NCBI GenBank assembly: GCA_022821275.1
Contig: JAJEDY010000060.1
Coordinates: 1-64,000 of the forward strand
Length of the DNA: 64,000 nt
Direction: 5' to 3'
From: Candidatus Latescibacterota bacterium
Lineage (GTDB): Bacteria; Latescibacterota; UBA2968
This document shows positions 1-64,000 of the stretch, piece by piece. Position numbers and translations under genes: made by a program. The notes under the pieces were generated by a model. The model was not told where the DNA came from. It made no database searches and saw nothing but the letters and a program-made list of their open reading frames with translations. The stretch's first letter is position 1, and each line of letters starts with the position of its first letter.

Positions 1-1
1 A

Positions 2-361
2 GCCTTTATTTTTGGGCGTGTTTCTGCTCAATCTACGCCTGCTGCGGTCACGAACCTCGCTGCAGTGGCAGGTGATGAACAAGTGACGCTGAGTTGGAGT
101 AATCCGAACAATGCGAGCATCACGAAGTATCAGTATCGACAAAGCACAAATAGCGGCAGCAATTGGTCACCGGACTGGACGAATATTACCGGCAGTGATA
201 AGAACACAACCAGTCACACAGTGGCGAACCTGACCAATGATACCGTGTACACCTTCGAGATACGTGCGGTGAATGCGACTGGCAATGGTGCGGCTGTTAG
301 CGTGCGTGCCACACCAGTACTGCCTCCACTGACAGTGACATGGCCTGAAGACATAACATAA
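2..361 (+). CDS. Secreted FnIII protein, N-terminal piece (5' partial, ends at a frameshift)
   Basis: The open frame enters from the left edge. Its first residues (AFIFGRVSAQ) look like the end of a signal peptide with cleavage near Ala-Gln. A single fibronectin type III domain follows, with a typical DEQVTLSW opening and a TVYTFEIRAVN strand. The frame stops at 359-361, just after the opening strand of an Ig-like repeat (PLTVTWPEDIT). The next frame (position 361 onward, before the annotated 421 start) continues that repeat without a stop. Adding one base after position 360 would read Tyr and join the two pieces. This is therefore probably the amino end of the 421-3984 protein, split by a one-base deletion or sequencing error. 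The true start lies outside the window. Confidence 0.75.
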   Translation, partial: AFIFGRVSAQSTPAAVTNLAAVAGDEQVTLSWSNPNNASITKYQYRQSTNSGSNWSPDWTNITGSDKNTTSHTVANLTNDTVYTFEIRAVNATGNGAAVSVRATPVLPPLTVTWPEDIT

Positions 362-420
362 AGGGTACCCAGAACAGTTCTATCTGGACCTCATTAACCT
401 CTAATCCCCCTCAGATAAGC

Positions 421-3400
421 GTGTCTGGAGGCCGACCATCCTATACTTATGAAATAGCCGCAGAAGGAGCACCTGATGGTCTTACTATTGATCCATCGGG
501 AATCCTCACGGGCACGCCTACAGTGAATGGGGCATTTACTGTGACAGTGGTTGTGCGAGATGCTGCAAGTCAGAGTATGAGTAGTGACCTGAATATAACT
601 ATTCGTCCACCGCTGAGTGTCTCACCAATAGCGTACAAAACTGTCGAAAAGGACAGCTTGATTACCCCGATTCATTTATCATCATCTGGTGGTTGGTCAC
701 CCTATACGTATGCCCTCTCTGGCGCACCAATGGGTATCTCCTTATCAAGTGATAATCTCATCACAGGCAGCCCCTCACAGGATGGCACTTTTCCCATTAC
801 CGTGACTGTTACCGATGATCATGGCAGTACTGCGGCAAGCAGTTTCAAGATGAGTGTTTATTCGAAAGAACTTGCCAAACTATTTTCTCCAATTTTAATT
901 TTGACAGAACATCCAACGCTCGATGGCCGCAAAGTGATCTTTCCCGAACCTATAGAAATCATGGGTGCAGAGTCTGTTTCTAATCTTAAGTTTCGTATTA
1001 ACAACGTCTTGGGACAAGAATTAGCTGATAACCTTTATGCAGACCTAACCTCATCATGGCGTGATCATCTGAATAGTATCTACCAGAACAGCATTAACAA
1101 TTCTATTAATCTTTCAGAGAACAAATTTGCCTTCTTACCTGCCGCGTTAAGATACCAGGGAAGGCCGCCGGGGCTTGCAGATGGTATCTATTTTGTGCTT
1201 GCATATTTTGACTATCCTGGAGAAAAGGAAAAAGGCGAAAATAGCTGGTATGATTACTATACTGGTACTACTGATCCTCCTCATTCTCAAGCTGGAGCTA
1301 ATTTTGGCAACACAGCTTATGTGCATATTTTTGATAGAGTTGATGGTAATGTCGTTATACAATATTATTATTTTTATCCCTTTAATGATTTTCAAAATAA
1401 CCACGAAGGGGATTGGCCGCTCGTTAATGTCATTGTGAACTCCTTTGATCCAGAGATGGCTGAACTCGTTGGCATTGATTACAAATTTCATGGAAATGGC
1501 CTAACCTATACCAGTATTGGCGAAAGGACTTTCAACCCTCAGACACATTTTGCACCGGCTGAAGGCGGAACCCATCCAGTTGTGTATGTAGGAGCAGGTT
1601 CTCATGGTGGATATCCTACGGGAGGTCATTATTCCGACCCTGGTCAGCCCGGGTTCCCGCCTGCTGGAGATGAAGATATGACAACGGATGGTATTGTCCT
1701 GAGTACCAATGTTGAGGACACACAGCGTAATGTTGCCCAATCTTATGATTTAATATTTTTGCCCAATCCCGATCCAAATCAACCTAACATGGGGTTATCA
1801 CCAGAAATGAGTTGGTTGGGCACTACAGCACTATGGGGAACACCACGCGTTGATTCAACCGGTGATGGACCACTCGCTCAATTTATAAGGGAAATACTAG
1901 ATTTGATCCCGGGCACCTTATTTGACTTACCCCGCGACTTTAATAAAGCAGCACTAGGACCTGTTTATAGCGGGTGGAACACATCGGGAACAAGTGGTTA
2001 CGATAAGCATAATGTCCCTTATACTGAATTTCAACAATTCCCCATTGTTCAAGATGTGACCTGGAGCGGTACGATAAACCTGATTGGCGATATCGTCGTC
2101 TATCCCGGTGCAACCTTGACCATTGACGCTGGCACAACGATTAAGGCATCTCCCAATCGAGATATTCATGGTATGAAAGATGCCTCGCGCGTGGATATTA
2201 TCAACTATGGCACACTAATCGCCAATGGATCAAGCAACCAGCGAATTGTATTTCGTTCCGACAGTTCAACCCCCTCGGCAGGGGACTGGTATGGCATCAG
2301 GAATTACGGCAAACTGGACATGAAGCATTGTGATATCCAGCATGCGGTAACCGGCCTGAACCGGCAGGGCACGGATACACTACTTTACGTGGTCGTAAAG
2401 AACAGCAAAAGAAATACCTCTTCGTTCACAGTCGCACCCATAAACGATAAAACTGAAATGCAATACAAAGCGATTACGCCGCCCATTCAGGTCACTGCCT
2501 TTGGTGGGTGGGAGCCCTACACCTATTCCCTGTCCGGTGCGCCACAAAGTATCACGATTTCAGACCGTGGACTCATCACTGGCACGCCCCTGCTAAGTGG
2601 CACGTTCACCTTAAAAGTGAAGGTAGAAAGCCATGACAGCCAAAGAGATTCAATCTCGTTTCAGATGTCTGTTTCGCAGGCTTTAAATGTTGCACCCATA
2701 TCAGATGTTATTGCGAAACTCAATCAGGCCATCACCCCCATTCAGGTCTCTGTGTCTGGTGGTTTGGGGACATATCGGTATTCTATATCCGGTGCGCCAT
2801 CGGGTATTACAATCAATTCCTCCAGTGGTCGCATCACGGGTAGCCCCACACAAAGTGGCGAGTTCACCATTCGCGTGCAGGTTCAAGAGATGCCACCACG
2901 CGATGGCATCATAGGTTCTGCACCTCCCATCACGGGAAGCCGTTCTTTCAAAATGTATGTGCAGGTGCCGCTCTCAATCAAGCCAATATCGAATGTCAGA
3001 GCGACTCAGCATCAGGTGCTCACGGCTATTCGTGTCAAGGCATCTGGCGGTCAGACGCCTTATACCTATGCCATATCCGGTGCGCCATCGGGTATCAGGA
3101 TCAATTCATCCAGTGGTCGTATCACGGGCAGGCCAACACAGACTGGTGCTTTCACCATAACTGTGACTGTGACTGTGACCGATGCCGAAAATGGAACGGC
3201 TTCGACAGCGTTTACCCTGACTGTTTCTAATCCTGTCTCACCGTTGACAATCGCTTCTATCACAGATGTAAGCGTGACCCAAAATGCAGCCATCACTGCC
3301 ATTCAGGTCTCAGCATCCGGTGGTCAGACGCCTTATACCTATGCCATATCTGGTGCGCCATCAGGTATTGCGATTCATTCATCCAGTGGTCGTATTACTG

Positions 3401-3984
3401 GCAGGCCAACAAAGGCAGGGACTTTTACTGTTACCGTCACTGTAACCGATGCACACAGCAGGACAGGCACAGGCAGTTTTTCTATGACGGTCAATGCACC
3501 CACTCCCGTTTCGGCACTGACGGTCACAGAGATCAATGATATAAGCGTCAAGATAAGTGCTGTGCAGACGAACAGCCCGATTACGCCTATTCAGGTCTCG
3601 GCCTCCGGTGGTCAAACACCTTATGCGTATTCTCTGTCCAGCAATCCAGCCACAGGTTCTGGTCTTACTATTGGTTCAAGCAGTGGTCGTATCACAGGTA
3701 CACCAACAAAGGCAGGGACTTTCACGCTTACCGTGATGGTGACGGATAAAGCGAAGAAGACAGCTTCTGAAAGTTTCTCAATGGCAGTGAGTCTGATAGG
3801 CGATTTTAATGGTGATGGCGTGGTCAATTTATCAGATCATTCGCTTTTTGTGGCAGTGTATGGTCTATCTGAGGGTGATGAGGGTTTTAACGCAGAGATG
3901 GATATGAATGGTGATGGAACCATTAACGTTTCCGATTTTCTGATCTTTACCAGTCACTTTCCCAATGCTGACCAGTTTTTTTAA
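421..3984 (+). CDS. Large secreted multidomain protein: He_PIG repeats, Vps62-like domain, beta-helix segment, dockerin end
   Basis: This 1187-residue frame is open upstream to 361 and is probably the continuation of the preceding FnIII fragment. Domains by rough residue: two He_PIG-type Ig-like repeats (1-145), a region resembling Vps62/DUF946 (about 250-420, with NHEGDWPLV and HPVVYVGAGSHGGYP), a segment like a right-handed beta-helix (about 540-660), five further He_PIG repeats with the GAPSGI...GRITGRPT signature (about 670-1123), and a C-terminal pair of calcium loops, DFNGDGVVNLSD and DMNGDGTINVSD, as in dockerin type I modules (1126-1187). The architecture suggests an exported, surface-attached or scaffold-bound protein. 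No catalytic residues were identified. The GTG at 421 is unlikely to be the natural start. Domain names rest on motif recognition; the Vps62-like call is the least certain. Confidence 0.75.
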   Translation: MSGGRPSYTYEIAAEGAPDGLTIDPSGILTGTPTVNGAFTVTVVVRDAASQSMSSDLNITIRPPLSVSPIAYKTVEKDSLITPIHLSSSGGWSPYTYALSGAPMGISLSSDNLITGSPSQDGTFPITVTVTDDHGSTAASSFKMSVYSKELAKLFSPILILTEHPTLDGRKVIFPEPIEIMGAESVSNLKFRINNVLGQELADNLYADLTSSWRDHLNSIYQNSINNSINLSENKFAFLPAALRYQGRPPGLADGIYFVLAYFDYPGEKEKGENSWYDYYTGTTDPPHSQAGANFGNTAYVHIFDRVDGNVVIQYYYFYPFNDFQNNHEGDWPLVNVIVNSFDPEMAELVGIDYKFHGNGLTYTSIGERTFNPQTHFAPAEGGTHPVVYVGAGSHGGYPTGGHYSDPGQPGFPPAGDEDMTTDGIVLSTNVEDTQRNVAQSYDLIFLPNPDPNQPNMGLSPEMSWLGTTALWGTPRVDSTGDGPLAQFIREILDLIPGTLFDLPRDFNKAALGPVYSGWNTSGTSGYDKHNVPYTEFQQFPIVQDVTWSGTINLIGDIVVYPGATLTIDAGTTIKASPNRDIHGMKDASRVDIINYGTLIANGSSNQRIVFRSDSSTPSAGDWYGIRNYGKLDMKHCDIQHAVTGLNRQGTDTLLYVVVKNSKRNTSSFTVAPINDKTEMQYKAITPPIQVTAFGGWEPYTYSLSGAPQSITISDRGLITGTPLLSGTFTLKVKVESHDSQRDSISFQMSVSQALNVAPISDVIAKLNQAITPIQVSVSGGLGTYRYSISGAPSGITINSSSGRITGSPTQSGEFTIRVQVQEMPPRDGIIGSAPPITGSRSFKMYVQVPLSIKPISNVRATQHQVLTAIRVKASGGQTPYTYAISGAPSGIRINSSSGRITGRPTQTGAFTITVTVTVTDAENGTASTAFTLTVSNPVSPLTIASITDVSVTQNAAITAIQVSASGGQTPYTYAISGAPSGIAIHSSSGRITGRPTKAGTFTVTVTVTDAHSRTGTGSFSMTVNAPTPVSALTVTEINDISVKISAVQTNSPITPIQVSASGGQTPYAYSLSSNPATGSGLTIGSSSGRITGTPTKAGTFTLTVMVTDKAKKTASESFSMAVSLIGDFNGDGVVNLSDHSLFVAVYGLSEGDEGFNAEMDMNGDGTINVSDFLIFTSHFPNADQFF
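2675..3790 (+). repeat. Tandem Ig-like coding repeats, unit about 270-290 bp
   Basis: Four successive He_PIG units are also similar at nucleotide level. The stretch around ggtcagacgccttatacc occurs at about 3049 and 3324, and a third, diverged copy lies near 3609. The phrase catccagtggtcgtat also recurs. The third and fourth units look recently duplicated. Such repeats are prone to copy-number change and assembly collapse. Confidence 0.8.
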
Positions 3985-4038
3985 GGGCTGGTGCATCTCA
4001 ATAGAGGGTTTTCTCTCCATCTTTGTCAGGAGGTATTT

Positions 4039-4830
4039 ATGAGACATATAGCTGCAATTGTTCTGATTTTGGGTCTATGCCTACCACAGGCTCTGATAGC
4101 AGGAGTGGTTCTGCAAGACAGTAAGATTGACAGCAGCAAGATTAAAGTCGGTGCCTATGCTGAAGTCATCTATGGGATGGGTGAGCGAAATCAAGTCTCA
4201 GGAACGTGGGAGAAACTGGATACGGTGCAAGGATATATTAAAGCCGTTGATGCAGAGAGCTTGACCATTGGGCGCGGTTTTTGGAAGGAGCAGATCGCTT
4301 TCGAGCGCATTCAAAAGCTGATCATGGCAGAGTCTGGCCGTGAAATAGACAGGTTTAAAGAGATGACCGATACACTTTCTGCAAAAAAAGAGAATGGAAA
4401 CTTGCGAATGATCAAAAAGTTGGGCTGTGGTGCTCTTACTGGGTTCTTATCCGGCATTGCGGGGACCGCAATTGTTGCAGCGATGGATGACTGCCACTCT
4501 CAATCTAAAAATATAGCATGTTTCTTGGTCCCAATTGCAATCGGTGGTGGGATTGGGTGGGTAGTCGGTGTGCCCGTCGGCGTGAGCCTATGTGATCCAC
4601 ATGATCAATTTAAGTATTCATTAGTAGGTAGCCTGATAGGAGGTGCGGCAGGTCTTGGACTGATCTACACTAAAGAAGAGTTCTGGCCAGCTCTTGTTAT
4701 CTGCCCCCTCATTGGTTCTACAATTATGTCCGAAGTTTTCCGAAAACCGTTAGAAGTTCGCGGTGTTTCCATTGGTCTATTCCCCGGTCCCAAAGGAAGA
4801 CTATCTGCTGTTGCCACGCTTCGATTTTGA
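4039..4830 (+). CDS. Hypothetical secreted/membrane protein with glycine-rich hydrophobic segments
   Basis: I do not recognise a named family. The ATG at 4039 is chosen over an upstream in-frame start because CAGGAGGT lies just before it and the resulting N-terminus is a clean signal peptide (MRHIAAIVLILGLCLPQALIAG). Mature residues 25-125 are polar and contain a KVGAYAEVIYG strand and a conserved-looking GYIKAVDAESLTIGRG segment, suggestive of a small beta-barrel domain. Three or four Gly/Ala-rich hydrophobic stretches follow (roughly 130-235), resembling a glycine-zipper membrane region. The C-terminus is LSAVATLRF. It lies 54 bp after the large repeat protein on the same strand and could be co-transcribed. 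Localisation to the envelope is inference. Confidence 0.7.
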   Translation: MRHIAAIVLILGLCLPQALIAGVVLQDSKIDSSKIKVGAYAEVIYGMGERNQVSGTWEKLDTVQGYIKAVDAESLTIGRGFWKEQIAFERIQKLIMAESGREIDRFKEMTDTLSAKKENGNLRMIKKLGCGALTGFLSGIAGTAIVAAMDDCHSQSKNIACFLVPIAIGGGIGWVVGVPVGVSLCDPHDQFKYSLVGSLIGGAAGLGLIYTKEEFWPALVICPLIGSTIMSEVFRKPLEVRGVSIGLFPGPKGRLSAVATLRF

Positions 4831-4851
4831 GAAGGCGTTCAGATGCGTGTG

Positions 4852-4895
4852 AGACCACCTGTGAAAGTTGGAGTTACCCCGTTTAGGTGGAGTCT
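4852..4895 (+). other. Imperfect inverted repeat after the membrane protein gene
   Basis: AGACCACCT (from 4852) can pair with AGGTGG-A-GTCT (to 4895) with one bulged A. No clear T-run follows, so a terminator role is only possible. A second small hairpin (GCCGTA/TACGGC) lies near 4931-4953. Nothing else was recognised between 4830 and the tRNA at 5038. Confidence 0.3.
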
Positions 4896-5037
4896 TTAGG
4901 ACTTGTGTATCAAGCCTGTGATTGATGCAGTTTGCCGTATAGAATCATTACGGCACATGCTTCATAGGCCATCGGTTGTTCCGTTTTTATTGATATATTT
5001 CGGCTGAATTTGTATCTTTACTTTTCATGGTGAACAT

Positions 5038-5124
5038 GCGGACGTGGTGGAATTGGCAGACACGCCAGATTTAGGATCTGGTGGGGTAAAACCCGTGGGG
5101 GTTCGAGTCCCCCCGTCCGCACCA
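5038..5124 (+). tRNA. tRNA-Leu (anticodon TAG)
   Basis: The 87-nt cloverleaf has acceptor stem GCGGACG/CGTCCGC, discriminator A and an encoded CCA at 5122-5124. The anticodon stem is CCAGA/TCTGG with loop TTTAGGA, giving anticodon TAG at 5072-5074. It has the long variable arm of class II tRNAs and the TTCGAGTCC T-arm. It should read CUA and other CUN leucine codons. Confidence 0.97.
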
Positions 5125-5175
5125 AAGAACAATCAGACGATTCGAGACTCCACTCCCCGAATCGCTGACGCGAGA

Positions 5176-5200
5176 CTCCCTTTGGGAGCTTTTTTATTTT
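5176..5200 (+). terminator. Rho-independent terminator after tRNA-Leu
   Basis: CTCCC-TTT-GGGAG is followed by C and a T-rich tract. A second inverted repeat (CGATTCG 5138-5144 / CGAATCG 5158-5164) precedes it, and the phrase cgagactcc is repeated in both. Confidence 0.8.
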
Positions 5201-5245
5201 TTTATCAGATCCAATGACAAAAAACAACGTGAAAGCGAGGAATTT

Positions 5246-6517
5246 GTGGCAGCATTTTTGAATGACGATCAGGTCAGAACAATTCGAGCGGAATACGGCA
5301 CCCCTGTATATGTTTACGACCAGCGCACGCTGGAAGCACAGGCCGAGGCCGTGTTGAATTTTCCCAATGCCTTTGGACTAACCGCGCGCTATGCGATGAA
5401 GGCATTACCCAACAGCACCGCAATCCGCATCTTAACGCAAAAGGGATTGCACATCGACGCCAGCAGTGGATACGAAGCCGAGCGCGCCCTGCGGGCAGGT
5501 GTGCCTGGTCCCCACATCATGCTTACGGCACAGCAGCTACCCAAAAATTTGAAATACCTGATCGAACAAGGTGTGATCTTCAATGCGTGTTCCCTGAATC
5601 AACTGCGAATTTATGGCGACCTGTTCCCCGGGCGGTCCCTTTCCGTGCGAATCAATCCCGGTCTGGGATCTGGGCACAGCAAGCGCACCAATGTAGGCGG
5701 TCCTGCATCGAGTTTTGGGATCTGGCACGAATATATCTCCGATATCTACAAAATTTGCAAACAGCGCGATTTGACAATAACGGCCATGCACACGCATATT
5801 GGATCGGGCAGCGATCCCGAAGTATGGGAACGCGTCGCATTGATGTCATTGAAAATTTGCATTGGCTTTGAAAATGCCACCACGTTAAGCCTGGGGGGCG
5901 GATACAAAATTGGGCGCATGCCGGGCGAAGTATCGACGGATTTGCAAATAATCGGACAACACGTGGCCGAAGCCTTTGAAATGACCGCGAGACAAACCGG
6001 ACGCACCTTGCGTTTGGAAGTGGAACCCGGCACATATCTCGTCGCAAATGCCGGTGCAATTGTAGCAACGGCGATTGACGTGGTAGATACCGGGAAAGAA
6101 GGGTACAAATTTATCAAAACCGATACCGGGATGACCGAAGTAATTCGACCGAGCATGTACGGGGCACAACATCCCATTGCCGTGGTGCCCGCCGGGGAAG
6201 AAGAACGCGGGATGGACGAATATATCGCAGTGGGACATTGTTGTGAAAGCGGCGACGTATTAACCCCAGCGCCCGAAGATCCCGAAGGGCTATTGCCCCG
6301 GCTATTGACAAAAACAAAAGTGGGAGACGCCGTGGTCATCGGCGGAGCGGGTGCGTATTGTGCGGGCATGTCGTCTAAAAATTACAACTCCTTTCCCGAA
6401 GCAGCCGAAGTATTATTGGACAGAGACGGCACATTGCACTTAATTCGGAAACGCCAGACCCTGGACCAGGTCTTGCAAAATGAAATTGTACCGGACTTTT
6501 TGACCCCTAAGAGCTAA
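5246..6517 (+). CDS. lysA: PLP-dependent diaminopimelate decarboxylase family protein
   Basis: A fold-type III PLP decarboxylase of 423 residues, the usual LysA length. The predicted PLP lysine is Lys52 in RYAMKALPN. The family's HTHIGSGSD segment, SLGGGYK glycine loop, VEPGTYL motif and C-terminal GHCCESGD (active-site Cys-Glu-Ser-Gly-Asp) are all present. LysA converts meso-diaminopimelate to lysine and CO2 in the cytosol. The start is GTG at 5246 behind GCGAGGAA. It ends 3 bp before a glpD-like gene, which together with the Nramp-like and hydrolase genes suggests one transcription unit. Because no other lysine-pathway gene is adjacent, a paralogous substrate (for example carboxynorspermidine or another amino acid) cannot be excluded. 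Confidence 0.85.
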   Translation: MAAFLNDDQVRTIRAEYGTPVYVYDQRTLEAQAEAVLNFPNAFGLTARYAMKALPNSTAIRILTQKGLHIDASSGYEAERALRAGVPGPHIMLTAQQLPKNLKYLIEQGVIFNACSLNQLRIYGDLFPGRSLSVRINPGLGSGHSKRTNVGGPASSFGIWHEYISDIYKICKQRDLTITAMHTHIGSGSDPEVWERVALMSLKICIGFENATTLSLGGGYKIGRMPGEVSTDLQIIGQHVAEAFEMTARQTGRTLRLEVEPGTYLVANAGAIVATAIDVVDTGKEGYKFIKTDTGMTEVIRPSMYGAQHPIAVVPAGEEERGMDEYIAVGHCCESGDVLTPAPEDPEGLLPRLLTKTKVGDAVVIGGAGAYCAGMSSKNYNSFPEAAEVLLDRDGTLHLIRKRQTLDQVLQNEIVPDFLTPKS

Positions 6518-6520
6518 TCT

Positions 6521-7660
6521 ATGACTTACGATGCAATTGTATTGGGTGCGGGAATCAATGGATGCGGCATTGCCCGTGAACTCGCCGAACGCGGGCAACG
6601 GGTGCTGGTGCTGGACAAAGGCGCAATTGGCGGAGGCACATCTTCCAAATCGTCGCGATTGATCCACGGGGGATTGCGCTATTTGGAAACGCGGCAATTT
6701 GGACTGGTGCGAGAGGCTTTGAGTGATCGTCTGGAACTTTTGGGACGCTATCCCGAACTGGTCTCAATGCGCCCCTTTTATCTGCCGATTTATCGCAAAA
6801 GCCCGCGTCCCGTCTGGAGGTTGTGGACGGGCATCAAGCTCTACGACGCACTGGCTGGACGACACAATATCTATCAGTCGCGCAAGGTATCGCGAAAGCG
6901 ATTTGCCCGCGAATTTCCCGCATTAAAACGAGAGGGAATTCGAGCGGTACTGCGCTACTACGACGGCAAGACAAACGATCTCGCACTCACAAAGCGCGTG
7001 GCAGAAGACGCGCAAGACCTGGGATGTGTATTTCGCGAAGGGATAGACATTCAACACGTGGCCTGGGATGAAACCGGATTTGAGATAGCAGTTGACGAAA
7101 CAAAATATCACAGTCACATCCTGATCAATGCAACCGGACCCTGGATTGATGAAGTCACAGCGCGCTATCAGTTTCCCTCGCGATTTCAGATTCGCAAAGT
7201 GAGCGGCATTCACATTTTTGTAGATGAACTGCTCACACCCCACCCTTTGTTTTTGCAAACCGAAGGCAAGCGCATCTTTTTTCTCATACCCGAACCGGAA
7301 CGCGACCAGACAATAATTGGCACAACCGAGCGCGAAGAGTGCGGAAGGGTAGATGACGTAGTGATTCAAGAAGAAGATATCGATTATTTAATCCGGGCAG
7401 TAAATGCGTACCTGACGCCAAACCACCAACTTCAGCGCGCGGATATCACAGATGCCATTGTGGGCGTTCGTCCCCTCGTGAAAAAAAAAGGCGACGCAAC
7501 CGCGCTCTCGCGGGAATACGAACTGGACTTGCACACGCGTGGACAAACCCAATTGCTCAATATATTCGGTGGAAAACTGACGACGTACTTATCGCTATCG
7601 CGTCGCGTCGCCAAAACACTCGGCATCAAAGAAATCGCATCGATGGCACTGCGCGCTTAA
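6521..7660 (+). CDS. glpD: FAD-dependent glycerol-3-phosphate dehydrogenase-like oxidoreductase
   Basis: The N-terminus is a dinucleotide-binding Rossmann motif (VLGAGINGCGIARELAERG) followed by the GlpD signature SSRLIHGGLRYLE. A FAD/substrate region (INATGPWIDE, then KVSGIHIFVDE) and the late motif VGVRPLV follow. Classical GlpD enzymes are about 500 residues with a C-terminal helical domain. This protein has 379 and ends soon after the NIFGGKLTTYLSLS motif, so most of that domain is missing. The family oxidises sn-glycerol-3-phosphate to dihydroxyacetone phosphate and feeds electrons to quinone at the membrane. It starts 3 bp after the lysA-like stop codon, implying translational coupling. 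Confidence 0.85.
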   Translation: MTYDAIVLGAGINGCGIARELAERGQRVLVLDKGAIGGGTSSKSSRLIHGGLRYLETRQFGLVREALSDRLELLGRYPELVSMRPFYLPIYRKSPRPVWRLWTGIKLYDALAGRHNIYQSRKVSRKRFAREFPALKREGIRAVLRYYDGKTNDLALTKRVAEDAQDLGCVFREGIDIQHVAWDETGFEIAVDETKYHSHILINATGPWIDEVTARYQFPSRFQIRKVSGIHIFVDELLTPHPLFLQTEGKRIFFLIPEPERDQTIIGTTEREECGRVDDVVIQEEDIDYLIRAVNAYLTPNHQLQRADITDAIVGVRPLVKKKGDATALSREYELDLHTRGQTQLLNIFGGKLTTYLSLSRRVAKTLGIKEIASMALRA

Positions 7661-7672
7661 CCGGAGAAACAG

Positions 7673-9088
7673 ATGCTCAAAAAATTAGACAACTTCAAAA
7701 CAGCAGTTATACCCGAGCGCAAATCGGGCTTCTGGCAAATGGCGGGACCGGGTGCCATCCTGGTCGGGCTATCCATCGGTGCGGGCGAGATCATTGTGTG
7801 GCCTCTCGTGGTCGCCGAATACGGAGCGAGTATGATCTGGGCTGCTGTACTCGGTGTATTTTTGCAAATGTGGATCAACTTTGAGGTCGGGCGATGGACA
7901 ATTGCCACAGGTGAGACAGTATATACGGGATTTGCGCGTGTGTGGCGAGGCTTTGCACCCCTGTTTATTTTAATCACATTATTCTCCTGGATCGCCCCGG
8001 GATGGGGACGCGCCTCGGGATTGGCTCTCAAAGCACTGCTGGTCGGTCCCCAGGGTTGGGGCTCGGATACATTTTGGACCGTGATTACATTCATCGGCGT
8101 CGCACTGATATTGTTTGGGCCCAAGCTCATTTACAATTCAATGGAAAAAGCCGTTGAACTGATGGTGGCGATTGTCACCATTGGATTAATTATGGTGGCT
8201 TTTGCCGTGGGCACGGCAGAAACGTGGATCGATCTGGGAAAAGGAGTTGCGAACATCGGTTATAAAGATCCCAATATGTCGGTAAAAGCGCTATTCATCG
8301 CCATCGTATTTGCCGGTGCCGGGGGAACGGCAAATTTGTTTTACACCTTTTATCTGCGCGACAAACACATTGGCATGGGCGCGCATGTACCCATCATGCA
8401 AAATCCATTGCGGGGCCGTGCAGAAGCCATTCCATCTACCGGATTTGTATTTGAAGAAACAGAAGAAAACGCGACAAGGTTCAAGGCGTGGTGGGATTAT
8501 GTAAAAAAAGATCAGATGTTGTTTTTCTGGGGATTAAACTCCATTACAATGATGCTGTTTATCTTTGGATCGCTCGCAGTCCTGCATCCCCAGGGCATCA
8601 TTCCCGCGCAAGGAACTCTGATTTGGGATGAAGCCGCTATTCTGGGCGAAATTTGGGGCGACATGGGCCGCGTGATCTTTCTCCTGGTGGGGCTGGCAAC
8701 GCTATTTGGCACACAACTCGCCCTCGTAGATGGGGTCTCGCGGTCAATCGCAGACATCGTATATACCAATTTTAAGGGTGCGCAAAAACGAGAACTGAGC
8801 TGGTGGTATCTTCTCGTCGCGGGAATATGGATTGTGGCCGGATGTGTGATCACTTTTGTGATGGAACAATACGGTGTAAGTGAGCTGGGCTTTTTGTTCA
8901 ATGCAGCCTATATGGGCGGATTTGCCATGGCGATTTACGTGCCACTGATGCTGTACATCAATTATCGCTACTTGCCAAAAACCGCCCGACCTGGCAAAGG
9001 ATGCACCGCAATGATGGCGATTGCATCGCTGGTATATGTGGTATTTGCCATAGCCTGTATTTTGTGGGAAGTGGGCATTTTGGCTTAA
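7673..9088 (+). CDS. Nramp-family-like membrane transporter lacking the canonical metal motif
   Basis: 471 residues with about 11 hydrophobic helices. The opening GPGAILVGLSIGAGE matches the Nramp TM1 region (GPG...), but canonical Nramp has DPGN where this protein reads GAGE. The TM6 region reads AGAGGTANLFYTFYLRDK, with no MPHN. Those motifs bind the divalent metal in described Nramp proteins, so the substrate here is uncertain. ATG 7673 follows a GGAG ribosome site, 12 bp after the glpD-like gene. The context (amino-acid decarboxylase, dehydrogenase, hydrolase) gives no clear substrate. The family assignment is fairly sure and metal transport is not. Confidence 0.8.
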   Translation: MLKKLDNFKTAVIPERKSGFWQMAGPGAILVGLSIGAGEIIVWPLVVAEYGASMIWAAVLGVFLQMWINFEVGRWTIATGETVYTGFARVWRGFAPLFILITLFSWIAPGWGRASGLALKALLVGPQGWGSDTFWTVITFIGVALILFGPKLIYNSMEKAVELMVAIVTIGLIMVAFAVGTAETWIDLGKGVANIGYKDPNMSVKALFIAIVFAGAGGTANLFYTFYLRDKHIGMGAHVPIMQNPLRGRAEAIPSTGFVFEETEENATRFKAWWDYVKKDQMLFFWGLNSITMMLFIFGSLAVLHPQGIIPAQGTLIWDEAAILGEIWGDMGRVIFLLVGLATLFGTQLALVDGVSRSIADIVYTNFKGAQKRELSWWYLLVAGIWIVAGCVITFVMEQYGVSELGFLFNAAYMGGFAMAIYVPLMLYINYRYLPKTARPGKGCTAMMAIASLVYVVFAIACILWEVGILA

Positions 9089-9103
9089 AAAAGGAAAATC
9101 CCA

Positions 9104-10144
9104 ATGGACAGACACAAACGCTTCTTCTCGCCTTATGAATCTGTTTTTGCGTGGATGCGGGCGACAAAACCCGAGCTATCTTTTAATGGACAAACTGTGG
9201 ATGACTGGCGTCTATGGCGTCGAAAATTCCGCGCGCGATTAATAAAAAATCTGGGACCAATGCCCGGGCGCGTGCCCCTTCGGGCAGAGGTGATACGCCG
9301 GGACGACATGGGGGATTACGTACGCGAAAAAGTCGCGTTTGACACAGAACAATTTGCCAGCGTTCCCGCATTTGTACTGGTGCCAAAAGGACTGAAGCGC
9401 GGCGAAAAGCGTCCGGGAATTCTGGCGGCACACGGTCATGGGATAGGCAAAAATCCACTCGTGGGCTTGGACGCAGACGAAAAGCCACACGAGGATTATC
9501 AGAAGCAGTTGGGTGTACAACTCGTGCGGCGGGGCTATGTGGTCATCGCACCGGATTGGCGGGGATTTGGCGAGCGGATGAGTCCCGAGGATTGGGTACG
9601 CCAAACGCGCGACAAGTGCAATGTAAATTACATGGCAGAAGGGTATCGCGGATATCACTTTTTGGCATTGCAAATCTGGGATGGGTTTCGCATACTGGAT
9701 TACTTGCAGGCGCGTCGAGAAGTGGATGAAAAGCGGATCGGCTGTTTGGGCGTGTCATTTGGCGGCACGATGACGACCTATTTGGCGGCTCTGGATCAGC
9801 GGATCAAATGCGCGTGTATCAGCGGATATCTCAGCACATTGCGAGAAGGTGCAATGCCTGGAAGAGCAAATTTTTGCGGTGCACAATATATGCCGGGATT
9901 GATGACGCTCGGCGATATTTCCGACGTTGCGGGTTTGATCGCACCTCGGTCTCTGGTCGTGGAGATGGGCGAACGCGATTCGGGCTTTCAAATCGCAGAT
10001 GCTGAACGGGCATTTCGCCATTTATCAAAAATCTATCGCGCTGCAGATGCACGCGAGCAGTTGGTGAAAGATCGATTTGATGGCGTCCACGAATTTAGTG
10101 GTCACAAGTGTTTGGATATATTTGATAAATATTTGATGCGATAA
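9104..10144 (+). CDS. Alpha/beta hydrolase family protein (dienelactone hydrolase/acetyl-xylan esterase-like)
   Basis: 346 residues. The central fold shows strand-loop PGILAAHGHG (oxyanion side), the sequence YVVIAPDWRGFGER, and the nucleophile elbow GVSFGG (Ser near residue 219). A late acidic residue in EMGERDSGF and His in FDGVHEFSG complete a plausible catalytic triad. The domain resembles large bacterial esterase-type hydrolases that act on small esters or carbohydrate acetyl groups. No signal peptide is visible, so it is probably cytosolic. It follows the Nramp-like gene by 15 bp with AAAAGGAAAATCCC ahead of ATG 9104. The substrate is unknown. Confidence 0.8.
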   Translation: MDRHKRFFSPYESVFAWMRATKPELSFNGQTVDDWRLWRRKFRARLIKNLGPMPGRVPLRAEVIRRDDMGDYVREKVAFDTEQFASVPAFVLVPKGLKRGEKRPGILAAHGHGIGKNPLVGLDADEKPHEDYQKQLGVQLVRRGYVVIAPDWRGFGERMSPEDWVRQTRDKCNVNYMAEGYRGYHFLALQIWDGFRILDYLQARREVDEKRIGCLGVSFGGTMTTYLAALDQRIKCACISGYLSTLREGAMPGRANFCGAQYMPGLMTLGDISDVAGLIAPRSLVVEMGERDSGFQIADAERAFRHLSKIYRAADAREQLVKDRFDGVHEFSGHKCLDIFDKYLMR

Positions 10145-10193
10145 AACAGCGTATCTCGGTTTTCTTTTTTATTGATTTGCCGGGAGATATTTT

Positions 10194-11345
10194 GTGCCAA
10201 GAGAAATAGAAGCATCGTGGGAAAATGGGATTCGCAGTGTGCGCCGAGATGAAATGGAGCGTTTGTGTCAGCTACTCGACAACGTATTTTTCGAGGGGCT
10301 GTCAGATATCCAGCCACACGCCTTCAATGACGATAATATGCACAATTTGCGCGTGGTTGTGGCAAACGGAGAAGTCGTATCGCACATCGGCACAATTCGG
10401 CGGAACATATCCATTATGGGATGCACACTCCGCGTAGCGTCTCTGGGAGGGGTCGCGACTTGCGAAGCTCATCGGGGCAAAGGCCATGCCACGGCACTCT
10501 TGCAAGACACCATGCGCCACTGCCGCAAAGATGGCGTGGATTATATCCTTGTGTCGGGCTATCGCAACATGTACCACCGATATGGGTGTCGATATGTGGG
10601 GCGAGACTGGATATTTCACATCGAGCATGAGCGGGCAAACGATTTTGACGATAAAACCTGGACGATAACACAGGCATCAAAGGCAGATGTCGAAACGATT
10701 GGCGCCATCTACCGGCGCGAACCCGTGCGCTGGCTGCGCCCGCCTTCGGACATCGCCTTTGGCATAGATGGATGGGTACAGAACCGCCCCGCAAAAACCT
10801 ATCTGATCCATCGGGATGATCAACCCGTTGCTTTTGGGGTCATGCAACAGGCGCGCGACCGAGATGCAGGACAAGTGTACTTGCTCGATTACGCAGGTGA
10901 GCGGTCTGCAATCGTCGGCGCATTGGGCAAATTTATCGACAATCAGCATTTGAATCGGCTATCAGTACACGTCAAAGGATTCGATACCGTATTGCACGGC
11001 TTGCTTGAAACGCGCGATTTGACAGGTGAGCCAGCCAATCTGCCCGGCACGACCATGATCATACACTTTGAACAGTTGCTCGAAAAAATGCGCCCTTACT
11101 TTGTCGAACGAATCGGAGAACACGCCGCCCGTGGGCTGGTATTTCGGGAAGTGGGCGATGAATATCACATTTACTACGGTGGCGACCGCGTAGTGGCCGA
11201 AAGTCGAGGTGCAGCGGCACAGCTAATTTTTGGAACCCTGGAAAAAACTGAGAACGCGATATTGGATACCGGTGGACGCGCGGGTGAAGTCCTGCGCGCC
11301 TGCTTGCCGATCCCCGGGGTTTGGTACGGGGTGAATCATCTTTGA
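10194..11345 (+). CDS. GNAT family N-acetyltransferase with C-terminal extension
   Basis: 383 residues. The N-terminal third is a GNAT fold with a clear acetyl-CoA loop ATCEAHRGKGHATALLQ (R-x-x-G-x-G/A pattern, near residues 87-103) and a YRNMYHRYGCRYVGRDW segment typical of the family's last strands. The remaining 230 residues may form a second degenerate GNAT plus a sterol-carrier-like domain, as in Eis-type proteins; this is inferred from length and layout. The start is GTG 10194, behind CGGGAG. Acceptor substrate unknown. It lies 49 bp after the hydrolase gene and may belong to the same unit. Confidence 0.8.
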   Translation: MPREIEASWENGIRSVRRDEMERLCQLLDNVFFEGLSDIQPHAFNDDNMHNLRVVVANGEVVSHIGTIRRNISIMGCTLRVASLGGVATCEAHRGKGHATALLQDTMRHCRKDGVDYILVSGYRNMYHRYGCRYVGRDWIFHIEHERANDFDDKTWTITQASKADVETIGAIYRREPVRWLRPPSDIAFGIDGWVQNRPAKTYLIHRDDQPVAFGVMQQARDRDAGQVYLLDYAGERSAIVGALGKFIDNQHLNRLSVHVKGFDTVLHGLLETRDLTGEPANLPGTTMIIHFEQLLEKMRPYFVERIGEHAARGLVFREVGDEYHIYYGGDRVVAESRGAAAQLIFGTLEKTENAILDTGGRAGEVLRACLPIPGVWYGVNHL

Positions 11346-11388
11346 ATTCGCCAAATAAGTAGATCCGCATCTCAAACTCTATTTTATC

Positions 11389-11417
11389 TTGCTATCTGGT
11401 ATTGTGTGCCTTATAAT
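11389..11417 (+). promoter_or_regulatory. Sigma-70-type promoter for the 11461 gene
   Basis: TTGCTA, a 17-bp spacer, then a perfect TATAAT (11412-11417), 44 bp upstream of the ATG. The preceding gene reads toward it and ends at 11345. Confidence 0.65.
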
Positions 11418-11460
11418 TACGGTGCAAACCTAATTTTCACAAATTTGTAAGGATATTTTC

Positions 11461-11862
11461 ATGGCAACGCCAGATAGTGATTCCACAGATATACTCTATG
11501 AGCAAGTTCTCGATAATGCACGTCGGGAAATTGAAGATGCATTGGCTATAATAGACGATTTGCGCCAATCAATCCGCCAGGTGGAAGCTCGAGTTGAAGC
11601 TGCCCAATCTATTTATAACGCTGTTACCGCGAGATTGAACCTGGAAGATGAACTGACCGAAGAAATACATCTGGACACACCTCTTGTTGAGCCACCTGAA
11701 ATAGCGCCAGAACCGTCGCCACCATCCGAGCCACCCGAACCAGAAGAACCCGCGACGGACGATGAGGCAGAAACGCCATCCGAACAAGATGATGATCCAG
11801 CGCTCTCTGAAGCCGAGCGCGTGCTGATCAGTGAGCATCTGCGATCCAAACGCAAAGGCTAA
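11461..11862 (+). CDS. Small acidic coiled-coil protein, function unknown
   Basis: 133 residues. Residues 10-55 form a heptad-like coiled coil (NARREIEDALAIIDDLRQ and onward). Residues 65-115 are a low-complexity linker rich in Pro, Glu, Ser and Asp, and the tail is basic (HLRSKRKG). The ATG at 11461 follows AAGGATATTTTC. It has its own promoter and a strong terminator, so it is monocistronic. I do not recognise the family. The layout (oligomerising helix, disordered linker, basic end) suggests a structural or nucleic-acid-associated protein, which is inference only. Confidence 0.75.
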   Translation: MATPDSDSTDILYEQVLDNARREIEDALAIIDDLRQSIRQVEARVEAAQSIYNAVTARLNLEDELTEEIHLDTPLVEPPEIAPEPSPPSEPPEPEEPATDDEAETPSEQDDDPALSEAERVLISEHLRSKRKG

Positions 11863-11887
11863 GCACCAACATACTTATCATTTTTTT

Positions 11888-11933
11888 AGAACAGGGCTTC
11901 GCATCTTGCAGAATTCCCTGTTCTTTGTATTTT
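11888..11933 (+). terminator. Terminator after the coiled-coil protein gene
   Basis: AGAACAGGG (11888-11896) pairs with CCCTGTTCT (11916-11924), followed by TTGTATTTT. Confidence 0.8.
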
Positions 11934-11952
11934 AGGGGATGGCTTCTATAAA
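11925..11952 (+). promoter_or_regulatory. Possible promoter for the ATP-grasp-like/larE genes
   Basis: TTGTAT, a 16-bp spacer and TATAAA (11947-11952) lie 30 bp upstream of ATG 11982. The -35 element overlaps the T-tract of the preceding terminator. Confidence 0.4.
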
Positions 11953-11981
11953 ATGCAAACACGCCAATCGAAGGAATTTTT

Positions 11982-13424
11982 ATGAGCATGTGTGACACGG
12001 AGAAATCCGTTGAAGAGATGGACGCCCGGGAACGGGCACGCTATATTGACGATCTGACGCCCAGAAGTGGTTTATATACCGAAGTACAGCGCGAAGTGCA
12101 TCCGCAGTCGAACAGTTCGTGGCGCGTATCGCCCGACCCCTGGTGGCTGCCACCCCCGGTCCTGTCACACCTTGAGGCATTGGGACAGCATCTCTATCAG
12201 TTTTACAAAGCACTAAATCTATTGTATTCACAAAGTATAAGGGGTATTCAGCCCGCCTGGATCGCGCAATATCTGGACCAGGGCAAATCGGAAGAAGTGA
12301 TCAAATTTGGGCAAATGAGCAGATTCAAAAGCCATGTGCCTCTCGTGATCCGGCCCGATGTGATACCCACGCGAGCCGGAATGATTGCGACGGAATTGGA
12401 TTCCGTGCCCGGTGGGATTGGATTTACGGCAAGCCTGGCCGAACGATACGCCAAACTCGGCGACCAAATAGTGGGCGGCGCGAGCGGGATGGTAACAGGA
12501 TTTGCACAGATGATCCGAGACGTTGCCGGCACAGATGCGCCTGTTTTGGGCGTGGTGGTCTCGGAAGAAGCATCGGCTTATCGGCCCGAAATGTCGTATT
12601 TGGCCGACCGATTGAATGCCATTGGTCTGGAAACTTATGTCATTGGACCCGAAGAAGTATCTTTTGTCGAAGATGGTCTATTTGTCGCTGGCGCACAGGG
12701 TCGTCGGCGCATAGACGTGATATACAGATTTTTTGAATTATTCGATTTGCGGAACCTGCCCCAAATCGATTTAATTTTCTACGCGGTACGCAAAGGGCTC
12801 GTCAAACTCACGCCCCCCTTAAAAGCGTATCACGAAGAAAAAATGATGATGGCATTGTTTCACCATCCCCTGTTATCGGATTTCTGGCATCAACATTTGG
12901 GCAAAAAATCTGTGGCCTTTCTGCGGCAAACCTTTCCCAAGACGTGGATCTTAGACCCCGCGCCATTGCCACCTCAGGGCATTATTGCGGGACTGGAAAT
13001 TGATGGGCAATCCTTTTCCGATTGGCGTGCGCTGGGGCATCTGGGGCAAAAACACCGACAACTGGTCATCAAGCCCTCGGGATATTCCGAAATGGCATGG
13101 GGCAGTCGCGGCGTAACCATCGGGCACGACATGGCCGAGCGTGATTGGCAAGGCGTGATCGACGAAGCGCTCTGTGCTTTTGAGCAAACACCCCATATCA
13201 TGCAGGAATTTCACAATGGCGCCACTTTTTCCGCGTCGTACTACGATTACGAAACCGATCAAATCGAAACATTCAGAGGACGGGTGCGACTACAACCCTA
13301 TTATTTTGTCATAAAAAACAAAGCAGTACTTTCGGGCTTGCAGGCGACGGTCTGTCCAGCAGACAAAAAAATATTGCACGGAATGGTAGATGCAGTAGTA
13401 GTACCTGGCGCGGTTAAAAAGTGA
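11982..13424 (+). CDS. ATP-grasp-like protein of unknown function, overlapping larE
   Basis: 480 residues with no confident named family. The C-terminal third has features of ATP-grasp ligases: LVIKPSGYSEMAWGSRGV (Lys plus glycine-rich loop), then a PHIMQEFHNG segment and a late GLQATVCP strand. The N-terminal two thirds include a Rossmann-like block (VLGVVVSEEASAYRPEM) and RRIDVIYRFFELFDL, similar in layout to glutathionylspermidine-synthase-type or circularly permuted ATP-grasp proteins. Such enzymes join a carboxylate to an amine or thiol using ATP. The stop codon overlaps the first possible start of larE (GTGA at 13421), implying coupled translation and a linked role. SD: AAGGAATTTTT before ATG 11982. 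Assignment to the ATP-grasp superfamily is moderate. Confidence 0.6.
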   Translation: MSMCDTEKSVEEMDARERARYIDDLTPRSGLYTEVQREVHPQSNSSWRVSPDPWWLPPPVLSHLEALGQHLYQFYKALNLLYSQSIRGIQPAWIAQYLDQGKSEEVIKFGQMSRFKSHVPLVIRPDVIPTRAGMIATELDSVPGGIGFTASLAERYAKLGDQIVGGASGMVTGFAQMIRDVAGTDAPVLGVVVSEEASAYRPEMSYLADRLNAIGLETYVIGPEEVSFVEDGLFVAGAQGRRRIDVIYRFFELFDLRNLPQIDLIFYAVRKGLVKLTPPLKAYHEEKMMMALFHHPLLSDFWHQHLGKKSVAFLRQTFPKTWILDPAPLPPQGIIAGLEIDGQSFSDWRALGHLGQKHRQLVIKPSGYSEMAWGSRGVTIGHDMAERDWQGVIDEALCAFEQTPHIMQEFHNGATFSASYYDYETDQIETFRGRVRLQPYYFVIKNKAVLSGLQATVCPADKKILHGMVDAVVVPGAVKK

Positions 13425-13438
13425 GCGAGGGTGAAAAC

Positions 13439-14269
13439 ATGACACTTGATGAAAAACTCACACGGCTGAATGATTTGCTCAAAGACATGCGCAGTGTGGT
13501 CGTGGCATTTTCAGGCGGGGTTGACAGCGCGTTTTTGGCAGCGGCAGCGCATCGGGTTCTGGGCGACCGCGCGCTGGCTGTTACCGCAGTATCCGCGAGT
13601 TATGCGTCTGGCGAACTCGAAAAAGCGCAAGCACTGGCCGAGCACATTGGCATTCGACTCGACATTGTCTATACCCGGGAAATGGAAAATCCCGACTACG
13701 TAAAAAACGATCCCGATCGGTGTTATCACTGCAAAAGCGCGCTGGCCGATAAGCTGGACGAAGTAATCGAACGCTATACAGGCCAATTCGAGTATTTGCT
13801 TTACGGCGCGATAGCCGATGATGTTGGCGACTATCGTCCGGGTATGGCTGCCGCCGAATCCCGGGGTATTCGCGCGCCAATGGTCGAATTGGGATTCACC
13901 AAAGACGACGTCAGAACATTGTCAAAGCGATGGCACCTGCCCACCTGGGACATGCCCGCATCGGCGTGTTTGTCTTCTCGGATACCCTATGGCACAGCTG
14001 TCACAGAGGAAGCATTGCGTAAAATTGACTGCGCCGAACGATTTTTGAAATCTTGTGGATTTGCACAAGTGCGCGTTCGGCACCACGAAGATATCGCCCG
14101 AATAGAAGTTCCACCTGAGGATCTGCCGCGTTTTTTTCAGAATGGTACAAACGAAGCTGTGGCTCAGGAACTCAAAAATATCGGATATCGCTATGTCACC
14201 CTGGATCTTCAGGGCTATCGCACGGGCAGTTTGAATGAAGCGTTAATAAGGATAGAGGCTGGAGATTAG
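13439..14269 (+). CDS. larE: ATP-dependent sacrificial sulfur transferase LarE
   Basis: A PP-loop ATP pyrophosphatase: SGGVDSAFLAAAAHR near residues 25-40, DPDRCYHCKSAL (Cys-x-x-Cys) and the conserved PASACLSSRIPYG motif containing the cysteine used as sulfur donor in LarE. LarE adenylates and then sulfurates pyridinium biscarboxylate mononucleotide during nickel-pincer (NPN) cofactor synthesis. ATG 13439 is preferred because GCGAGGGTG lies 8 bp before it; the GTG at 13421 overlaps the previous stop. LarB and LarC are not in the window, so a role in another sulfur-transfer pathway remains possible. The last codons run into a G-rich inverted repeat that spans the stop codon. Confidence 0.88.
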   Translation: MTLDEKLTRLNDLLKDMRSVVVAFSGGVDSAFLAAAAHRVLGDRALAVTAVSASYASGELEKAQALAEHIGIRLDIVYTREMENPDYVKNDPDRCYHCKSALADKLDEVIERYTGQFEYLLYGAIADDVGDYRPGMAAAESRGIRAPMVELGFTKDDVRTLSKRWHLPTWDMPASACLSSRIPYGTAVTEEALRKIDCAERFLKSCGFAQVRVRHHEDIARIEVPPEDLPRFFQNGTNEAVAQELKNIGYRYVTLDLQGYRTGSLNEALIRIEAGD

Positions 14270-14311
14270 GGGCTGGAGGCTGGTAAAAGGCAAAAACCAG
14301 CCCCCAGCCCC
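14269..14311 (+). repeat. Inverted repeat over the larE stop/def leader
   Basis: GGGGCTGGAGGCTGG (14269-14283) can pair with CCAGCCCCCAGCCCC (14297-14311) with one mismatch and a 13-nt loop. GGCTGG units also occur upstream within the last larE codons, and CCAGCCC continues to about 14318. No T-run follows, so it is not a classical terminator. It looks like a small palindromic repeat element. Confidence 0.7.
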
Positions 14312-14323
14312 CAGCCCCCCAAT

Positions 14324-14860
14324 ATGGCCTTACTCGAAATAAAAAAATTCGGTTGCCCAACGCTGCGAAAAAAAGCGGCACCTATCCGCGATCTAACCGA
14401 TGATGTACGGCAGCTTGTCGAGGACATGTTCGAAACAATGTATGAGGCCGAAGGCGTTGGCCTCGCGGCGCAACAGGTGGGCTTTACTGGGCGACTTCTG
14501 GTAATGGATGTTCGCCCGCGCGACCCCATGTCAGAACCTCTGGTATTCATCAACCCGGAAATTTTATGGACAGAGGGCGAATGTATTGGCGAAGAAGGGT
14601 GTCTGAGCCTGCCGGAAATTGTCGGAGATGTCAAACGCCCTGCACAGGTGCAGGTGCGCGCACGCAACGAAAAAGGAAGTGTATTTGAAATGACACTGAA
14701 TGGCATTGCCGCCAAAGCTCTTCAGCACGAAATTGACCACCTTGATGGCGTGTTAATCCTCGAACATTTCAACGCGATCAAGCGCAATTTATTGCGCGGT
14801 CAATTGCGCAAACTACAGCGCGAAGGCAAAAAACAGGCACCGGGATTGACGTACTTATAG
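14324..14860 (+). CDS. def: Peptide deformylase
   Basis: 178 residues, normal length. All three signature motifs are present: GVGLAAQQVG, EEGCLSLPE (metal-binding Cys) and QHEIDHLDG (HExxH metal ligands and catalytic Glu). The enzyme removes the formyl group from the N-terminal methionine of nascent proteins at the ribosome exit, using Fe2+ or Zn2+. The ATG at 14324 has no clear Shine-Dalgarno sequence because the C-rich arm of an inverted repeat lies directly upstream, so its translation may depend on RNA structure or coupling to larE. It is followed 13 bp later by a PHP-domain gene. Confidence 0.96.
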   Translation: MALLEIKKFGCPTLRKKAAPIRDLTDDVRQLVEDMFETMYEAEGVGLAAQQVGFTGRLLVMDVRPRDPMSEPLVFINPEILWTEGECIGEEGCLSLPEIVGDVKRPAQVQVRARNEKGSVFEMTLNGIAAKALQHEIDHLDGVLILEHFNAIKRNLLRGQLRKLQREGKKQAPGLTYL

Positions 14861-14873
14861 CACTGACTTTTCT

Positions 14874-15695
14874 ATGGCATCTGATATTGATTTGCATCTG
14901 CATTCGACGCAATCGGATGGCTCATTCTCTCCAACGCAGGTTGTTCAACGAGCAGCCGAATTGGGATTATCGGCCATCAGCCTGACGGATCACGATTCGG
15001 TTGCTGGCGTACAAGAAGCTCAGAATATCGGTCAGAACATCGGTGTGGAAGTAATTCCCGGCATTGAGTTAAGCGCGCAGGAAGCCGGCATAGACATTCA
15101 CATCCTGGGCTATTTTATCGACCCTGCAAACTCGGACTTACTGGCGTATTTGCAAAAATTTCAAAATGCACGGCGCGATCGCGCTGAAAAAATAGTAGCC
15201 CGGCTCAATCGCCTGGGTGTGCAGATCACAATGGCACATGTATTGCACAAAGCAGGCGATGCTGCTATCGGACGCCCCCATGTGGCGGATGTGCTGGTCG
15301 AAGAGGGATTTGTATTCTCCCACGACCACGCATTCCATAAATATCTGGGATATGGCAAACCCGCGTACCAACCCAAATATGTATTGACGCCACGCGAAGC
15401 AATAGAAGTCATTCACGCGACCGGTGGATTGGCCAGTCTGGCACATCCCGTTTTATACCGCCGCGACGCCCTGATTCCCGACCTGATCAAACAGGGATTG
15501 GACGGTATAGAAGTGATGCATGTCAAACACGACCGCGCGGATGTGCGTCGCTATTCAGATATGGCACAACACTATGGCCTGCTCACAACGGGCGGGTCAG
15601 ATTGCCACGGCGATGGTCGCGGTCAAGCCGTAATGGGAGCCGTTCGGGTTCCTTTGGCATTTTTGGATGCGATGAAAAAACAATTGGCACAATAG
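14874..15695 (+). CDS. PHP-domain phosphoesterase (RNase AM/YciV-like)
   Basis: 273 residues. The PHP metal-binding set is visible: DLHLHSTQSDGS (His-x-His), LTDHDSV, PGIELS, a GRPHVADVLVEEG helix, LAHPVL and GGSDCHG. This family hydrolyses small phosphodiesters or 3',5'-nucleotide bisphosphates, and E. coli YciV (RNase AM) also trims RNA 5' ends. The length and order of motifs match the YciV group rather than the PolC or histidinol-phosphatase PHP proteins. It is cytosolic and lies 13 bp after def on the same strand. No clear SD is seen ahead of ATG 14874. Confidence 0.85.
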   Translation: MASDIDLHLHSTQSDGSFSPTQVVQRAAELGLSAISLTDHDSVAGVQEAQNIGQNIGVEVIPGIELSAQEAGIDIHILGYFIDPANSDLLAYLQKFQNARRDRAEKIVARLNRLGVQITMAHVLHKAGDAAIGRPHVADVLVEEGFVFSHDHAFHKYLGYGKPAYQPKYVLTPREAIEVIHATGGLASLAHPVLYRRDALIPDLIKQGLDGIEVMHVKHDRADVRRYSDMAQHYGLLTTGGSDCHGDGRGQAVMGAVRVPLAFLDAMKKQLAQ

Positions 15696-15731
15696 GGTTG
15701 TAGAACTTTACCTGTTCCGTATTTGTTAGAT

Positions 15732-16715
15732 ATGACCGACATCCCATTCCTGGACAGAAACCGGGCAGATCAATATTTTCTAAATACCCTCGAAGTACTC
15801 AAAGCCGAAAGCCGCAATCCATCGGTGGTTATGGAGGTATTTCCCAATGCCGATGGCCTCTTGTGCGGCATCCGTGAAATCCTGGACATTTTGCGTCAGA
15901 CATTGCCCGAAAATACAGAGATCTGGTCGCAGGATGAAGGATCGGCAATGACGCGAAAAGAAGTGGTATTGCGCCTTCACGCAGATTATTGCACCATCGG
16001 AATTTTTGAAACGGCTTTATTGGGCACGCTCGCACACGGCAGCGGTTGGGCTACTGCGGCGCGCGCCTGTGTGGAAGCCGCAGGCGAGATACCCGTGATC
16101 AGTTTTGGCGCGCGGCACGTACATCCCGCCGTATCAGACCGCATGGAATACGCCGCATTGATCGGAGGATGTGCTGGCTGTGCAACACCGGCAGGCGCTG
16201 CCCTATCCGATCAAAAAGCGTCGGGCACGATGCCACACGCTTTGATGTTGATTTACGGCGATACAGTAGCCGCTGCCCGAGCTTTTGATACTCACATGCC
16301 CGATTCCGTGCGACGTGTTGTACTGGTAGATACATTTCGAGACGAAGTCGAAGAAAGCGTGCGCGTCGCGCGGGCAATGGCCGGGCGATTGTGGGGAGTC
16401 CGCCTGGATACCCCCTCGGAATTGGGTGGCGTCACACCCGATCTGGTCTGGCGCGTGCGTAGAGCACTGGACGATGCGGGTTTTGACAGGGTCGGTATCT
16501 TTGTAAGTGGTGGGTTAACGCCCGACCGGATTTCAGAATTTGTGCGGCTGAAGTGTCCGATTGCCGGTTTTGGCGTAGGCAGTGCAATCAGCGGCGCATC
16601 CCCGATTGATTTTACGGCAGATATTAAGCAAATCGATGGCAAACCCATCGCCAAACGCGGTCGCAAAGCGGGTATTCAGAACAATCCGCGGCTTAAAAAA
16701 AGAAGTGGTGGTTAG
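15732..16715 (+). CDS. Nicotinate phosphoribosyltransferase-like protein
   Basis: About 327 residues of NAPRTase/quinolinate phosphoribosyltransferase-type barrel. Recognisable segments are FETALLGTLAHGSGWATAAR, ISFGARHVHPAVSDRMEY, a middle GTMPHALMLIYGD region, and the phosphate-binding end FVSGGLTP...GFGVGSAISGA. NAPRTase makes nicotinate mononucleotide from nicotinate and PRPP in NAD salvage. It is shorter than bacterial PncB (about 400) and closer to the compact archaeal-type enzymes. ATG 15732 is preferred to TTG 15723; neither has a strong SD. Nicotinate mononucleotide chemistry is also the entry to the LarE cofactor (via NaAD), so proximity to larE may be meaningful, but that is inference. 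Confidence 0.8.
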   Translation: MTDIPFLDRNRADQYFLNTLEVLKAESRNPSVVMEVFPNADGLLCGIREILDILRQTLPENTEIWSQDEGSAMTRKEVVLRLHADYCTIGIFETALLGTLAHGSGWATAARACVEAAGEIPVISFGARHVHPAVSDRMEYAALIGGCAGCATPAGAALSDQKASGTMPHALMLIYGDTVAAARAFDTHMPDSVRRVVLVDTFRDEVEESVRVARAMAGRLWGVRLDTPSELGGVTPDLVWRVRRALDDAGFDRVGIFVSGGLTPDRISEFVRLKCPIAGFGVGSAISGASPIDFTADIKQIDGKPIAKRGRKAGIQNNPRLKKRSGG

Positions 16716-16745
16716 TATTAGTTGTCCATCTATGTGGAGTGGAAA

Positions 16746-16991
16746 TTGAATATCAAAGTACTCTTTTTTGCATCTTGTCGCGACTTGATTGGCACCGGTG
16801 AGCGGAAAATGACACTACCAGACGGCGCGACAGTAATGGACTTGATCTCAGAACTCGCATCGGAACAGACGCGATTTATAGACATGGCACCGAGTTTGAT
16901 GGTATCGGTCAATCAGGCGTATGTAGAACGGGATTCGGAACTTCAAGAAGGTGATGAGGTGGCATTCATCCCGCCCGTGAGTGGTGGGTAG
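16746..16991 (+). CDS. moaD: Molybdopterin synthase small subunit (ThiS/MoaD family)
   Basis: About 81 residues, a ubiquitin-like fold ending in the hallmark PPVSGG, whose terminal Gly-Gly becomes a thiocarboxylate that donates sulfur to cyclic pyranopterin. The start is taken as TTG 16746 because GGAG sits 6 bp upstream and the protein then begins NIKVLFFASCRDLIG as usual; an earlier TTG at 16722 would add eight residues. It overlaps the start region of moaE and the two subunits form the MPT synthase heterotetramer. moaA and moaC are not in this window. Confidence 0.9.
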   Translation: MNIKVLFFASCRDLIGTGERKMTLPDGATVMDLISELASEQTRFIDMAPSLMVSVNQAYVERDSELQEGDEVAFIPPVSGG

Positions 16992-17022
16992 GAGCAAGGA
17001 TTCGCCTTTAGAGGAAATTATC

Positions 17023-17466
17023 ATGGCTGGCGATGTGTATAAAATTCAGGACAACGAGATAAAACCAGATGCGTTATACGATGCGGTGCTGGCTGATTCG
17101 GACGGCGCTGTCACCACATTTGCGGGCGTGGTACGGGACAATACCAAAGGCCGCGGAACCTCCTACCTCGTCTATGATGCGTATAGAGATATGGCCGAAA
17201 AGAAAATGCGTGAAATTGGCGATGAGGTAAAAGAAAAGTGGGAGATAGATTGCGTGGGAATACTGCACCGCGTAGGCCGGTTGGAAATTGGGGAAATCAG
17301 CGTGCTAATCGCGATCTCTTCTCCGCATCGCAAAGCGTCTCTGGAAGCGTGTCACTACGCGATTGATCGGTTAAAACAGACCGTGCCGATCTGGAAAAAA
17401 GAAGTGTGGACAGATGGGGGGGAAGCCTGGATCGAGGGGGATCCGTCTGCCCTGGCGGCGCGCTAA
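17023..17466 (+). CDS. moaE: Molybdopterin synthase large (catalytic) subunit
   Basis: 147 residues from ATG 17023, which is preceded by TAGAGGAAATT; an in-frame GTG-type start at 16981 would overlap moaD. Motifs are GAVTTFAGVVRDNTKG, ILHRVGRLEIGEISV, SPHRKASLEAC and PIWKKEVWTDGGEAWI, the last carrying the active-site lysines that contact the pterin and MoaD tail. With MoaD it converts cPMP to molybdopterin for molybdenum or tungsten enzymes. A strong bidirectional hairpin ends the operon. ModBC homologues at 46.8-48.6 kb fit a molybdenum-using cell. Confidence 0.95.
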   Translation: MAGDVYKIQDNEIKPDALYDAVLADSDGAVTTFAGVVRDNTKGRGTSYLVYDAYRDMAEKKMREIGDEVKEKWEIDCVGILHRVGRLEIGEISVLIAISSPHRKASLEACHYAIDRLKQTVPIWKKEVWTDGGEAWIEGDPSALAAR

Positions 17467-17497
17467 AAAAATGGCGTTGAGATAAAAAGAAATGCAA

Positions 17498-17529
17498 CCG
17501 CAGAACACAGAATGTTCTGCGGTTTTTTT
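17498..17529. terminator. Bidirectional terminator between moaE and the GH172-type gene
   Basis: CCGCAGAACA, loop CAGAA, TGTTCTGCGG, followed by TTTTTTT on the plus strand. It separates convergent genes. Confidence 0.9.
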
Positions 17530-18955
17530 ATTTCCTGTGCAATGCGGCGTGAAAAGTCCAGAGACGCCATTGGGCATTGTCGAAATTTGAGAGTTTAATT
17601 CGTATCTCAGAAGGCCCAGACGGGAGATTACAGGAGATGTGGTCAACGGCAAATCCATTGTCATGTTCCCCTGCATAGACCTCCTCACCATTGATCCACA
17701 CGCGAATCCAGTCGTCATAACCGATGGCGAGAGTGTACGCTCCTGCTTCGGGCGGGGTGATTTGTCCCACTGCATAAGCCGAGACATTGGCGGGTTGGGT
17801 ACCGACATTGGTGCGTTTGCGACCGCGAAGGTGCCGTGTGAAATCGCACCAGCCGCGTTCGGAATCCGCTTGAATGGGCATTGAAAATGTGGTGGGCGCA
17901 TTATCACCCATGTAGATGTCAAAATCAGCGGTATGTACATCGGGCCAATCCGAGACAGATTTCTCAGCCCATTCGGACCGATTGAAATCTTCGCGTGTAT
18001 TACAGGGCAAAGGGCCCGCGATTTGCCATTGGGATGGCGTAAGAATGGACGGAGATTCGGCGGGATTGACATAAGCGTAGATAACACTTTCCAGATCATT
18101 ACCGCGGGACCCGAAACGAATAATAGCCGAATGATCAAACCATATGGGATCGGGGCCAAAAAATCGGTACATCACACCTTCATAACCAGAGCCGCCCGAT
18201 GTGTGTTCAGTACTCCGATGGATATGCGGCGCACCGACCCAATCGGTTTGTACCTTCCATATCCCAAAGCTCATATTGAAAATATCCTCACCCCCAATGC
18301 CGCGCAGGGCATGGGGATCGCTTTCCCCATCGAGCAACCACAGGTCTCCGCCAGTGTGATACCAGGCATCAGCGCGATCCCTTACGACCACGCCTTTGAC
18401 CATGCCCGCGATAAATCCACTACCCGAATAATCGGCCATCAGCATACTGCCCAGCGATTGGGCGGGATACTCGCCGCTGTGCGTGACCTGGAGACGCAAT
18501 GGGGTTAATTCGGCATTGTCATAAGACGACCAATCGGCCATGAACCAGAGCGGAATAGCGCGATCACTATTATTCGTGATTTCGAGACGCAGGGATTTAA
18601 AAGGAATGGGCAAATAACAATTGAGCGCGTTTTTGGGAAGGATTTTGATAGCCGCGCTATCAATGGGATAAATATCGTGTTCAAAGAGAATGGCGAAAAA
18701 ACGGGCGAGGGGGAGATCGACAATGGGATCGTCCCCCCCATCGCAATAGAGGCAAAGTTGCAAATCGTGAATGGGATCGCGCGCATCGCCTTCGCGCTTA
18801 TACCCATAAGTGAGCCACCAGTGATGGATACAACCAGGACCTTCTTCGTCAAATAGAACAGCCGTTTCGCCAGGAGCCACACTGGGACGACGGGTAACGC
18901 GCTGACTTTTGCCGCGAATGGGCAATTCGAGTTCTGCGTGAAAAAGGCGGTTCAT
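17528..18955 (-). CDS. DUF2961 (GH172-type) protein with C-terminal beta-sandwich
   Basis: About 475 residues. The N-terminal two thirds match the DUF2961 jelly-roll fold, reclassified as glycoside hydrolase family 172: EEGPGCIHHWWLTYG, a GEDIFNMSFG motif, and YRFFGPDPIWFDHSAIIRFG. Characterised GH172 enzymes release difructose dianhydride I or alpha-fructofuranose/alpha-arabinofuranose residues. The last 150 residues (AGPLPCNTREDF...GYDDWIRVWINGEEVY) resemble a PA14/galactose-binding-like sandwich. No signal peptide is seen. ATG 18955 is used; a TTG at 18970 overlaps the stop of the small upstream membrane peptide (TTGA) and could be the coupled start. It is the last gene of an nhaC-led unit. 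The substrate is unknown. Confidence 0.8.
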   Translation of the reverse strand: MNRLFHAELELPIRGKSQRVTRRPSVAPGETAVLFDEEGPGCIHHWWLTYGYKREGDARDPIHDLQLCLYCDGGDDPIVDLPLARFFAILFEHDIYPIDSAAIKILPKNALNCYLPIPFKSLRLEITNNSDRAIPLWFMADWSSYDNAELTPLRLQVTHSGEYPAQSLGSMLMADYSGSGFIAGMVKGVVVRDRADAWYHTGGDLWLLDGESDPHALRGIGGEDIFNMSFGIWKVQTDWVGAPHIHRSTEHTSGGSGYEGVMYRFFGPDPIWFDHSAIIRFGSRGNDLESVIYAYVNPAESPSILTPSQWQIAGPLPCNTREDFNRSEWAEKSVSDWPDVHTADFDIYMGDNAPTTFSMPIQADSERGWCDFTRHLRGRKRTNVGTQPANVSAYAVGQITPPEAGAYTLAIGYDDWIRVWINGEEVYAGEHDNGFAVDHISCNLPSGPSEIRIKLSNFDNAQWRLWTFHAALHRK

Positions 18956-18966
18956 CACTGAATTTT

Positions 18967-19059
18967 TCAATCAGATTTGTGTTCCGAAGAAATAACGATA
19001 AAACCAATGACGAACAGAGTCACTATAAACGTCATAAACAGAATCATTCCAACAGGCAT
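18967..19059 (-). CDS. 30-residue single-pass membrane peptide next to NhaC
   Basis: A tiny ORF below usual length cut-offs: MPVGMILFMTFIVTLFVIGF, then six more residues and a polar tail SEHKSD... of the 30-residue total. It has a perfect AGGAGG (19066-19071) six bases before the ATG, the best ribosome site in the neighbourhood. Residues 4-24 form one transmembrane helix with a short charged C-terminus. It starts 41 bp after nhaC and its stop overlaps a possible TTG start of the GH172-type gene. Small one-helix accessory subunits are known for sodium-coupled SSS and NSS/MetS transporters. By analogy this may be a small subunit or regulator of the antiporter; that is inference. Confidence 0.7.
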   Translation of the reverse strand: MPVGMILFMTFIVTLFVIGFIVISSEHKSD

Positions 19060-19100
19060 TGTGTGCCTCCTTTTGGCTTAATGAATAGTAAAAAATCCCA

Positions 19101-20825
19101 TTACGCTGTGAAGAAAGCGACGACGGTCCAGCAGATTGCGGCGAGGCCAGCGGCGATAGAGGCTTGTGGGATTTGCGTTTTGACGTGATCCATCAGGTCG
19201 CAACCCGTACACATAGAACTCAGAACCGTAGTATCTGAAATAGGCGAGCACTGATCGCCGTAAACGCTACCATCTATAACAGCGGCAAAACACAGCGTCA
19301 TAAAAAGTTCGGGATGTGACAGGCCATTTGCCGTTGCGACCGCCCAGGCCAGTGGCATAGCCAGCGGAAAAGCCACCGCATACGTGCCCCAACTCGTACC
19401 TGTGGAAAAGGCAATCGCCATCGTGAGAATTTGTAGCAGAACCGGCAAAATGAAGTATGGAATGGTATCCCCGAGTTGCTCAACTAAGAAGATGCCCCCA
19501 CCCGTTTCCTTACTGACACCGCCAATGGTGATAGCGAGCAAGAGAATAACCGAGCCGAGCACCACACCTTTGAGACCATCGTGAAAACCAGCGACAATGT
19601 CTTTGAGAGACATGCCTTTGGCGAGCGCCATGCCCACGGCTAAAAGAAGCGCGATGCCAAAAGCCCATTGCACATTGGGGGATCCACTGGTGATAAAAGT
19701 CCCAATAGCGATGGCGATAAGCACGCCCAGAGGCAAGAAAAACTCGAGAACATGCGGCGTGTAGCCTTCGGGCACATTGCTTCCCTGCAATTCTTTGGCA
19801 CTCAAGGGATCGGCATCATCGGCATCGAGTTGGCCCGTCTCTCGAGAGCGTTGCATAGCCTCCTTGAGTTGCTTGCCCAAAAAGAGGGGTTTTTCAATAC
19901 TGAGCAAGAACGTGCCCAACACGGCGAAAATAGCATAGAAACAAAATGGAACGCTTTTAAAAAAGAAGAGAAGGCGGAGTTCTTCAGTGGCTAAAAAGCT
20001 GACGCCAGCGACGAAGATAAAATCCTGAACATAGAGAGGCCAGGCATTAAAAGCGAGTTGTGAGGCAATCGGTGAAGCGGTTGAATCAACGATGTAGGCA
20101 AGTTCCTCGTGGCTAATCTTTTCCTTGTCGGCAATGGGTTTGACAGTTGTACCGACCAGCACCGTACTGACTGTGCCGCCCTGGAAGAAGATGACACCGA
20201 GCATCCAGGCGACGAGTTTGGCACTTTTGGGGCCTCGGACAAAATGCGCGGTCATATACTCGGCAAAAGCTTGCGCTGCACCCGTACGCGACCATATCCC
20301 CATAAGCCCACCCAGGAGCCACAAATAGAGCAATAAGATACTCGCGGCATTTGAGGTCGCCAATGAGGGGACTAAAACCTCGCCTGTAAAGTCATATCGC
20401 GTCAAAATAAGCGCACCCGAAATAATACCACCCAAAAGAGCTGTGACGGGTTCTTTGGTAATCCAGCACAAAAGCACAGCCACCACCGCGGGCAGCAATG
20501 ACCAATAGCCCCAGTGGTGTTTTGCAAGGAGTTGTTTGTATTTTGTTTCTCCGTTTTCTACAAATGAGACAAATTCCTCTTTGATGGGAGGCGTTTCATT
20601 CGAGCCATGTATCTTTGAAGGATTGAGTTGCGCTTGTTCAAGCGGCACCGCATCGAAATACGCGGGTTTGCCTCTGTAGATATAATACATCTGACCACTC
20701 TCGTCCGCATGCACATCCAGAGTGATTTGTTCAACAGTCCATGTAGCTGGCACAGTTAATCCCACAATCCACGATACGATTATGGCGACGACAAAAATGA
20801 CGAAGTTTCGAATCCCTGTAGGCAT
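19101..20825 (-). CDS. nhaC: NhaC-family Na+/H+ antiporter
   Basis: 574 residues from ATG 20825, which follows CGGAGGAAGTTT; a longer frame to 20960 lacks a ribosome site and starts with a non-membrane stretch. About 11-12 hydrophobic helices plus an N-terminal periplasmic-type insertion (residues 30-105). Family features are [18 protein letters not shown], the [16 protein letters not shown] segment, [18 protein letters not shown] and [18 protein letters not shown]. NhaC proteins exchange sodium (or organic acids such as malate/lactate in relatives) for protons at the inner membrane. Substrate direction cannot be told from sequence. It is the first gene of a unit with a small membrane peptide and a GH172-type protein. 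Confidence 0.9.
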
Positions 20826-20946
20826 AAACTTCCTCCGGAATAAGGGTATAAAAACACGGGGAGAAGGTGTCCAAAAATAAGGTGGTAAAATACACTTGTC
20901 AATTGCTTTGGTACAGGATGGGCAAGGGAAAATGAGATAAAACAAG

Positions 20947-20974
20947 TTGACTTTGTGCATAAGTTTGTTACATT
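20947..20974 (+). promoter_or_regulatory. Promoter for the zinc-ribbon gene
   Basis: TTGACT, a 16-bp spacer and TACATT (20969-20974), about 104 bp upstream of ATG 21078 in the divergent region after nhaC. Confidence 0.5.
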
Positions 20975-21077
20975 ATCTTCAAATTTACCTTTGGCCATAA
21001 TCAGCTCTGTTTATGGCTGAAAGAATTGTGTGCATGGCGGGATTTTTAACGACGCCGGTGGATAAGAGGAGGGTTTT

Positions 21078-21269
21078 ATGGAGCAAGCGTTTCCACAGTG
21101 TTTGAAGTGCAACACGGGTATATTGCTACCGCTGTCGGATTATGGGCGCGATGGGGCATCTATCATGTACAAAGCATGGGTATGCAACAATCCCAACTGC
21201 GGATTTAATTTGCGGATTGACAACGGTGAAATTAGCACGGGCCGGGATATTACCGAGTCCTACAAGTAG
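21078..21269 (+). CDS. Small zinc-ribbon-like protein, function unknown
   Basis: 63 residues with a probable zinc-binding set: Cys8-x-x-Cys11 and Cys36-x4-Cys41 (VCNNPNCGF). GAGGAGG stands before ATG 21078 and a strong terminator follows, so it is a free-standing, well translated gene. The layout is that of a rubredoxin-knuckle-type ribbon used for nucleic-acid or protein contacts. No catalytic motif is visible and I do not recognise the family name. Confidence 0.8.
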   Translation: MEQAFPQCLKCNTGILLPLSDYGRDGASIMYKAWVCNNPNCGFNLRIDNGEISTGRDITESYK

Positions 21270-21274
21270 AGCTA

Positions 21275-21312
21275 CCATTTCGGTGGGGAATACCTCGCCG
21301 AAATGGTTTTTT
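21275..21312 (+). terminator. Terminator after the zinc-ribbon gene
   Basis: CCATTTCGG (21275-21283) pairs with CCGAAATGG (21298-21306), followed by six Ts. Confidence 0.9.
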
Positions 21313-21433
21313 CCCCTTACCGGTTTGCCGTTTCATCTTCTCCCAACAAGGGCGGCACCGGTTTCTTTCTTTTGTCTTCTCCCTTCGCATGCCGATACAC
21401 TCCCCTTAATTTTTCAACAACTGATACATTCTT

Positions 21434-22483
21434 ATGAGCATTTCTGGTCGGCCCATTTTAGGCATTGAAACATCCTGCGACGAAACAGCCGCTGCCGTGG
21501 TAGCTGATGGGCATATCTATTCCAACGCGATTTTTTCCCAAACAGAACACAGTCTCTACGGCGGCGTGGTACCCGAGTTGGCATCTCGCAACCACATACG
21601 AACACTCCTGCCCGTCGTCGATCAAGCACTTTCAGAAGCCGACCTGAAACTGGACGATCTATGTGGTATTGCCGTGACACAGGGACCCGGCCTGGTCGGC
21701 TCCCTACTGGTGGGTATTTCCGTGGGCAAAGGGCTTGCACTGGGTTCGGGGCTACCCCTTGTGGGTGTGCATCACATTGAAGGCCATCTATTTGCAGGCA
21801 GTATGGCGCATTCCGACCTGGTGCCACCTTTTATGGCACTGGTGGCTTCGGGGGGGCACACAGAATTGATTTATGTCTGTGCCTGGGGCAATTACGAGCG
21901 CTGGGGACGCACGCGCGACGATGCCGCAGGTGAAGCATTTGATAAAGTGGCTAAAATACTGGGACTATTGCGCGAGGGGGAGGTCACCATGGGCGGGCCA
22001 CGCATTTCAATGCTTGCCGAAGAAGGGAATCCCAATGCTTTTGATTTTCCGCGTGCATTGATCAACGATCCGGGATTTGATTTTAGTTTTAGCGGGCTAA
22101 AAACCTCTGTGCTCTATCGGATTCGCGATCTCGATGTGGAGAATATTGAAACTATTCGAGCGAATATTGCGGCGAGCTTTCAGGCAGCTGTGGTCGATGT
22201 ACTCGTGGATAAGACACTCAAAGCGGCGCGGGAAGCCGGTGCAGAGCGGGTATTGCTTTCGGGCGGTGTGGCCGCCAATCGCGCGCTGCGGGCACAACTC
22301 GATGCTGGGGCGTCCAAACTCGGAATGGGTGTGTTTTATCCGCCCACGGCCCTGTGTACAGATAATGCCGCGATGATTGCCGGTGCGGGTGCTTTTCGCC
22401 TGGCGCGGGGAGAAGTTGCCGGGGGTAATTTGAATGCGGCTCCGAGGTTGCCAATGCCCGGGCTGTGCGAGCGGCAGATATAA
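21434..22483 (+). CDS. tsaD: tRNA N6-threonylcarbamoyladenosine transferase subunit TsaD
   Basis: 349 residues, standard length, ASKHA fold. Signatures: LGIETSCDETAAAVV at the start, GPGLVGSLLVG, the metal-binding HHIEGH motif near residue 113, VASGGHTELIYV, and SGGVAANRALR with CTDNAAMIAGAG at the end. TsaD, with TsaB and TsaE, transfers the threonylcarbamoyl group to A37 of ANN-decoding tRNAs. It is normally essential. The neighbouring genes are not tsaB/E. The stop is 2 bp from the ATG of the following VWA gene, so the two are probably co-translated. Confidence 0.97.
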   Translation: MSISGRPILGIETSCDETAAAVVADGHIYSNAIFSQTEHSLYGGVVPELASRNHIRTLLPVVDQALSEADLKLDDLCGIAVTQGPGLVGSLLVGISVGKGLALGSGLPLVGVHHIEGHLFAGSMAHSDLVPPFMALVASGGHTELIYVCAWGNYERWGRTRDDAAGEAFDKVAKILGLLREGEVTMGGPRISMLAEEGNPNAFDFPRALINDPGFDFSFSGLKTSVLYRIRDLDVENIETIRANIAASFQAAVVDVLVDKTLKAAREAGAERVLLSGGVAANRALRAQLDAGASKLGMGVFYPPTALCTDNAAMIAGAGAFRLARGEVAGGNLNAAPRLPMPGLCERQI

Positions 22484-22485
22484 CA

Positions 22486-24630
22486 ATGCTGCGCGATATT
22501 GGATTTTCCGCCTCAGACGGATGGTTGCTATTATTCGTCGGCTGCGCTGGAATTTATCTCGCTTTTCTAATGTATCGCTCGCGCCTTAAGGGCATACATC
22601 GATTGTTATTGGGTGTCCGTATCGCGGCTCTTGCTTTGCTGATTGGCCTTTTGATGGAGCCGATTCTCGCATTGACATTGCACACGCAGCGTTTGCCCTT
22701 AGTCGCCCTGCTCATCGACGACAGCGAAAGCATGAAAATAGCAGATGGCGATACCGCGCGTTTTGAAATTGCAAAAGCCGTACTGGCTGATCCCTCATTC
22801 AAAAATTTGCGCGATCGCGCGCGCGTGACACAGTTTCGTTTTTCCGATGTTTTGACGCCTCTGCGCGGGGAAGAAGAACTTACATGGACGGGGCGAGCGA
22901 GCGACCTGGCAGGTGCCTTAGATAGGTTGCGCGAGCAAACAATGGGGGAAGGGCTTGCCGCTGTAGTACTCATTTCAGATGGTGGACAAAATTTGGGTGG
23001 ACGCCCCGAGCGGGCAGCGGTCGATCTGGGCACGCCAGTAATCGCAGTGGGAACAGGCAACCCGGTTGCACCTGAAGATGTATCCATAGTATCGGCGGTT
23101 ATCGATCCCCTGGGGTATGTGGGCAGGGCGCTGGTGATGCAAGTGCGCGTACATTCTTCTGGATTTGAACGGGTGCGCGAGCAGGTGCGCGTGCTCCTGG
23201 ATGATCGGGAAGTAAGTGCCCAAACCATTGTGCTGGCTGACGGAGAACAGGCCCTTGAATTTGAGATCGTGCCCAAGCGATCCGGAAGGCATGTATTCTC
23301 AGTACAGATTGCGGCACAGGCAGGCGAACGCACAGTGGGCAACAACCGCGTAGTGGTCTCGACAGATGTGCTCGAAAGCCGGGTGCGCATTTTAATACTT
23401 GCGGGTAGCCCAGGTGCCGATTTGGGCTATTTGCGGCGCGTGCTGCAAGAAGATGCCAATTTGGAAGTCGAAGTGCTGGTACGCACATTGATGGCCGGAT
23501 GGCAAAGAGATGTGCATCGCACACTGCGCACATTGGACGAGCGCGATATTGTCGCGTTGATCAACGTACCCTACGAAGTGCTTGCAGGTGTACCTGATCA
23601 GTCGATTGTCGCCTTTGTGCAAAAAGGCGGGGGGCTGTTGGCTTTGGGAGGTGATGCTGCTTTTGATGACGGGTACAGGCACTCGAAATTGGCCGATGTT
23701 TTGCCCGTACAATTTCTGCGGTCGTCAAACACATTCCAGGAACGCGCGTTTTCCCTTTCGTTTCCCGATTCTCGCCATCCCATTTTGCGCGTATCAGACG
23801 ATCCACTAAGCGATCTCGACGCCTGGGAAGTATTGCCGCCTCTTCTGTCTTATAATCGCGTGGGAGTTGCTGTTTCCAACGCAACGGTATTGGCACATCA
23901 TCCCACAGAACGCGTTGATGGTACACCGATGCCAGTGCTGGCAATTCGCCGCGTGGGGGCGGGAAAAACCGCGATAGTAACCTACCAAACATTTTGGCGC
24001 CATGGGCTGATGATGTGGGGCGACGGCAAGACCGATGTCGTGGCACGCGCATTTTGGAAAAACATGGTGCGTTGGCTGGTCACGCGTGACGAAATGTCCC
24101 GCATAAAAATCATGACCGAAAAATCCGCGTATCGAAGCGGCGAGGCGGTCGCGGTGCATGCAAGTGTTTTTGACCACCTGTTGCAACCGCGTTCTGGCGC
24201 GCGGGTTCTGGCGCGAGTCGGCGACAGTTTGATTACGCGAGAAGTTGTTTTGCGCGATCTGGGCGGTGGACGATATGCTGGCAATTTGGGGCGTTTTCCA
24301 CAAGGCGATTACGAACTTCAGGTGCAGGCACGGGCCAATAATAGTGACCTGGGCACAGGCACGGGTCGTTTTACTGTGGGAAGATACAGCCTGGAATACG
24401 AAACCGTACGCATGCGCGCCGAGCTACTCGGCGATATTGCCGCGCGCAGTGGTGGGCAATATGTGAGACCAGGTGATCTGAAAGCCGCAATCGATTCGCT
24501 TGTGCTGGCTCCTGAGCCTGTTGTCACTCACCACCGGCTCAGATTGTGGGGGCAGGAATGGCCGCTTTTTTTATTGGTGGGATTGTTGGTATTAGAATGG
24601 ACTATTCGACGACGATGGGGGATGGTATAA
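22486..24630 (+). CDS. VWA-domain membrane protein
   Basis: 714 residues from ATG 22486. Two N-terminal helices (about 12-30 and 37-58) are followed by a von Willebrand A domain with a MIDAS-like LLIDDSESMK (D-x-S-x-S) and VVLISDGGQN. The middle contains a class I glutamine-amidotransferase-like Rossmann region (ILILAGSPGADLGYL) and a GGGLLALGGDAAF strand. A late Ig-like strand region (KSAYRSGEAVAV) is followed by a C-terminal helix (FLLVGLLVLEWTIRRRWG). The architecture matches large envelope proteins often encoded beside MoxR/DUF58 genes, which are absent here. Likely a metal-dependent protein-binding role in the periplasm; no enzyme activity can be claimed. It overlaps the next gene (TAATG). 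Confidence 0.8.
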   Translation: MLRDIGFSASDGWLLLFVGCAGIYLAFLMYRSRLKGIHRLLLGVRIAALALLIGLLMEPILALTLHTQRLPLVALLIDDSESMKIADGDTARFEIAKAVLADPSFKNLRDRARVTQFRFSDVLTPLRGEEELTWTGRASDLAGALDRLREQTMGEGLAAVVLISDGGQNLGGRPERAAVDLGTPVIAVGTGNPVAPEDVSIVSAVIDPLGYVGRALVMQVRVHSSGFERVREQVRVLLDDREVSAQTIVLADGEQALEFEIVPKRSGRHVFSVQIAAQAGERTVGNNRVVVSTDVLESRVRILILAGSPGADLGYLRRVLQEDANLEVEVLVRTLMAGWQRDVHRTLRTLDERDIVALINVPYEVLAGVPDQSIVAFVQKGGGLLALGGDAAFDDGYRHSKLADVLPVQFLRSSNTFQERAFSLSFPDSRHPILRVSDDPLSDLDAWEVLPPLLSYNRVGVAVSNATVLAHHPTERVDGTPMPVLAIRRVGAGKTAIVTYQTFWRHGLMMWGDGKTDVVARAFWKNMVRWLVTRDEMSRIKIMTEKSAYRSGEAVAVHASVFDHLLQPRSGARVLARVGDSLITREVVLRDLGGGRYAGNLGRFPQGDYELQVQARANNSDLGTGTGRFTVGRYSLEYETVRMRAELLGDIAARSGGQYVRPGDLKAAIDSLVLAPEPVVTHHRLRLWGQEWPLFLLVGLLVLEWTIRRRWGMV

Positions 24631-25481
24631 TGGGTGAAATAAAAAAGAAGCTGTACACAGTAGTCTATGCTCTGTTTTGTTGCACAGCCGCGCTAACTTT
24701 GGATGCCTCTGCACAGGTGGTGATCAACGAGGTGATGGCACGGCCCGCCGATGGGTCGGAGTGGGTTGAACTATACAACCGTTCGCCAGATGCAATTCAT
24801 CTATCTGGATGGACGTTATCCGATTTGCGAACAACGGGACAATTTGAAGCAGGTGCGGTCATTGATGGTGGCGGATATGTGATCGTCGCGCAAGATGCAA
24901 ATGCTATTGGCCTGCAATATCCCGGCCTCGATGTTCCCGTCTTGTCGCTTACCCGCTGGCCCCGGCTGAATAATGGAGGCGATGGTCTCATTTTGCGCGA
25001 TGCGGCGGCAACACTTGTCGATAGCATCTTTTATCCGGCACAAACAACTGCTATAAGCCTGGAGCGCGTTGACCTCTCTGTAGCGGGAGATCAGAATAAC
25101 TGGCTCTACAGCCAGGCCCCACGGGGTGCGACCCCTGGAACCGCAAACAGCGTTCAATTTAACAATGACGTAGCAGAGGTATCCGTTGTAGTTGAGCCAA
25201 ATCCCTTTATCGATCAAGTAGGCATTACATATCGGGTGCCCTCTCCCAGACTCCACGCAAATCTATGGATATTTGATCGCATGGGCAGGCGCGTGGCATC
25301 CTTACTCGAAAGCATTGAAAGTGGCAGTCAGCGCGTTGTAAATTGGGATGGAAACAACGATAATGGACAAATTTTGAAGCCCGGTATTTATATTATCTAC
25401 CTGGAAGCCAGCACACCAGAAGGCGAATTATTCCGCGCCCAAAAATCTGTGGTGCTGGCAAAGGGGATAAACAATAAATGA
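24630..25481 (+). CDS. Secreted lamin-tail-domain protein with FlgD-like C-terminus
   Basis: 283 residues from ATG 24630, which overlaps the previous stop (TAATG) and follows GGGGGATGG. An N-terminal signal peptide (LYTVVYALFCCTAALTLDASAQ) precedes a lamin-tail domain: VVINEVMARPADGSEWVELYN, then HLSGWTLSD. The C-terminal 80 residues have the FlgD-Ig/secretion-tail-like pattern YRVPSPRLHANLWIFDRMGR, NWDGNNDNGQILKPGIYIIYLEA. Such tails are common in exported proteins of FCB-group bacteria. Likely a periplasmic or surface adhesive protein, paired with the VWA membrane protein by overlap. No catalytic residues. Confidence 0.8.
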   Translation: MGEIKKKLYTVVYALFCCTAALTLDASAQVVINEVMARPADGSEWVELYNRSPDAIHLSGWTLSDLRTTGQFEAGAVIDGGGYVIVAQDANAIGLQYPGLDVPVLSLTRWPRLNNGGDGLILRDAAATLVDSIFYPAQTTAISLERVDLSVAGDQNNWLYSQAPRGATPGTANSVQFNNDVAEVSVVVEPNPFIDQVGITYRVPSPRLHANLWIFDRMGRRVASLLESIESGSQRVVNWDGNNDNGQILKPGIYIIYLEASTPEGELFRAQKSVVLAKGINNK

Positions 25482-25596
25482 TGCGACAGTCGCAGGGCAA
25501 TGCGGGGTGGACTTTTCTCTTTTCACTTCTTATTTTTAATATACCGATGTCCCCTCATCGGATCCATTCTCCCCTTTGATGCTGTGAGGAACAAAT

Positions 25597-28014
25597 ATGG
25601 AACAGTCATCGAAGGCATTATCTGAGACCCCAAAAGATCAGCTGAGATTACCTTTTCAAATTTTGGGCATATGCTTAATCGCACTCGCGCTATTGATGGC
25701 TTTGAGCTTGCTATCGCACGCGCCGGAGGACCCGCCCAATTCGACGCGCCCCAACGAATTGGCGCAAAATCTGGTCGGATGGCTCGGCGCACACGTCTCC
25801 TATCACTTGCTATTTAGTGTGGGCTATGGCGCTTATGCACTAATCGTTTTGGTCGTTGTATGGGGATGGAACCGCCTCAGGGTGTCGAGCGTCAGATCCC
25901 TCGTAATACACAGTATTATCCTGTTTTCAATAATGGTGATTTATTGTGGGGCGACAGGTGTGCTCTTTTGGGAACGCCCCACGATGGCCTGGAAATTGGG
26001 AGGCGGGTTGGGATTTATGCTGTCGTCTTCCCTCCTGGTGCCCTATTTAGGTACTGTTGGTTCTTATATTTCTTTGGCGACGTTATTTGTTGTGTTGTTG
26101 ATGATTGCCACCGATATTCCGTTTAATCGAATACCCGAGTGGACATTCTTAAAAAAACGTGCGGTGAAGTCCGACAATAACGGGACATCGACCGAAGCAG
26201 CACAAGTTGAGGACACCGATCAAGAAGACACCGATCAAAAAAAAAATACAACTGAAGAAGAGATCGTTGACGACCCCATTTTAGATGATTGGAAAAAGGG
26301 CGAATTGACCGAGGCTTCTGAGTCCGAGATAGCCGAAGACATCTACGAAGAAGACATCGATGCACTGCTGGAGAAGCGCGCCCCTGACAAAAAGCCTGTT
26401 TCTGATCCCATTCCAGATGTGGTACGGAGTGACCGAGAAGACGTATTGCCTGAGGTGGAATTTGAAATAGTAGATAAACCGTCTGAGCCTGAACCAGAAC
26501 CTGTTCCTTCAAAACCCAAAAAGAAAAAGAAATTCAAGCGCAAGCGATCTTCGACATATTTACTGCCCAATTTGAAGCTGTTGGAAGACCCCCCTCCAGG
26601 TGATGGGATTATAGACCGAGAAACCCTGTTTAAAGGGGCACAGGCATTGGAACAAAGCCTGAGCAATTTTGGCGTTCAGGGCAAAGTGGTACAGGTCAAC
26701 CCCGGACCTGTTATTACGACATACGAGGTTGCACCGCCCCCAGGCGTGAAAGTCAGTAAAATCGTCGGACTTGCAGACGATCTCGCCCTCGTGATGAAAG
26801 CGCAAAGCATTCGCATTCAGGCACCCATTCCCGGCAAGGCTGCAGTTGGCATTGAAGTGCCTAATCCAGAACCTTATACGGTATTCTTAAAAGAAATTTT
26901 GGAATCGCGTATATTTGAGCCGTCCGATTCAAAATTGATGCTCGGACTCGGCAAAACAGCTTCGGGTGACCCCTATTGTGCCGACTTGGCAAAAATGCCG
27001 CACTTGTTAATTGCTGGCGCGACCGGGTCTGGCAAGTCGGGATGTATCAATGCATTGATTTCCAGTATTTTGTTCCGTTGCACACCAGAAGAAGTGCGTT
27101 TTATTATGGTGGATCCCAAAATGCTGGAATTGTCAATTTACAACGATATCCCGCATCTCCTCGCCCCCGTTGTCGTCGATCCCAAAATGGCATCGGATGC
27201 GCTCAAGTGGGTGGTATCAGAGATGGAGAATCGATATCGCACAATGGCGCAGTTTACAGCGCGCAATATCACTGATTTCAATGCCAAAATGGTGCGGCTG
27301 CGGCAGGAAGCACCCACCGAGGAAGACCGCGACGAAATTCCCGATGCCTTGCCCTATATTGTCGTGGTAATCGACGAATTGGCCGATTTGATGATGACTG
27401 CACCGAGCGATATAGAAAACTCACTGGCGCGATTGGCACAAATGGCCCGCGCTGTGGGCATCCATCTCATTATTGCAACCCAGCGTCCTTCAGTAAATGT
27501 GATTACGGGAACAATCAAAGCCAATTTTCCAACGCGCATTGCATTTCGCGTGGCATCCAAGGTCGATTCGCGCACAATTATTGACGCCAATGGCGGTGAA
27601 AAACTCCTGGGACGAGGAGATATGCTATTTTTGCCTCCAGGGCAACCCGAACCCATTCGCCTTCACGGTGCGTGGATCGATACCGAAGAAACCGAACAAT
27701 TAGTGGCCTGGGTGAGCGATCAGGATGTCGAACTCGATAGAGTTGAATTTGAAGGCGAAAATAGCGATCTTTCTGTTGTCGATAATGAGCGCGATGCCCG
27801 GTTTGATGAGGCATTGCGATTGGTGGTTATCCACCAGCAGGGCTCGGCATCGCTCCTGCAGCGCCGGATGAAGGTCGGATACTCGCGGGCCGCCCGCCTT
27901 GTTGACGAACTCGAAGCCGCCGGTATTGTTGGTCCGCCCAATGGATCGAGCAAAGGACGCGAAGTCCTCGTTGACGAAAACTATTTAGAGGAACTCGAGG
28001 GGTTGGATGTATGA
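25597..28014 (+). CDS. ftsK: DNA translocase FtsK/SpoIIIE
   Basis: 805 residues. Four or five N-terminal membrane helices (about 20-175) anchor it at the division septum. An acidic, repetitive linker (about 185-320, with DTDQEDTDQKKN) ends in a basic patch KKKKKFKRKRSS. The motor follows: alpha/beta region (GPVITTYEVAPPPGVKVSKI), Walker A GATGSGKSG near 475, Walker B VVVIDELADL near 590, and IIATQRPSVNVITG. The last 65 residues form the winged-helix gamma domain that reads KOPS sites. It pumps chromosome ends through the septum. GAGGAACAA precedes ATG 25597. Its stop overlaps the lolA start. Confidence 0.97.
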   Translation: MEQSSKALSETPKDQLRLPFQILGICLIALALLMALSLLSHAPEDPPNSTRPNELAQNLVGWLGAHVSYHLLFSVGYGAYALIVLVVVWGWNRLRVSSVRSLVIHSIILFSIMVIYCGATGVLFWERPTMAWKLGGGLGFMLSSSLLVPYLGTVGSYISLATLFVVLLMIATDIPFNRIPEWTFLKKRAVKSDNNGTSTEAAQVEDTDQEDTDQKKNTTEEEIVDDPILDDWKKGELTEASESEIAEDIYEEDIDALLEKRAPDKKPVSDPIPDVVRSDREDVLPEVEFEIVDKPSEPEPEPVPSKPKKKKKFKRKRSSTYLLPNLKLLEDPPPGDGIIDRETLFKGAQALEQSLSNFGVQGKVVQVNPGPVITTYEVAPPPGVKVSKIVGLADDLALVMKAQSIRIQAPIPGKAAVGIEVPNPEPYTVFLKEILESRIFEPSDSKLMLGLGKTASGDPYCADLAKMPHLLIAGATGSGKSGCINALISSILFRCTPEEVRFIMVDPKMLELSIYNDIPHLLAPVVVDPKMASDALKWVVSEMENRYRTMAQFTARNITDFNAKMVRLRQEAPTEEDRDEIPDALPYIVVVIDELADLMMTAPSDIENSLARLAQMARAVGIHLIIATQRPSVNVITGTIKANFPTRIAFRVASKVDSRTIIDANGGEKLLGRGDMLFLPPGQPEPIRLHGAWIDTEETEQLVAWVSDQDVELDRVEFEGENSDLSVVDNERDARFDEALRLVVIHQQGSASLLQRRMKVGYSRAARLVDELEAAGIVGPPNGSSKGREVLVDENYLEELEGLDV

Positions 28015-28691
28015 TGCGTGAAATGTACCACAGGCGCAACCTGCATGCGTTTCTCGCTATTCTCGGTATTTTATTTTCTACGGGAACTGTACAGGCCGAT
28101 GCGCGCGGATCAGAGGTGGTTGCAAAATTGCAAAAAAAATTTGCGGATCTCGAGACGCTTTCCGCTCACTTTGTCAAGCAACACTATTGGCGCGTGATGG
28201 ACCAGCATCAAGAAGTTAAAGGAAAGTTGTTGGTTCAGCGCCCCAATCAGTTTCGAATGGATTCGGATGTACAAATCGTGGTGAGCGATGGCAAAACCGT
28301 GTGGCATTACGCGCCTGCCAATGCCCAGGTACTGGTGAGCGATTACACCGCGATGGAAAATGATCGAAACTATGAGAAATTGTTATTTGATTTGATTTTT
28401 TGGGGTGGATACGACGAAAATTATGTGCCCGTTTATACAGGCGAAGAAAAGATCGATCGCAAAACGTGTTACGCGGTCGATCTTTTGGCAAAAAAAGAAG
28501 ATACGTATATCCATAAAATTCGTCTGTGGATAGACAAACGCCTCTATCTGGTGCGGCAGGTAGAATATCGCAATATCCACGAAGATGTGACAACATTTGT
28601 GTTGTCGGACTTGAAGGTAAATAAAAAAGCTAAGCCCGATCAATTTACATTTCATATACCCAGCGGAGTGGAATTGATCGATTTGCGTTGA
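28011..28691 (+). CDS. lolA: Outer-membrane lipoprotein carrier protein LolA
   Basis: 226 residues with a signal peptide (LHAFLAILGILFSTGTVQADA). The unclosed beta-barrel family pattern is present: LSAHFVKQHYW, GKLLVQRPNQFRMD, VSDGKTVWHYAPANAQV and a late FVLSDLKVNKK..DQFTFHIP. LolA ferries lipoproteins across the periplasm from the LolCDE exporter to the outer membrane. Its ATG overlaps the ftsK stop, a linkage widely seen (ftsK-lolA). Together with lolD at 31.5 kb and bamA/skp it shows an outer membrane. Confidence 0.92.
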   Translation: MMREMYHRRNLHAFLAILGILFSTGTVQADARGSEVVAKLQKKFADLETLSAHFVKQHYWRVMDQHQEVKGKLLVQRPNQFRMDSDVQIVVSDGKTVWHYAPANAQVLVSDYTAMENDRNYEKLLFDLIFWGGYDENYVPVYTGEEKIDRKTCYAVDLLAKKEDTYIHKIRLWIDKRLYLVRQVEYRNIHEDVTTFVLSDLKVNKKAKPDQFTFHIPSGVELIDLR

Positions 28692-28714
28692 TTACAACCG
28701 AAAGGAAAAAAATA

Positions 28715-29825
28715 ATGGCTGTGGAAATTCAGGTGCGTGAACTGCAAGGCGCGCTATCCGATTATAGCGCACGCGTGGATAAACTCGGGAGGTATCTTTG
28801 ACCTCGATCAAAGACGAACAAAAATTGCCGAATTTGAAAAACTCATGGAAGCACCGGATTTCTGGAATGATCGCGACAAAGCACAGCAAATTATCGACGC
28901 CTGTAATGCAGAAAAATTCTGGGTTGAAAGCTGGGAAAATTTAAACGAACAAACGGACGATTTGGACGTGCTTTTTCAACTGGCTTGCGAAGAAGACGAT
29001 GCCGAATCCCTTTCTGAAGTCGCCACTGAATTGTCCGGGGTTGGTGCAGCTTTAGACGCACTTGAATTGCAGCACATGTTGGGTGATCGAGAAGATCGCA
29101 ACGACGCGATATTGACCATTCATCCAGGCGCTGGGGGCACCGAAGCAGCAGACTGGGCGCAAATGTTGATGCGTATGTACACGCGGTGGGCTGAGCGGCG
29201 CGGATTTCAAACCAATGTCCTGGATACGCTTCCCGGCGAAACGGCCGGGATTAAGAGCGCGACAATTGAAGTGAAGGGCGATTATGCTTTTGGTTATCTC
29301 AAGTCCGAATCCGGCGTACACAGACTGGTTCGAATTTCGCCTTATGATTCCAACAATCGCCGCCACACGTCATTTGCATCCGTTTTTGTCTATCCCGACG
29401 CCGAAGGCGAGATCGAGGTGGAGATCAATCCCAACGACTTGAAAGTAGATACCTATCGCGCTGGGGGTGCTGGCGGACAACATGTGAACAAAACCGATTC
29501 TGCCGTGCGTATTACTCACGAACCTACGGGGATTGTGGTGCAATGCCAGAACGAGCGTTCTCAGCACAAGAATCGCAATACCGCTCTGAAAATTCTCAAG
29601 GCGCGATTGTATCAACACATGCGGGAACAAGAAGACAAAAAACGCGCTGAACTCGAAAGCACCAAAAAGCGCATTGAATGGGGCAGTCAAATCCGCAATT
29701 ACGTTTTCCAGCCCTATCAGATGGTGAAAGACGCGCGAACGGGCTTTGAAACATCAGATGTTTCGGGGGTTATAGATGGCGACCTCGACCCGTTTATTCG
29801 TGCGTATTTACTGTCTTTGCACTGA
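28715..29825 (+). CDS. prfB: Peptide chain release factor 2 with programmed +1 frameshift
   Basis: The coding starts at ATG 28715 (after AAAGGA), reads 28 codons to CTT, and meets an in-frame TGA at 28799-28801. Skipping the T at 28799 joins frame +1, giving Asp-Leu-Asp-Gln and a 369-residue RF2. The site is the classical autoregulatory one: GGGAGG (an internal SD), TAT CTT TGA C. RF2 motifs follow, including the GGQ loop GAGGQHVNKTDSAVRITHEPTG. RF2 releases peptides at UGA and UAA, and low RF2 raises frameshifting. An automatic caller would give a truncated start at 28737. It lies in a housekeeping cluster, upstream of lysS. Confidence 0.97.
28785..28802 (+). promoter_or_regulatory. prfB programmed +1 frameshift site
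   Basis: Order: internal Shine-Dalgarno GGGAGG, TAT, slippery CTT, stop TGA, C. The standard form is AGG GGG TAT CTT TGA C; here the two purine codons are GGG AGG. Confidence 0.95.
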
Positions 29826-29858
29826 GTTTAAAACGGCACTCTCAAGCGGGCAACGCGC

Positions 29859-29887
29859 TTGACTTGAATATGCATATTGGTTATAGT
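29859..29887 (+). promoter_or_regulatory. Promoter for lysS-lolD
   Basis: TTGACT, a 17-bp spacer and TATAGT (29882-29887), 60 bp before the lysS start. Confidence 0.7.
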
Positions 29888-29946
29888 TTTATGACCTTCA
29901 CAACGTTTAATCTTATAGATATTAGAGGGGTTGGGAGGCTTCTATT

Positions 29947-31479
29947 TTGACTCGGGTTGTGGGACAAACACCAGAATCACAATTGATCGAACAGCGCCTG
30001 CAAAAACTCGACGCCATTCGGGATTTGGGCATTGAGCCTTATCCGTATCGCTTTGAGCCTACGCACTGTTCCGCAGATATTGTCGCGTCTTTTGATGCGC
30101 TGAACGCATCGGGCGACGAGGTGCGGGTTGCCGGTCGATTGATTGTTACACGAGGTCACGGCAAAGCGGCCTTTGCCGATTTGCGGGATGCCGAGGGCCG
30201 CCTGCAAATTTATGTGCGGCTCGACAATGTTGGCGATGATGCTTTTGCGCTGTGGAAGTTGCTGGATATCGGCGATTTTATTGGCGTATCTGGCCCGGTT
30301 TTTAAGACCCGCACGGGGCAAATATCCGTTCAAGTTCAAACGCTCACATTGTTGACCAAAGCCATTCGTCCGCTACCTGTTCCCAAAGAAGAAATACGCG
30401 ATGGCGAGCGCGTTGTACACGATCAATTTAGCGACAAAGAACTGCGATATCGGCGTCGTTATCTGGACTTGGCACTCAATCCCGATGTGCAGGCGGTGTT
30501 TCGCAAGCGTAGCGCGGTCGTATCTGCGATTCGCGAATTTTTAGATGCACGTGGTTTTCTTGAAGTCGAAACACCGGTGTTGCAACCGCTCTATGGTGGG
30601 GCTTCGGCCCGTCCTTTTGTGACGCATCACAACGTGCTGGACATGCCGCTATATCTGCGGATATCCGATGAATTATATCTCAAGCGTTTGATCGTGGGTG
30701 GGCTTGAGCGGGTATATGAAATCGGCAAAAATTTTCGCAATGAGGGCATCGACCGAACGCATAACCCCGAGTTTTCGATGCTCGAATTGTATCAAGCCTA
30801 TGCCGATTATTCAGATATGATGGCAATAGCTGAAGCACTCTACGTCTTTGTGGCCAAAAAGGTAAATGGCGCAACAACGCTCGAATACCAGGGTCGAGAA
30901 ATCGATCTTACCCCCCCCTGGCCGCGCATTTCCATGCTCGACGCCATAGAGAAATACGGCGGTATTGATGTAGCCCGCGCCTCAGATGCCGACCTGCGTG
31001 CTGCCTGTAAGCGTTTTGATTCCGATATCGAACCAGATGCAGAGCGAGGCTTGTTGATCAATGCGTTGTTCGAAGCGCGTGTCGAGCCTGAATTGATACA
31101 GCCAACCTTTATTATCGACTACCCCATTGCGGTATCTCCCCTGGCCAAACGCCATCGGACCGAAAAAGACCTCACTGAGCGGTTTGAATTTTTTATCAAT
31201 GGTTGGGAAGCGGGCAATGCGTTTTCCGAACTGAATGATCCGATTGATCAGCGGCAGCGGTTCGCGCATCAAAAAATCTTGCACGACCAGGGCGATGACG
31301 AGGCTCAAATTCTCGATGAAGATTTTTTGATGGCTCTGGAACACGGGATGCCACCGACGGGTGGGTTGGGCATTGGCGTTGATCGCATGGTCATGTTGCT
31401 CGCAAATGCGCCTTCGATTCGAGACGCAATTCTGTTTCCACACATGCGCCCTAAAGAGGGCCTTGAAGACCATGGATGA
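29947..31479 (+). CDS. lysS: Lysyl-tRNA synthetase, class II
   Basis: 510 residues. N-terminal OB-fold anticodon domain (VRVAGRLIVTRGHGKAAFADL). Class II motifs: RYLDLALNP, motif 2 YEIGKNFRNEGIDRTHNPEFS, and motif 3 GMPPTGGLGIGVDRMVML. It charges tRNA-Lys with lysine using ATP. The start is TTG 29947 behind GGGAGGCTTC. The final codons overlap the lolD start by 8 bp. In many diderms lolC/lolE lies between lysS and lolD; here it does not. Confidence 0.97.
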   Translation: MTRVVGQTPESQLIEQRLQKLDAIRDLGIEPYPYRFEPTHCSADIVASFDALNASGDEVRVAGRLIVTRGHGKAAFADLRDAEGRLQIYVRLDNVGDDAFALWKLLDIGDFIGVSGPVFKTRTGQISVQVQTLTLLTKAIRPLPVPKEEIRDGERVVHDQFSDKELRYRRRYLDLALNPDVQAVFRKRSAVVSAIREFLDARGFLEVETPVLQPLYGGASARPFVTHHNVLDMPLYLRISDELYLKRLIVGGLERVYEIGKNFRNEGIDRTHNPEFSMLELYQAYADYSDMMAIAEALYVFVAKKVNGATTLEYQGREIDLTPPWPRISMLDAIEKYGGIDVARASDADLRAACKRFDSDIEPDAERGLLINALFEARVEPELIQPTFIIDYPIAVSPLAKRHRTEKDLTERFEFFINGWEAGNAFSELNDPIDQRQRFAHQKILHDQGDDEAQILDEDFLMALEHGMPPTGGLGIGVDRMVMLLANAPSIRDAILFPHMRPKEGLEDHG

Positions 31480-32146
31480 GTTGCTACGCGCAACGGGGGT
31501 TTGCAAGCGCTATATATTGGGGGATACCCATATCGAGGTACTAAAAGGGGTTGACCTTGGCGTTGTTCGCGGCGAAATTGTTGCAGTGGTTGGTGCTTCG
31601 GGTGTAGGCAAGAGCACTTTGTTACACATTATGGGTGGATTAGACCATCCGGCTTCGGGAACGGTTGTCATCGATGGCGTCGATATATTTGCTCTTTCAG
31701 ATACTGATCGCGCCAAATTTCGCAATCGCCAGATTGGATTTGTTTTTCAGTTTCACCACTTATTGCGCGATTTTACGGCACTTGAAAATGTGATGATGCC
31801 CCTGATGATTGCCGGTATTTCCCACGATGAAGCGCGAGTACCCGCACAAAAACTACTCTGTGATGTCGGTCTGGAACAGCGGCTTGCACATTTGCCTTCC
31901 GAACTGTCTGGTGGGGAAGCTCAGCGCGTTGCTGTTGCGCGGGCATTGGTGACGCAACCCGCTGTTGTTCTGGCCGACGAACCTTCTGGCAATCTCGATG
32001 TGGCGCGCAGTGCAGAGCTTCACGCATTAATTTGGGACCTTGCCAGAACCCGACGCCAAACGTGCATTATTGTAACCCACGACCAGCATTTGGCTGCTCG
32101 CGCTGATCGGGTGGTCGAGATGGAAGACGGTCGTCTCATTGCTTAA
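31472..32146 (+). CDS. lolD: Lipoprotein-releasing ABC transporter ATPase LolD
   Basis: 224 residues. Walker A VVGASGVGKSTLLHIMGG near 38-55, Q-loop FVFQFHHLLRDFTALENV, signature LSGGEAQRVAVARAL near 145 and Walker B VVLADEPSGNLD. This is the MacB/LolD class of ATPases. Position beside lysS and presence of lolA support LolD, which powers extraction of lipoproteins from the inner membrane. ATG 31472 overlaps lysS. The partner permease (LolC/E) is not next to it; the FtsX-type permease at 51.1-53.6 kb is too distant and of another subtype to be assumed its partner. Confidence 0.85.
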   Translation: MDELLRATGVCKRYILGDTHIEVLKGVDLGVVRGEIVAVVGASGVGKSTLLHIMGGLDHPASGTVVIDGVDIFALSDTDRAKFRNRQIGFVFQFHHLLRDFTALENVMMPLMIAGISHDEARVPAQKLLCDVGLEQRLAHLPSELSGGEAQRVAVARALVTQPAVVLADEPSGNLDVARSAELHALIWDLARTRRQTCIIVTHDQHLAARADRVVEMEDGRLIA

Positions 32147-32169
32147 ATAACAAAGTGTGTGAAACAGTG

Positions 32170-32198
32170 TTGAGTTTTTCTTTATAAACTGTTATAAT
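32170..32198 (+). promoter_or_regulatory. Sigma-70 promoter of clpC
   Basis: TTGAGT, a 17-bp spacer and a perfect TATAAT (32193-32198), 58 bp upstream of ATG 32256. No CtsR or CIRCE-like operator was recognised. Confidence 0.75.
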
Positions 32199-32255
32199 GG
32201 AATCATAATCACGCTTCGCCAGATTTCTCAAGTGGTCAGGCGAGAGGAGTATCCA

Positions 32256-34850
32256 ATGCAGAACAGTATGTTTTCAGACCAGGTGAAGCAAGTCATGCAA
32301 CTTGCTCGCGAAGAAGCAGCGCGTCTGGGACACAATTACATCGGCACCGAACATTTGCTACTGGGCATCATACGCGGAGGCAAAAGTACAGCCGTCCAGG
32401 TACTGACAAATCTGAACTTAAATCTCGAAAGTATCAAGCAGTCCATCGACGATTTTGTCGCTTCTTCTGGTAGTTCAATGACGATGGGTGAAGTACCTTT
32501 TACACCCCGGGCAAAACAGATTCTCGAAATTGCTGCCAATGAAGCCAAAGAAATGAAGAGCCGAGTCGTGAGGACCAGCCATCTGCTGTTGGCATTGTTA
32601 AAAGATAAAGACGGGGTTGCCGCACAGATTCTGGTTACATTCGGCGTAGATCACAGAACCGCTAAAGAGGAGGTGATTGCCGTTTTGCAGGGAAAAACTT
32701 CGGGTGGTAAGCGCGAAAAGAGAAAAAGCAAAACGCCTTTCCTCGATCATTTCGGACGCGATTTAACCGATCTGGCGCGGCAGGGCAAATTGGATCCAAC
32801 TATTGGTCGCGATCGAGAAATTGAACGGGTGTCACAGGTACTTGCCAGACGCAAAAAGAACAACCCGGTGCTTGTGGGCGAACCCGGCGTGGGTAAAACG
32901 CAGATCATTGAGGGATTGGCGCAGCGCATTGTAGAACGGCGAGTCCCACAAATTTTGCTGGACAAGCGCGTAGTCACGCTCGATATGGGCGGCATTGTCG
33001 CGGGCACAAAATATCGCGGACAGTTTGAAGAGCGCCTGAAAGCTGTGATGAATGAACTCCAGCAAAGCAAGAATGTGATCATTTTTATCGATGAGTTGCA
33101 CACCATTGTCGGCGCCGGTAGTGCCGAGGGAACGCTGGATGCATCCAATATGTTTAAGCCCTCACTTTCCCGCGGTGAACTGCAGTGCATTGGCGCAACA
33201 ACCTTAGACGAATATCGAAAATATATCGAAAAGGATGGCGCGCTCGAGCGGCGGTTCCAGACGATAGTGGTCGATGCGCCTTCAGTGGATGAGACCATTG
33301 AAATTCTCAAGGGTCTAAAAGCCAGTTATGAGACACATCACAAAGTATCGTTTTTACCTGAAGCTATCGAAGCAGCAGCGCAAATGGCCGACCGCTATAT
33401 CAGTGATCGGCACTTGCCCGACAAGGCCATTGATGTGATCGATGAAACGGGAGCGCGAGTGCGATTGTCGCGCCTCAATCCCCCCGAAGAGATCAAAGAA
33501 AGCGAGATAGCTATCGGTGAGATTACGCGCAAAAAAGATATGGCTGCCGAAAATCAGCAATTTGAAGAGGCGGCAAGGTTGCGCGACCGAGAGAGAGAAC
33601 TCAAAAACGAACTCGAAAATATGCGCCAGGCCTGGGAAGTGCAGGTGACAGATGATGTGGTCGAAGTGACAGAAGAACACATTGCCGAAGTGATTTCGAG
33701 CATGACGGGCATTCCCGTGTTTCGGCTGGCACAGGCCGAGTCCGAAAGACTGATCAACATGGCATCCGAGTTGCAAAAGCGGGTGATCGGCCAAGAGGAA
33801 GCGGTTTCTACGGTATGCCGCTCCATTCGGCGCACGCGTGCTGGCCTCAAAGACCCCAACCGTCCAATCGGCACATTTTTATTTTTGGGCCCCACGGGTA
33901 TTGGCAAAACGTATCTGGCGCAAGCACTGGCGCAGTATCTGTTTGACGATGAAGATGCACTCGTAACCGTAGATATGTCGGAATATATGGAAAAATTCGC
34001 GGTGTCTCGGCTCGTTGGCGCACCACCGGGTTATGTGGGGTACGACGAGGGCGGACAGCTAACGGAAAAAGTGCGCCGGCGTCCCTATTCGGTGGTTTTG
34101 CTCGATGAAATTGAAAAAGCCCATCCCGATGTATTCAATATCCTCTTACAGGTGCTGGACGAAGGGCGTTTGACAGACAGCTTTGGGCGCAAGGTAAATT
34201 TCAAAAATACCATTTTGATCATGACATCCAATCTGGGAACCAGAGATCTGCAAAAGGCAGGTGGTCTGGGATTTGGTCGGTCGGACAAAAAGTCGATCCG
34301 CGAAAAAATGGAAGAGCGCATCAACGAAGAAGTCAAAAAGACATTTAATCCCGAGTTTATCAATCGCCTGGATGAAACGGTGATCTTCAACCCACTGGAT
34401 CGAAAGGAAATTATTCAGATCGTCGATATCGAGCTTGAAAAAATTCTCGCTCGCGTTGCAGAACGCGATATCGAGGTGCGTCTCACACAGGGAGCCAAGA
34501 GTTTGATTGCTGAAAAGGGCTATGATCCGACTTATGGCGCACGGCATCTGCGTCGCACCATTCAAAAGATGATTGAAGATCCTCTGGCCGAAGAGATCAT
34601 TATGGGCCACTTTGCCGATGGCTGTAAGGTTCGGGTGAGCAAAAAAGGCGATACGCTCAATTTTGAGGGCGTTTCTGTCGCGAAAGAAGAATCGAAAGAC
34701 TCAGCCGAAATTCAGGTGAAGAAAAAAGATAGTCATATCAACAGGGCTGATGAAAGTGGGGAGGGTAATCTCAATGAAAAAGTTGGAGATCACGACAAAT
34801 CGGGAGATCCTGTTGGCGAAGAGGAAGTAGTGAACAAGGACAAAGCATGA
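32256..34850 (+). CDS. clpC: ATP-dependent Clp protease ATPase subunit ClpC
   Basis: 864 residues from ATG 32256 (GAGAGGAG upstream). Two Clp-N repeats ([28 protein letters not shown]), AAA1 with Walker A GEPGVGKT near 207, a UVR-type coiled coil ([20 protein letters not shown]) near 433, AAA2 with GPTGIGKT near 545, and the C-terminal D2-small domain [18 protein letters not shown]. Unfolds substrates for ClpP, or disaggregates. The tail beyond residue 810 is a charged, low-complexity extension ([16 protein letters not shown]...), longer than usual. Not followed by clpP. Confidence 0.95.
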
Positions 34851-34873
34851 TCTTGAAGGTGCGGTCAATATCC

Positions 34874-34903
34874 AAACGGCCCGGGCAGCAGTCCGGGCTG
34901 TTT
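34874..34903 (+). terminator. Hairpin after clpC
   Basis: AAACGGCCCGG (34874-34884) pairs with CCGGGCTGTTT (34893-34903) with one G-T wobble and an 8-nt loop. There is no long T-run beyond the stem, so termination is likely but not certain. Confidence 0.55.
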
Positions 34904-35076
34904 GGCGTACAGCCGGAACATTTTTCTTTTTTGGGCGTTTGAGACTTACAAAATAAAGTGCGAATAGACGAATGGCGATACACATTGATACTGACTTACA
35001 TCATGTCAGCACATGCTTTGGGAGGATGGGCGAGGTTCGTTGATTCGTTTAATGTGGTTTTTCAGATAGGTAATTT

Positions 35077-37371
35077 GTGAAAAAATTTTTTACGCACAGT
35101 TTTCTGATCCTCATTGTACTCTTGGGCGGGCGCACGGGCGCACAAGAAGGCCCGGTGATTCGGGAAATCCGCATTCGTGGCAATGATTGGGTCGAGACTT
35201 CTTTTATTGAATCTCAAAGCGGTTTATTCAAAGGGCAGAATCTGGCGGAAGGCGAAGCCGCGCGGGTGATCCGCAATCTCTACAAAAGCGGTCTGTTTTC
35301 CGACATCAAACTTTCTATAGATCAAGTGCCAGACGGCATAGCTGTTATTATTGATTTGAAAGCCGTGCCGCGTTTGGGTGAGGTGGTCTTTAAGGGCAAT
35401 CGCGAAATAAAAGACAAGACACTAAAGCGCGAATTGGGATTGATTGAAGGCCAGTTGATTCGGCTGCGAGAAAAGAAAAGATCGGTCAATAAGCTGGTCG
35501 CACTCTATCGGGAAAAAGGCTATTTGCTCGCCTCGGTGGATGTACAAGAAGAGGCGGTTGATGAAGATGGACGATTGCCATTGACCTTTGAAATTCACGA
35601 AGGCGAAAAAGTCAATTTAAAAAAGATTCGCTTCCACGGCAACACGGCATTAACTGGAAAACAACTGCGCAAGCAGATGGAAGAAACCAAACAAGATGGC
35701 TGGTGGTTTGGAGGCGGCAAATACAGCGAGGACACTTATCCCGACGATAAAGAACTGGTTTTGGCCTTTTACCGGCAAAACGGATATCGGGAAGCGGCAA
35801 TTGTATCCGATAGTTTATCCTATGGCCCTCAGAAAAAAAATATGTACCTCGATATCACCATCGAAGAAGGGCCTCTTTATCGTTTTGGCGCAGTGAGCTG
35901 GTCGGGCAATGAGAAAATCACAGACGCGGGTTTTTCTCACTTTATTGTGGTCGATTCGGGTGCGGTCTATAACGAAGAACGCGTCTTAAAATCTCGGGAA
36001 CAGTTGCAAAATGCCTATATGGACATCGGACATATAGGCGCGCAGATTTTTCCGCAACAAAAACCCATTGAAGGTCACGTCGTCAATGTACATTTTGACG
36101 TGGTCGAAAAAGATCCTTGGACAATTCGCAAAATTTTGATTACGGGCAATACCAAAACCAAAGACCGTGTAATTCGACGCGAGTTGCGCGTGCGCCCGGG
36201 CGATACGTTTAGCCGCGCACTTTTAGAACGCAGCGTGCGCGAAGTCATGCAACTCAACTTTTTTACCAATGTTTTACCAGAGCCTATCGCCGTAGAAGAA
36301 ACATCGGAGATCGACCTCGAGTTCACCATAGAAGAAAAATCAACGGGCACGGCGTCTATCGGGGCCGGATATAGCGAGCGCGACAAGCTGATTGGCACCA
36401 TCGGGTTGCAAATTCCCAATTTTAGAGGCAACGGACAACAACTCGATTTCCAGTGGGAGTTTGGATCGCGCCGCGAAACCTTTAGTATTGGATTTACCGA
36501 ACCGTGGTTCCGCAATACCCCCACGAGTATATCCGCGTCGCTGTTCCGAAGTACCATAAGACTGGCAACTTATGGTGTAGCTGACTTTGATCAACGCACA
36601 GAAGGCGGTGCATTTCGCCTCGGACGCAGGCTGCGCTGGCCCGATTATTCGCGCATTTCTGGAGGCTATCGCATCGAGAAGGTTGCTTTTATCAACTTCT
36701 CCGACACTACAGATGTCAACAATCCCTTTTACGAAGACAATGTGACCAGCAGCATCAGTGCGAACTTGACGCGCGACAGCCGCGATTTGCCGATCTTTCC
36801 CACATCGGGCAGCGTAACCTCTTATTCGCCTGCACTGGCCGGTGGATTTTTGGGTGGTAATAGAGATTTTCACAAACACGATATTGTCACGAGTTTTTAC
36901 TTTCCCATATTCTGGCGGTTGGCCTTAAATGTGCGGTCGCAATTGGGCTTTGTCGCCAGTTATGGCACCGAGCGCGTCCCGTACCAGGAATTGTATCTGC
37001 CGGGCGGCGTTGATATTTTTGAAGGTACCATGTTGCGCGGTTATCCCGACCGCTCAATTGGCCCTCGTAATATTGGAGGGGAGCCAATTGGAGGTGTCGC
37101 GCAGTTGTTGTTTAACGCAGAGATCAGCATTCCCATTGTACCCAATCAATTTTACGGTCTCATTTTTGCCGACGCGGGTAATGCCTGGGAAAATTTGGAC
37201 AGAATCAGCCTGACGGACCTGCGGCGATCAGCTGGTTTTGGCATACGGATTGTAGCACCTGTGGTGGGTATTATGGGATTTGATTTTGCCTGGGGATTTG
37301 ACCGTCGGCGCGTCGATGGTCAGTCCGTACAAATGATGACGCATTTCCAATTCGGTCCGCAATTTTATTAG
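35077..37371 (+). CDS. bamA: Outer-membrane protein assembly factor BamA
   Basis: 764 residues. Signal peptide (FFTHSFLILIVLLGGRTGAQ), five POTRA repeats (about 22-420; e.g. IREIRIRGNDWVETSFI, LGEVVFKGNREIKDKTL, IRKILITGNTKTKDRVI), then the Omp85 barrel from about 424 (GTASIGAGYSERDKLIG). The barrel contains the conserved VRGYP-like loop LRGYPDRSIGPR and ends in an aromatic residue (FGPQFY), the outer-membrane signature. BamA folds beta-barrel proteins into the outer membrane. The start is GTG 35077 after AGGTAA. skp and fabZ follow, as in the bamA-skp-lpxD-fabZ arrangement of many diderms, but lpxD is missing here. Confidence 0.96.
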   Translation: MKKFFTHSFLILIVLLGGRTGAQEGPVIREIRIRGNDWVETSFIESQSGLFKGQNLAEGEAARVIRNLYKSGLFSDIKLSIDQVPDGIAVIIDLKAVPRLGEVVFKGNREIKDKTLKRELGLIEGQLIRLREKKRSVNKLVALYREKGYLLASVDVQEEAVDEDGRLPLTFEIHEGEKVNLKKIRFHGNTALTGKQLRKQMEETKQDGWWFGGGKYSEDTYPDDKELVLAFYRQNGYREAAIVSDSLSYGPQKKNMYLDITIEEGPLYRFGAVSWSGNEKITDAGFSHFIVVDSGAVYNEERVLKSREQLQNAYMDIGHIGAQIFPQQKPIEGHVVNVHFDVVEKDPWTIRKILITGNTKTKDRVIRRELRVRPGDTFSRALLERSVREVMQLNFFTNVLPEPIAVEETSEIDLEFTIEEKSTGTASIGAGYSERDKLIGTIGLQIPNFRGNGQQLDFQWEFGSRRETFSIGFTEPWFRNTPTSISASLFRSTIRLATYGVADFDQRTEGGAFRLGRRLRWPDYSRISGGYRIEKVAFINFSDTTDVNNPFYEDNVTSSISANLTRDSRDLPIFPTSGSVTSYSPALAGGFLGGNRDFHKHDIVTSFYFPIFWRLALNVRSQLGFVASYGTERVPYQELYLPGGVDIFEGTMLRGYPDRSIGPRNIGGEPIGGVAQLLFNAEISIPIVPNQFYGLIFADAGNAWENLDRISLTDLRRSAGFGIRIVAPVVGIMGFDFAWGFDRRRVDGQSVQMMTHFQFGPQFY

Positions 37372-37471
37372 CAGTCAAGAGTCAGCTATCAGCAGCCGGA
37401 TTCCTCCTATACCCTTAAGATGGAAAGGAGGGACTAAAAAGCTGAAAGCTTTATTCACGGAGGGAATTTTG

Positions 37472-38020
37472 ATGACACGCTGTCGCTTACTTTTTGTCGC
37501 GCTATCTCTGGCACTAACTGGCATAGCCAGTACCGCTGGCGCGGAGCTAAAGCTGGGGTATATTGATTCACAGAAAATTTTGGATCAGTACAAACCCTAT
37601 CAAGATGCTTTGAGAGAATATGGCCGTTACGAAGAAGAACTCCAGCGCGAGATGAATACCATGCAAAACGATCTCGCCAAGATGCAGGATACCTACGAAC
37701 GCCAATCCCTGCTTTTGAGTGACAAACGCAAACAAGAAGAGCAGCAGGCCATAATAAAAAAACAGCAGGAACTGCAGCGGTTCGTGCAAGACACCACCTC
37801 GCCACAAGGCAGTCTCGCGCGCAAAACCGCGGAATTGTCCGAACCCATTATTCAAACCGTGAATGCGATAATCAAGCAAGTAGCAGAAGACGAAGGCTTT
37901 GATTTTGTGCTCAATTCTACGGCCCTCGCCTATGCGAAAGAGGCGCACGATTTGACCGATAAAGTCCTCGAAGCACTTGCCAAAGATCTCGAAGCCAAAG
38001 CAAAAACCGAAGGCCCATAG
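37472..38020 (+). CDS. skp: OmpH/Skp-family periplasmic chaperone
   Basis: 182 residues from ATG 37472 (GGAGGGAATTTTG upstream; an adjoining TTG at 37469 is less likely). A signal peptide (LLFVALSLALTGIASTAGA) is followed by LKLGYIDSQKILDQYKPYQD, the family's opening strand-helix. A long coiled coil comes next (about 50-115, EELQREMNTMQNDLAKMQ...), then the returning strand FDFVLNSTALAY. Skp trimers hold unfolded outer-membrane proteins in the periplasm and hand them to BamA, encoded just upstream. Confidence 0.92.
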   Translation: MTRCRLLFVALSLALTGIASTAGAELKLGYIDSQKILDQYKPYQDALREYGRYEEELQREMNTMQNDLAKMQDTYERQSLLLSDKRKQEEQQAIIKKQQELQRFVQDTTSPQGSLARKTAELSEPIIQTVNAIIKQVAEDEGFDFVLNSTALAYAKEAHDLTDKVLEALAKDLEAKAKTEGP

Positions 38021-38046
38021 CAGATCATCTATATACGTTGTTTTTT

Positions 38047-38086
38047 AAGTCTCTGATTTACCCCTCGGGGTGATAGGAGACTTTTT
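38047..38086 (+). terminator. Terminator between skp and fabZ
   Basis: AAGTCTC (38047-38053) pairs with GAGACTT (38077-38083), with an inner CCCC-TC-GGGG stem and a short T-tract. Confidence 0.7.
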
Positions 38087-38108
38087 AATGTAAATATTGG
38101 AGAATATC

Positions 38109-38546
38109 GTGACTCTGGACATTAGAGATATTGAAAAAATTCTTCCGCACCGTTATCCTTTTCTTCTGCTTGATCGCGTAACCGAGTTAGTACCTGGCGA
38201 GCGGCTGGTCGCGTACAAAAATGTGTCAGCTAATGAGCCGTTTTTTCAGGGGCATTTTCCCGACAACCCCGTGATGCCGGGCGTACTCATTATCGAAGCA
38301 TTGGCTCAGGCTGCTGCAATTTTGATGAGTGATGGGCAGGAAAGCGATTTGATCCCATTATTTATGGGCATTGACAAGGCGCGTTTCCGAAGACAAGTTG
38401 TACCCGGCGATCAACTCCAACTAACCGTCGAAGCAGGTCAACAACGACGCAATGTGTGCAAAGGGCTTGGCAAAGCCACAGTGGAGGGCGAAATCGCTGC
38501 ACAGGCAGAATTGATGGCAATGTTTGTAAACCGCGAAGATTTGTAG
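38109..38546 (+). CDS. fabZ: 3-hydroxyacyl-[acyl-carrier-protein] dehydratase FabZ
   Basis: 145 residues from GTG 38109, chosen because TTGGAG stands 7 bp upstream and the protein then begins TLDIRDIEKILPHRYPFLL as in the family. Hot-dog fold with catalytic His in GHFPDNPVMPG and Glu in VLIIEALAQAA. It dehydrates beta-hydroxyacyl-ACP in fatty-acid elongation, and in diderms its balance with LpxC matters for lipid A. A terminator separates it from skp, so it may have its own promoter. Confidence 0.95.
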   Translation: MTLDIRDIEKILPHRYPFLLLDRVTELVPGERLVAYKNVSANEPFFQGHFPDNPVMPGVLIIEALAQAAAILMSDGQESDLIPLFMGIDKARFRRQVVPGDQLQLTVEAGQQRRNVCKGLGKATVEGEIAAQAELMAMFVNREDL

Positions 38547-38569
38547 CACCACCTCGCATTGGCTTAAAC

Positions 38570-38606
38570 AAAAAACTCGGCACTAAAAGGCCGAGTTTTT
38601 TGTTTT
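38570..38606. terminator. Bidirectional terminator between fabZ and the ABC-F gene
   Basis: AAAAAACTCGGC (38570-38581) pairs with GCCGAGTTTTTT (38590-38601), with T-runs on both strands, between convergent genes. Confidence 0.92.
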
Positions 38607-38639
38607 TTAACGATTGTCAACTATCAGCAACGAATATTC

Positions 38640-40511
38640 TCATTCTTCCCTTTCCAAAACTTCCCATTCCTCAAATAAGCGCTCCATCTGCTTTTGCACT
38701 CCTTCTTTTTCTCGCGCCATTTCTCTCAGGCGATGCCAATCAGTGGCGAGATCATCTCGCGCCATTTCTTCAGCTATCTGATCAACCTTGTCCTCGAGTA
38801 TTGCAATCGCTTCTTCTATCTCGGCTAAGCGGCGTTCCCGTCTTTGTTGCTGTCGCATTGCGCGCTTGCGACTTTTATAGTCGTTTTGCCTTTTGGATGC
38901 ATCCTGTACAGCCGGTATATCTACACCCTGTATCTGACGCTGGTAATCATCGTAATTGCCATCTACCAGTTGCCACTTTCCATCGCCAAGCACGATCAGG
39001 CGATTGACCAGACGGTTGAGAAAATACCGGTCGTGTGAAACCGCGATCATAGTTCCCTCAAAAGTCTCAAGCGCGTTTTCCAGCACATGGCGCGAGGCGA
39101 TATCCAGATGGTTGGTGGGTTCGTCGAGCACCAGAAGATTGAGGGGTGCGCGCATGAGCTTGGCCAGAGCAACGCGACTTTGTTCTCCCCCACTGAGCGA
39201 CCCTGTTTTGCGCTCCACATCGTCTCCAGAAAAAAGAAAAGCACCCAAAAAATTTCTAATCTCAAGTTCTGGAACACTGGGCGTGAGTGACCAGATTTCT
39301 TCGAGAACGCTCAAATTGGGATTCAGGTCCTGACGGGTTTGTGCGTAATAACCAATCTCGAGACCTTTACCCGGAAGAACGCGCCCCGAGTCCGGCGCGA
39401 GTTCTTCCATAAAAATTTTCAAAAGTACGGTTTTGCCCGAACCATTGGGACCTATAATGCCGAGACGCTCGCCCTGCCACAACGTAAAGTTGAGATCGGA
39501 AAATAGCGGGCGGTTGGGATAGGCTTTGGTGAGATCTTCAACCTGTAAAACGCGATCTCCCCCCCGGGTGGCAGCATTAAACCTAAGCGCAATATCGCGT
39601 TGTTGCACAACGCGTTCTACGCGATCGAGTTTTTCAAGTGCCCTGCGTCGGCTCTGCGCCTGCCTGGTCTTTTGTCCGGCGATATTGCGGCGGATATATT
39701 CTTCGGTTCGCTCGATATGCGCTTGCTGTGCTCGGTAGGCTTTTTGCTGCTGTGCCCGGCGTTGTTCTTTTTCCTGGATATAGAAAGAATAGGTTCCCGA
39801 ATACTTTTCGACCACACCGCGTTCCAGATCTACAATTTTGGTCACCGTACGTTCGAGAAAAGTGCGGTCATGAGAAATGATGACAAAGGCTTTGGCATAC
39901 TCCGAGAGGAAGTACTCGAGCCATTCTATAGCTTGTAGATCAAGGTGATTGGTGGGTTCGTCTAAGAGCAACAGATCGGGTTCTCTTGCGAGCAATTGAG
40001 CAAGGGCCAGGCGATTCTTCTGCCCACCACTGAGCACTTGCGTTGGCAATTTCAGGTCGGTTTCGCAAAAACCGAGACCAAACAGAATGGCTTTGGCACG
40101 AGCTTCTGTCGCATACCCTCCCATGTGCTCATATTGGTCGCGGAGATGCCCGTAATCATTGAGGAGAGAATCGGAATTTTCACCCTCAGCCATGACTTTT
40201 TCAAGATCATGGAGGCGGTGTTGCAAATCCAGAATATCGGCAAAAGCATCGAGTGCCGCATCCATAACAGTACATTCTGGATCAAATGTGGGTTCCTGTG
40301 TCAGAAATCCAATATTGAGACCGCGTTGTCTGTGAAGTTTCCCGCGGTCCGGCAGGCTTTCTTCGGTTATGAGCCGAAGCAATGTGGTTTTACCGCAGCC
40401 GTTGGGACCGACAAGTCCGATGCGATCACCCGGATCAATTTGCCAATAGATACCGGTAAGCACATCGTACGCGCCGAAGGATTTCCAGATATCTTCGAGT
40501 TGAATAATCAC
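38640..40511 (-). CDS. ABC-F family ATP-binding protein (Uup/YheS-like)
   Basis: 623 residues, two ABC cassettes and no membrane segment. First: GLVGPNGCGKTTLL, signature LSGGQKNRLALAQLL, LLLLDEPTNHLD. Second: GIIGPNGSGKTVLL, LSGGEQSRVALAKLM, LVLDEPTNHLD. A charged inter-domain linker (about 240-305; RRAQQQKAYRAQQAH, then RRALEKLDRVER) is the P-site tRNA-interaction motif of ABC-F proteins. A C-terminal coiled coil (about 545-620) suits the Uup or YheS groups, which act on ribosomes or DNA. The GTG start at 40511 overlaps the pyrF stop (GTGA). Confidence 0.92.
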   Translation of the reverse strand: MIIQLEDIWKSFGAYDVLTGIYWQIDPGDRIGLVGPNGCGKTTLLRLITEESLPDRGKLHRQRGLNIGFLTQEPTFDPECTVMDAALDAFADILDLQHRLHDLEKVMAEGENSDSLLNDYGHLRDQYEHMGGYATEARAKAILFGLGFCETDLKLPTQVLSGGQKNRLALAQLLAREPDLLLLDEPTNHLDLQAIEWLEYFLSEYAKAFVIISHDRTFLERTVTKIVDLERGVVEKYSGTYSFYIQEKEQRRAQQQKAYRAQQAHIERTEEYIRRNIAGQKTRQAQSRRRALEKLDRVERVVQQRDIALRFNAATRGGDRVLQVEDLTKAYPNRPLFSDLNFTLWQGERLGIIGPNGSGKTVLLKIFMEELAPDSGRVLPGKGLEIGYYAQTRQDLNPNLSVLEEIWSLTPSVPELEIRNFLGAFLFSGDDVERKTGSLSGGEQSRVALAKLMRAPLNLLVLDEPTNHLDIASRHVLENALETFEGTMIAVSHDRYFLNRLVNRLIVLGDGKWQLVDGNYDDYQRQIQGVDIPAVQDASKRQNDYKSRKRAMRQQQRRERRLAEIEEAIAILEDKVDQIAEEMARDDLATDWHRLREMAREKEGVQKQMERLFEEWEVLEREE

Positions 40512-41326
40512 CTTTTACCGCCCCTCGCGCTGTTCAGCATCTGACGCAGATCTTCCGCAGATTGTCGAGCGGCGTCTGCAAAGTCGGTACTGCTGGAAGC
40601 GTAGAGGACGCTGCGCGATGAATTGACGAGAATACCGCTACCCTTGTGATCGAGACCATTCTGGACAATTGCATTGGTCTGACCACCTTGCGGCCCCACG
40701 CCGGGCAAAAGGATGGGGAGATCAGTGGCAATCTCGCGAATGGTTTTCAAGTCATCGGGATGCGTCGCGCCCACCACGAGGCCACAGGGTCCTGTCTCTG
40801 ACCATTCCACGGCTCTTTGCGCGAGCACCTCATACAGCACGCCGCGATCTGTATTTAGGCGCAAGATATCAGCCGATCCTGGATTGGATGTAAGGCACAA
40901 GAGGAAGGCACAGCCGTTTTGATAAGCCAAAAAAGGATCAATAGCATCTGTTCCCATCAAGGGATTGACGGTCACGGCATCAACGCCGAGTTCTCGATAT
41001 GCCATGTATGCATACTGTTCTGCTGTATTGCCAATATCACCCGCTTTGAAATCGAGTATAATTGGCATATCGTTGGGAATAGCACGGACCGCACCTTGAA
41101 GTGCCTCCCAACCCGCTATACCCTGCGCGCCAAAAAATGCAAAATTGGGTTTATACGCACATGCAATATCCCTCGTGGCGGCTATAATTTCCGTGAGAAA
41201 AGCGCGTGTGGGATTGGATTTCCCTTTCAGATGTTCGGGCAGCTTTGCCGGATCGGGATCGAGACCCACACATACAAAACTGTTATTGCGCTGTACTGTA
41301 TCGCTGTATTTTTCTAAAAAGGACAT
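40508..41326 (-). CDS. pyrF: Orotidine 5'-phosphate decarboxylase
   Basis: 272 residues, of the longer (type 2) PyrF group. Key motifs: FVCVGLDPDPAKLP, the catalytic LDFKAGDIGNTAEQYA (Lys and Asp), LCLTSNPGS and PGVGPQGG. It makes UMP from OMP in de novo pyrimidine synthesis. GGAG precedes the ATG at 41326. Its stop overlaps the ABC-F start, so the two are co-translated. It lies downstream of the RNase P RNA on the same strand, separated by a hairpin. Confidence 0.95.
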   Translation of the reverse strand: MSFLEKYSDTVQRNNSFVCVGLDPDPAKLPEHLKGKSNPTRAFLTEIIAATRDIACAYKPNFAFFGAQGIAGWEALQGAVRAIPNDMPIILDFKAGDIGNTAEQYAYMAYRELGVDAVTVNPLMGTDAIDPFLAYQNGCAFLLCLTSNPGSADILRLNTDRGVLYEVLAQRAVEWSETGPCGLVVGATHPDDLKTIREIATDLPILLPGVGPQGGQTNAIVQNGLDHKGSGILVNSSRSVLYASSSTDFADAARQSAEDLRQMLNSARGGKR

Positions 41327-41348
41327 CCAATATCTCCATTAAGCAAAT

Positions 41349-41373
41349 GGCGGACCCCTCGTGGGAATCCGCC
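41349..41373 (-). terminator. Hairpin between rnpB and pyrF
   Basis: On the minus strand GGCGGA pairs with TCCGCC over a 13-nt loop, followed by ATTTGCTT. It lies about 35-60 nt beyond the RNase P RNA 3' end. The T-tract is weak. Confidence 0.5.
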
Positions 41374-41409
41374 GTTACTGAATAACACCGCTTCAGCGCA
41401 TGCTTTGAA

Positions 41410-41778
41410 ACAAGCGGGCCTGTAAGCCGAGTTCTGTCGTTTGGTAGCCCAAACGGATGGTCATTTATCTGGGACGCCGGTTACCCGACGCCTCTTGCGG
41501 CCTACCCGAGCGTAATAGCGAGACGGGCTATCTCTTCGCTCCTATTCGGCCTTGCTCCAAATGGGGTTTACCGTGCCGCGCTCGTCGCCGAGTCGCGCGG
41601 TGGGCTCTTACCCCACCGTTTCACCCTTGCCCGCAGCGCGAAATATCGCGCCCGCTGGCGGTCTGTTCTCTGTGGCACTTTCCATCGGGTCGCCCCGCCT
41701 GGGTGTTACCCAGCATTTTGCCCTGTGGAGCTCGGACTTTCCTCATCCCAAAAGGGACGCGACCATCCGGCCCACTTG
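41410..41778 (-). ncRNA. rnpB: RNase P RNA, bacterial type A
   Basis: Read on the minus strand, helix P1 is AAGTGGGCC (5') with GGCCCGCTT (3'), closing about 370 nt. Universally conserved blocks are present: GAGGAAAGTCCGAGCTCC near the 5' end (CR-I), CAGGGTG-like and GCAAGGGTGAAACGGTG (P11-12), and near the 3' end GACAGAACTCGGCTTACAG (CR-V). It is the catalytic RNA that trims tRNA 5' ends. A TAAAAT -10-like element lies at 41783-41788, placing the start near 41777. The gene begins only a few bases after rnhA. Boundaries are good to a few nucleotides. Confidence 0.95.
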
Positions 41779-41785
41779 TAATATT

Positions 41786-42208
41786 TTATTTTTTAGACGT
41801 ATCGGCACTGTCTTTTGTTGCAATGCCCTGATTTGCCAATCGATCAGCTTCTCTATTTTGCTCCCGGCGTACGTGTTCAATCTGAAAGCCATCAAAAGTT
41901 CTACTCAGCTTTCGGGCAGTTTGATAAAGCGGCAAAAGTCCTCCACTTTTTACTTTGTAAGCCCCATTCATCTGGCGAACCACGAGTTCGCTATCGGAAA
42001 ATACAGTTACCCGATTGGCTTCGGAGTCTGCGGCCATTTCGAGGCCCTTGATCAACGCGCGATACTCTGCGACATTGTTGGTCGCACAACCGATATACTC
42101 ACAATATTCTGCGTGAAGTTCTCCATCTGCCTCAATGCGAATACCAATACCCGCAGGCCCCGGATTGCCCCTGGATGCCCCGTCAATAAATAGAGTCAAT
42201 TCGGTCAA
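41786..42208 (-). CDS. rnhA: Ribonuclease HI-family protein
   Basis: 140 residues. Catalytic carboxylates are visible: Asp9 (LFIDGASRGNPG), Glu48 (NNVAEYRAL) and Asp72 (FSDSELVV), and the late Asp in NREADRLAN. The absence of the basic protrusion handle resembles the short archaeal/Bacillus-type RNase HI. It cleaves RNA in RNA-DNA hybrids. The TTG start at 42208 overlaps the stop of the zinc-ribbon gene (TTGA), behind GAGG. The promoter of rnpB probably lies inside the end of this gene. Confidence 0.92.
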   Translation of the reverse strand: MTELTLFIDGASRGNPGPAGIGIRIEADGELHAEYCEYIGCATNNVAEYRALIKGLEMAADSEANRVTVFSDSELVVRQMNGAYKVKSGGLLPLYQTARKLSRTFDGFQIEHVRREQNREADRLANQGIATKDSADTSKK

Positions 42209-42927
42209 ACCTCAGCCTCTTCGTCACTCCACACCAGAAGACGACCACAACTTTCGCAGCGCATGATGCTATCGGCACGTCTGACTTCCACCAGGCGTTG
42301 AGGGGATAATTGGCGGTAACAGCCACCACAGGCCCCTTTGCGAACTGGCACAATAGCAATACCGCCTTTGACAACTTTGCGAATGCTATTGTATATGCTT
42401 AAAGGGCGGGGTTCCACACCGGGCTCGATGGCTGACCGCTTCTTTTTCCAGGCACTCACATCTTTTTCTACAGAATTGAGTTTGACCGTTAATTCGTCAA
42501 TGCGTTTTTGCCGGTCTTCTTCAATCTCCCGGTAGTAATTTTCGTCTTCGCGGAGTTTTTCCACAATTTGTTCAACTGTATCGATACTTTCCAAAATGGC
42601 GGTTTCGTGTTGATCCTTGCGGTCGTTGAGGGTCGCGATTTCGATTTGTAAGGCATCGTATTCTTTGTTGGTCTTTACCTCATAAAGCCTATCTTGATGT
42701 TTTTTCAGGTCTTCTTCTATTGCGCTGAGTTCTCTTTCGAGTGCCCGGCGATCTTTTTCCAGTTCTTCACTGCGCTGTTGTTGTGCGTCGAGTTGATCGC
42801 GTGCATCTTGCAGTTCACCTTTGAGACTGTTGATTTCTTTGGGATAATCGGTTTGAGATTGGTGCAACGCGTTGATTTCTTTATCGATTTCTTGAAGTTT
42901 CAGCAAATTAACCAAACTCTCTCTCAT
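42205..42927 (-). CDS. Coiled-coil protein with C-terminal C4 zinc ribbon (zf-RING_7 family)
   Basis: 240 residues. Residues 1-165 form a long antiparallel coiled coil (LLKLQEIDKEINALHQSQ...). Residues 195-235 carry a C4 zinc ribbon, GACGGCYRQL and MRCESCGRLL. The widely conserved central motif LYEVKTNKEYDALQIEI is present. Related proteins (CdsZ/CT398-like) bind RNA polymerase sigma-54 or type III secretion parts in Chlamydia, but in most bacteria the role is undefined. AAGGAGACC precedes ATG 42927, and it overlaps rnhA. Confidence 0.85.
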   Translation of the reverse strand: MRESLVNLLKLQEIDKEINALHQSQTDYPKEINSLKGELQDARDQLDAQQQRSEELEKDRRALERELSAIEEDLKKHQDRLYEVKTNKEYDALQIEIATLNDRKDQHETAILESIDTVEQIVEKLREDENYYREIEEDRQKRIDELTVKLNSVEKDVSAWKKKRSAIEPGVEPRPLSIYNSIRKVVKGGIAIVPVRKGACGGCYRQLSPQRLVEVRRADSIMRCESCGRLLVWSDEEAEV

Positions 42928-43045
42928 GCGCGGGTCTCCTTGTGAAGCGAAAAAAGAAAAGGTGCTACCCTGAGCAGGTGCACCTTTCTATGGCCGTCTT
43001 TGCTACAACTTGAACCTCTTGATCTGTTGACAAGAAGTTTTGGAA

Positions 43046-43122
43046 TGGTGGGCGATACTGGATTTGAACCAGTGACCTCCGGTATGTGAAACCGGCACTC
43101 TAACCAACTGAGCTAATCGCCC
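43046..43122 (-). tRNA. tRNA-Val (anticodon CAC)
   Basis: On the minus strand the acceptor is GGGCGAT/ATCGCCC with discriminator A and an encoded CCA. The anticodon stem is CCGGT/ACCGG with loop TTCACAT, giving CAC (43086-43088). D-arm and GGTTCAAATCC T-arm are normal. It reads GUG. Confidence 0.96.
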
Positions 43123-43264
43123 AATTTTGCAATAATACCGCACAGAACGACCGACCTTTTTTTGATAATGTACAGGAAGTCATGCAACGCATTTTAATTA
43201 ACAAAAGATAGTTTGGGATGTCAAGCCCGATTCCTGAAATCAGGCTCTGGCTACCCCCCCACAT

Positions 43265-44035
43265 TTACGCATTTTCTTCTAACTGCACTGTATCGGGTCG
43301 CTGGCCTATTGACGGTGGGGCCATTAAGCGAACCTGTTGTGCCGTCAAATTTTCATAATCATCGACATTGTAATACGTATTTGCCCACGATGAATGCCCG
43401 GGACTGTATTTATACAGAAATGCGCGCCGCTCGTGATCGGCTGTCCACGGCATCGTTCCATGGACCAGCGCCTCTGTGAAAATCAACGCATCCCCCGCGT
43501 TCACTTCGGGCTGCACCACATAGTGAGGCACCCGTTCATACTCCCGCACATCCTGTGGAATGCTATTCAAAAAATTGGTCTTATGCGTGCCGGGAATACA
43601 ACAAAACCCACCATCGCCTTTGCGTGCAGGCATCGTAAAAAATGTCACCACCGTCAACCCGGTTCGAATAACACCATCGCGATATTTGTACCAATGATCG
43701 CCCTCGCGCCCATTATCGCCCCCGTGCAACCGCCCTCGCTGCCCGCCCTTTTGCATAAAAATGCTATAATCGTGATCAATTCGCACCTTTGATCCCAAAA
43801 ATTCCAGCAGATAGGGCATAATCTTCGGGTGATCCAACAACTTCTGAAAAGGCATCCCCCACGTTGAGGGCCGCCCCACATTGCGATACCCGCCATTGCC
43901 ATCTGCCGCCTTCATCTTCTCATCTACAATCGCATTCAACTCATTGACTTCCCGCTCTGAAAGCACATTCTCAATGACGATATAGCCATCTAAATCAAAT
44001 ACAAATTTCTCTTCAATATCCACCGATAACGACAT
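43265..44035 (-). CDS. Phytanoyl-CoA dioxygenase (PhyH) family protein
   Basis: 256 residues, a cupin-type Fe(II)/2-oxoglutarate oxygenase. Family features: FDLDGYIVIENVLSEREV at the start, GGQRGRLHGGDNGREGDHW in the metal region, TVVTFFTMPARKGDGGFCCIPGTHKTNF, and a distal His in FTEALVHGTMPW followed by ERRAFLYKYSPGH (Arg for 2-oxoglutarate). The proximal site reads His-Gly-Gly-Asp rather than the usual His-x-Asp, so the exact ligands need a structure. Substrate unknown; these enzymes hydroxylate small molecules. AAAGGAGTGAAGC precedes ATG 44035, with its own promoter. Confidence 0.88.
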   Translation of the reverse strand: MSLSVDIEEKFVFDLDGYIVIENVLSEREVNELNAIVDEKMKAADGNGGYRNVGRPSTWGMPFQKLLDHPKIMPYLLEFLGSKVRIDHDYSIFMQKGGQRGRLHGGDNGREGDHWYKYRDGVIRTGLTVVTFFTMPARKGDGGFCCIPGTHKTNFLNSIPQDVREYERVPHYVVQPEVNAGDALIFTEALVHGTMPWTADHERRAFLYKYSPGHSSWANTYYNVDDYENLTAQQVRLMAPPSIGQRPDTVQLEENA

Positions 44036-44079
44036 GCTTCACTCCTTTGGCCTGAACACAAAACAATCGGATTTAAAAA

Positions 44080-44108
44080 AAGATAATAGCCTTAATCACT
44101 TGCGTCAA
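44080..44108 (-). promoter_or_regulatory. Promoter for the PhyH gene
   Basis: On the minus strand TTGACG (44108-44103), a 17-bp spacer and TATCTT (44085-44080), 45 bp upstream of ATG 44035. Confidence 0.5.
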
Positions 44109-44132
44109 TGGAGTTCCCTAAAGTGAGGTTTC

Positions 44133-44237
44133 ATGATACAGAATGCTTTGTTCCTTGCCTATGTTGATAAACTGAAGTATTTTTTAGGAAAAGACTCAAA
44201 AAACCAGAGAGCAATTAAGATTATTATTAAGGAATAA
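44133..44237 (+). CDS. Possible 34-residue leader ORF before the toxin-antitoxin pair
   Basis: ATG 44133 with TGAGG 4-5 bp upstream reads MIQNALFLAYVDKLKYFLG and on to a basic tail ending IIKE, stopping 4 bp before the antitoxin ATG. Lysine-rich, with no recognised domain. It could be a leader peptide, a remnant gene end, or chance. Confidence 0.35.
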   Translation: MIQNALFLAYVDKLKYFLGKDSKNQRAIKIIIKE

Positions 44238-44241
44238 AAAA

Positions 44242-44532
44242 ATGAAACAAACCACGCTTAAAATGCAGTTTCATCTTCCAATAAAAAACATCTCTAAAAA
44301 GCATCAAACGGCAGCGAAAAAAAAGGCAAAAGCAGCCTTTGTGCTTGAACTCCTCCGACAAGGGGCCATCAGTGCTGGCAGAGCCGCAAAACTCCTCAAT
44401 ATTTCTCGATGGGAACTTTCAGAGTTAATGGATGAAGCTGGCATCTCTCCTTTTGATGACAGCCTCACCGCAGAAGACTTAGCGGCTGAAGTCAATAGTG
44501 CGCTACAGGCTTTCGAGAAACCCACACCATGA
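44242..44532 (+). CDS. UPF0175-family antitoxin (HTH)
   Basis: 96 residues. The N-terminus is basic, followed by the UPF0175 helix-turn-helix core AAFVLELLRQGAISAGRAAKLLNISRWE (split here across residues 30-57) and an acidic C-terminus. The family encodes predicted antitoxins, almost always paired with DUF3368 PIN-domain genes, as seen here. AAGGA precedes ATG 44242. The stop overlaps the toxin ATG (ATGA). It probably represses its own operon and neutralises the toxin through the C-terminal acidic tail; both are family-level inferences. Confidence 0.85.
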   Translation: MKQTTLKMQFHLPIKNISKKHQTAAKKKAKAAFVLELLRQGAISAGRAAKLLNISRWELSELMDEAGISPFDDSLTAEDLAAEVNSALQAFEKPTP

Positions 44533-45017
44533 AGGTTGTAGCAAACAGTACCCCATTGATTGAACTCTCAAAAATTAAGCGGTTGGATCTACTTCGAGAT
44601 GTATATGGCTCAATCATCATTCCAGAAGAAGTGTACACCGAAGTAGTCATTGATGGGGCTGGAAAACCTGGGGCGGCAGCGGTGAAAGAAGCCCAGTGGA
44701 TTCTCTGTAGGTCGGTGATAGACAAAAATCAAGTCCTGATACTTCACAACCGCACACTGCTTGATTTAGGCGAATGTGGAGCTATTGTGCTTGCACAAGA
44801 AATTGATGCAGAACAAGTGATTATTGACGACCGCGTTGCACGGCGTGTGGCAATTGCTCGGGGATTGCCTATTATCGGTACAATCGGTGTTCTGCTTGTT
44901 GCCAAAACCCGCCACATCATTCCCGATGTCAAATCTATACTCGATAATCTTCGGGACCATGGTACGCGAATTAGCCAAAGACTCTATCGCCAAACACTTA
45001 CAAATGCAGGAGAATAA
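44529..45017 (+). CDS. DUF3368 PIN-domain toxin
   Basis: 162 residues. The PIN/DUF3368 pattern begins [20 protein letters not shown], then an acidic Glu in the [12 protein letters not shown] helix, [11 protein letters not shown], and [27 protein letters not shown], which carries the conserved Asp pair. PIN toxins are metal-dependent ribonucleases; DUF3368 members are predicted rather than proven. It overlaps the antitoxin start and ends 19 bp before the dehydratase gene. The pair sits between a PhyH gene and an IlvD/Edd-ModBC unit, and may have been inserted there. Confidence 0.85.
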
Positions 45018-45036
45018 AAACCAAAAAGGAGCATTG

Positions 45037-46824
45037 ATGCGGAAGGATTATTCGGAAGTCAAAGGTCAACTGCGGAGTCAAGAGTGGTTCAACAACCCGC
45101 ACAACATGGGCATGACAGCCGTTTATGTCGAACGCTACATGAATTATGGCTGGACGCGCGAAGAACTCCAATCGGGCAAACCCGTTATCGGCATCGCGCA
45201 AACGGGTGGTGACCTCACCCCCTGCAATCGCATTCACGTCGAATTGGTCGATCGCGTCAAAGCCGGTATTCGCGACAACGGCGGCATACCCTTTGAATTT
45301 CCCGTTCACCCCATTGCCGAACAGGGCAAACGGCCCACGGCTGCCCTCGACCGCAACCTCGCCTACCTCGGACTGGTCGAAATCCTGCACGGCTATCCCA
45401 TCGACGGCGTCGTCCTCACCACCGGATGCGACAAAACCACACCCGCCTGCATCATGGCGGCCTGCACCATGAACCTGCCCGCCATCGTCCTCTCTGGCGG
45501 TCCCATGCTCGATGGACACTGGCGCGGTCGCCTGGCCGGATCGGGCACCGTTGTATGGGAAGCCCGCGAACGCTACGCGGCTGGTGAAATCGACTACGAT
45601 GGATTCATGGATATCGTCACATCATCCTCGCCCAGTGTGGGCCACTGCAACACAATGGGAACCGCCCTATCCATGAACGCATTGGCCGAAGCACTTGGAT
45701 TATCGCTTACCGGATGTGCGGCCATCCCCGCCCCCTATCGCGCCCGCAAGCAAATGGCCTATCGCACGGGTCTGCGCATCGTCGATATGGTCAAAGAGGA
45801 TCTCACCCCCGACAAGGTCCTCACGCCAGAAGCCTTCCAAAACGCCATTGTCGTCAACTCGGCGCTCGGCGGTTCGACCAATGCACCGGTACACATCACC
45901 GCCATGGCGCGACACATGGGGCTGGAACTGCCGGCAAAAGACTGGCAAAACCATGGACACCACATCCCCCTGCTCGTCAACTGTCAGCCCGCAGGCGAAT
46001 ACCTCGGCGAAGCCTTTTATCGCGCCGGTGGCGTGCCCGCCGTCATGGCCGAACTCGTCAAAGCCGACAAACTCCACACGCATTGCCAGACCGTCACTGG
46101 CAAAACCATAGGCGAAAATCTCAAAAACATCGCCATTGAAGACGCGCGCGTCATCAAGCCCTATGACCAACCCTTAAAAGAAAACGCCGGATTCATTGTA
46201 CTCAGCGGCAACCTCTTTGAAGCCGGCTTGCTCAAAACCTCTGTGATCGGCGACGACTTTCGCAAAAAATATCTCCAGCGCGAAGGCGATCCAAACGCCT
46301 GGGAAGGCACGGCAGTGGTCTTCGATGGTCCCGAAGATTATCACCACCGCATCAATGACCCCGATTTGCCCATCGACGAAAATGCCATTCTCTTCATACG
46401 CTATTGCGGCCCCGTGGGCTACCCCGGCTCAGCCGAAGTCGTCAACATGCTCCCGCCCGACCGCCTCGTGCAGGCTGGCATTTCCGAACTGCCCTGCATC
46501 GGCGATGGGCGTCAAAGCGGCACCTCTGCCAGCCCGTCCATACTCAACGCCTCGCCCGAAGCCACAGTGGGCGGAGGCCTTGCCTTTCTCAAAACAGGTG
46601 ACCGCGTGCGCATTGACCTCAACACATGCACGGCCAATGTCCTCGTCAGTGAACGGGAACTCGTCCAGCGCAAAAAGGACTGGAAACAACCCGATCTGGT
46701 CCACCAGACACCCTGGCAGGAAATCTATCGCCACAATGTGGGACAACTCGCCGATGGCGCATGTTTAGAACTGGCCGTTAAATACCAGAATGTGCGCGAC
46801 AACACCCCTCGTCACTCGCATTAA
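45037..46824 (+). CDS. IlvD/Edd-family dehydratase (sugar-acid dehydratase-like)
   Basis: 595 residues from ATG 45037, chosen because AAAAAGGAGC lies just before it; a longer frame to 44824 overlaps the toxin gene. Fe-S ligands are in [12 protein letters not shown] and [38 protein letters not shown] and [20 protein letters not shown] are family signatures. Length and the [22 protein letters not shown] segment match the arabinonate/xylonate/galactonate dehydratase branch rather than IlvD itself. It would make a 2-keto-3-deoxy sugar acid from a sugar acid. The following genes are modBC. The precise substrate cannot be read from sequence. Confidence 0.85.
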
Positions 46825-46835
46825 ACATACTGCCC

Positions 46836-47516
46836 GTGATATTCCCGACGCCCGAAGAATACACCGTTCTCGTCCTATCGCTTAAAGTGGGTCTGCTCTG
46901 CGTGGTAATAAGCCTGCCCTTTGCCGTATTGTTGGGATGGGTACTGGCGCGCAAAAACTTTCGGGGCAAACTCATCCTAGACGGTCTGTGTCACCTGCCC
47001 CTTGTATTGCCGCCTGTCGTTGTCGGGTATCTGCTCCTCCTCCTGTTGGGACGCCGGGGTTTTCTGGGCCAAATTTTGAGCGACTGGTTCGGCGTGCAGG
47101 TCGCATTTACCTGGCGCGGTGCCGTATTAGCCGCCGCTGTAGTGGGTTTTCCACTCATGTTGAGAGCCGTTCGCCTCGCCATAGAAAGTGTTGACCCCCG
47201 CCTTGAGCGTGCGGCCCGCACCCTGGGTGCCAATCCGCTTCGCGCCTTTTTCTCCATAACGCTGCGCCTTGCCACCCCGGGTGTACTCGTTGGATCTCTC
47301 CTCACATTTGCCCGTAGCCTTGGCGAATTTGGCGCCACCATCACCTTTGTCTCCAATATCGCTGGCGAAACCCGCACCCTCCCACTCGCCATTTTCACGT
47401 ACATCAACCAGCCCGACGGCGAAGCCGCTGCCGCACGCCTCGTCTTACTCTCCATCATCCTATCTCTGGGCGCGCTTATCGCCAGTGAGGCCATCGCCCG
47501 CAAAATGAAAAATTAA
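46836..47516 (+). CDS. modB: Molybdate ABC transporter permease ModB
   Basis: 226 residues, five to six membrane helices. The cytoplasmic EAA loop (AARTLGANPLRAFFSITLRLATPGV), which docks to ModC, is clear, and GEFGATITFVSNIAGETRTLPLAI is the ModB/CysU-type motif. GTG 46836 starts 11 bp after the dehydratase stop. modA (the periplasmic binding protein) is not found upstream as expected. ModB forms the channel for molybdate or tungstate. Confidence 0.93.
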   Translation: MIFPTPEEYTVLVLSLKVGLLCVVISLPFAVLLGWVLARKNFRGKLILDGLCHLPLVLPPVVVGYLLLLLLGRRGFLGQILSDWFGVQVAFTWRGAVLAAAVVGFPLMLRAVRLAIESVDPRLERAARTLGANPLRAFFSITLRLATPGVLVGSLLTFARSLGEFGATITFVSNIAGETRTLPLAIFTYINQPDGEAAAARLVLLSIILSLGALIASEAIARKMKN

Positions 47517-47521
47517 ACACC

Positions 47522-48583
47522 ATGCTCACCCTCTGCGTACACAGACAACTCGCTGAATTTAACCTCGAAATCGATGTGACATGTGCCTATCCCGTCACCG
47601 CGATATTTGGGCCTTCGGGCTGCGGCAAAACCACCCTCTTAAATCTCATAAGCGGCCTCATGCGGCCCGATAGTGGCCAAATCAGCATTGATGATACGAT
47701 TCTCTTTCACGCAGAAAAAGGCATTGACCTGCCACCGGAAAAACGACGCATAGGCCATGTATTTCAAGACGACTTGCTTTTTCCACACCTGACCGTGCGC
47801 CAGAATCTCCTGTATGGGTATCAATTTCTCGCACCATCAGAGCGCAAATTTCATCCCGATACCATTATCGACCTGCTCGAATTAAACACCTTGCTCGACC
47901 GCAATCCAAATCTCCTATCAGGTGGTGAACGCCAGCGTGTCGCCCTGGGACGAGCCATCCTGACCTCTCCCAGACTCCTCGTCATGGATGAACCCCTGAC
48001 CGCGCTCGATCAAGAACTCAAAGACCGCATCATGCCCTATCTGCGCCACATTCGCACGGATCTGGGCATCCCCATGCTCTACGTCAGTCACGCAATTGGT
48101 GAAATTCTACAACTGACCGGACAGGTCATTGTGCTCAACCGCGGACAAGTACTCGCACATGGAGACTTCTTTTCCATCGCACACCAGCCCAAAATTCTGC
48201 CCTTGCTCGAAGCGCACGGTTTTGAAAATGTCCTGCCCGTTGAAGTCATCGCATCCAATCGCGTGCAATACAACAATCAGACCCTCCACATCCCCCCCTG
48301 TGATCGCGCACCGGGTACGCATATCTTTATAGGTATCCGGGCAAACGACATCATTTTATGCCAACAACGACCTGCTGGTTTAAGCATTCGCAATGCCCTT
48401 CCTGGACGGATTCTCGACATCGTTGAAACGCATGGCCGACGCCTCGTTTACATCGACGTGGGCAAACGCCTCGCCGCTGAAGTCACGCCCGAAGCGATAC
48501 GCGAATTGGCTTTAACAATCGGCGACCCTGTAATTTGCCTGATAAAAACACACGCCATTCGCATAGGTCCAGATGTCTCTTGA
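47522..48583 (+). CDS. modC: Molybdate ABC transporter ATPase ModC
   Basis: 353 residues. Walker A FGPSGCGKTTLL, signature LSGGERQRVALGRAIL, Walker B LLVMDEPLTALDQ. The last 130 residues form a TOBE/Mop-type domain (RPAGLSIRNALPGRILDIVE) that binds molybdate and lets ModC sense oxyanion level. It starts 5 bp after modB. The Mo supply complements moaD/moaE at 16.7-17.5 kb. No binding-protein gene adjoins. Confidence 0.93.
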   Translation: MLTLCVHRQLAEFNLEIDVTCAYPVTAIFGPSGCGKTTLLNLISGLMRPDSGQISIDDTILFHAEKGIDLPPEKRRIGHVFQDDLLFPHLTVRQNLLYGYQFLAPSERKFHPDTIIDLLELNTLLDRNPNLLSGGERQRVALGRAILTSPRLLVMDEPLTALDQELKDRIMPYLRHIRTDLGIPMLYVSHAIGEILQLTGQVIVLNRGQVLAHGDFFSIAHQPKILPLLEAHGFENVLPVEVIASNRVQYNNQTLHIPPCDRAPGTHIFIGIRANDIILCQQRPAGLSIRNALPGRILDIVETHGRRLVYIDVGKRLAAEVTPEAIRELALTIGDPVICLIKTHAIRIGPDVS

Positions 48584-49039
48584 GACCTGCACTATCTCCC
48601 AAAAAAAATCAAAATTTCTGAAACCCATTTACAACTTGCGCTGTCTATTTATGTGACATTGGGGAGATTTTTTTATTCCTTTTCGTTCCAAAGTGCATCC
48701 AAAGGTATGTAATAGTGAAGATGAAATTTGCAAAAAATTCCGATTTCTTCCTTGACGTAATGAAGTTCTCTAACTATCTTTTTCAAGCTAAACATTGTTG
48801 TTGCAATCCATCAACCTCAAACTGGGAATCCATCGTGTATATCCGTAAACCCGCACCACAGGGCTGAGTCTCCTGGAAAGACATCCAGGGTAACACCTTT
48901 ACACGAGAAACTTTTGTGTTCAACTCACCATTGTTGCCTTTAACCGTCCAATCCAGGATAGCTCGCAATTTGAATTGCACGCGCTTTTATTGCGCCTGGG
49001 GAGGACTATATGGCTTGTTGAATGCACCAAAAAAACACT

Positions 49040-49064
49040 GCCATCCTCACCGGATGGCTTTTTT
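49040..49064 (+). terminator. First of two stacked hairpins
   Basis: GCCATCC, loop TCACC, GGATGGC and six Ts. Confidence 0.8.
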
Positions 49065-49104
49065 AATGGCCACAGCGCAAAACGAGACGCGGTGGCCATT
49101 TTTT
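49065..49104 (+). terminator. Second stacked hairpin
   Basis: AATGGCCAC (49065-49073) pairs with GTGGCCATT (49092-49100), followed by TTTT and, at 49111, AGGAGG. Confidence 0.7.
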
Positions 49105-49198
49105 GTGAAAGGAGGCACTGTGATTATTTGACAAACGATTGGTAAGCAAAAGATCTGGCTCACATTTCTCACCCTTCATCAGAGAAAGGAGATCTGAT

Positions 49199-49303
49199 AT
49201 GATGCCAGTAGAAATAGAAAGGCCCTCACGCGAGTCTTTGGCGGGACGACGTGAGGACCCCAGATCACACCGACAAGTACATGCGGTGTTCCGCATAATT
49301 TAG
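49199..49303 (+). CDS. Small ORF with strong ribosome site, function unknown
   Basis: 34 residues: MMPVEIERPSRESLAGRRED, then a basic tail with RSHRQVHAVFRII. AAAGGAG stands 7-8 bp before the first of two adjoining ATGs, far better than chance. Arg-rich, no hydrophobic helix. It lies upstream of a 65-residue membrane protein and an ECF sigma factor on the same strand. It may be a regulatory peptide or a leader, or spurious. Confidence 0.45.
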   Translation: MMPVEIERPSRESLAGRREDPRSHRQVHAVFRII

Positions 49304-49354
49304 GACAAATTTCCGATAACTGCAAATGGAATCATAAACTTGTGGAGAAAGTAA

Positions 49355-49552
49355 ATGCAAACATGGAAGGATGTATTTCGCAGAAAAGAGGAATTGCAAA
49401 ATCTGAAAAACATCGGATTCTGCTTTCTGATTGTCGCTGCCCTCATCACGGGTTCTTATGCCCTGACTGGGTTGCGCGACATTTTTCGGGTCTCGCTTGC
49501 GGAGCCTACCGAGTGGGCAATCACCGCAACGCCTGACGATATTGACGAGTAG
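49355..49552 (+). CDS. Small single-pass membrane protein upstream of an ECF sigma factor
   Basis: 65 residues. A charged N-terminal segment (MQTWKDVFRRKEELQNLKN) precedes one transmembrane helix (IGFCFLIVAALITGSYAL, about 20-38) and a polar exterior tail ending DDIDE. GTGGAGAAAG precedes ATG 49355. It starts 29 bp before the stop of nothing else and 30 bp ahead of the sigma-factor gene, so it is probably co-transcribed with it. Small membrane proteins next to ECF sigma genes are often anti-sigma factors, though these usually follow the sigma gene and carry a cytoplasmic binding domain. The cytoplasmic part here is short. Role unknown. Confidence 0.65.
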   Translation: MQTWKDVFRRKEELQNLKNIGFCFLIVAALITGSYALTGLRDIFRVSLAEPTEWAITATPDDIDE

Positions 49553-49581
49553 ATTGATAACCCTTCACCAGAGGATTAACC

Positions 49582-50163
49582 ATGCAGTACGCAGAAGAGC
49601 GAGATCTGGTGCGTCGCACATTAAATGGCGATGCCGGGGCTTTCAACAGCCTTTACAAACGCCACCACGCCCGGATTCTCGCCACATTAATTGGACGAAC
49701 CAGAAATCGACACGATGCTGAAGATTTGATGCAGGTGACTTTCTTGCGCGCCTATCGCGGTTTGTCCGGGTTTCGCGGGGAAGCTGCGTTTTCGACATGG
49801 CTGATGCAAATTGCCCTGAATGTGTGTACCACGCACCTGCGATCCAAACAAGCCCGTAGATCGTGGCAACAGACCATTGAAGATCCACAACTCGGTTATC
49901 GAGATACCTGGGAGCCAGCCAATACAGAGCGTCCCGACGATGCATTATCTCGAAAAGAATGCCGCGAGATGCTCGAAGAAAGCATAGCAGAACTGCCGCA
50001 GCGATATCGCCATGCCGTGAGATTGCGCTATGTACAGGATCGATCTTATGCAGAAATTGCCAGGGAACTCGGCGTCCCGATGGGCACCCTGAAAACCTGG
50101 CTTCATCGCGCGCGACACCAGTTGCAAGAATCTCTTAATGACACGGAACTTGCGGCAATGTAA
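49582..50163 (+). CDS. ECF-type RNA polymerase sigma factor
   Basis: 193 residues. Region 2 (residues 8-78: FNSLYKRHHARILATLIG, AEDLMQVTFLRAYRGLSGFRGEAAFSTWLMQIALN) and region 4 (about 130-185: LPQRYRHAVRLRYVQDRSYAEIARELGVPMGTLKTWLHRAR) are both complete, with a short linker, so it is a group IV sigma. It would direct RNA polymerase to a stress or envelope regulon. AGAGGA precedes ATG 49582. No recognised anti-sigma gene follows; the preceding 65-residue membrane protein is the only candidate. Confidence 0.92.
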   Translation: MQYAEERDLVRRTLNGDAGAFNSLYKRHHARILATLIGRTRNRHDAEDLMQVTFLRAYRGLSGFRGEAAFSTWLMQIALNVCTTHLRSKQARRSWQQTIEDPQLGYRDTWEPANTERPDDALSRKECREMLEESIAELPQRYRHAVRLRYVQDRSYAEIARELGVPMGTLKTWLHRARHQLQESLNDTELAAM

Positions 50164-50228
50164 AACGTCTTACAACGTGTTATCGCAATAGCTGTTAAAT
50201 TTTAACAACCAAAGGAGAAATTCATTTT

Positions 50229-50444
50229 ATGCACTGCGACATTTGCGGGTGCGAAAACGCGTACATCCACAAAATCAACCGCATGTATGGCAAGGGGAAA
50301 CACACCGTCACCATTCGCAATATTCCCCTCGCGATATGTTCGACCTGTGATGAACGCTATTTTGCGCCCCGCATACTCGACAACGCCGAACAACTGAGTC
50401 CAGACACAAAAGTCAAACATTCAGAATCGACCTGTCTCGTATAA
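50229..50444 (+). CDS. YgiT-type zinc finger protein, copy 1
   Basis: 71 residues with Cys3-x-x-Cys6 and Cys37-x-x-Cys40 (MHCDICG; AICSTCDERYF), the zinc-finger fold of MqsA/YgiT N-termini. It lacks the DNA-binding HTH half of MqsA. A second copy (50812-51033) is almost identical through residue 45, so the two arose by tandem duplication. AAAGGAG stands 12 bp before ATG 50229. A strong terminator follows, so this copy is separate from the permease unit downstream. Some such short proteins are antitoxin-like partners of DUF4258 toxins, but no toxin is present. Role unknown. Confidence 0.85.
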   Translation: MHCDICGCENAYIHKINRMYGKGKHTVTIRNIPLAICSTCDERYFAPRILDNAEQLSPDTKVKHSESTCLV

Positions 50445-50456
50445 ACAAGCAGCTTA

Positions 50457-50492
50457 AAAAAAGCCGCCGGAACCACTATCGGCGGCTTTTTT
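50457..50492 (+). terminator. Terminator after YgiT copy 1
   Basis: AAAAAAGCCGCCG pairs with CGGCGGCTTTTTT over a 10-nt loop (50470-50479). Confidence 0.92.
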
Positions 50493-50502
50493 GTGTTCAT
50501 TT

Positions 50503-50532
50503 TCGGACACTACTGTATCAAAATCGGACACT
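50503..50532 (+). promoter_or_regulatory. Tandem sites, possible enhancer-binding protein (UAS) sites
   Basis: TCGGACACT occurs at 50503-50511 and again at 50524-50532, exactly 21 bp apart (two helical turns). The second copy belongs to the palindrome GGACA-CT-TGTCC. The pair lies about 165-190 bp upstream of a sigma-54 promoter, the usual distance for activator sites. Confidence 0.6.
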
Positions 50533-50694
50533 TGTCCCTGTAATTAAACTTAGATGAAGCCAGCTATTTTTTATTTACGCCAGTATCCAAATTTTTTCAA
50601 AAAAAATTAAGCGTTTTATTTTCAACATGTTATGAATACAAAAAAGGGATCAGTCAGCAAAAAAGTGCCCAAATTATTGACCGATAAAAAAATT

Positions 50695-50709
50695 TGGCAC
50701 GATTTTTGT
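50695..50709 (+). promoter_or_regulatory. Sigma-54 promoter (-24/-12)
   Basis: TGGCACG-ATTT-TTGT matches the consensus TGGCACG-N4-TTGC at every fixed position except the last C. The GG and G(T) elements are exactly 12 bp apart. The transcript would begin near 50720, 90 bp before YgiT copy 2, and run into the permease gene. Confidence 0.78.
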
Positions 50710-50811
50710 TGTATTCAAATGCAAAATCAATTTGCGTCTGGTCATACTCGCGGTGGCGTAAAATGTTGAACAGATATTGCAACCGCGCCATTTTAACAAT
50801 CTGAGGACATC

Positions 50812-51033
50812 ATGCACTGCGACATATGCGGCCGTGAAAATGCGTACATCCACAAACTTGACCGCACGTATGGCAAGGGGAAACATACCATTACCATTCG
50901 CAATATTTCCCTCGCGATATGTTCGACCTGTGATGAACGCTATTTTGCGTCCCCCATACCCGACAACGCTGAGCAACTGAGCCCAGTGCTACACACTGAG
51001 GCCGAATATTCAGAAGCGATGTATCTCGTCTAA
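50812..51033 (+). CDS. YgiT-type zinc finger protein, copy 2 (upstream of permease)
   Basis: 73 residues, near-identical to copy 1 through residue 45 (MHCDICGRENAYIHKLDRTY; same CxxC pairs at 3/6 and 37/40) but with a diverged tail (VLHTEAEYSEAMYLV). GAGGACATC precedes ATG 50812. It is the first gene behind the sigma-54 promoter and lies 68 bp before the FtsX-type permease, so it is probably a co-expressed zinc-binding regulator or partner. No toxin gene is adjacent. Confidence 0.85.
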   Translation: MHCDICGRENAYIHKLDRTYGKGKHTITIRNISLAICSTCDERYFASPIPDNAEQLSPVLHTEAEYSEAMYLV

Positions 51034-51101
51034 AGACGTAGAAGGTTATCGATAGCATCTATCGGTGGCTTTAAGGAGTCCAATTTTCAAAGGAGGTTCT
51101 C

Positions 51102-53624
51102 ATGCTCAAAAATTACCTGACCATTGCCCTGCGAAATCTGGTACGCTACAAAATATACACCGCGATCAATGCCCTCGGTCTCGCAACGGGCATTGCATTT
51201 TGCCTGCTCACATTTCTCTATGTGCGGCACGAATGGACTTATGACCAGTTTCACGAAAAATCCGACCGCATTTTTCGACTCGGCATGTCTGGCGGAACGT
51301 TTGGCGGAAGAGACAATGCCACACATGTCCGACTATCGGATAAAATTGGACCACTTATGCGAGAAAACATCCCGCAATTCGCTCACGTTGTGCGAATCCA
51401 CGAAGGTCCAGGAACTATATCTCACGGCAATAACACCTTTGAAGTAAAATCTCTGTTCACCGACGAAGACTTTTTTCAACTATTCACGTTTCCACTCATT
51501 CACGGCGATCCCAAAACCGTGCTCGCAAACCCAAACAGTATTGTCTTAACGCACAGTGCGGCGCAAAAACATTTCGGACATAACCATGTTTTGGGGCAGG
51601 AAATCAGCATCCGCGACAAAGTCTGGAAAGAGGAAGAGAAGACTTTTGTCGTAGCGGGTATCGCACAGGATCCCCTTGAAAATTCCAGCATTCAATTCGA
51701 TCTGATTCTTTCCCACGCAAGCCGTCCGCCCTCCGGGCCCAAAATAACGTCATTTGTCATGAGACCAGACGGCAAAACCGAACGCAGAGAAATTAACTCG
51801 CCCGTCTTTTCAAGGGGAAAAAATGTCACTTATATACAACTCATTGACAACATACAACTGGCAGACGTGACGCCTGTTCTGGAGGCATTTGTTAAAGCAA
51901 ACAAAACCAATTTCGAGTCTAAACGCAAGACCCCAGACGCGACCTTGCACTTACAACCCATTGCAGATATCCATTTTGATCGCGAAATAACAAATGGACT
52001 TTCAGCACCGAGCAACCCCGCCTATTCCTACATCCTCGCGGGCATTGCCCTATCCGTATTGCTCGTGGCGTGCATCAATTTTACGAACCTCGCCATTGCG
52101 CGGTCTGCGACCCGAGCGCGAGAGGTGGGAATACGCAAAGTAGTGGGTGCGATGCGTTTTCAACTGATGAAACAGTTCTGGGGTGAGTCTTTGCTGCTCA
52201 CGGGCGTAGGAATGCTACTGGGACTTGCATTAACAGAATTTTTTCTTTCGACCTTCAACGCTTTGACACAGGTGAATTTAACGCTGGATTATCGGCCTTC
52301 TCTATCCGGCGTGCTCTTTGGCCTGTCGCTCTTATTGATTATCAGTCTGGTCTCGGGCATCTATCCGGCACTCGTGCTATCGGGTTTTGACCCCATTGCC
52401 GTTTTGAAGAACAGATTCAACATCGGCGGCAGGTCCTGGTCTGGTCGCGTCCTGATCGTTGGTCAGTTCGTCGTTGCGATTTTATTTTTAATTGCCACCC
52501 TTGTGATGTCTCGGCAGCTAACATTCTTAAAAGAAAAGAATCTGGGCTTGAATGAGTCACAGGTCGTATTGATAAAACCGCGGGGCTTGCCAACAGACCG
52601 TAAGCAACGCCATCTGATACTGCAACCCTTCAAGCAAGAACTCAAACGGCACCCTCAGATCGTAAACGTGACGCAATCGTATTTGTTTTCCCATCTGGAA
52701 GCAGACTCAGACACCCGCAAAAGCAATATTACATTTCCTAATGGAGACGTGGTGGAAAAATCCGAAATTTCTGTGGATTACGACTTTTTCGACACACTGG
52801 ACATCAATCTGCTGGCGGGGCGCAATTTTTCGCCAGATTTTGGTACGGACGCAAAACAGGCCGTTCTGGTCAATAAAACATTTGTCGAACGCGCGCAACT
52901 GGAACAACCTATCAATACAACATTGCCCATGACAAAGATGGTAGCCTATTTTGCGCTGGGAGATAGCTTGCCAAAACTCCAGCCAATAAAAAACCCCAAA
53001 ATTATCGGTATCGTAGATGATTTTCACTTACAGTCACTACATTATGCCCTGCCTCCTGTGGTAATATTTTTAGACGCAGCCAGCTATGCTGCCGATTTCC
53101 TTGTACGCATTCGCCCAGAACGCATATCCGAAACACTCGCCTTTATGGCTGAAAAATGGCAGTCTATTGCGGGCGATGCACCGTTTGATTACGTTTTCCT
53201 CGACGAAAATTTTGATCGCCTCTACCGCGAGGAAGAACGCTGGGGCACCATTGTCCAATACGCCTCCTTCTTCGCGCTCTTTGTCGCCTGCCTCGGGGTT
53301 CTGGGTCTCACATCCCTCGCCATTACCCGACGCACCAAAGAAATCGGCATCCGCAAAGTACTCGGCGCATCGAACCATCATATCGTCGCCTTATTATCCA
53401 GAGAATTTGTGGTACTTATTCTCATCGCCAATCTTATCGCCTGGCCCATCGCCCATTACGGTGTCGAGCACTGGTTGCGAGATTTTGCCTATCGCATCGA
53501 TGCGGGTATGGGCCTCTTTCTGATCGGCGGATTGCTCGTCTTTTTAACAGCCCTGCTCACCATCAGCGTTCAAGCCCTCAAAGCCGCACAGCGCAATCCC
53601 GTCCACGCCCTGCGATATGAATGA
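51102..53624 (+). CDS. FtsX/MacB-type ABC transporter permease
   Basis: 840 residues. The opening LKNYLTIALRNLVRYKIYT is characteristic of the large two-module permeases common in FCB bacteria. Architecture: TM1 (about 20-40), MacB-like periplasmic domain (about 45-300), three helices (about 310-430; YSYILAGIALSVLLVACINFTN), a second TM1 and periplasmic domain (about 450-690), then three helices ending QRNPVHALRYE. FtsX motifs RAREVGIRKVVGA and RTKEIGIRKVLGA occur at both modules. AGGAGGTTCTC precedes ATG 51102. No ATPase lies next to it, so it probably shares one encoded elsewhere. Expression is likely sigma-54 dependent. Possible roles are export of peptides or lipoproteins, or mechanotransmission; the substrate is unknown. 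Confidence 0.88.
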   Translation: MLKNYLTIALRNLVRYKIYTAINALGLATGIAFCLLTFLYVRHEWTYDQFHEKSDRIFRLGMSGGTFGGRDNATHVRLSDKIGPLMRENIPQFAHVVRIHEGPGTISHGNNTFEVKSLFTDEDFFQLFTFPLIHGDPKTVLANPNSIVLTHSAAQKHFGHNHVLGQEISIRDKVWKEEEKTFVVAGIAQDPLENSSIQFDLILSHASRPPSGPKITSFVMRPDGKTERREINSPVFSRGKNVTYIQLIDNIQLADVTPVLEAFVKANKTNFESKRKTPDATLHLQPIADIHFDREITNGLSAPSNPAYSYILAGIALSVLLVACINFTNLAIARSATRAREVGIRKVVGAMRFQLMKQFWGESLLLTGVGMLLGLALTEFFLSTFNALTQVNLTLDYRPSLSGVLFGLSLLLIISLVSGIYPALVLSGFDPIAVLKNRFNIGGRSWSGRVLIVGQFVVAILFLIATLVMSRQLTFLKEKNLGLNESQVVLIKPRGLPTDRKQRHLILQPFKQELKRHPQIVNVTQSYLFSHLEADSDTRKSNITFPNGDVVEKSEISVDYDFFDTLDINLLAGRNFSPDFGTDAKQAVLVNKTFVERAQLEQPINTTLPMTKMVAYFALGDSLPKLQPIKNPKIIGIVDDFHLQSLHYALPPVVIFLDAASYAADFLVRIRPERISETLAFMAEKWQSIAGDAPFDYVFLDENFDRLYREEERWGTIVQYASFFALFVACLGVLGLTSLAITRRTKEIGIRKVLGASNHHIVALLSREFVVLILIANLIAWPIAHYGVEHWLRDFAYRIDAGMGLFLIGGLLVFLTALLTISVQALKAAQRNPVHALRYE

Positions 53625-53711
53625 GATCGATTTTCCCATTTGACAGGACAGGGCAAATCGTGAATATTTAAAAAAGAGGAAATAGGAACCGTTGTTGACC
53701 AGGAGACTCAA

Positions 53712-54011
53712 ATGGCTCGCATAGATATTCCCAGAATCGCATATCCCCACATCGACCAAAATCCAGATATCCTCTCAGGTGAACCCATTATACGAGGAAC
53801 ACGCATTGGTGTGCGGCACATCGCAGAATGGGATCGCCGTGGATATAGTGTGGATGAAATTATCGCACAATACCCTCACTTGACCCAGGCACAGGTTCAA
53901 GATGCCCTGTCTTATGCTTTTGATCACAAGTCTGAAATTGATCAACTCATCCAGGAAAATACAGAAGACGCTGTTCGGTCAAAATATCAAGATAGCGCAT
54001 GGATGCCATAA
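53712..54011 (+). CDS. DUF433-family protein (VapB45-like antitoxin), orphan
   Basis: 99 residues. The DUF433 core is clear: HIDQNPDILSGEPIIRGTRIGVRHIAEW, then GYSVDEIIAQYPHLTQAQVQDALSYAFDH, a winged-helix-like fold. DUF433 proteins commonly pair with DUF5615 PIN-like toxins just downstream. None is found here; the next gene is 130 bp away with its own promoter. The protein may be a solitary antitoxin remnant or a regulator. CCAGGAGACTCAA precedes ATG 53712. Confidence 0.85.
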   Translation: MARIDIPRIAYPHIDQNPDILSGEPIIRGTRIGVRHIAEWDRRGYSVDEIIAQYPHLTQAQVQDALSYAFDHKSEIDQLIQENTEDAVRSKYQDSAWMP

Positions 54012-54072
54012 CCCATTGATTTTTATTTTTTAAAAAAGTTTAATTGTTTTCCATTAAACTGAAATATTTCCC

Positions 54073-54101
54073 TTGACACCTGTTCTTTTGTTTAGTATTT
54101 T
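54073..54101 (+). promoter_or_regulatory. Promoter for the 54144 gene
   Basis: Perfect TTGACA, a 17-bp spacer and TATTTT (54096-54101), 43 bp upstream of ATG 54144. Confidence 0.7.
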
Positions 54102-54143
54102 TACATAGAACGTTGAGACATAATCCTTCGACAGGAGGTAATC

Positions 54144-54440
54144 ATGGCAAGCGTTGAGATTCAGACCGAACGGGAGATTGGAGAAATTTTATTATCCGAT
54201 TTGAGTCGGGATTTGCTCAAAGTTGCCGACCGCATTCAGGCAGAGATGCCACAGGTACCTTTGGATGCTATTCGTCCCGATGCTCTGGCGCGCGTCGAAG
54301 CCGCCGAGCAAGCCGTCGATACTCTGGCACGAGATTTGAGCCAGGGACAAGGGGAACTCACAGAATGGCACGGTGCTCTGACGGATTACGAATCGGCCTG
54401 GTTTCAAGTCATTGAGTCTTTAGGAGTTCGCAATAATTAA
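54144..54440 (+). CDS. Small helical protein of unknown function
   Basis: 98 residues, almost entirely helical and acidic (EREIGEILLSDLSRDLLKVADRIQ...). GACAGGAGGTAATC before ATG 54144 is an excellent ribosome site and a consensus promoter stands upstream, so it is probably well expressed. No motif, signal peptide or membrane segment is visible, and I do not recognise a family. It lies 80 bp before a possible recombination-related gene on the same strand. Confidence 0.75.
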   Translation: MASVEIQTEREIGEILLSDLSRDLLKVADRIQAEMPQVPLDAIRPDALARVEAAEQAVDTLARDLSQGQGELTEWHGALTDYESAWFQVIESLGVRNN

Positions 54441-54519
54441 ACCACACATAAGCGTTTATTTTCGGCAATAAATAACCCGTAGTGTTGCCGATTTTCACGA
54501 AAGTATAGGAGAGAGAGCG

Positions 54520-55248
54520 ATGTCCCAACGAGATATGAAGGCGAATAACGCGAGCATACCTGCTTCAGAAGTTCAACCCATTGACCATACCAGGAAGCAG
54601 ATTGCAGAATCCGAAGGTTTTCCCATCGAGAAGATCGATGAGTTTGTAGTGTTCATCCAGAATGATCCCTACATCACATCTGCTGGCTTACAGTACAAAA
54701 TGTTGCAAACCTATAAGGCTGGCAAATTCGCGGTACAGGCTGTAATACCTTCCAAAGAAGAATACGCTCTATTGCGGAGGATGATGGGGTTAAAAGATGA
54801 AGAACCACTGGTGGTAATGCGCGGTGAAGTGTGGGTCGATGGGCTTGCGCGTCCATTTGTCGATTACGGCACCACAACACCTAAAAATCTCAAAGGATTT
54901 GTGCGGTTTTCAGATTACCCGCTCGAAATGGCGACGCGACGCGCCACCAATCGTGCGATGCGTTTGGCCACCGCAACGGGAATGTGTTCTGTCGATGAGC
55001 TTCAAGTCACATCAGACGCCGCACAGACCGGTGAAGGTGCTGAAGCGGTACCATCTGCCACGCGAAGTCAGATTGATCTGATTAAAAATCTGGGACGGAG
55101 TCCACGTCTAACAGAGCGCGAGCGCAAGCGATTGAAAACCCAGATTGATGGTGGACTGGATAGACGTCAAGCCTCCGAATTGATCCAAAAAATAAAAGCG
55201 AGATTAGACGTCCGGCGCAAAGCCGATGCACAACCTATAGCAGCTTGA
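54520..55248 (+). CDS. Possible ssDNA-annealing/recombination-like protein
   Basis: 242 residues, family not firmly recognised. The middle has LEMATRRATNRAMRLATATGM, similar in form to the Ala/Arg-rich helix of Rad52/ERF-type annealing proteins (pattern EA-x-x-RA-x-xRA). The C-terminal SATRSQIDLIKNLGRSPRL...LDRRQASELIQKIKARL resembles the short domain found at the ends of many phage single-strand annealing and DNA-binding proteins (T-x-x-Q-x-x-x-I-x-x-L...ASELI). Together they suggest DNA binding. GGAGAGAGAGCG precedes ATG 54520. No phage genes adjoin. Treat as a hypothesis. Confidence 0.55.
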   Translation: MSQRDMKANNASIPASEVQPIDHTRKQIAESEGFPIEKIDEFVVFIQNDPYITSAGLQYKMLQTYKAGKFAVQAVIPSKEEYALLRRMMGLKDEEPLVVMRGEVWVDGLARPFVDYGTTTPKNLKGFVRFSDYPLEMATRRATNRAMRLATATGMCSVDELQVTSDAAQTGEGAEAVPSATRSQIDLIKNLGRSPRLTERERKRLKTQIDGGLDRRQASELIQKIKARLDVRRKADAQPIAA

Positions 55249-55254
55249 TTTTGA

Positions 55255-55317
55255 GCCGGTTGTCGCGCGTATTCTTTCGTCAGGGGAGAGGGGAAGGATT
55301 TATAGCGGACAACCGGC
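55255..55317 (+). repeat. Perfect inverted repeat flanking 43 bp
   Basis: GCCGGTTGTC (55255-55264) and GACAACCGGC (55308-55317) are exact inverted copies, ending right before the terminator at 55319. This could close a structured 3' region or small RNA. Confidence 0.6.
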
Positions 55318-55318
55318 A

Positions 55319-55362
55319 AAACAAAAAAGCGGGAGCTCTTAAAGAGTCCCGCTTTTTTGTTT
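55319..55362 (+). terminator. Strong terminator after the 54520 gene
   Basis: AAACAAAAAAGCGGGA pairs with TCCCGCTTTTTTGTTT, with an inner CTCTT/AAGAG stem. Confidence 0.93.
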
Positions 55363-55383
55363 GTACGGCGAACAGTGCCCCAC

Positions 55384-55412
55384 TTGTGCTTTCGTTTCCT
55401 TTTGTGTATCAT
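55384..55412 (+). promoter_or_regulatory. Promoter for the TPR-GWxTD gene
   Basis: TTGTGC, a 17-bp spacer and TATCAT (55407-55412), 48 bp upstream of ATG 55460. Confidence 0.5.
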
Positions 55413-55459
55413 GGGGCAAGTTTACAGACGATCAAAAATGTGACAAAAGGCGTATTGTT

Positions 55460-57817
55460 ATGAAATCGATCATACTGGGAATTTTGTGCATCGCGCTGAC
55501 AGTAGCAGAGGGTCTGGCAAAAGAGGCTTCGCCAGTGGCCATTGCCTCGGCTGAGAGAGCATATCGTGAAGGCATGAAACACTTTGAGGCAGAAAATCTG
55601 GACGCGGCGCTTGTATCTTTTCAATCGGCAATTGCCCAGCACGAAAAATACGCACCCGCCTATGTGGGCCTGGGCCATGTCTATTTGAAACAGGGAAATT
55701 TGACCGAAGCGGAAAAGGCGTTTAAGAACGCGGTCTCAAAAAACAAGAAATACGCGCCAGCCTATAATGGATTGGGCCTGGTCTATAGCCAAAAAAAGAA
55801 CGAACTGCGTCGGGCCATTGCGTATTTTCGGGACGCAAATCGGGCAGATAAAAAATACTCGGAAGCGCAATATAACCTTGCGCAAACCCTGGAAAATTAC
55901 GGCAGCAGTGAGACCCTCAAAGCCTATCGCAATGTCTTAAAGATCGATCCCAAACACCCCAATGCAAACTATCGCATAGGGATACTGCTCGGCAAAGATG
56001 GAGAACGCGAAAAAGCCGTGCAGGCGTATCGCGATCAATTAGAAGCAAAACCGGATCACCTCGGCGCGCGCTTGAATCTGGGCATCGATCTGAAATTGCT
56101 CGGACAATTGCGAGAGGCACTTCAGCACCTGCTCAAAGTTGCAACAGTTGCCAGCGATTTTCAACGTCGAGCCGTATTGGAACTGGCACAGGTATTTCAA
56201 AGGGCAAAGGCATTTGACCAGTCTGCGCGATTATTTGAGTCATATATCAGACAGTTGCCCGAAAAAGAGCAAGAAACGTATTGCGATCTGAATCTCGTCA
56301 CATCGGGTCCCATTCTCAAGCAATATAACGATGCCGAGACACTCCCTCAAAAAAAGCACGTTTTTAGAACATTCTGGTCGCGCTTAGACCCGGCTCCCGT
56401 CACCGAAGCCAATGAACGGTTATTGGAACACTATCGCCGCGTCGCGTATGCGCGTGAATTTTTTGGGACACAGCGATTCCCCTGGGATGCGCGCGGCGAA
56501 GCCTATATTCGCTATGGCGCGCCCGACCATGTGAGCAATTCGGGCAATATCCAACTGGAACGAACAAAAAAATTAGTCGCCGTAAAAGAGCGGCTCATTC
56601 AAAAAGCCGGACCAGCAGTGGATCGGTTACTCAGAGCGCGAGCCGACGCGGTCGCATCGAGCATGGTAGGTATGCGCGGGCAATTGCCGCGCACAGGGGA
56701 TCGAAGTCCCGGCGCGCGCGGCGAACGACAACAAGTAACCAGTGGAACCATTTTGGGCTGGCCGGTATATCCGGTAGATGGGATATGGGAATACTGGATC
56801 TATGCAGATGTTGGCGATGGTATAGAAGTCGTATTTGAACAGCGCGTAAATCAAGGGGCGTGGGATTATGCCGATATACCGCTCGGTAGAGGGCGGATTG
56901 CCCGGATCTGGCAGGACATGCATCCGGAAATTGTCTTGAAACAGGTCGCAGTTCTTACACCGATGACATATCGCCCCGATTTCGCGACAGGTGCATTGGA
57001 TTTCTATCTCGCCTCATCTGCTTTTCGGGCACAAGAAGGTCTAACCGCACTCGAAATTTATTACGGTATTCCAACCGCACAGCTGCACTTTGCAGCCCGG
57101 CAAGATGGCGCGAGAATCGCACAATTAGACCGCGGCATTGTCGTTTACAATCAAACGGGCGAGCCCGTCTATCGCACGAGCCAGGAAATGGTACTGGGCG
57201 CATCGGGTGAAGCCGATCAGTCGCCTGGCGCTTACATGCCAGAGATGGATCGCTTATTTTTAACACCGGGCAATTATCGCATCTCCGTACAGGTTTTGGA
57301 TCGGAATTCCAGAAAATCACAGGTATATCACATCGACCGCGTCGTACCCGAATACGAAATAGACGACGAGTTAAAAATCAGCGATGTGGAACTCGCCGCC
57401 ACCATTAATGTGGCCGACAAGAGCCGGTTCCAAAAGGGCGATATCGAAGTGATCCCCATAGCCTCAAAAGCCTATTTGCCCGCGCAACCCGTGTTTATCT
57501 ATTTCGAAATTTACAACTTAACACGCAATGCCTTCGGCCAGACCAAATACCGCGTATCTTATGTGGTGCGATCGCGCGACCAAAAGACCATCGGCGCGCG
57601 AATTTTGGGTGGTGTGGGTAAAATGCTCGGACAAAAGAGCGAGCAGGGCGTTGTCTCAATCGAATACGAACAAGTGGGAACAGAGACACAAGAGCCGGGA
57701 TATCTCGAATTGGATATGTCGCGCTCTGAACCGGGCGAAAAAATCGTAGAAATCGCGATTGTAGATGAAACAACGGGCCAGACAGCAACCGCGACAGCGA
57801 CATTTGTCACTCAATAG
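55460..57817 (+). CDS. TPR protein with GWxTD domain
   Basis: 785 residues from ATG 55460 (AAAAGGCG upstream), with a signal peptide (SIILGILCIALTVAEGLAKEA). Residues 30-290 are tetratricopeptide repeats (YAPAYVGLGHVYLKQGNLTEAEKAF). The next block, FWSRLDPAPVTEANERLLEHYRRVAYAREFF with AYIRYGAPDHVS, is the GWxTD-domain region, seen in secreted proteins of Acidobacteria and FCB lineages. The rest is beta-rich. Family function is unknown; likely periplasmic and protein-binding. An Ala/Arg-rich insertion lies around residues 390-430. Runs directly into the glycerate kinase gene, 16 bp later. Confidence 0.85.
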   Translation: MKSIILGILCIALTVAEGLAKEASPVAIASAERAYREGMKHFEAENLDAALVSFQSAIAQHEKYAPAYVGLGHVYLKQGNLTEAEKAFKNAVSKNKKYAPAYNGLGLVYSQKKNELRRAIAYFRDANRADKKYSEAQYNLAQTLENYGSSETLKAYRNVLKIDPKHPNANYRIGILLGKDGEREKAVQAYRDQLEAKPDHLGARLNLGIDLKLLGQLREALQHLLKVATVASDFQRRAVLELAQVFQRAKAFDQSARLFESYIRQLPEKEQETYCDLNLVTSGPILKQYNDAETLPQKKHVFRTFWSRLDPAPVTEANERLLEHYRRVAYAREFFGTQRFPWDARGEAYIRYGAPDHVSNSGNIQLERTKKLVAVKERLIQKAGPAVDRLLRARADAVASSMVGMRGQLPRTGDRSPGARGERQQVTSGTILGWPVYPVDGIWEYWIYADVGDGIEVVFEQRVNQGAWDYADIPLGRGRIARIWQDMHPEIVLKQVAVLTPMTYRPDFATGALDFYLASSAFRAQEGLTALEIYYGIPTAQLHFAARQDGARIAQLDRGIVVYNQTGEPVYRTSQEMVLGASGEADQSPGAYMPEMDRLFLTPGNYRISVQVLDRNSRKSQVYHIDRVVPEYEIDDELKISDVELAATINVADKSRFQKGDIEVIPIASKAYLPAQPVFIYFEIYNLTRNAFGQTKYRVSYVVRSRDQKTIGARILGGVGKMLGQKSEQGVVSIEYEQVGTETQEPGYLELDMSRSEPGEKIVEIAIVDETTGQTATATATFVTQ

Positions 57818-57833
57818 GACAGGAGCAAATTCA

Positions 57834-59177
57834 ATGCGTATTTTTGATGTTGAAACCATGCGCGCACACGCGCGTGAGATTTTTGATATGGCAGTCAAAG
57901 CAGTTGATGCCGAACAGTGCGTGCGGCAATTTGTATCGCTGGATGGCGATATTTTGCACATAGGCGATCAAAATTATGATTTAAGTATTTACCGCCGCAT
58001 TCTGGTCGTGGGCACGGGCAAAGCCTCACCGCAAATGGGCGTAGCTCTGGAAGATATATTGGGTGATCGCATCTCCGGCGGATCTATGAATACAAAATAC
58101 GACCATGCATTGCCCCTGAAACATATCGACACAGTGGAATGCGGTCATCCCGTGCCCGATGAATCGGGAGTTGAAGGCGTCGGACGAATGGTGCATTTGC
58201 TGGAAGAAGCGGATGAAAACACGCTGGTAATTTGTTTGATCTCCGGGGGCGGCTCGGCACTTGCGCCCGCACCAGCTGACGGATTGACGCTTGCAGACAA
58301 GCAAGAGACGACGAGTCTATTGTTGGCCTGCGGTGCAAATATTGTAGAACTCAATGCCATCCGCAAACACCTATCGCGCTTAAAAGGTGGGGGATTAGCG
58401 CGTGCGGCTTTTCCCGCAACAGTAGTCGCACTGATGTTATCAGATGTAATTGGCGATCCCATGGATGTCATTGCATCTGGTCCCACGGTGCCGGATACCG
58501 CGACATTTAAGACGTGTATGGATATTCTGGACAAATACGAATTGGTCGATAAAATACCCGAAAGTGTTCGGCTGCGACTAAAAGCTGGTTTGGCTGGAGA
58601 TATTGAAGATACGCCCAAGCCCGGCGATGCGGCACTATCCAGAGTTCAAAATCTCGTGGTCGGCAGCAATGGTCTGGCAGTGGTTGCGGCGAATAACAAA
58701 GCAATGGAATTGGGGTATAATACGCTGGTATTATCTACCCGCATCGAGGGCGAGGCGAGAGAAGTCGCTTATGTATATGCGGGTATTGCCAAAGAAATTG
58801 TGACATCTGGACAGCCCATTACAGCACCGGCTTGCGTGATTGCCGGCGGCGAAACAACCGTATTGGTGCGCGGAGATGGCAAAGGCGGACGCAATCAAGA
58901 GATACCGCTATCGGGCGCGATTCAATTGGCAGGGTGGGACAATGTCGTACTGTTTAGCGGAGGCACCGATGGCACCGATGGACCAACCGATGCCGCGGGC
59001 GCCGTAGCCGATGGACAAACCATAGCGCGAGCAGAAGCACTGGGATTATCTGCGATCGCACATCTTAAAAACAACGATGCCTACCACTTTTTTAAGCCAC
59101 TGGATGACCTGATCATCACCGGAGCAACAGGAACCAATGTGGCAGACGTCGCGCTGGTAATGGTCGGAAATGCATAA
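57834..59177 (+). CDS. Glycerate 2-kinase (GckA/TtuD, MOFRL family)
   Basis: 447 residues from ATG 57834 (AGGAGC upstream); a longer frame overlaps the previous gene. Rossmann-like N-half: RRILVVGTGKASPQMG, ECGHPVPDESG, CLISGGGSALAPAP, NAIRKHLSRLKGGGLA, and LMLSDVIGDPMDVIASGP. The MOFRL domain at the end has SGGTDGTDGPTDAAGAV. It phosphorylates D-glycerate to 2-phosphoglycerate with ATP, feeding glycolysis from serine, tartronate or sugar-acid degradation; the sugar-acid dehydratase at 45 kb would fit such a network but is not linked. Confidence 0.93.
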   Translation: MRIFDVETMRAHAREIFDMAVKAVDAEQCVRQFVSLDGDILHIGDQNYDLSIYRRILVVGTGKASPQMGVALEDILGDRISGGSMNTKYDHALPLKHIDTVECGHPVPDESGVEGVGRMVHLLEEADENTLVICLISGGGSALAPAPADGLTLADKQETTSLLLACGANIVELNAIRKHLSRLKGGGLARAAFPATVVALMLSDVIGDPMDVIASGPTVPDTATFKTCMDILDKYELVDKIPESVRLRLKAGLAGDIEDTPKPGDAALSRVQNLVVGSNGLAVVAANNKAMELGYNTLVLSTRIEGEAREVAYVYAGIAKEIVTSGQPITAPACVIAGGETTVLVRGDGKGGRNQEIPLSGAIQLAGWDNVVLFSGGTDGTDGPTDAAGAVADGQTIARAEALGLSAIAHLKNNDAYHFFKPLDDLIITGATGTNVADVALVMVGNA

Positions 59178-59195
59178 CTTCGAGAAATATGCCTC

Positions 59196-59969
59196 ATGTC
59201 CAATTTAACCGAACCCATCCTCAACGAAGTCGAAGTCGATTATTTCCGGCGTCACGGGTATATCGTGCGCACCGATTTGATCACCGATGAGGAGCGCCGC
59301 GAATTTATCGGCCTATTTGACCGCGACCGCGAGCAATTTGTGTTTCGCTGGCATCCCTATGGCTACCACCAGCAGACCAATTACGACGCGCTCGTCACCA
59401 CGCCCAAATTTGATCGCGTGATCCGTCACCCAAAAATTCTCGCTGCAATCGAACAACTCATGGGTGGTCCGGTTTGCTTTGGCGAAATTGGCGCGCGTTA
59501 CATGCCCCCTTACGACGGCGAACTGCACCGCGGTTGGCATCGTGACCGCCCCCACTGGAATGAGCATCCATTCCGAATGGACTATATCCAGCTCCTGCTC
59601 TATCTCACAGACGTCGGCGCAGACACCCACTGCTTCTCACTCTCGCCCGAATCGGTCTATGAACCCACGCTCGAAGATAACGAAGCGCAACTCAAACGCG
59701 GCGGCATCGCCGATATTCACGGCCCCGCAGGCACGGTCTGTCTCTTCAATGTCGCGGCACTACACACGGCCACCACGCGGCCTACGAAATGCGACCGCAA
59801 AACCCTGCAAATCTACTACGGACACCGCGACCGCAAGTACCTGGCCAATGACTCCGTCATCCCCCCCATCTTCTGGCGCGACCACGAAGACCCCGAAGTG
59901 CGCGCCTTTTACGGCAACCTCAACGAAGTCTCCAATATCTACAACAAAGCATTTGGAATTCGGCCATGA
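59196..59969 (+). CDS. Phytanoyl-CoA dioxygenase (PhyH) family protein
   Basis: 257 residues. The Fe(II) facial triad is visible: His-Arg-Asp in GWHRDRPHW and distal His in AALHTATTRPT, with Arg for 2-oxoglutarate nearby (TKCDRKTLQIYYGH). Unlike the 43.3 kb paralogue it has the standard His-x-Asp. The substrate is unknown. Its stop overlaps the ATG of the TauD gene (ATGA), so two unrelated 2-oxoglutarate oxygenases are co-translated, followed by a membrane protein gene. That arrangement suggests sequential steps on one imported compound. Confidence 0.88.
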   Translation: MSNLTEPILNEVEVDYFRRHGYIVRTDLITDEERREFIGLFDRDREQFVFRWHPYGYHQQTNYDALVTTPKFDRVIRHPKILAAIEQLMGGPVCFGEIGARYMPPYDGELHRGWHRDRPHWNEHPFRMDYIQLLLYLTDVGADTHCFSLSPESVYEPTLEDNEAQLKRGGIADIHGPAGTVCLFNVAALHTATTRPTKCDRKTLQIYYGHRDRKYLANDSVIPPIFWRDHEDPEVRAFYGNLNEVSNIYNKAFGIRP

Positions 59970-60778
59970 TCTTCCGAACAACATCCCTCACACCCAACTA
60001 CGGCGTTGAGGTCCACGACATTGACCTCACCCGAATCAATAGCGAAATGGCCGAAGCCATTCTCGACTCAGTCAACGAACACGCCCTGCTTCTCTTTCGA
60101 CGGCAATCGCTCCACGATGAAGACATCTACACCCTAAGTGCCGCGCTCGGCCCCGTCGAAGAACCCGCAGCCAAAATCAACCACAGTCCCCGTTTCAAAG
60201 AAGTCAATTACATCTCGAATTTGAACAATAGCGAAAGTACATTCATTGGCGCTCCCATCACAGACAATGACGGAGGCTGGCACACAGACCAGGCCTTCCG
60301 CAAAAATCCCGCCACACTATCGACGCTTTTCTGTATCATCGCCCCGGAAAAAGGGGGTGGCACCAGCTTTTGCAGTACACACATGGGCTATGAAGCCCTT
60401 CCGGAAACACTCAAGAAGCGCATTGAGAACATGCGCGTCAAATACCTGCCCGGCAAAATTCACGAAGTCGAACCCTTTGAAGTCACCCATCCTCTTGTAC
60501 TCACCAGCCCGAGCACGGGGCGAAAAACCCTCTACATATCTCCCGGTACGCGCGGAATTGACGGGCTGGACGAAGCTGAAAGCCGGGCTCTCAAAAACGA
60601 ACTGCTCACCTATCAACTTCGCCAACACCACATATACCAGCACAACTATCGCATGGGCGACATGCTCATTTACGATAATGCGCAACTCCTGCACAAACGC
60701 GACGCGTACAAAGGTCCGCGCTTCCTGAAAATTACGCGTGTCTTTCTTTCCTCCGACCGCTTTGCCATTCCCGACTGA
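59966..60778 (+). CDS. TauD/TfdA-family 2-oxoglutarate dioxygenase
   Basis: 270 residues. His-x-Asp in GGWHTDQAFR, distal His in AQLLHKRDAYKGPR and Arg in the PRFLKITRVFLSS strand complete the iron and 2-oxoglutarate site; ATHPL-type VTHPLVLTSPSTGRKTLYIS is the family's conserved loop. TauD-like enzymes hydroxylate sulfonates, phenoxyacids, carnitine-type or phosphonate compounds. Substrate unknown. It is coupled by ATGA overlap to the upstream PhyH gene and stops 2 bp before the membrane protein gene. Confidence 0.92.
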   Translation: MIFRTTSLTPNYGVEVHDIDLTRINSEMAEAILDSVNEHALLLFRRQSLHDEDIYTLSAALGPVEEPAAKINHSPRFKEVNYISNLNNSESTFIGAPITDNDGGWHTDQAFRKNPATLSTLFCIIAPEKGGGTSFCSTHMGYEALPETLKKRIENMRVKYLPGKIHEVEPFEVTHPLVLTSPSTGRKTLYISPGTRGIDGLDEAESRALKNELLTYQLRQHHIYQHNYRMGDMLIYDNAQLLHKRDAYKGPRFLKITRVFLSSDRFAIPD

Positions 60779-60780
60779 CC

Positions 60781-62775
60781 ATGGCTGCAACATCTCCCCA
60801 GCAAGAACGCCACCCCATTCCCTCGCGCATCACAGGGCGCTCCGTGCTCTTTGGCGCACTCACCGCCATTGCCCTCAACGTGTACACCGACCACGCCGGA
60901 CTGGTGATGGGGTCGTCATCCCTCGTCAAATCGCAATATCCAATGGCCATGTTGCTGCCCTTTGTACTCTGGTTATTTGCCAATATCGGTCTCAAAACCT
61001 TCTGGCCCAAAGCGGCACTTTCGGGTACCGAACTACTGGTCATCTACAGCATGTCCTGGATCGCGGGCGTTATTCCCCTCGAAGGTTGGGCAGCTTATTG
61101 GACGAGCACAATGGCTGTACCCACCTATTATGCGTCACCTGAAAATCGCTGGACCGAAATCATCTTTGACATCTTGCCCTGGTGGACCCTGCCAGACATA
61201 TCGCCTGCGGTCATTCGTCCATTCTACGATGGATTGCCTCCCTATAGTTCCATTCCCTGGGTGGGCTGGTTGCAACCCCTGTTCTGGTGGACCGCCATCT
61301 CATTGGCCGTTTTTACAGCGGGATTGTGCTTGTGTATTCTCTTCCAACGCCAGTGGGAAGACCACGAACGACTCGCCTTTCCGCTCGCGCAATTTGCCGT
61401 AGAACTCACATCCGGCTTTGATCAACCCGGACGCGTCCCCGGTATATTTCGCAACAAAATTTTCTGGGCGGGTTTTTTCACTGTTTTTGGCGTCTTCGCG
61501 TGGAATATCCTCGGTTATTTCGCCACGGGCTTGCCGCGCATCAACATTTACGCCGGATACCTGAGCAAACAAATCGACCTCGCCCGCGACTTTCCTCCCA
61601 TTTACCTTCGCATCTTGCCCCCGGTGGTTGGCCTCACCTACTTTTGCAACCTCGACATCCTCTTCAGTTTTTGGGTTTTGCGCCTCGTCGCCATAGTCAA
61701 ACTCGGCATTATGGACCGCACGGGTTTCACCCTGGGCCTGGCCAACCAGCAGGCAAAATCACCCGAAATTATCAACCTCGAAAGCCACGGCGCCCTTTTT
61801 TTGTTGGCACTCTGGTCAATCTGGGCTGCTCGGGGACACCTGTCTCGCGTCTGGCAAGCTGTTGTAGAAGGCCGACAGTCTGTTCATAACGACGGCATTA
61901 TATCCTACCGCATGGCATTTATTGGCTTTGTTCTGGCAACTGCCTTCGTCATCGGCTGGATGAACACAATGGGCATGTCCATCCCCATCGCACTCTTGCA
62001 AACCGCGCTACTCTACACGGCATATCTCACCGTGGCCAAATTCACGGCCGCCAGTGGTTTTCCCCATCTCCTACCTGTATATGGTAAGGGCGGAGGCCTG
62101 GTCTATACCTTTACCGGCACTGCCAACTTGACCCCCTCGGACTTTGTGGGTACTGAATTTGTCAACTCCAGCGCCTTCTTTGGCAACACGCGCATTCCCG
62201 CATGGCCCGCACTACCCCACCACCTGAAATTGCACGGCGCAACGCCAAACGCCCGCATTGCCCGTATTGCCGCGCTCGCCTTCACCGTGGGCTTGCTCGC
62301 ATCCTTCATCTTTATTATTTATTTGGCCTATACTCACGGAGGGCAAAATCTGCACACAGCCCCATTTTCCGGCCGCTCAAACTCGGCCTCGGTCCGCCTC
62401 TACAGCAACATGACCAACCACATTCTCAACGAACAAAAAACCGTTTTTGATCCATATAAAATGGCCGTATGGTTTATTGGCATCTTTGAAGCACTCATAC
62501 TCATTGGCTTGCGAAGTCGCCTGCCATGGTGGCCCCTGCACCCAATTGGCCTCGCCTTTCAAAATACCTCTGGTCCGAGAATCTACAGCTTCTCTATTTT
62601 TCTCACCTGGGCGGCCAAATCTCTTTTCCTGCGCATTGGTGGCATTACCCTGTACCGCCGCGCAGCACCTTATTTTATCGGCCTGCCAGTGGGCTATGTC
62701 ACCGGCGTCATCGTTTCGTCTATTGTCGATCTCATCTGGTTCCCAACAGGTGGGCACTGGACACATGGATGGTAG
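60781..62775 (+). CDS. DUF6785/DUF6784-type polytopic membrane protein
   Basis: 664 residues and about 12-14 hydrophobic helices. The opening RSVLFGALTAIALNVYTDHAG and a later ERLAFPLAQFAVEL motif and GRIP-like NTRIPAWPALPHHLKLH segment resemble the DUF6785/DUF6784 membrane proteins found widely in Latescibacterota, Planctomycetes and Poribacteria, which have an OPT-transporter-like layout. Substrate unknown. It follows the TauD gene by 2 bp without its own clear ribosome site, so it is part of the oxygenase operon and may import the oxygenase substrate. Confidence 0.8.
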   Translation: MAATSPQQERHPIPSRITGRSVLFGALTAIALNVYTDHAGLVMGSSSLVKSQYPMAMLLPFVLWLFANIGLKTFWPKAALSGTELLVIYSMSWIAGVIPLEGWAAYWTSTMAVPTYYASPENRWTEIIFDILPWWTLPDISPAVIRPFYDGLPPYSSIPWVGWLQPLFWWTAISLAVFTAGLCLCILFQRQWEDHERLAFPLAQFAVELTSGFDQPGRVPGIFRNKIFWAGFFTVFGVFAWNILGYFATGLPRINIYAGYLSKQIDLARDFPPIYLRILPPVVGLTYFCNLDILFSFWVLRLVAIVKLGIMDRTGFTLGLANQQAKSPEIINLESHGALFLLALWSIWAARGHLSRVWQAVVEGRQSVHNDGIISYRMAFIGFVLATAFVIGWMNTMGMSIPIALLQTALLYTAYLTVAKFTAASGFPHLLPVYGKGGGLVYTFTGTANLTPSDFVGTEFVNSSAFFGNTRIPAWPALPHHLKLHGATPNARIARIAALAFTVGLLASFIFIIYLAYTHGGQNLHTAPFSGRSNSASVRLYSNMTNHILNEQKTVFDPYKMAVWFIGIFEALILIGLRSRLPWWPLHPIGLAFQNTSGPRIYSFSIFLTWAAKSLFLRIGGITLYRRAAPYFIGLPVGYVTGVIVSSIVDLIWFPTGGHWTHGW

Positions 62776-62803
62776 GCCTGAATCTACTACAGAAAGGTTT
62801 CTC

Positions 62804-63523
62804 ATGTCCAAACAAAAACACATTCTCATCACAGGCGGTGCGGGCTTTGTCGCCAGCATGTTGCGCCAGCACTGGAGCGAGACCTATCGCCTTCGGCTTG
62901 CTGATGTGAACCCGATTGAAAATCTTGCAGATCACGAAGAATCTGTCCAGATGGACATTGCCAATCTCGACGAATTTCAAGCTGCTTGTCGGGACATTCA
63001 TACCGTCATCCATCTCGCAGCTGATCGCAGTCCGCGCGCCGACTTTTACGAAACCCTGCTCGACCTCAACATCATTGGCGCATACAATGCCTTTCACGCT
63101 ACGTACTTGAGTGGTTGCAAGCGCATTGTTTTTGCCAGTTCGGTCAATGCCGTGTTGGGCTATCGGGGAGATTCCCCCATAGAATGGGATGTACCCGTAT
63201 TTCCCACCAATGTCTATGGCGCCACCAAATGCTGGGGCGAAGCCCTTGCGCGGGTGTACTCCGAAACCCACGGACTATCCTGCATCTGTGTGCGCCTGGG
63301 CGGTCCGAGATGGAATCCCGATGAAATTTACGATCCGGACAAACCCAGCATGCTCATCAGTCCCAGAGATACCGCACAACTTTTTCAAAAATGCATAGAA
63401 GCAGATACCGACTTTGCCATTGTACATGGCGTATCTGATCACAAAAAACCCTATCTCGGAATTAATAGCACCAGGAAAGTATTGGGCTACGCCCCGCAAG
63501 ACGGCACAGCCAAAAGGCTATAA
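62804..63523 (+). CDS. NAD-dependent epimerase/dehydratase (uronate-dehydrogenase-like SDR)
   Basis: 239 residues from ATG 62804 (AGAAAGG upstream). Extended SDR: NAD motif ILITGGAGFVASMLRQ (T-G-G-x-G-F), FASSVNAVLG with the catalytic Ser, YGATKCWGEALARVY with Tyr-x-x-x-Lys, and VRLGGPRWNP. The length and the VIHLAADRSPRADF segment fit the uronate-dehydrogenase-like branch, though the substrate may be different. A longer frame to 62447 overlaps the membrane gene and is not used. It precedes the QueD-like gene by 15 bp. Confidence 0.88.
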   Translation: MSKQKHILITGGAGFVASMLRQHWSETYRLRLADVNPIENLADHEESVQMDIANLDEFQAACRDIHTVIHLAADRSPRADFYETLLDLNIIGAYNAFHATYLSGCKRIVFASSVNAVLGYRGDSPIEWDVPVFPTNVYGATKCWGEALARVYSETHGLSCICVRLGGPRWNPDEIYDPDKPSMLISPRDTAQLFQKCIEADTDFAIVHGVSDHKKPYLGINSTRKVLGYAPQDGTAKRL

Positions 63524-63538
63524 ACAGAAAGGATCCCC

Positions 63539-63991
63539 ATGGGGAAGGGAAAATTCTCTTCGACAAAAACCTATCACGACCTGCCCTGTGCGCATCGCCA
63601 GGGGTACCACGACGGTCACTGTCGATTTATTCACGGATACAACCGCGAGGTCACCTTTTATTTTACCTGCAACAAACTCGATGAAAATCACTTTGTCGTC
63701 GATTTTAGCAAGCTCAAGAAGCTCAAAGCGTGGTTAGAACACATGTTTGACCACACGATGCTCATCAACGAAAATGATCCCGAACGCGAATTTTTTGAAG
63801 AAATGCACCGCAGGGGTATAATCGATCTGCGCATTATGCCCAACGTTGGCATGGAGGCATCGTCAAAATTTGTCTTTGATTATGCCGACAAACTCGTGCG
63901 CGACATGACCCACAACCGATGCTGGGTCTATAAAGTTGAAACCCGCGAAAACATGAAAAACTCGGGCATATACGAACTCGTGGATGGCTGA
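63539..63991 (+). CDS. 6-pyruvoyltetrahydropterin synthase/QueD family protein
   Basis: 150 residues. T-fold with CAHRQGYHDGHCRFIHGYNR and the MFDHTMLINENDPE segment near residues 70-85. In QueD and PTPS the zinc ligands are a His in FSAAH and two His in HGHNY; here HGYN replaces HGHN, so the second of that pair is Tyr. The same HGY pattern occurs in a broad family branch, so it is probably natural rather than an error. The enzyme may act on a dihydroneopterin triphosphate-like substrate or have drifted. GAAAGGATCCCC precedes ATG 63539. Confidence 0.85.
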   Translation: MGKGKFSSTKTYHDLPCAHRQGYHDGHCRFIHGYNREVTFYFTCNKLDENHFVVDFSKLKKLKAWLEHMFDHTMLINENDPEREFFEEMHRRGIIDLRIMPNVGMEASSKFVFDYADKLVRDMTHNRCWVYKVETRENMKNSGIYELVDG

Positions 63992-64000
63992 ACTACGGTA

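Follow-up and report, generated by a model that had tools for sequence, protein, structure and literature searches.

We identified a 30-codon gene for a single-helix membrane peptide, MPVGMILFMTFIVTLFVIGFIVISSEHKSD (18967..19059, minus strand), located 3' of a gene for an NhaC-family transporter in the window, by which we mean the whole 64-kb stretch of DNA analysed. On the evidence of its open frame, its orthologues within one genus of sponge-associated Latescibacterota, their pN/pS and an AlphaFold2-predicted helix, this is a genuine protein gene under purifying selection. As to its role, we tentatively favour, at a little below an even chance, a single-helix accessory to the neighbouring transporter, or modulator of it, that is specific to this lineage. 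More loosely held is the narrower possibility of a recent invention within one genus, namely a single-helix subunit dedicated to an NhaC-family sodium carrier.

The peptide reading frame extends on the minus strand from an ATG at 19059 to a TGA at 18969-18967 and encodes 30 amino acids, with the Shine-Dalgarno sequence AGGAGG (19066..19071, minus strand) placed 6 nt 5' of the start codon. The initial annotation had described a 30-residue, one-helix open reading frame at 18967-19059, an AGGAGG six bases 5' of its ATG and a position between nhaC and a GH172-type gene; the re-derived coordinates, the predicted helix, and the PF03553 and PF11175 assignments of the two neighbours bear this out. A spacer of 41 nt (19060..19100, minus strand) separates the peptide ATG from the stop codon of the nhaC-family gene (19101..20825, minus strand; ATG 20825, stop 19101), which encodes 574 residues. 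No terminator was predicted on the minus strand in this spacer of the window.

On the other side, the GH172-type DUF2961 gene (17528..18949, minus strand; PF11175, E 2.7e-24) begins 17 nt after the peptide stop. Its preferred start is ATG 18949. It had also been noted that the peptide stop overlaps a possible next start, and a TTG at 18970-18968 does overlap it, although as a start for the GH172 gene this alternative is poorer than ATG 18949. Since the GH172 gene has no Shine-Dalgarno sequence of its own, its translation is probably dependent on coupling to that of the peptide. A terminator-like hairpin 3' of the GH172 gene (17496..17524), usable from both strands, is likely the end of the nhaC-peptide-GH172 unit, and a promoter-like TTGACA-17-TATTTT element (20874..20902, minus strand), which is a consensus match only, is found 5' of nhaC. 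This gene layout suggests that the three genes share one transcript.

To assess whether the reading frame is real, we examined both its expected frequency and its pattern of substitution. When the 64 kb was scanned for ATG-initiated frames that span 20-60 codons, carry AGGAG or GGAGG and encode a strongly hydrophobic helix, the peptide frame was the sole match, while ten order-3 Markov randomisations of the window gave two matches in all, or ∼0.2 expected per 64 kb. Across nine distinct sequences the pooled pN/pS of the peptide is 0.19, and in the same genomes the values for nhaC and the GH172 gene are 0.09 and 0.13. Variation is present at the second position of one codon of 30 and at the third position of 17 of 30. 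Nonsynonymous changes account for 14 of 35, and so few were never obtained in 20,000 random placements, a test that ignores phylogeny. No length change shifts the frame (+12 nt in genome G002, +3 nt in G001 and G006), and the GGAG of the ribosome site is retained in all ten peptide orthologues. Invariant positions of the peptide include P2, G4, F8, T10, F11 and G19. The initial annotation had staked the gene on recurrence of the frame after nhaC in close relatives and on a substitution ratio indicating coding constraint; the frame is conserved in 10 of the 11 genus genomes, and neither a lack of conservation nor a lack of constraint was found.

Profile and single-sequence searches recovered the peptide, always as a single copy, from these 10 of the 11 sampled genomes of the genus. 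The remaining genome, G003, has an assembly gap at this locus: tsaD starts 162 bases from a contig end, and the nhaC orthologue and moaE are missing too. The contigs carrying orthologues derive from metagenome-assembled genomes of Latescibacterota, one relative being filed as Gemmatimonadota. Sponge-associated Latescibacterota have been described (PMC12993501). A search of 64 genomes from the phylum found the peptide in this genus alone.

Outside the genus, we scanned downstream of ∼70 NhaC orthologues (53-84% identical, from many phyla) over 400 nt under a strong criterion and over ∼1 kb under a loose one, and found no convincing comparable reading frame. The few loose hits are far downstream, on the opposite strand or without a proper start; one, at L111, has a TTG or GTG start ∼200 nt downstream and a weak ribosome site. 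An NhaC paralogue in the same genome (L087:3008-4951, plus strand) likewise has no such small frame directly 3' of it. The peptide is therefore not a general NhaC subunit, and this candidate was rejected (0 of ∼70 orthologues). No relative of the peptide was present in viral contigs or in plasmids, and a viral or plasmid origin was rejected on these grounds.

The neighbourhood of the peptide varies within the genus. In all ten peptide-bearing genomes nhaC shares the strand of the peptide at a distance of at most 2.6 kb, and in seven of the ten the peptide starts 37-41 nt after it. The gap is enlarged by insertions of 0.6-2.5 kb in the remaining three (G002, G007 and G008), where the inserted genes are all co-directional with both nhaC and the peptide. 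In G002 and G007 the insert pairs a DUF4258 gene (PF14076) with a short gene of ∼80 codons, an arrangement reminiscent of a toxin-antitoxin system. This pair occupies L068:5892-6451 (minus strand) and about 6150-6700 of L067 (minus strand), and G009, to which G007 is most closely related, does not have it. The insert of G008 measures 2.5 kb and contains an HSDR_N gene and short frames (L069:7420-9499, plus strand, with a type I restriction R N-terminal gene and three unnamed frames), and the gap also holds a fragment similar to the short gene that accompanies DUF4258 in G002 and G007. In this genome the peptide is still found with nhaC, though tsaD is ∼37 kb away and the 2.5 kb has been inserted.

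The nhaC tree shows three separate losses of the GH172 gene, in G005, G009 and G008; in each case a scar made up of its first codons remains and the peptide has been retained. The losses in G005 and G009 are recent. In G008 the scar is well preserved although nhaC has diverged from that of other members by a dS above 1.1, which suggests that this loss is not ancient either. The peptide is therefore separable from GH172, which does not imply long maintenance without it. We rejected GH172 as a requirement for the peptide, given three losses through which the peptide stayed; the GH172 neighbour is dispensable to the peptide and the adjacency is incidental. The GH172-type gene, for which losses number at least three, is itself genus-restricted, its next best match having 37% identity.

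AlphaFold2 predicts the peptide to be one continuous helix over residues 3-28 (pLDDT 92). Its N-terminus is uncharged and its tail, SSEHKSD, is of mixed character. Pfam holds no family for the peptide, with the best score at 15.7 bits against a cut-off of 29.4 (Orf78), and neither NCBIfam nor PADLOC gave a match. The best PHROGs hit, to a family of unknown function, had an E-value of 0.0007 over 16 hydrophobic residues, and searching the PDB returned only a 13-residue chance match to the photosystem II I protein. PF16951 is absent from the Pfam hits of every orthologue and from the genome as a whole, while the Corynebacterium glutamicum control was positive. A MetS-type NSS small subunit was accordingly rejected, the neighbour being a PF03553 Na_H_antiporter and not an NSS carrier. 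Membership of KdpF was also rejected, as no KdpF profile matched in Pfam or NCBIfam and the neighbours are nhaC and GH172, not kdpABC.

The neighbouring transporter scores 110.7 bits against PF03553 (cut-off 23; E 1.1e-31) and 45.6 bits against the TIGR00931 NhaC equivalog, below the cut-off of 370. Its AlphaFold2 model (pLDDT 82) has a predicted N-terminal helix, an extracytoplasmic β domain and an ion-transporter-superfamily core. The closest fold in the PDB is the solved structure of MleN (9a59, E 2.5e-08), an NhaC-family malate carrier, followed by INDY-type carriers. The N-terminal helix and the β domain (residues 28-104) precede the transporter core and are conserved across phyla. NhaC orthologues without an adjacent peptide align collinearly with NhaC from end to end, and the idea that the peptide is a split-off piece of the transporter was rejected.

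How might the peptide serve this transporter? In the accessory model, which offers the most economical mechanism, the nhaC message would also be read from the strong ribosome site of the peptide frame, and the product would insert into the membrane as one helix and pack against the transporter. There it might modulate stability or activity, in either direction, by analogy with KdpF and AcrZ. Consistent with this model are the co-directional linkage to nhaC in every peptide-bearing genome, the 37-41 nt spacing in seven of ten with a terminator-free spacer, the persistence of the peptide beyond GH172 in all three loss lineages, a weak in-register likeness to the NhaC N-terminal helix, and the precedent of the 30-residue KdpF. 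Against it stand the ∼70 outside orthologues and the same-genome paralogue, which do without the peptide, so the NhaC family does not need it, and the foreign genes that separate nhaC from the peptide in three genomes. Moreover, adjacency in one genus is weak evidence of function because gene order is inherited. The accessory role put forward in the initial annotation therefore keeps the nhaC linkage in all ten genomes and the dispensability of GH172, but loses any extension beyond the genus. The same annotation knew of no small accessory described for NhaC, and our search of the literature, largely of open-access papers, likewise found none linking NhaC with a small membrane partner. To our knowledge, this would be the first such subunit for the family.

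The strongest competing explanation, a serious possibility that still falls well below even, is that this small membrane peptide acts on something other than NhaC, having arisen or landed after nhaC in the ancestor of the genus; it could target a sensor, a different membrane protein or the membrane as such, or be a type I toxin-like peptide. Such an origin fits a peptide that is found in one genus while NhaC is widespread, that is apart from nhaC in three of ten genomes and that is unlike any known transporter subunit. It fits less well with the genus genomes, in which the peptide was never seen away from nhaC or duplicated. In the toxin version, a hydrophobic peptide would be accompanied by a hidden ribosome site and an antisense RNA; the peptide is hydrophobic, but its 5' mRNA has no unusual structure that would hide the ribosome site (z -0.84 and +1.29), inheritance is vertical and single-copy, and PADLOC gives no match. 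We place partnership with the transporter no higher because the shared position is mostly inheritance, and a peptide with another target would look alike.

It is unlikely that the frame acts only as a leader that feeds ribosomes to GH172 by translational coupling, with the peptide itself unimportant. This would account for a GH172 ATG 17 nt beyond the peptide stop that lacks a Shine-Dalgarno sequence while that of the peptide is near-perfect, and for the confinement of both genes to the genus. However, third codon positions vary freely without loss of amino-acid conservation, and the peptide is intact in the three lineages without GH172, though those losses are recent or, in G008, apparently not ancient. 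Coupling to GH172 may instead be a side effect of peptide translation.

One variant of the accessory model would make the peptide a duplicated NhaC N-terminal helix that mimics the original helix or competes with it. This is very unlikely, even though the sequence likeness is suggestive of a duplicate of NhaC helix 1. NhaC residues 1-25 are the best of ∼550 ungapped windows, in register, with a score of 35 against 17 for the next independent window (shuffle P 0.0014), and the N-terminal helix is the best of 25 segments tried by profile. Conversely, 8 of 200 profile shuffles score at least as high, the DNA identity of 35/75 has no clear margin over other windows, and the likeness is lower in G002 and G008. 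A chance reading frame without function, for which a length of just 30 codons and the lack of any described family might be argued, is highly improbable and is already contradicted by the pN/pS of 0.19, the exclusively in-frame indels, the ribosome site retained in all ten genomes and the low expected number of such frames.

Routine annotation readily overlooks a gene of 30 codons, and here comparative evidence alone shows one to be real. If the peptide does serve NhaC, control by a small helix would extend to another transporter superfamily, and such subunits could arise in one genus while transporters >80% identical do without. Peptide-bearing and peptide-less transporters offer a clean comparison for what a one-helix subunit adds.

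Several known systems invite comparison. KdpF has 30 residues, is co-transcribed with its transporter and is thought to stabilise KdpFABC (PMC3618439). The peptide described here has a similar length (∼30 residues), one helix and a gene beside a transporter gene; it differs in having no Pfam or NCBIfam match, in its candidate partner, an NhaC-family carrier in place of a P-type ATPase, in its genus-restricted distribution, and in gene order, as kdpF lies 5' of its transporter genes whereas the peptide gene lies 3' of nhaC. AcrZ is a single transmembrane helix that modulates the AcrB efflux pump from a groove in the membrane (PMC7267776). The single helix is shared, with the modulating role an analogy, while sequence, length and partner differ. 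AcrZ is encoded away from acrB. MetS (MaAIMP_sms, PF16951) is the small subunit of the MetP NSS transporter, encoded by the gene pair metP-metPS (PMC3219685), and resembles our case as a small gene adjoining that of a sodium-coupled transporter; in contrast, PF16951 is absent from this genome and NhaC is not an NSS carrier. Cytochrome bd oxidase has a comparable short one-helix subunit, CydX, in which many substitutions are tolerated (PMC6005532), but which is unrelated in sequence and partner. The peptide thus appears analogous, rather than related, to KdpF, AcrZ and MetS, and is a genus-specific member of the broad kind of single-helix membrane peptides encoded beside transporters.
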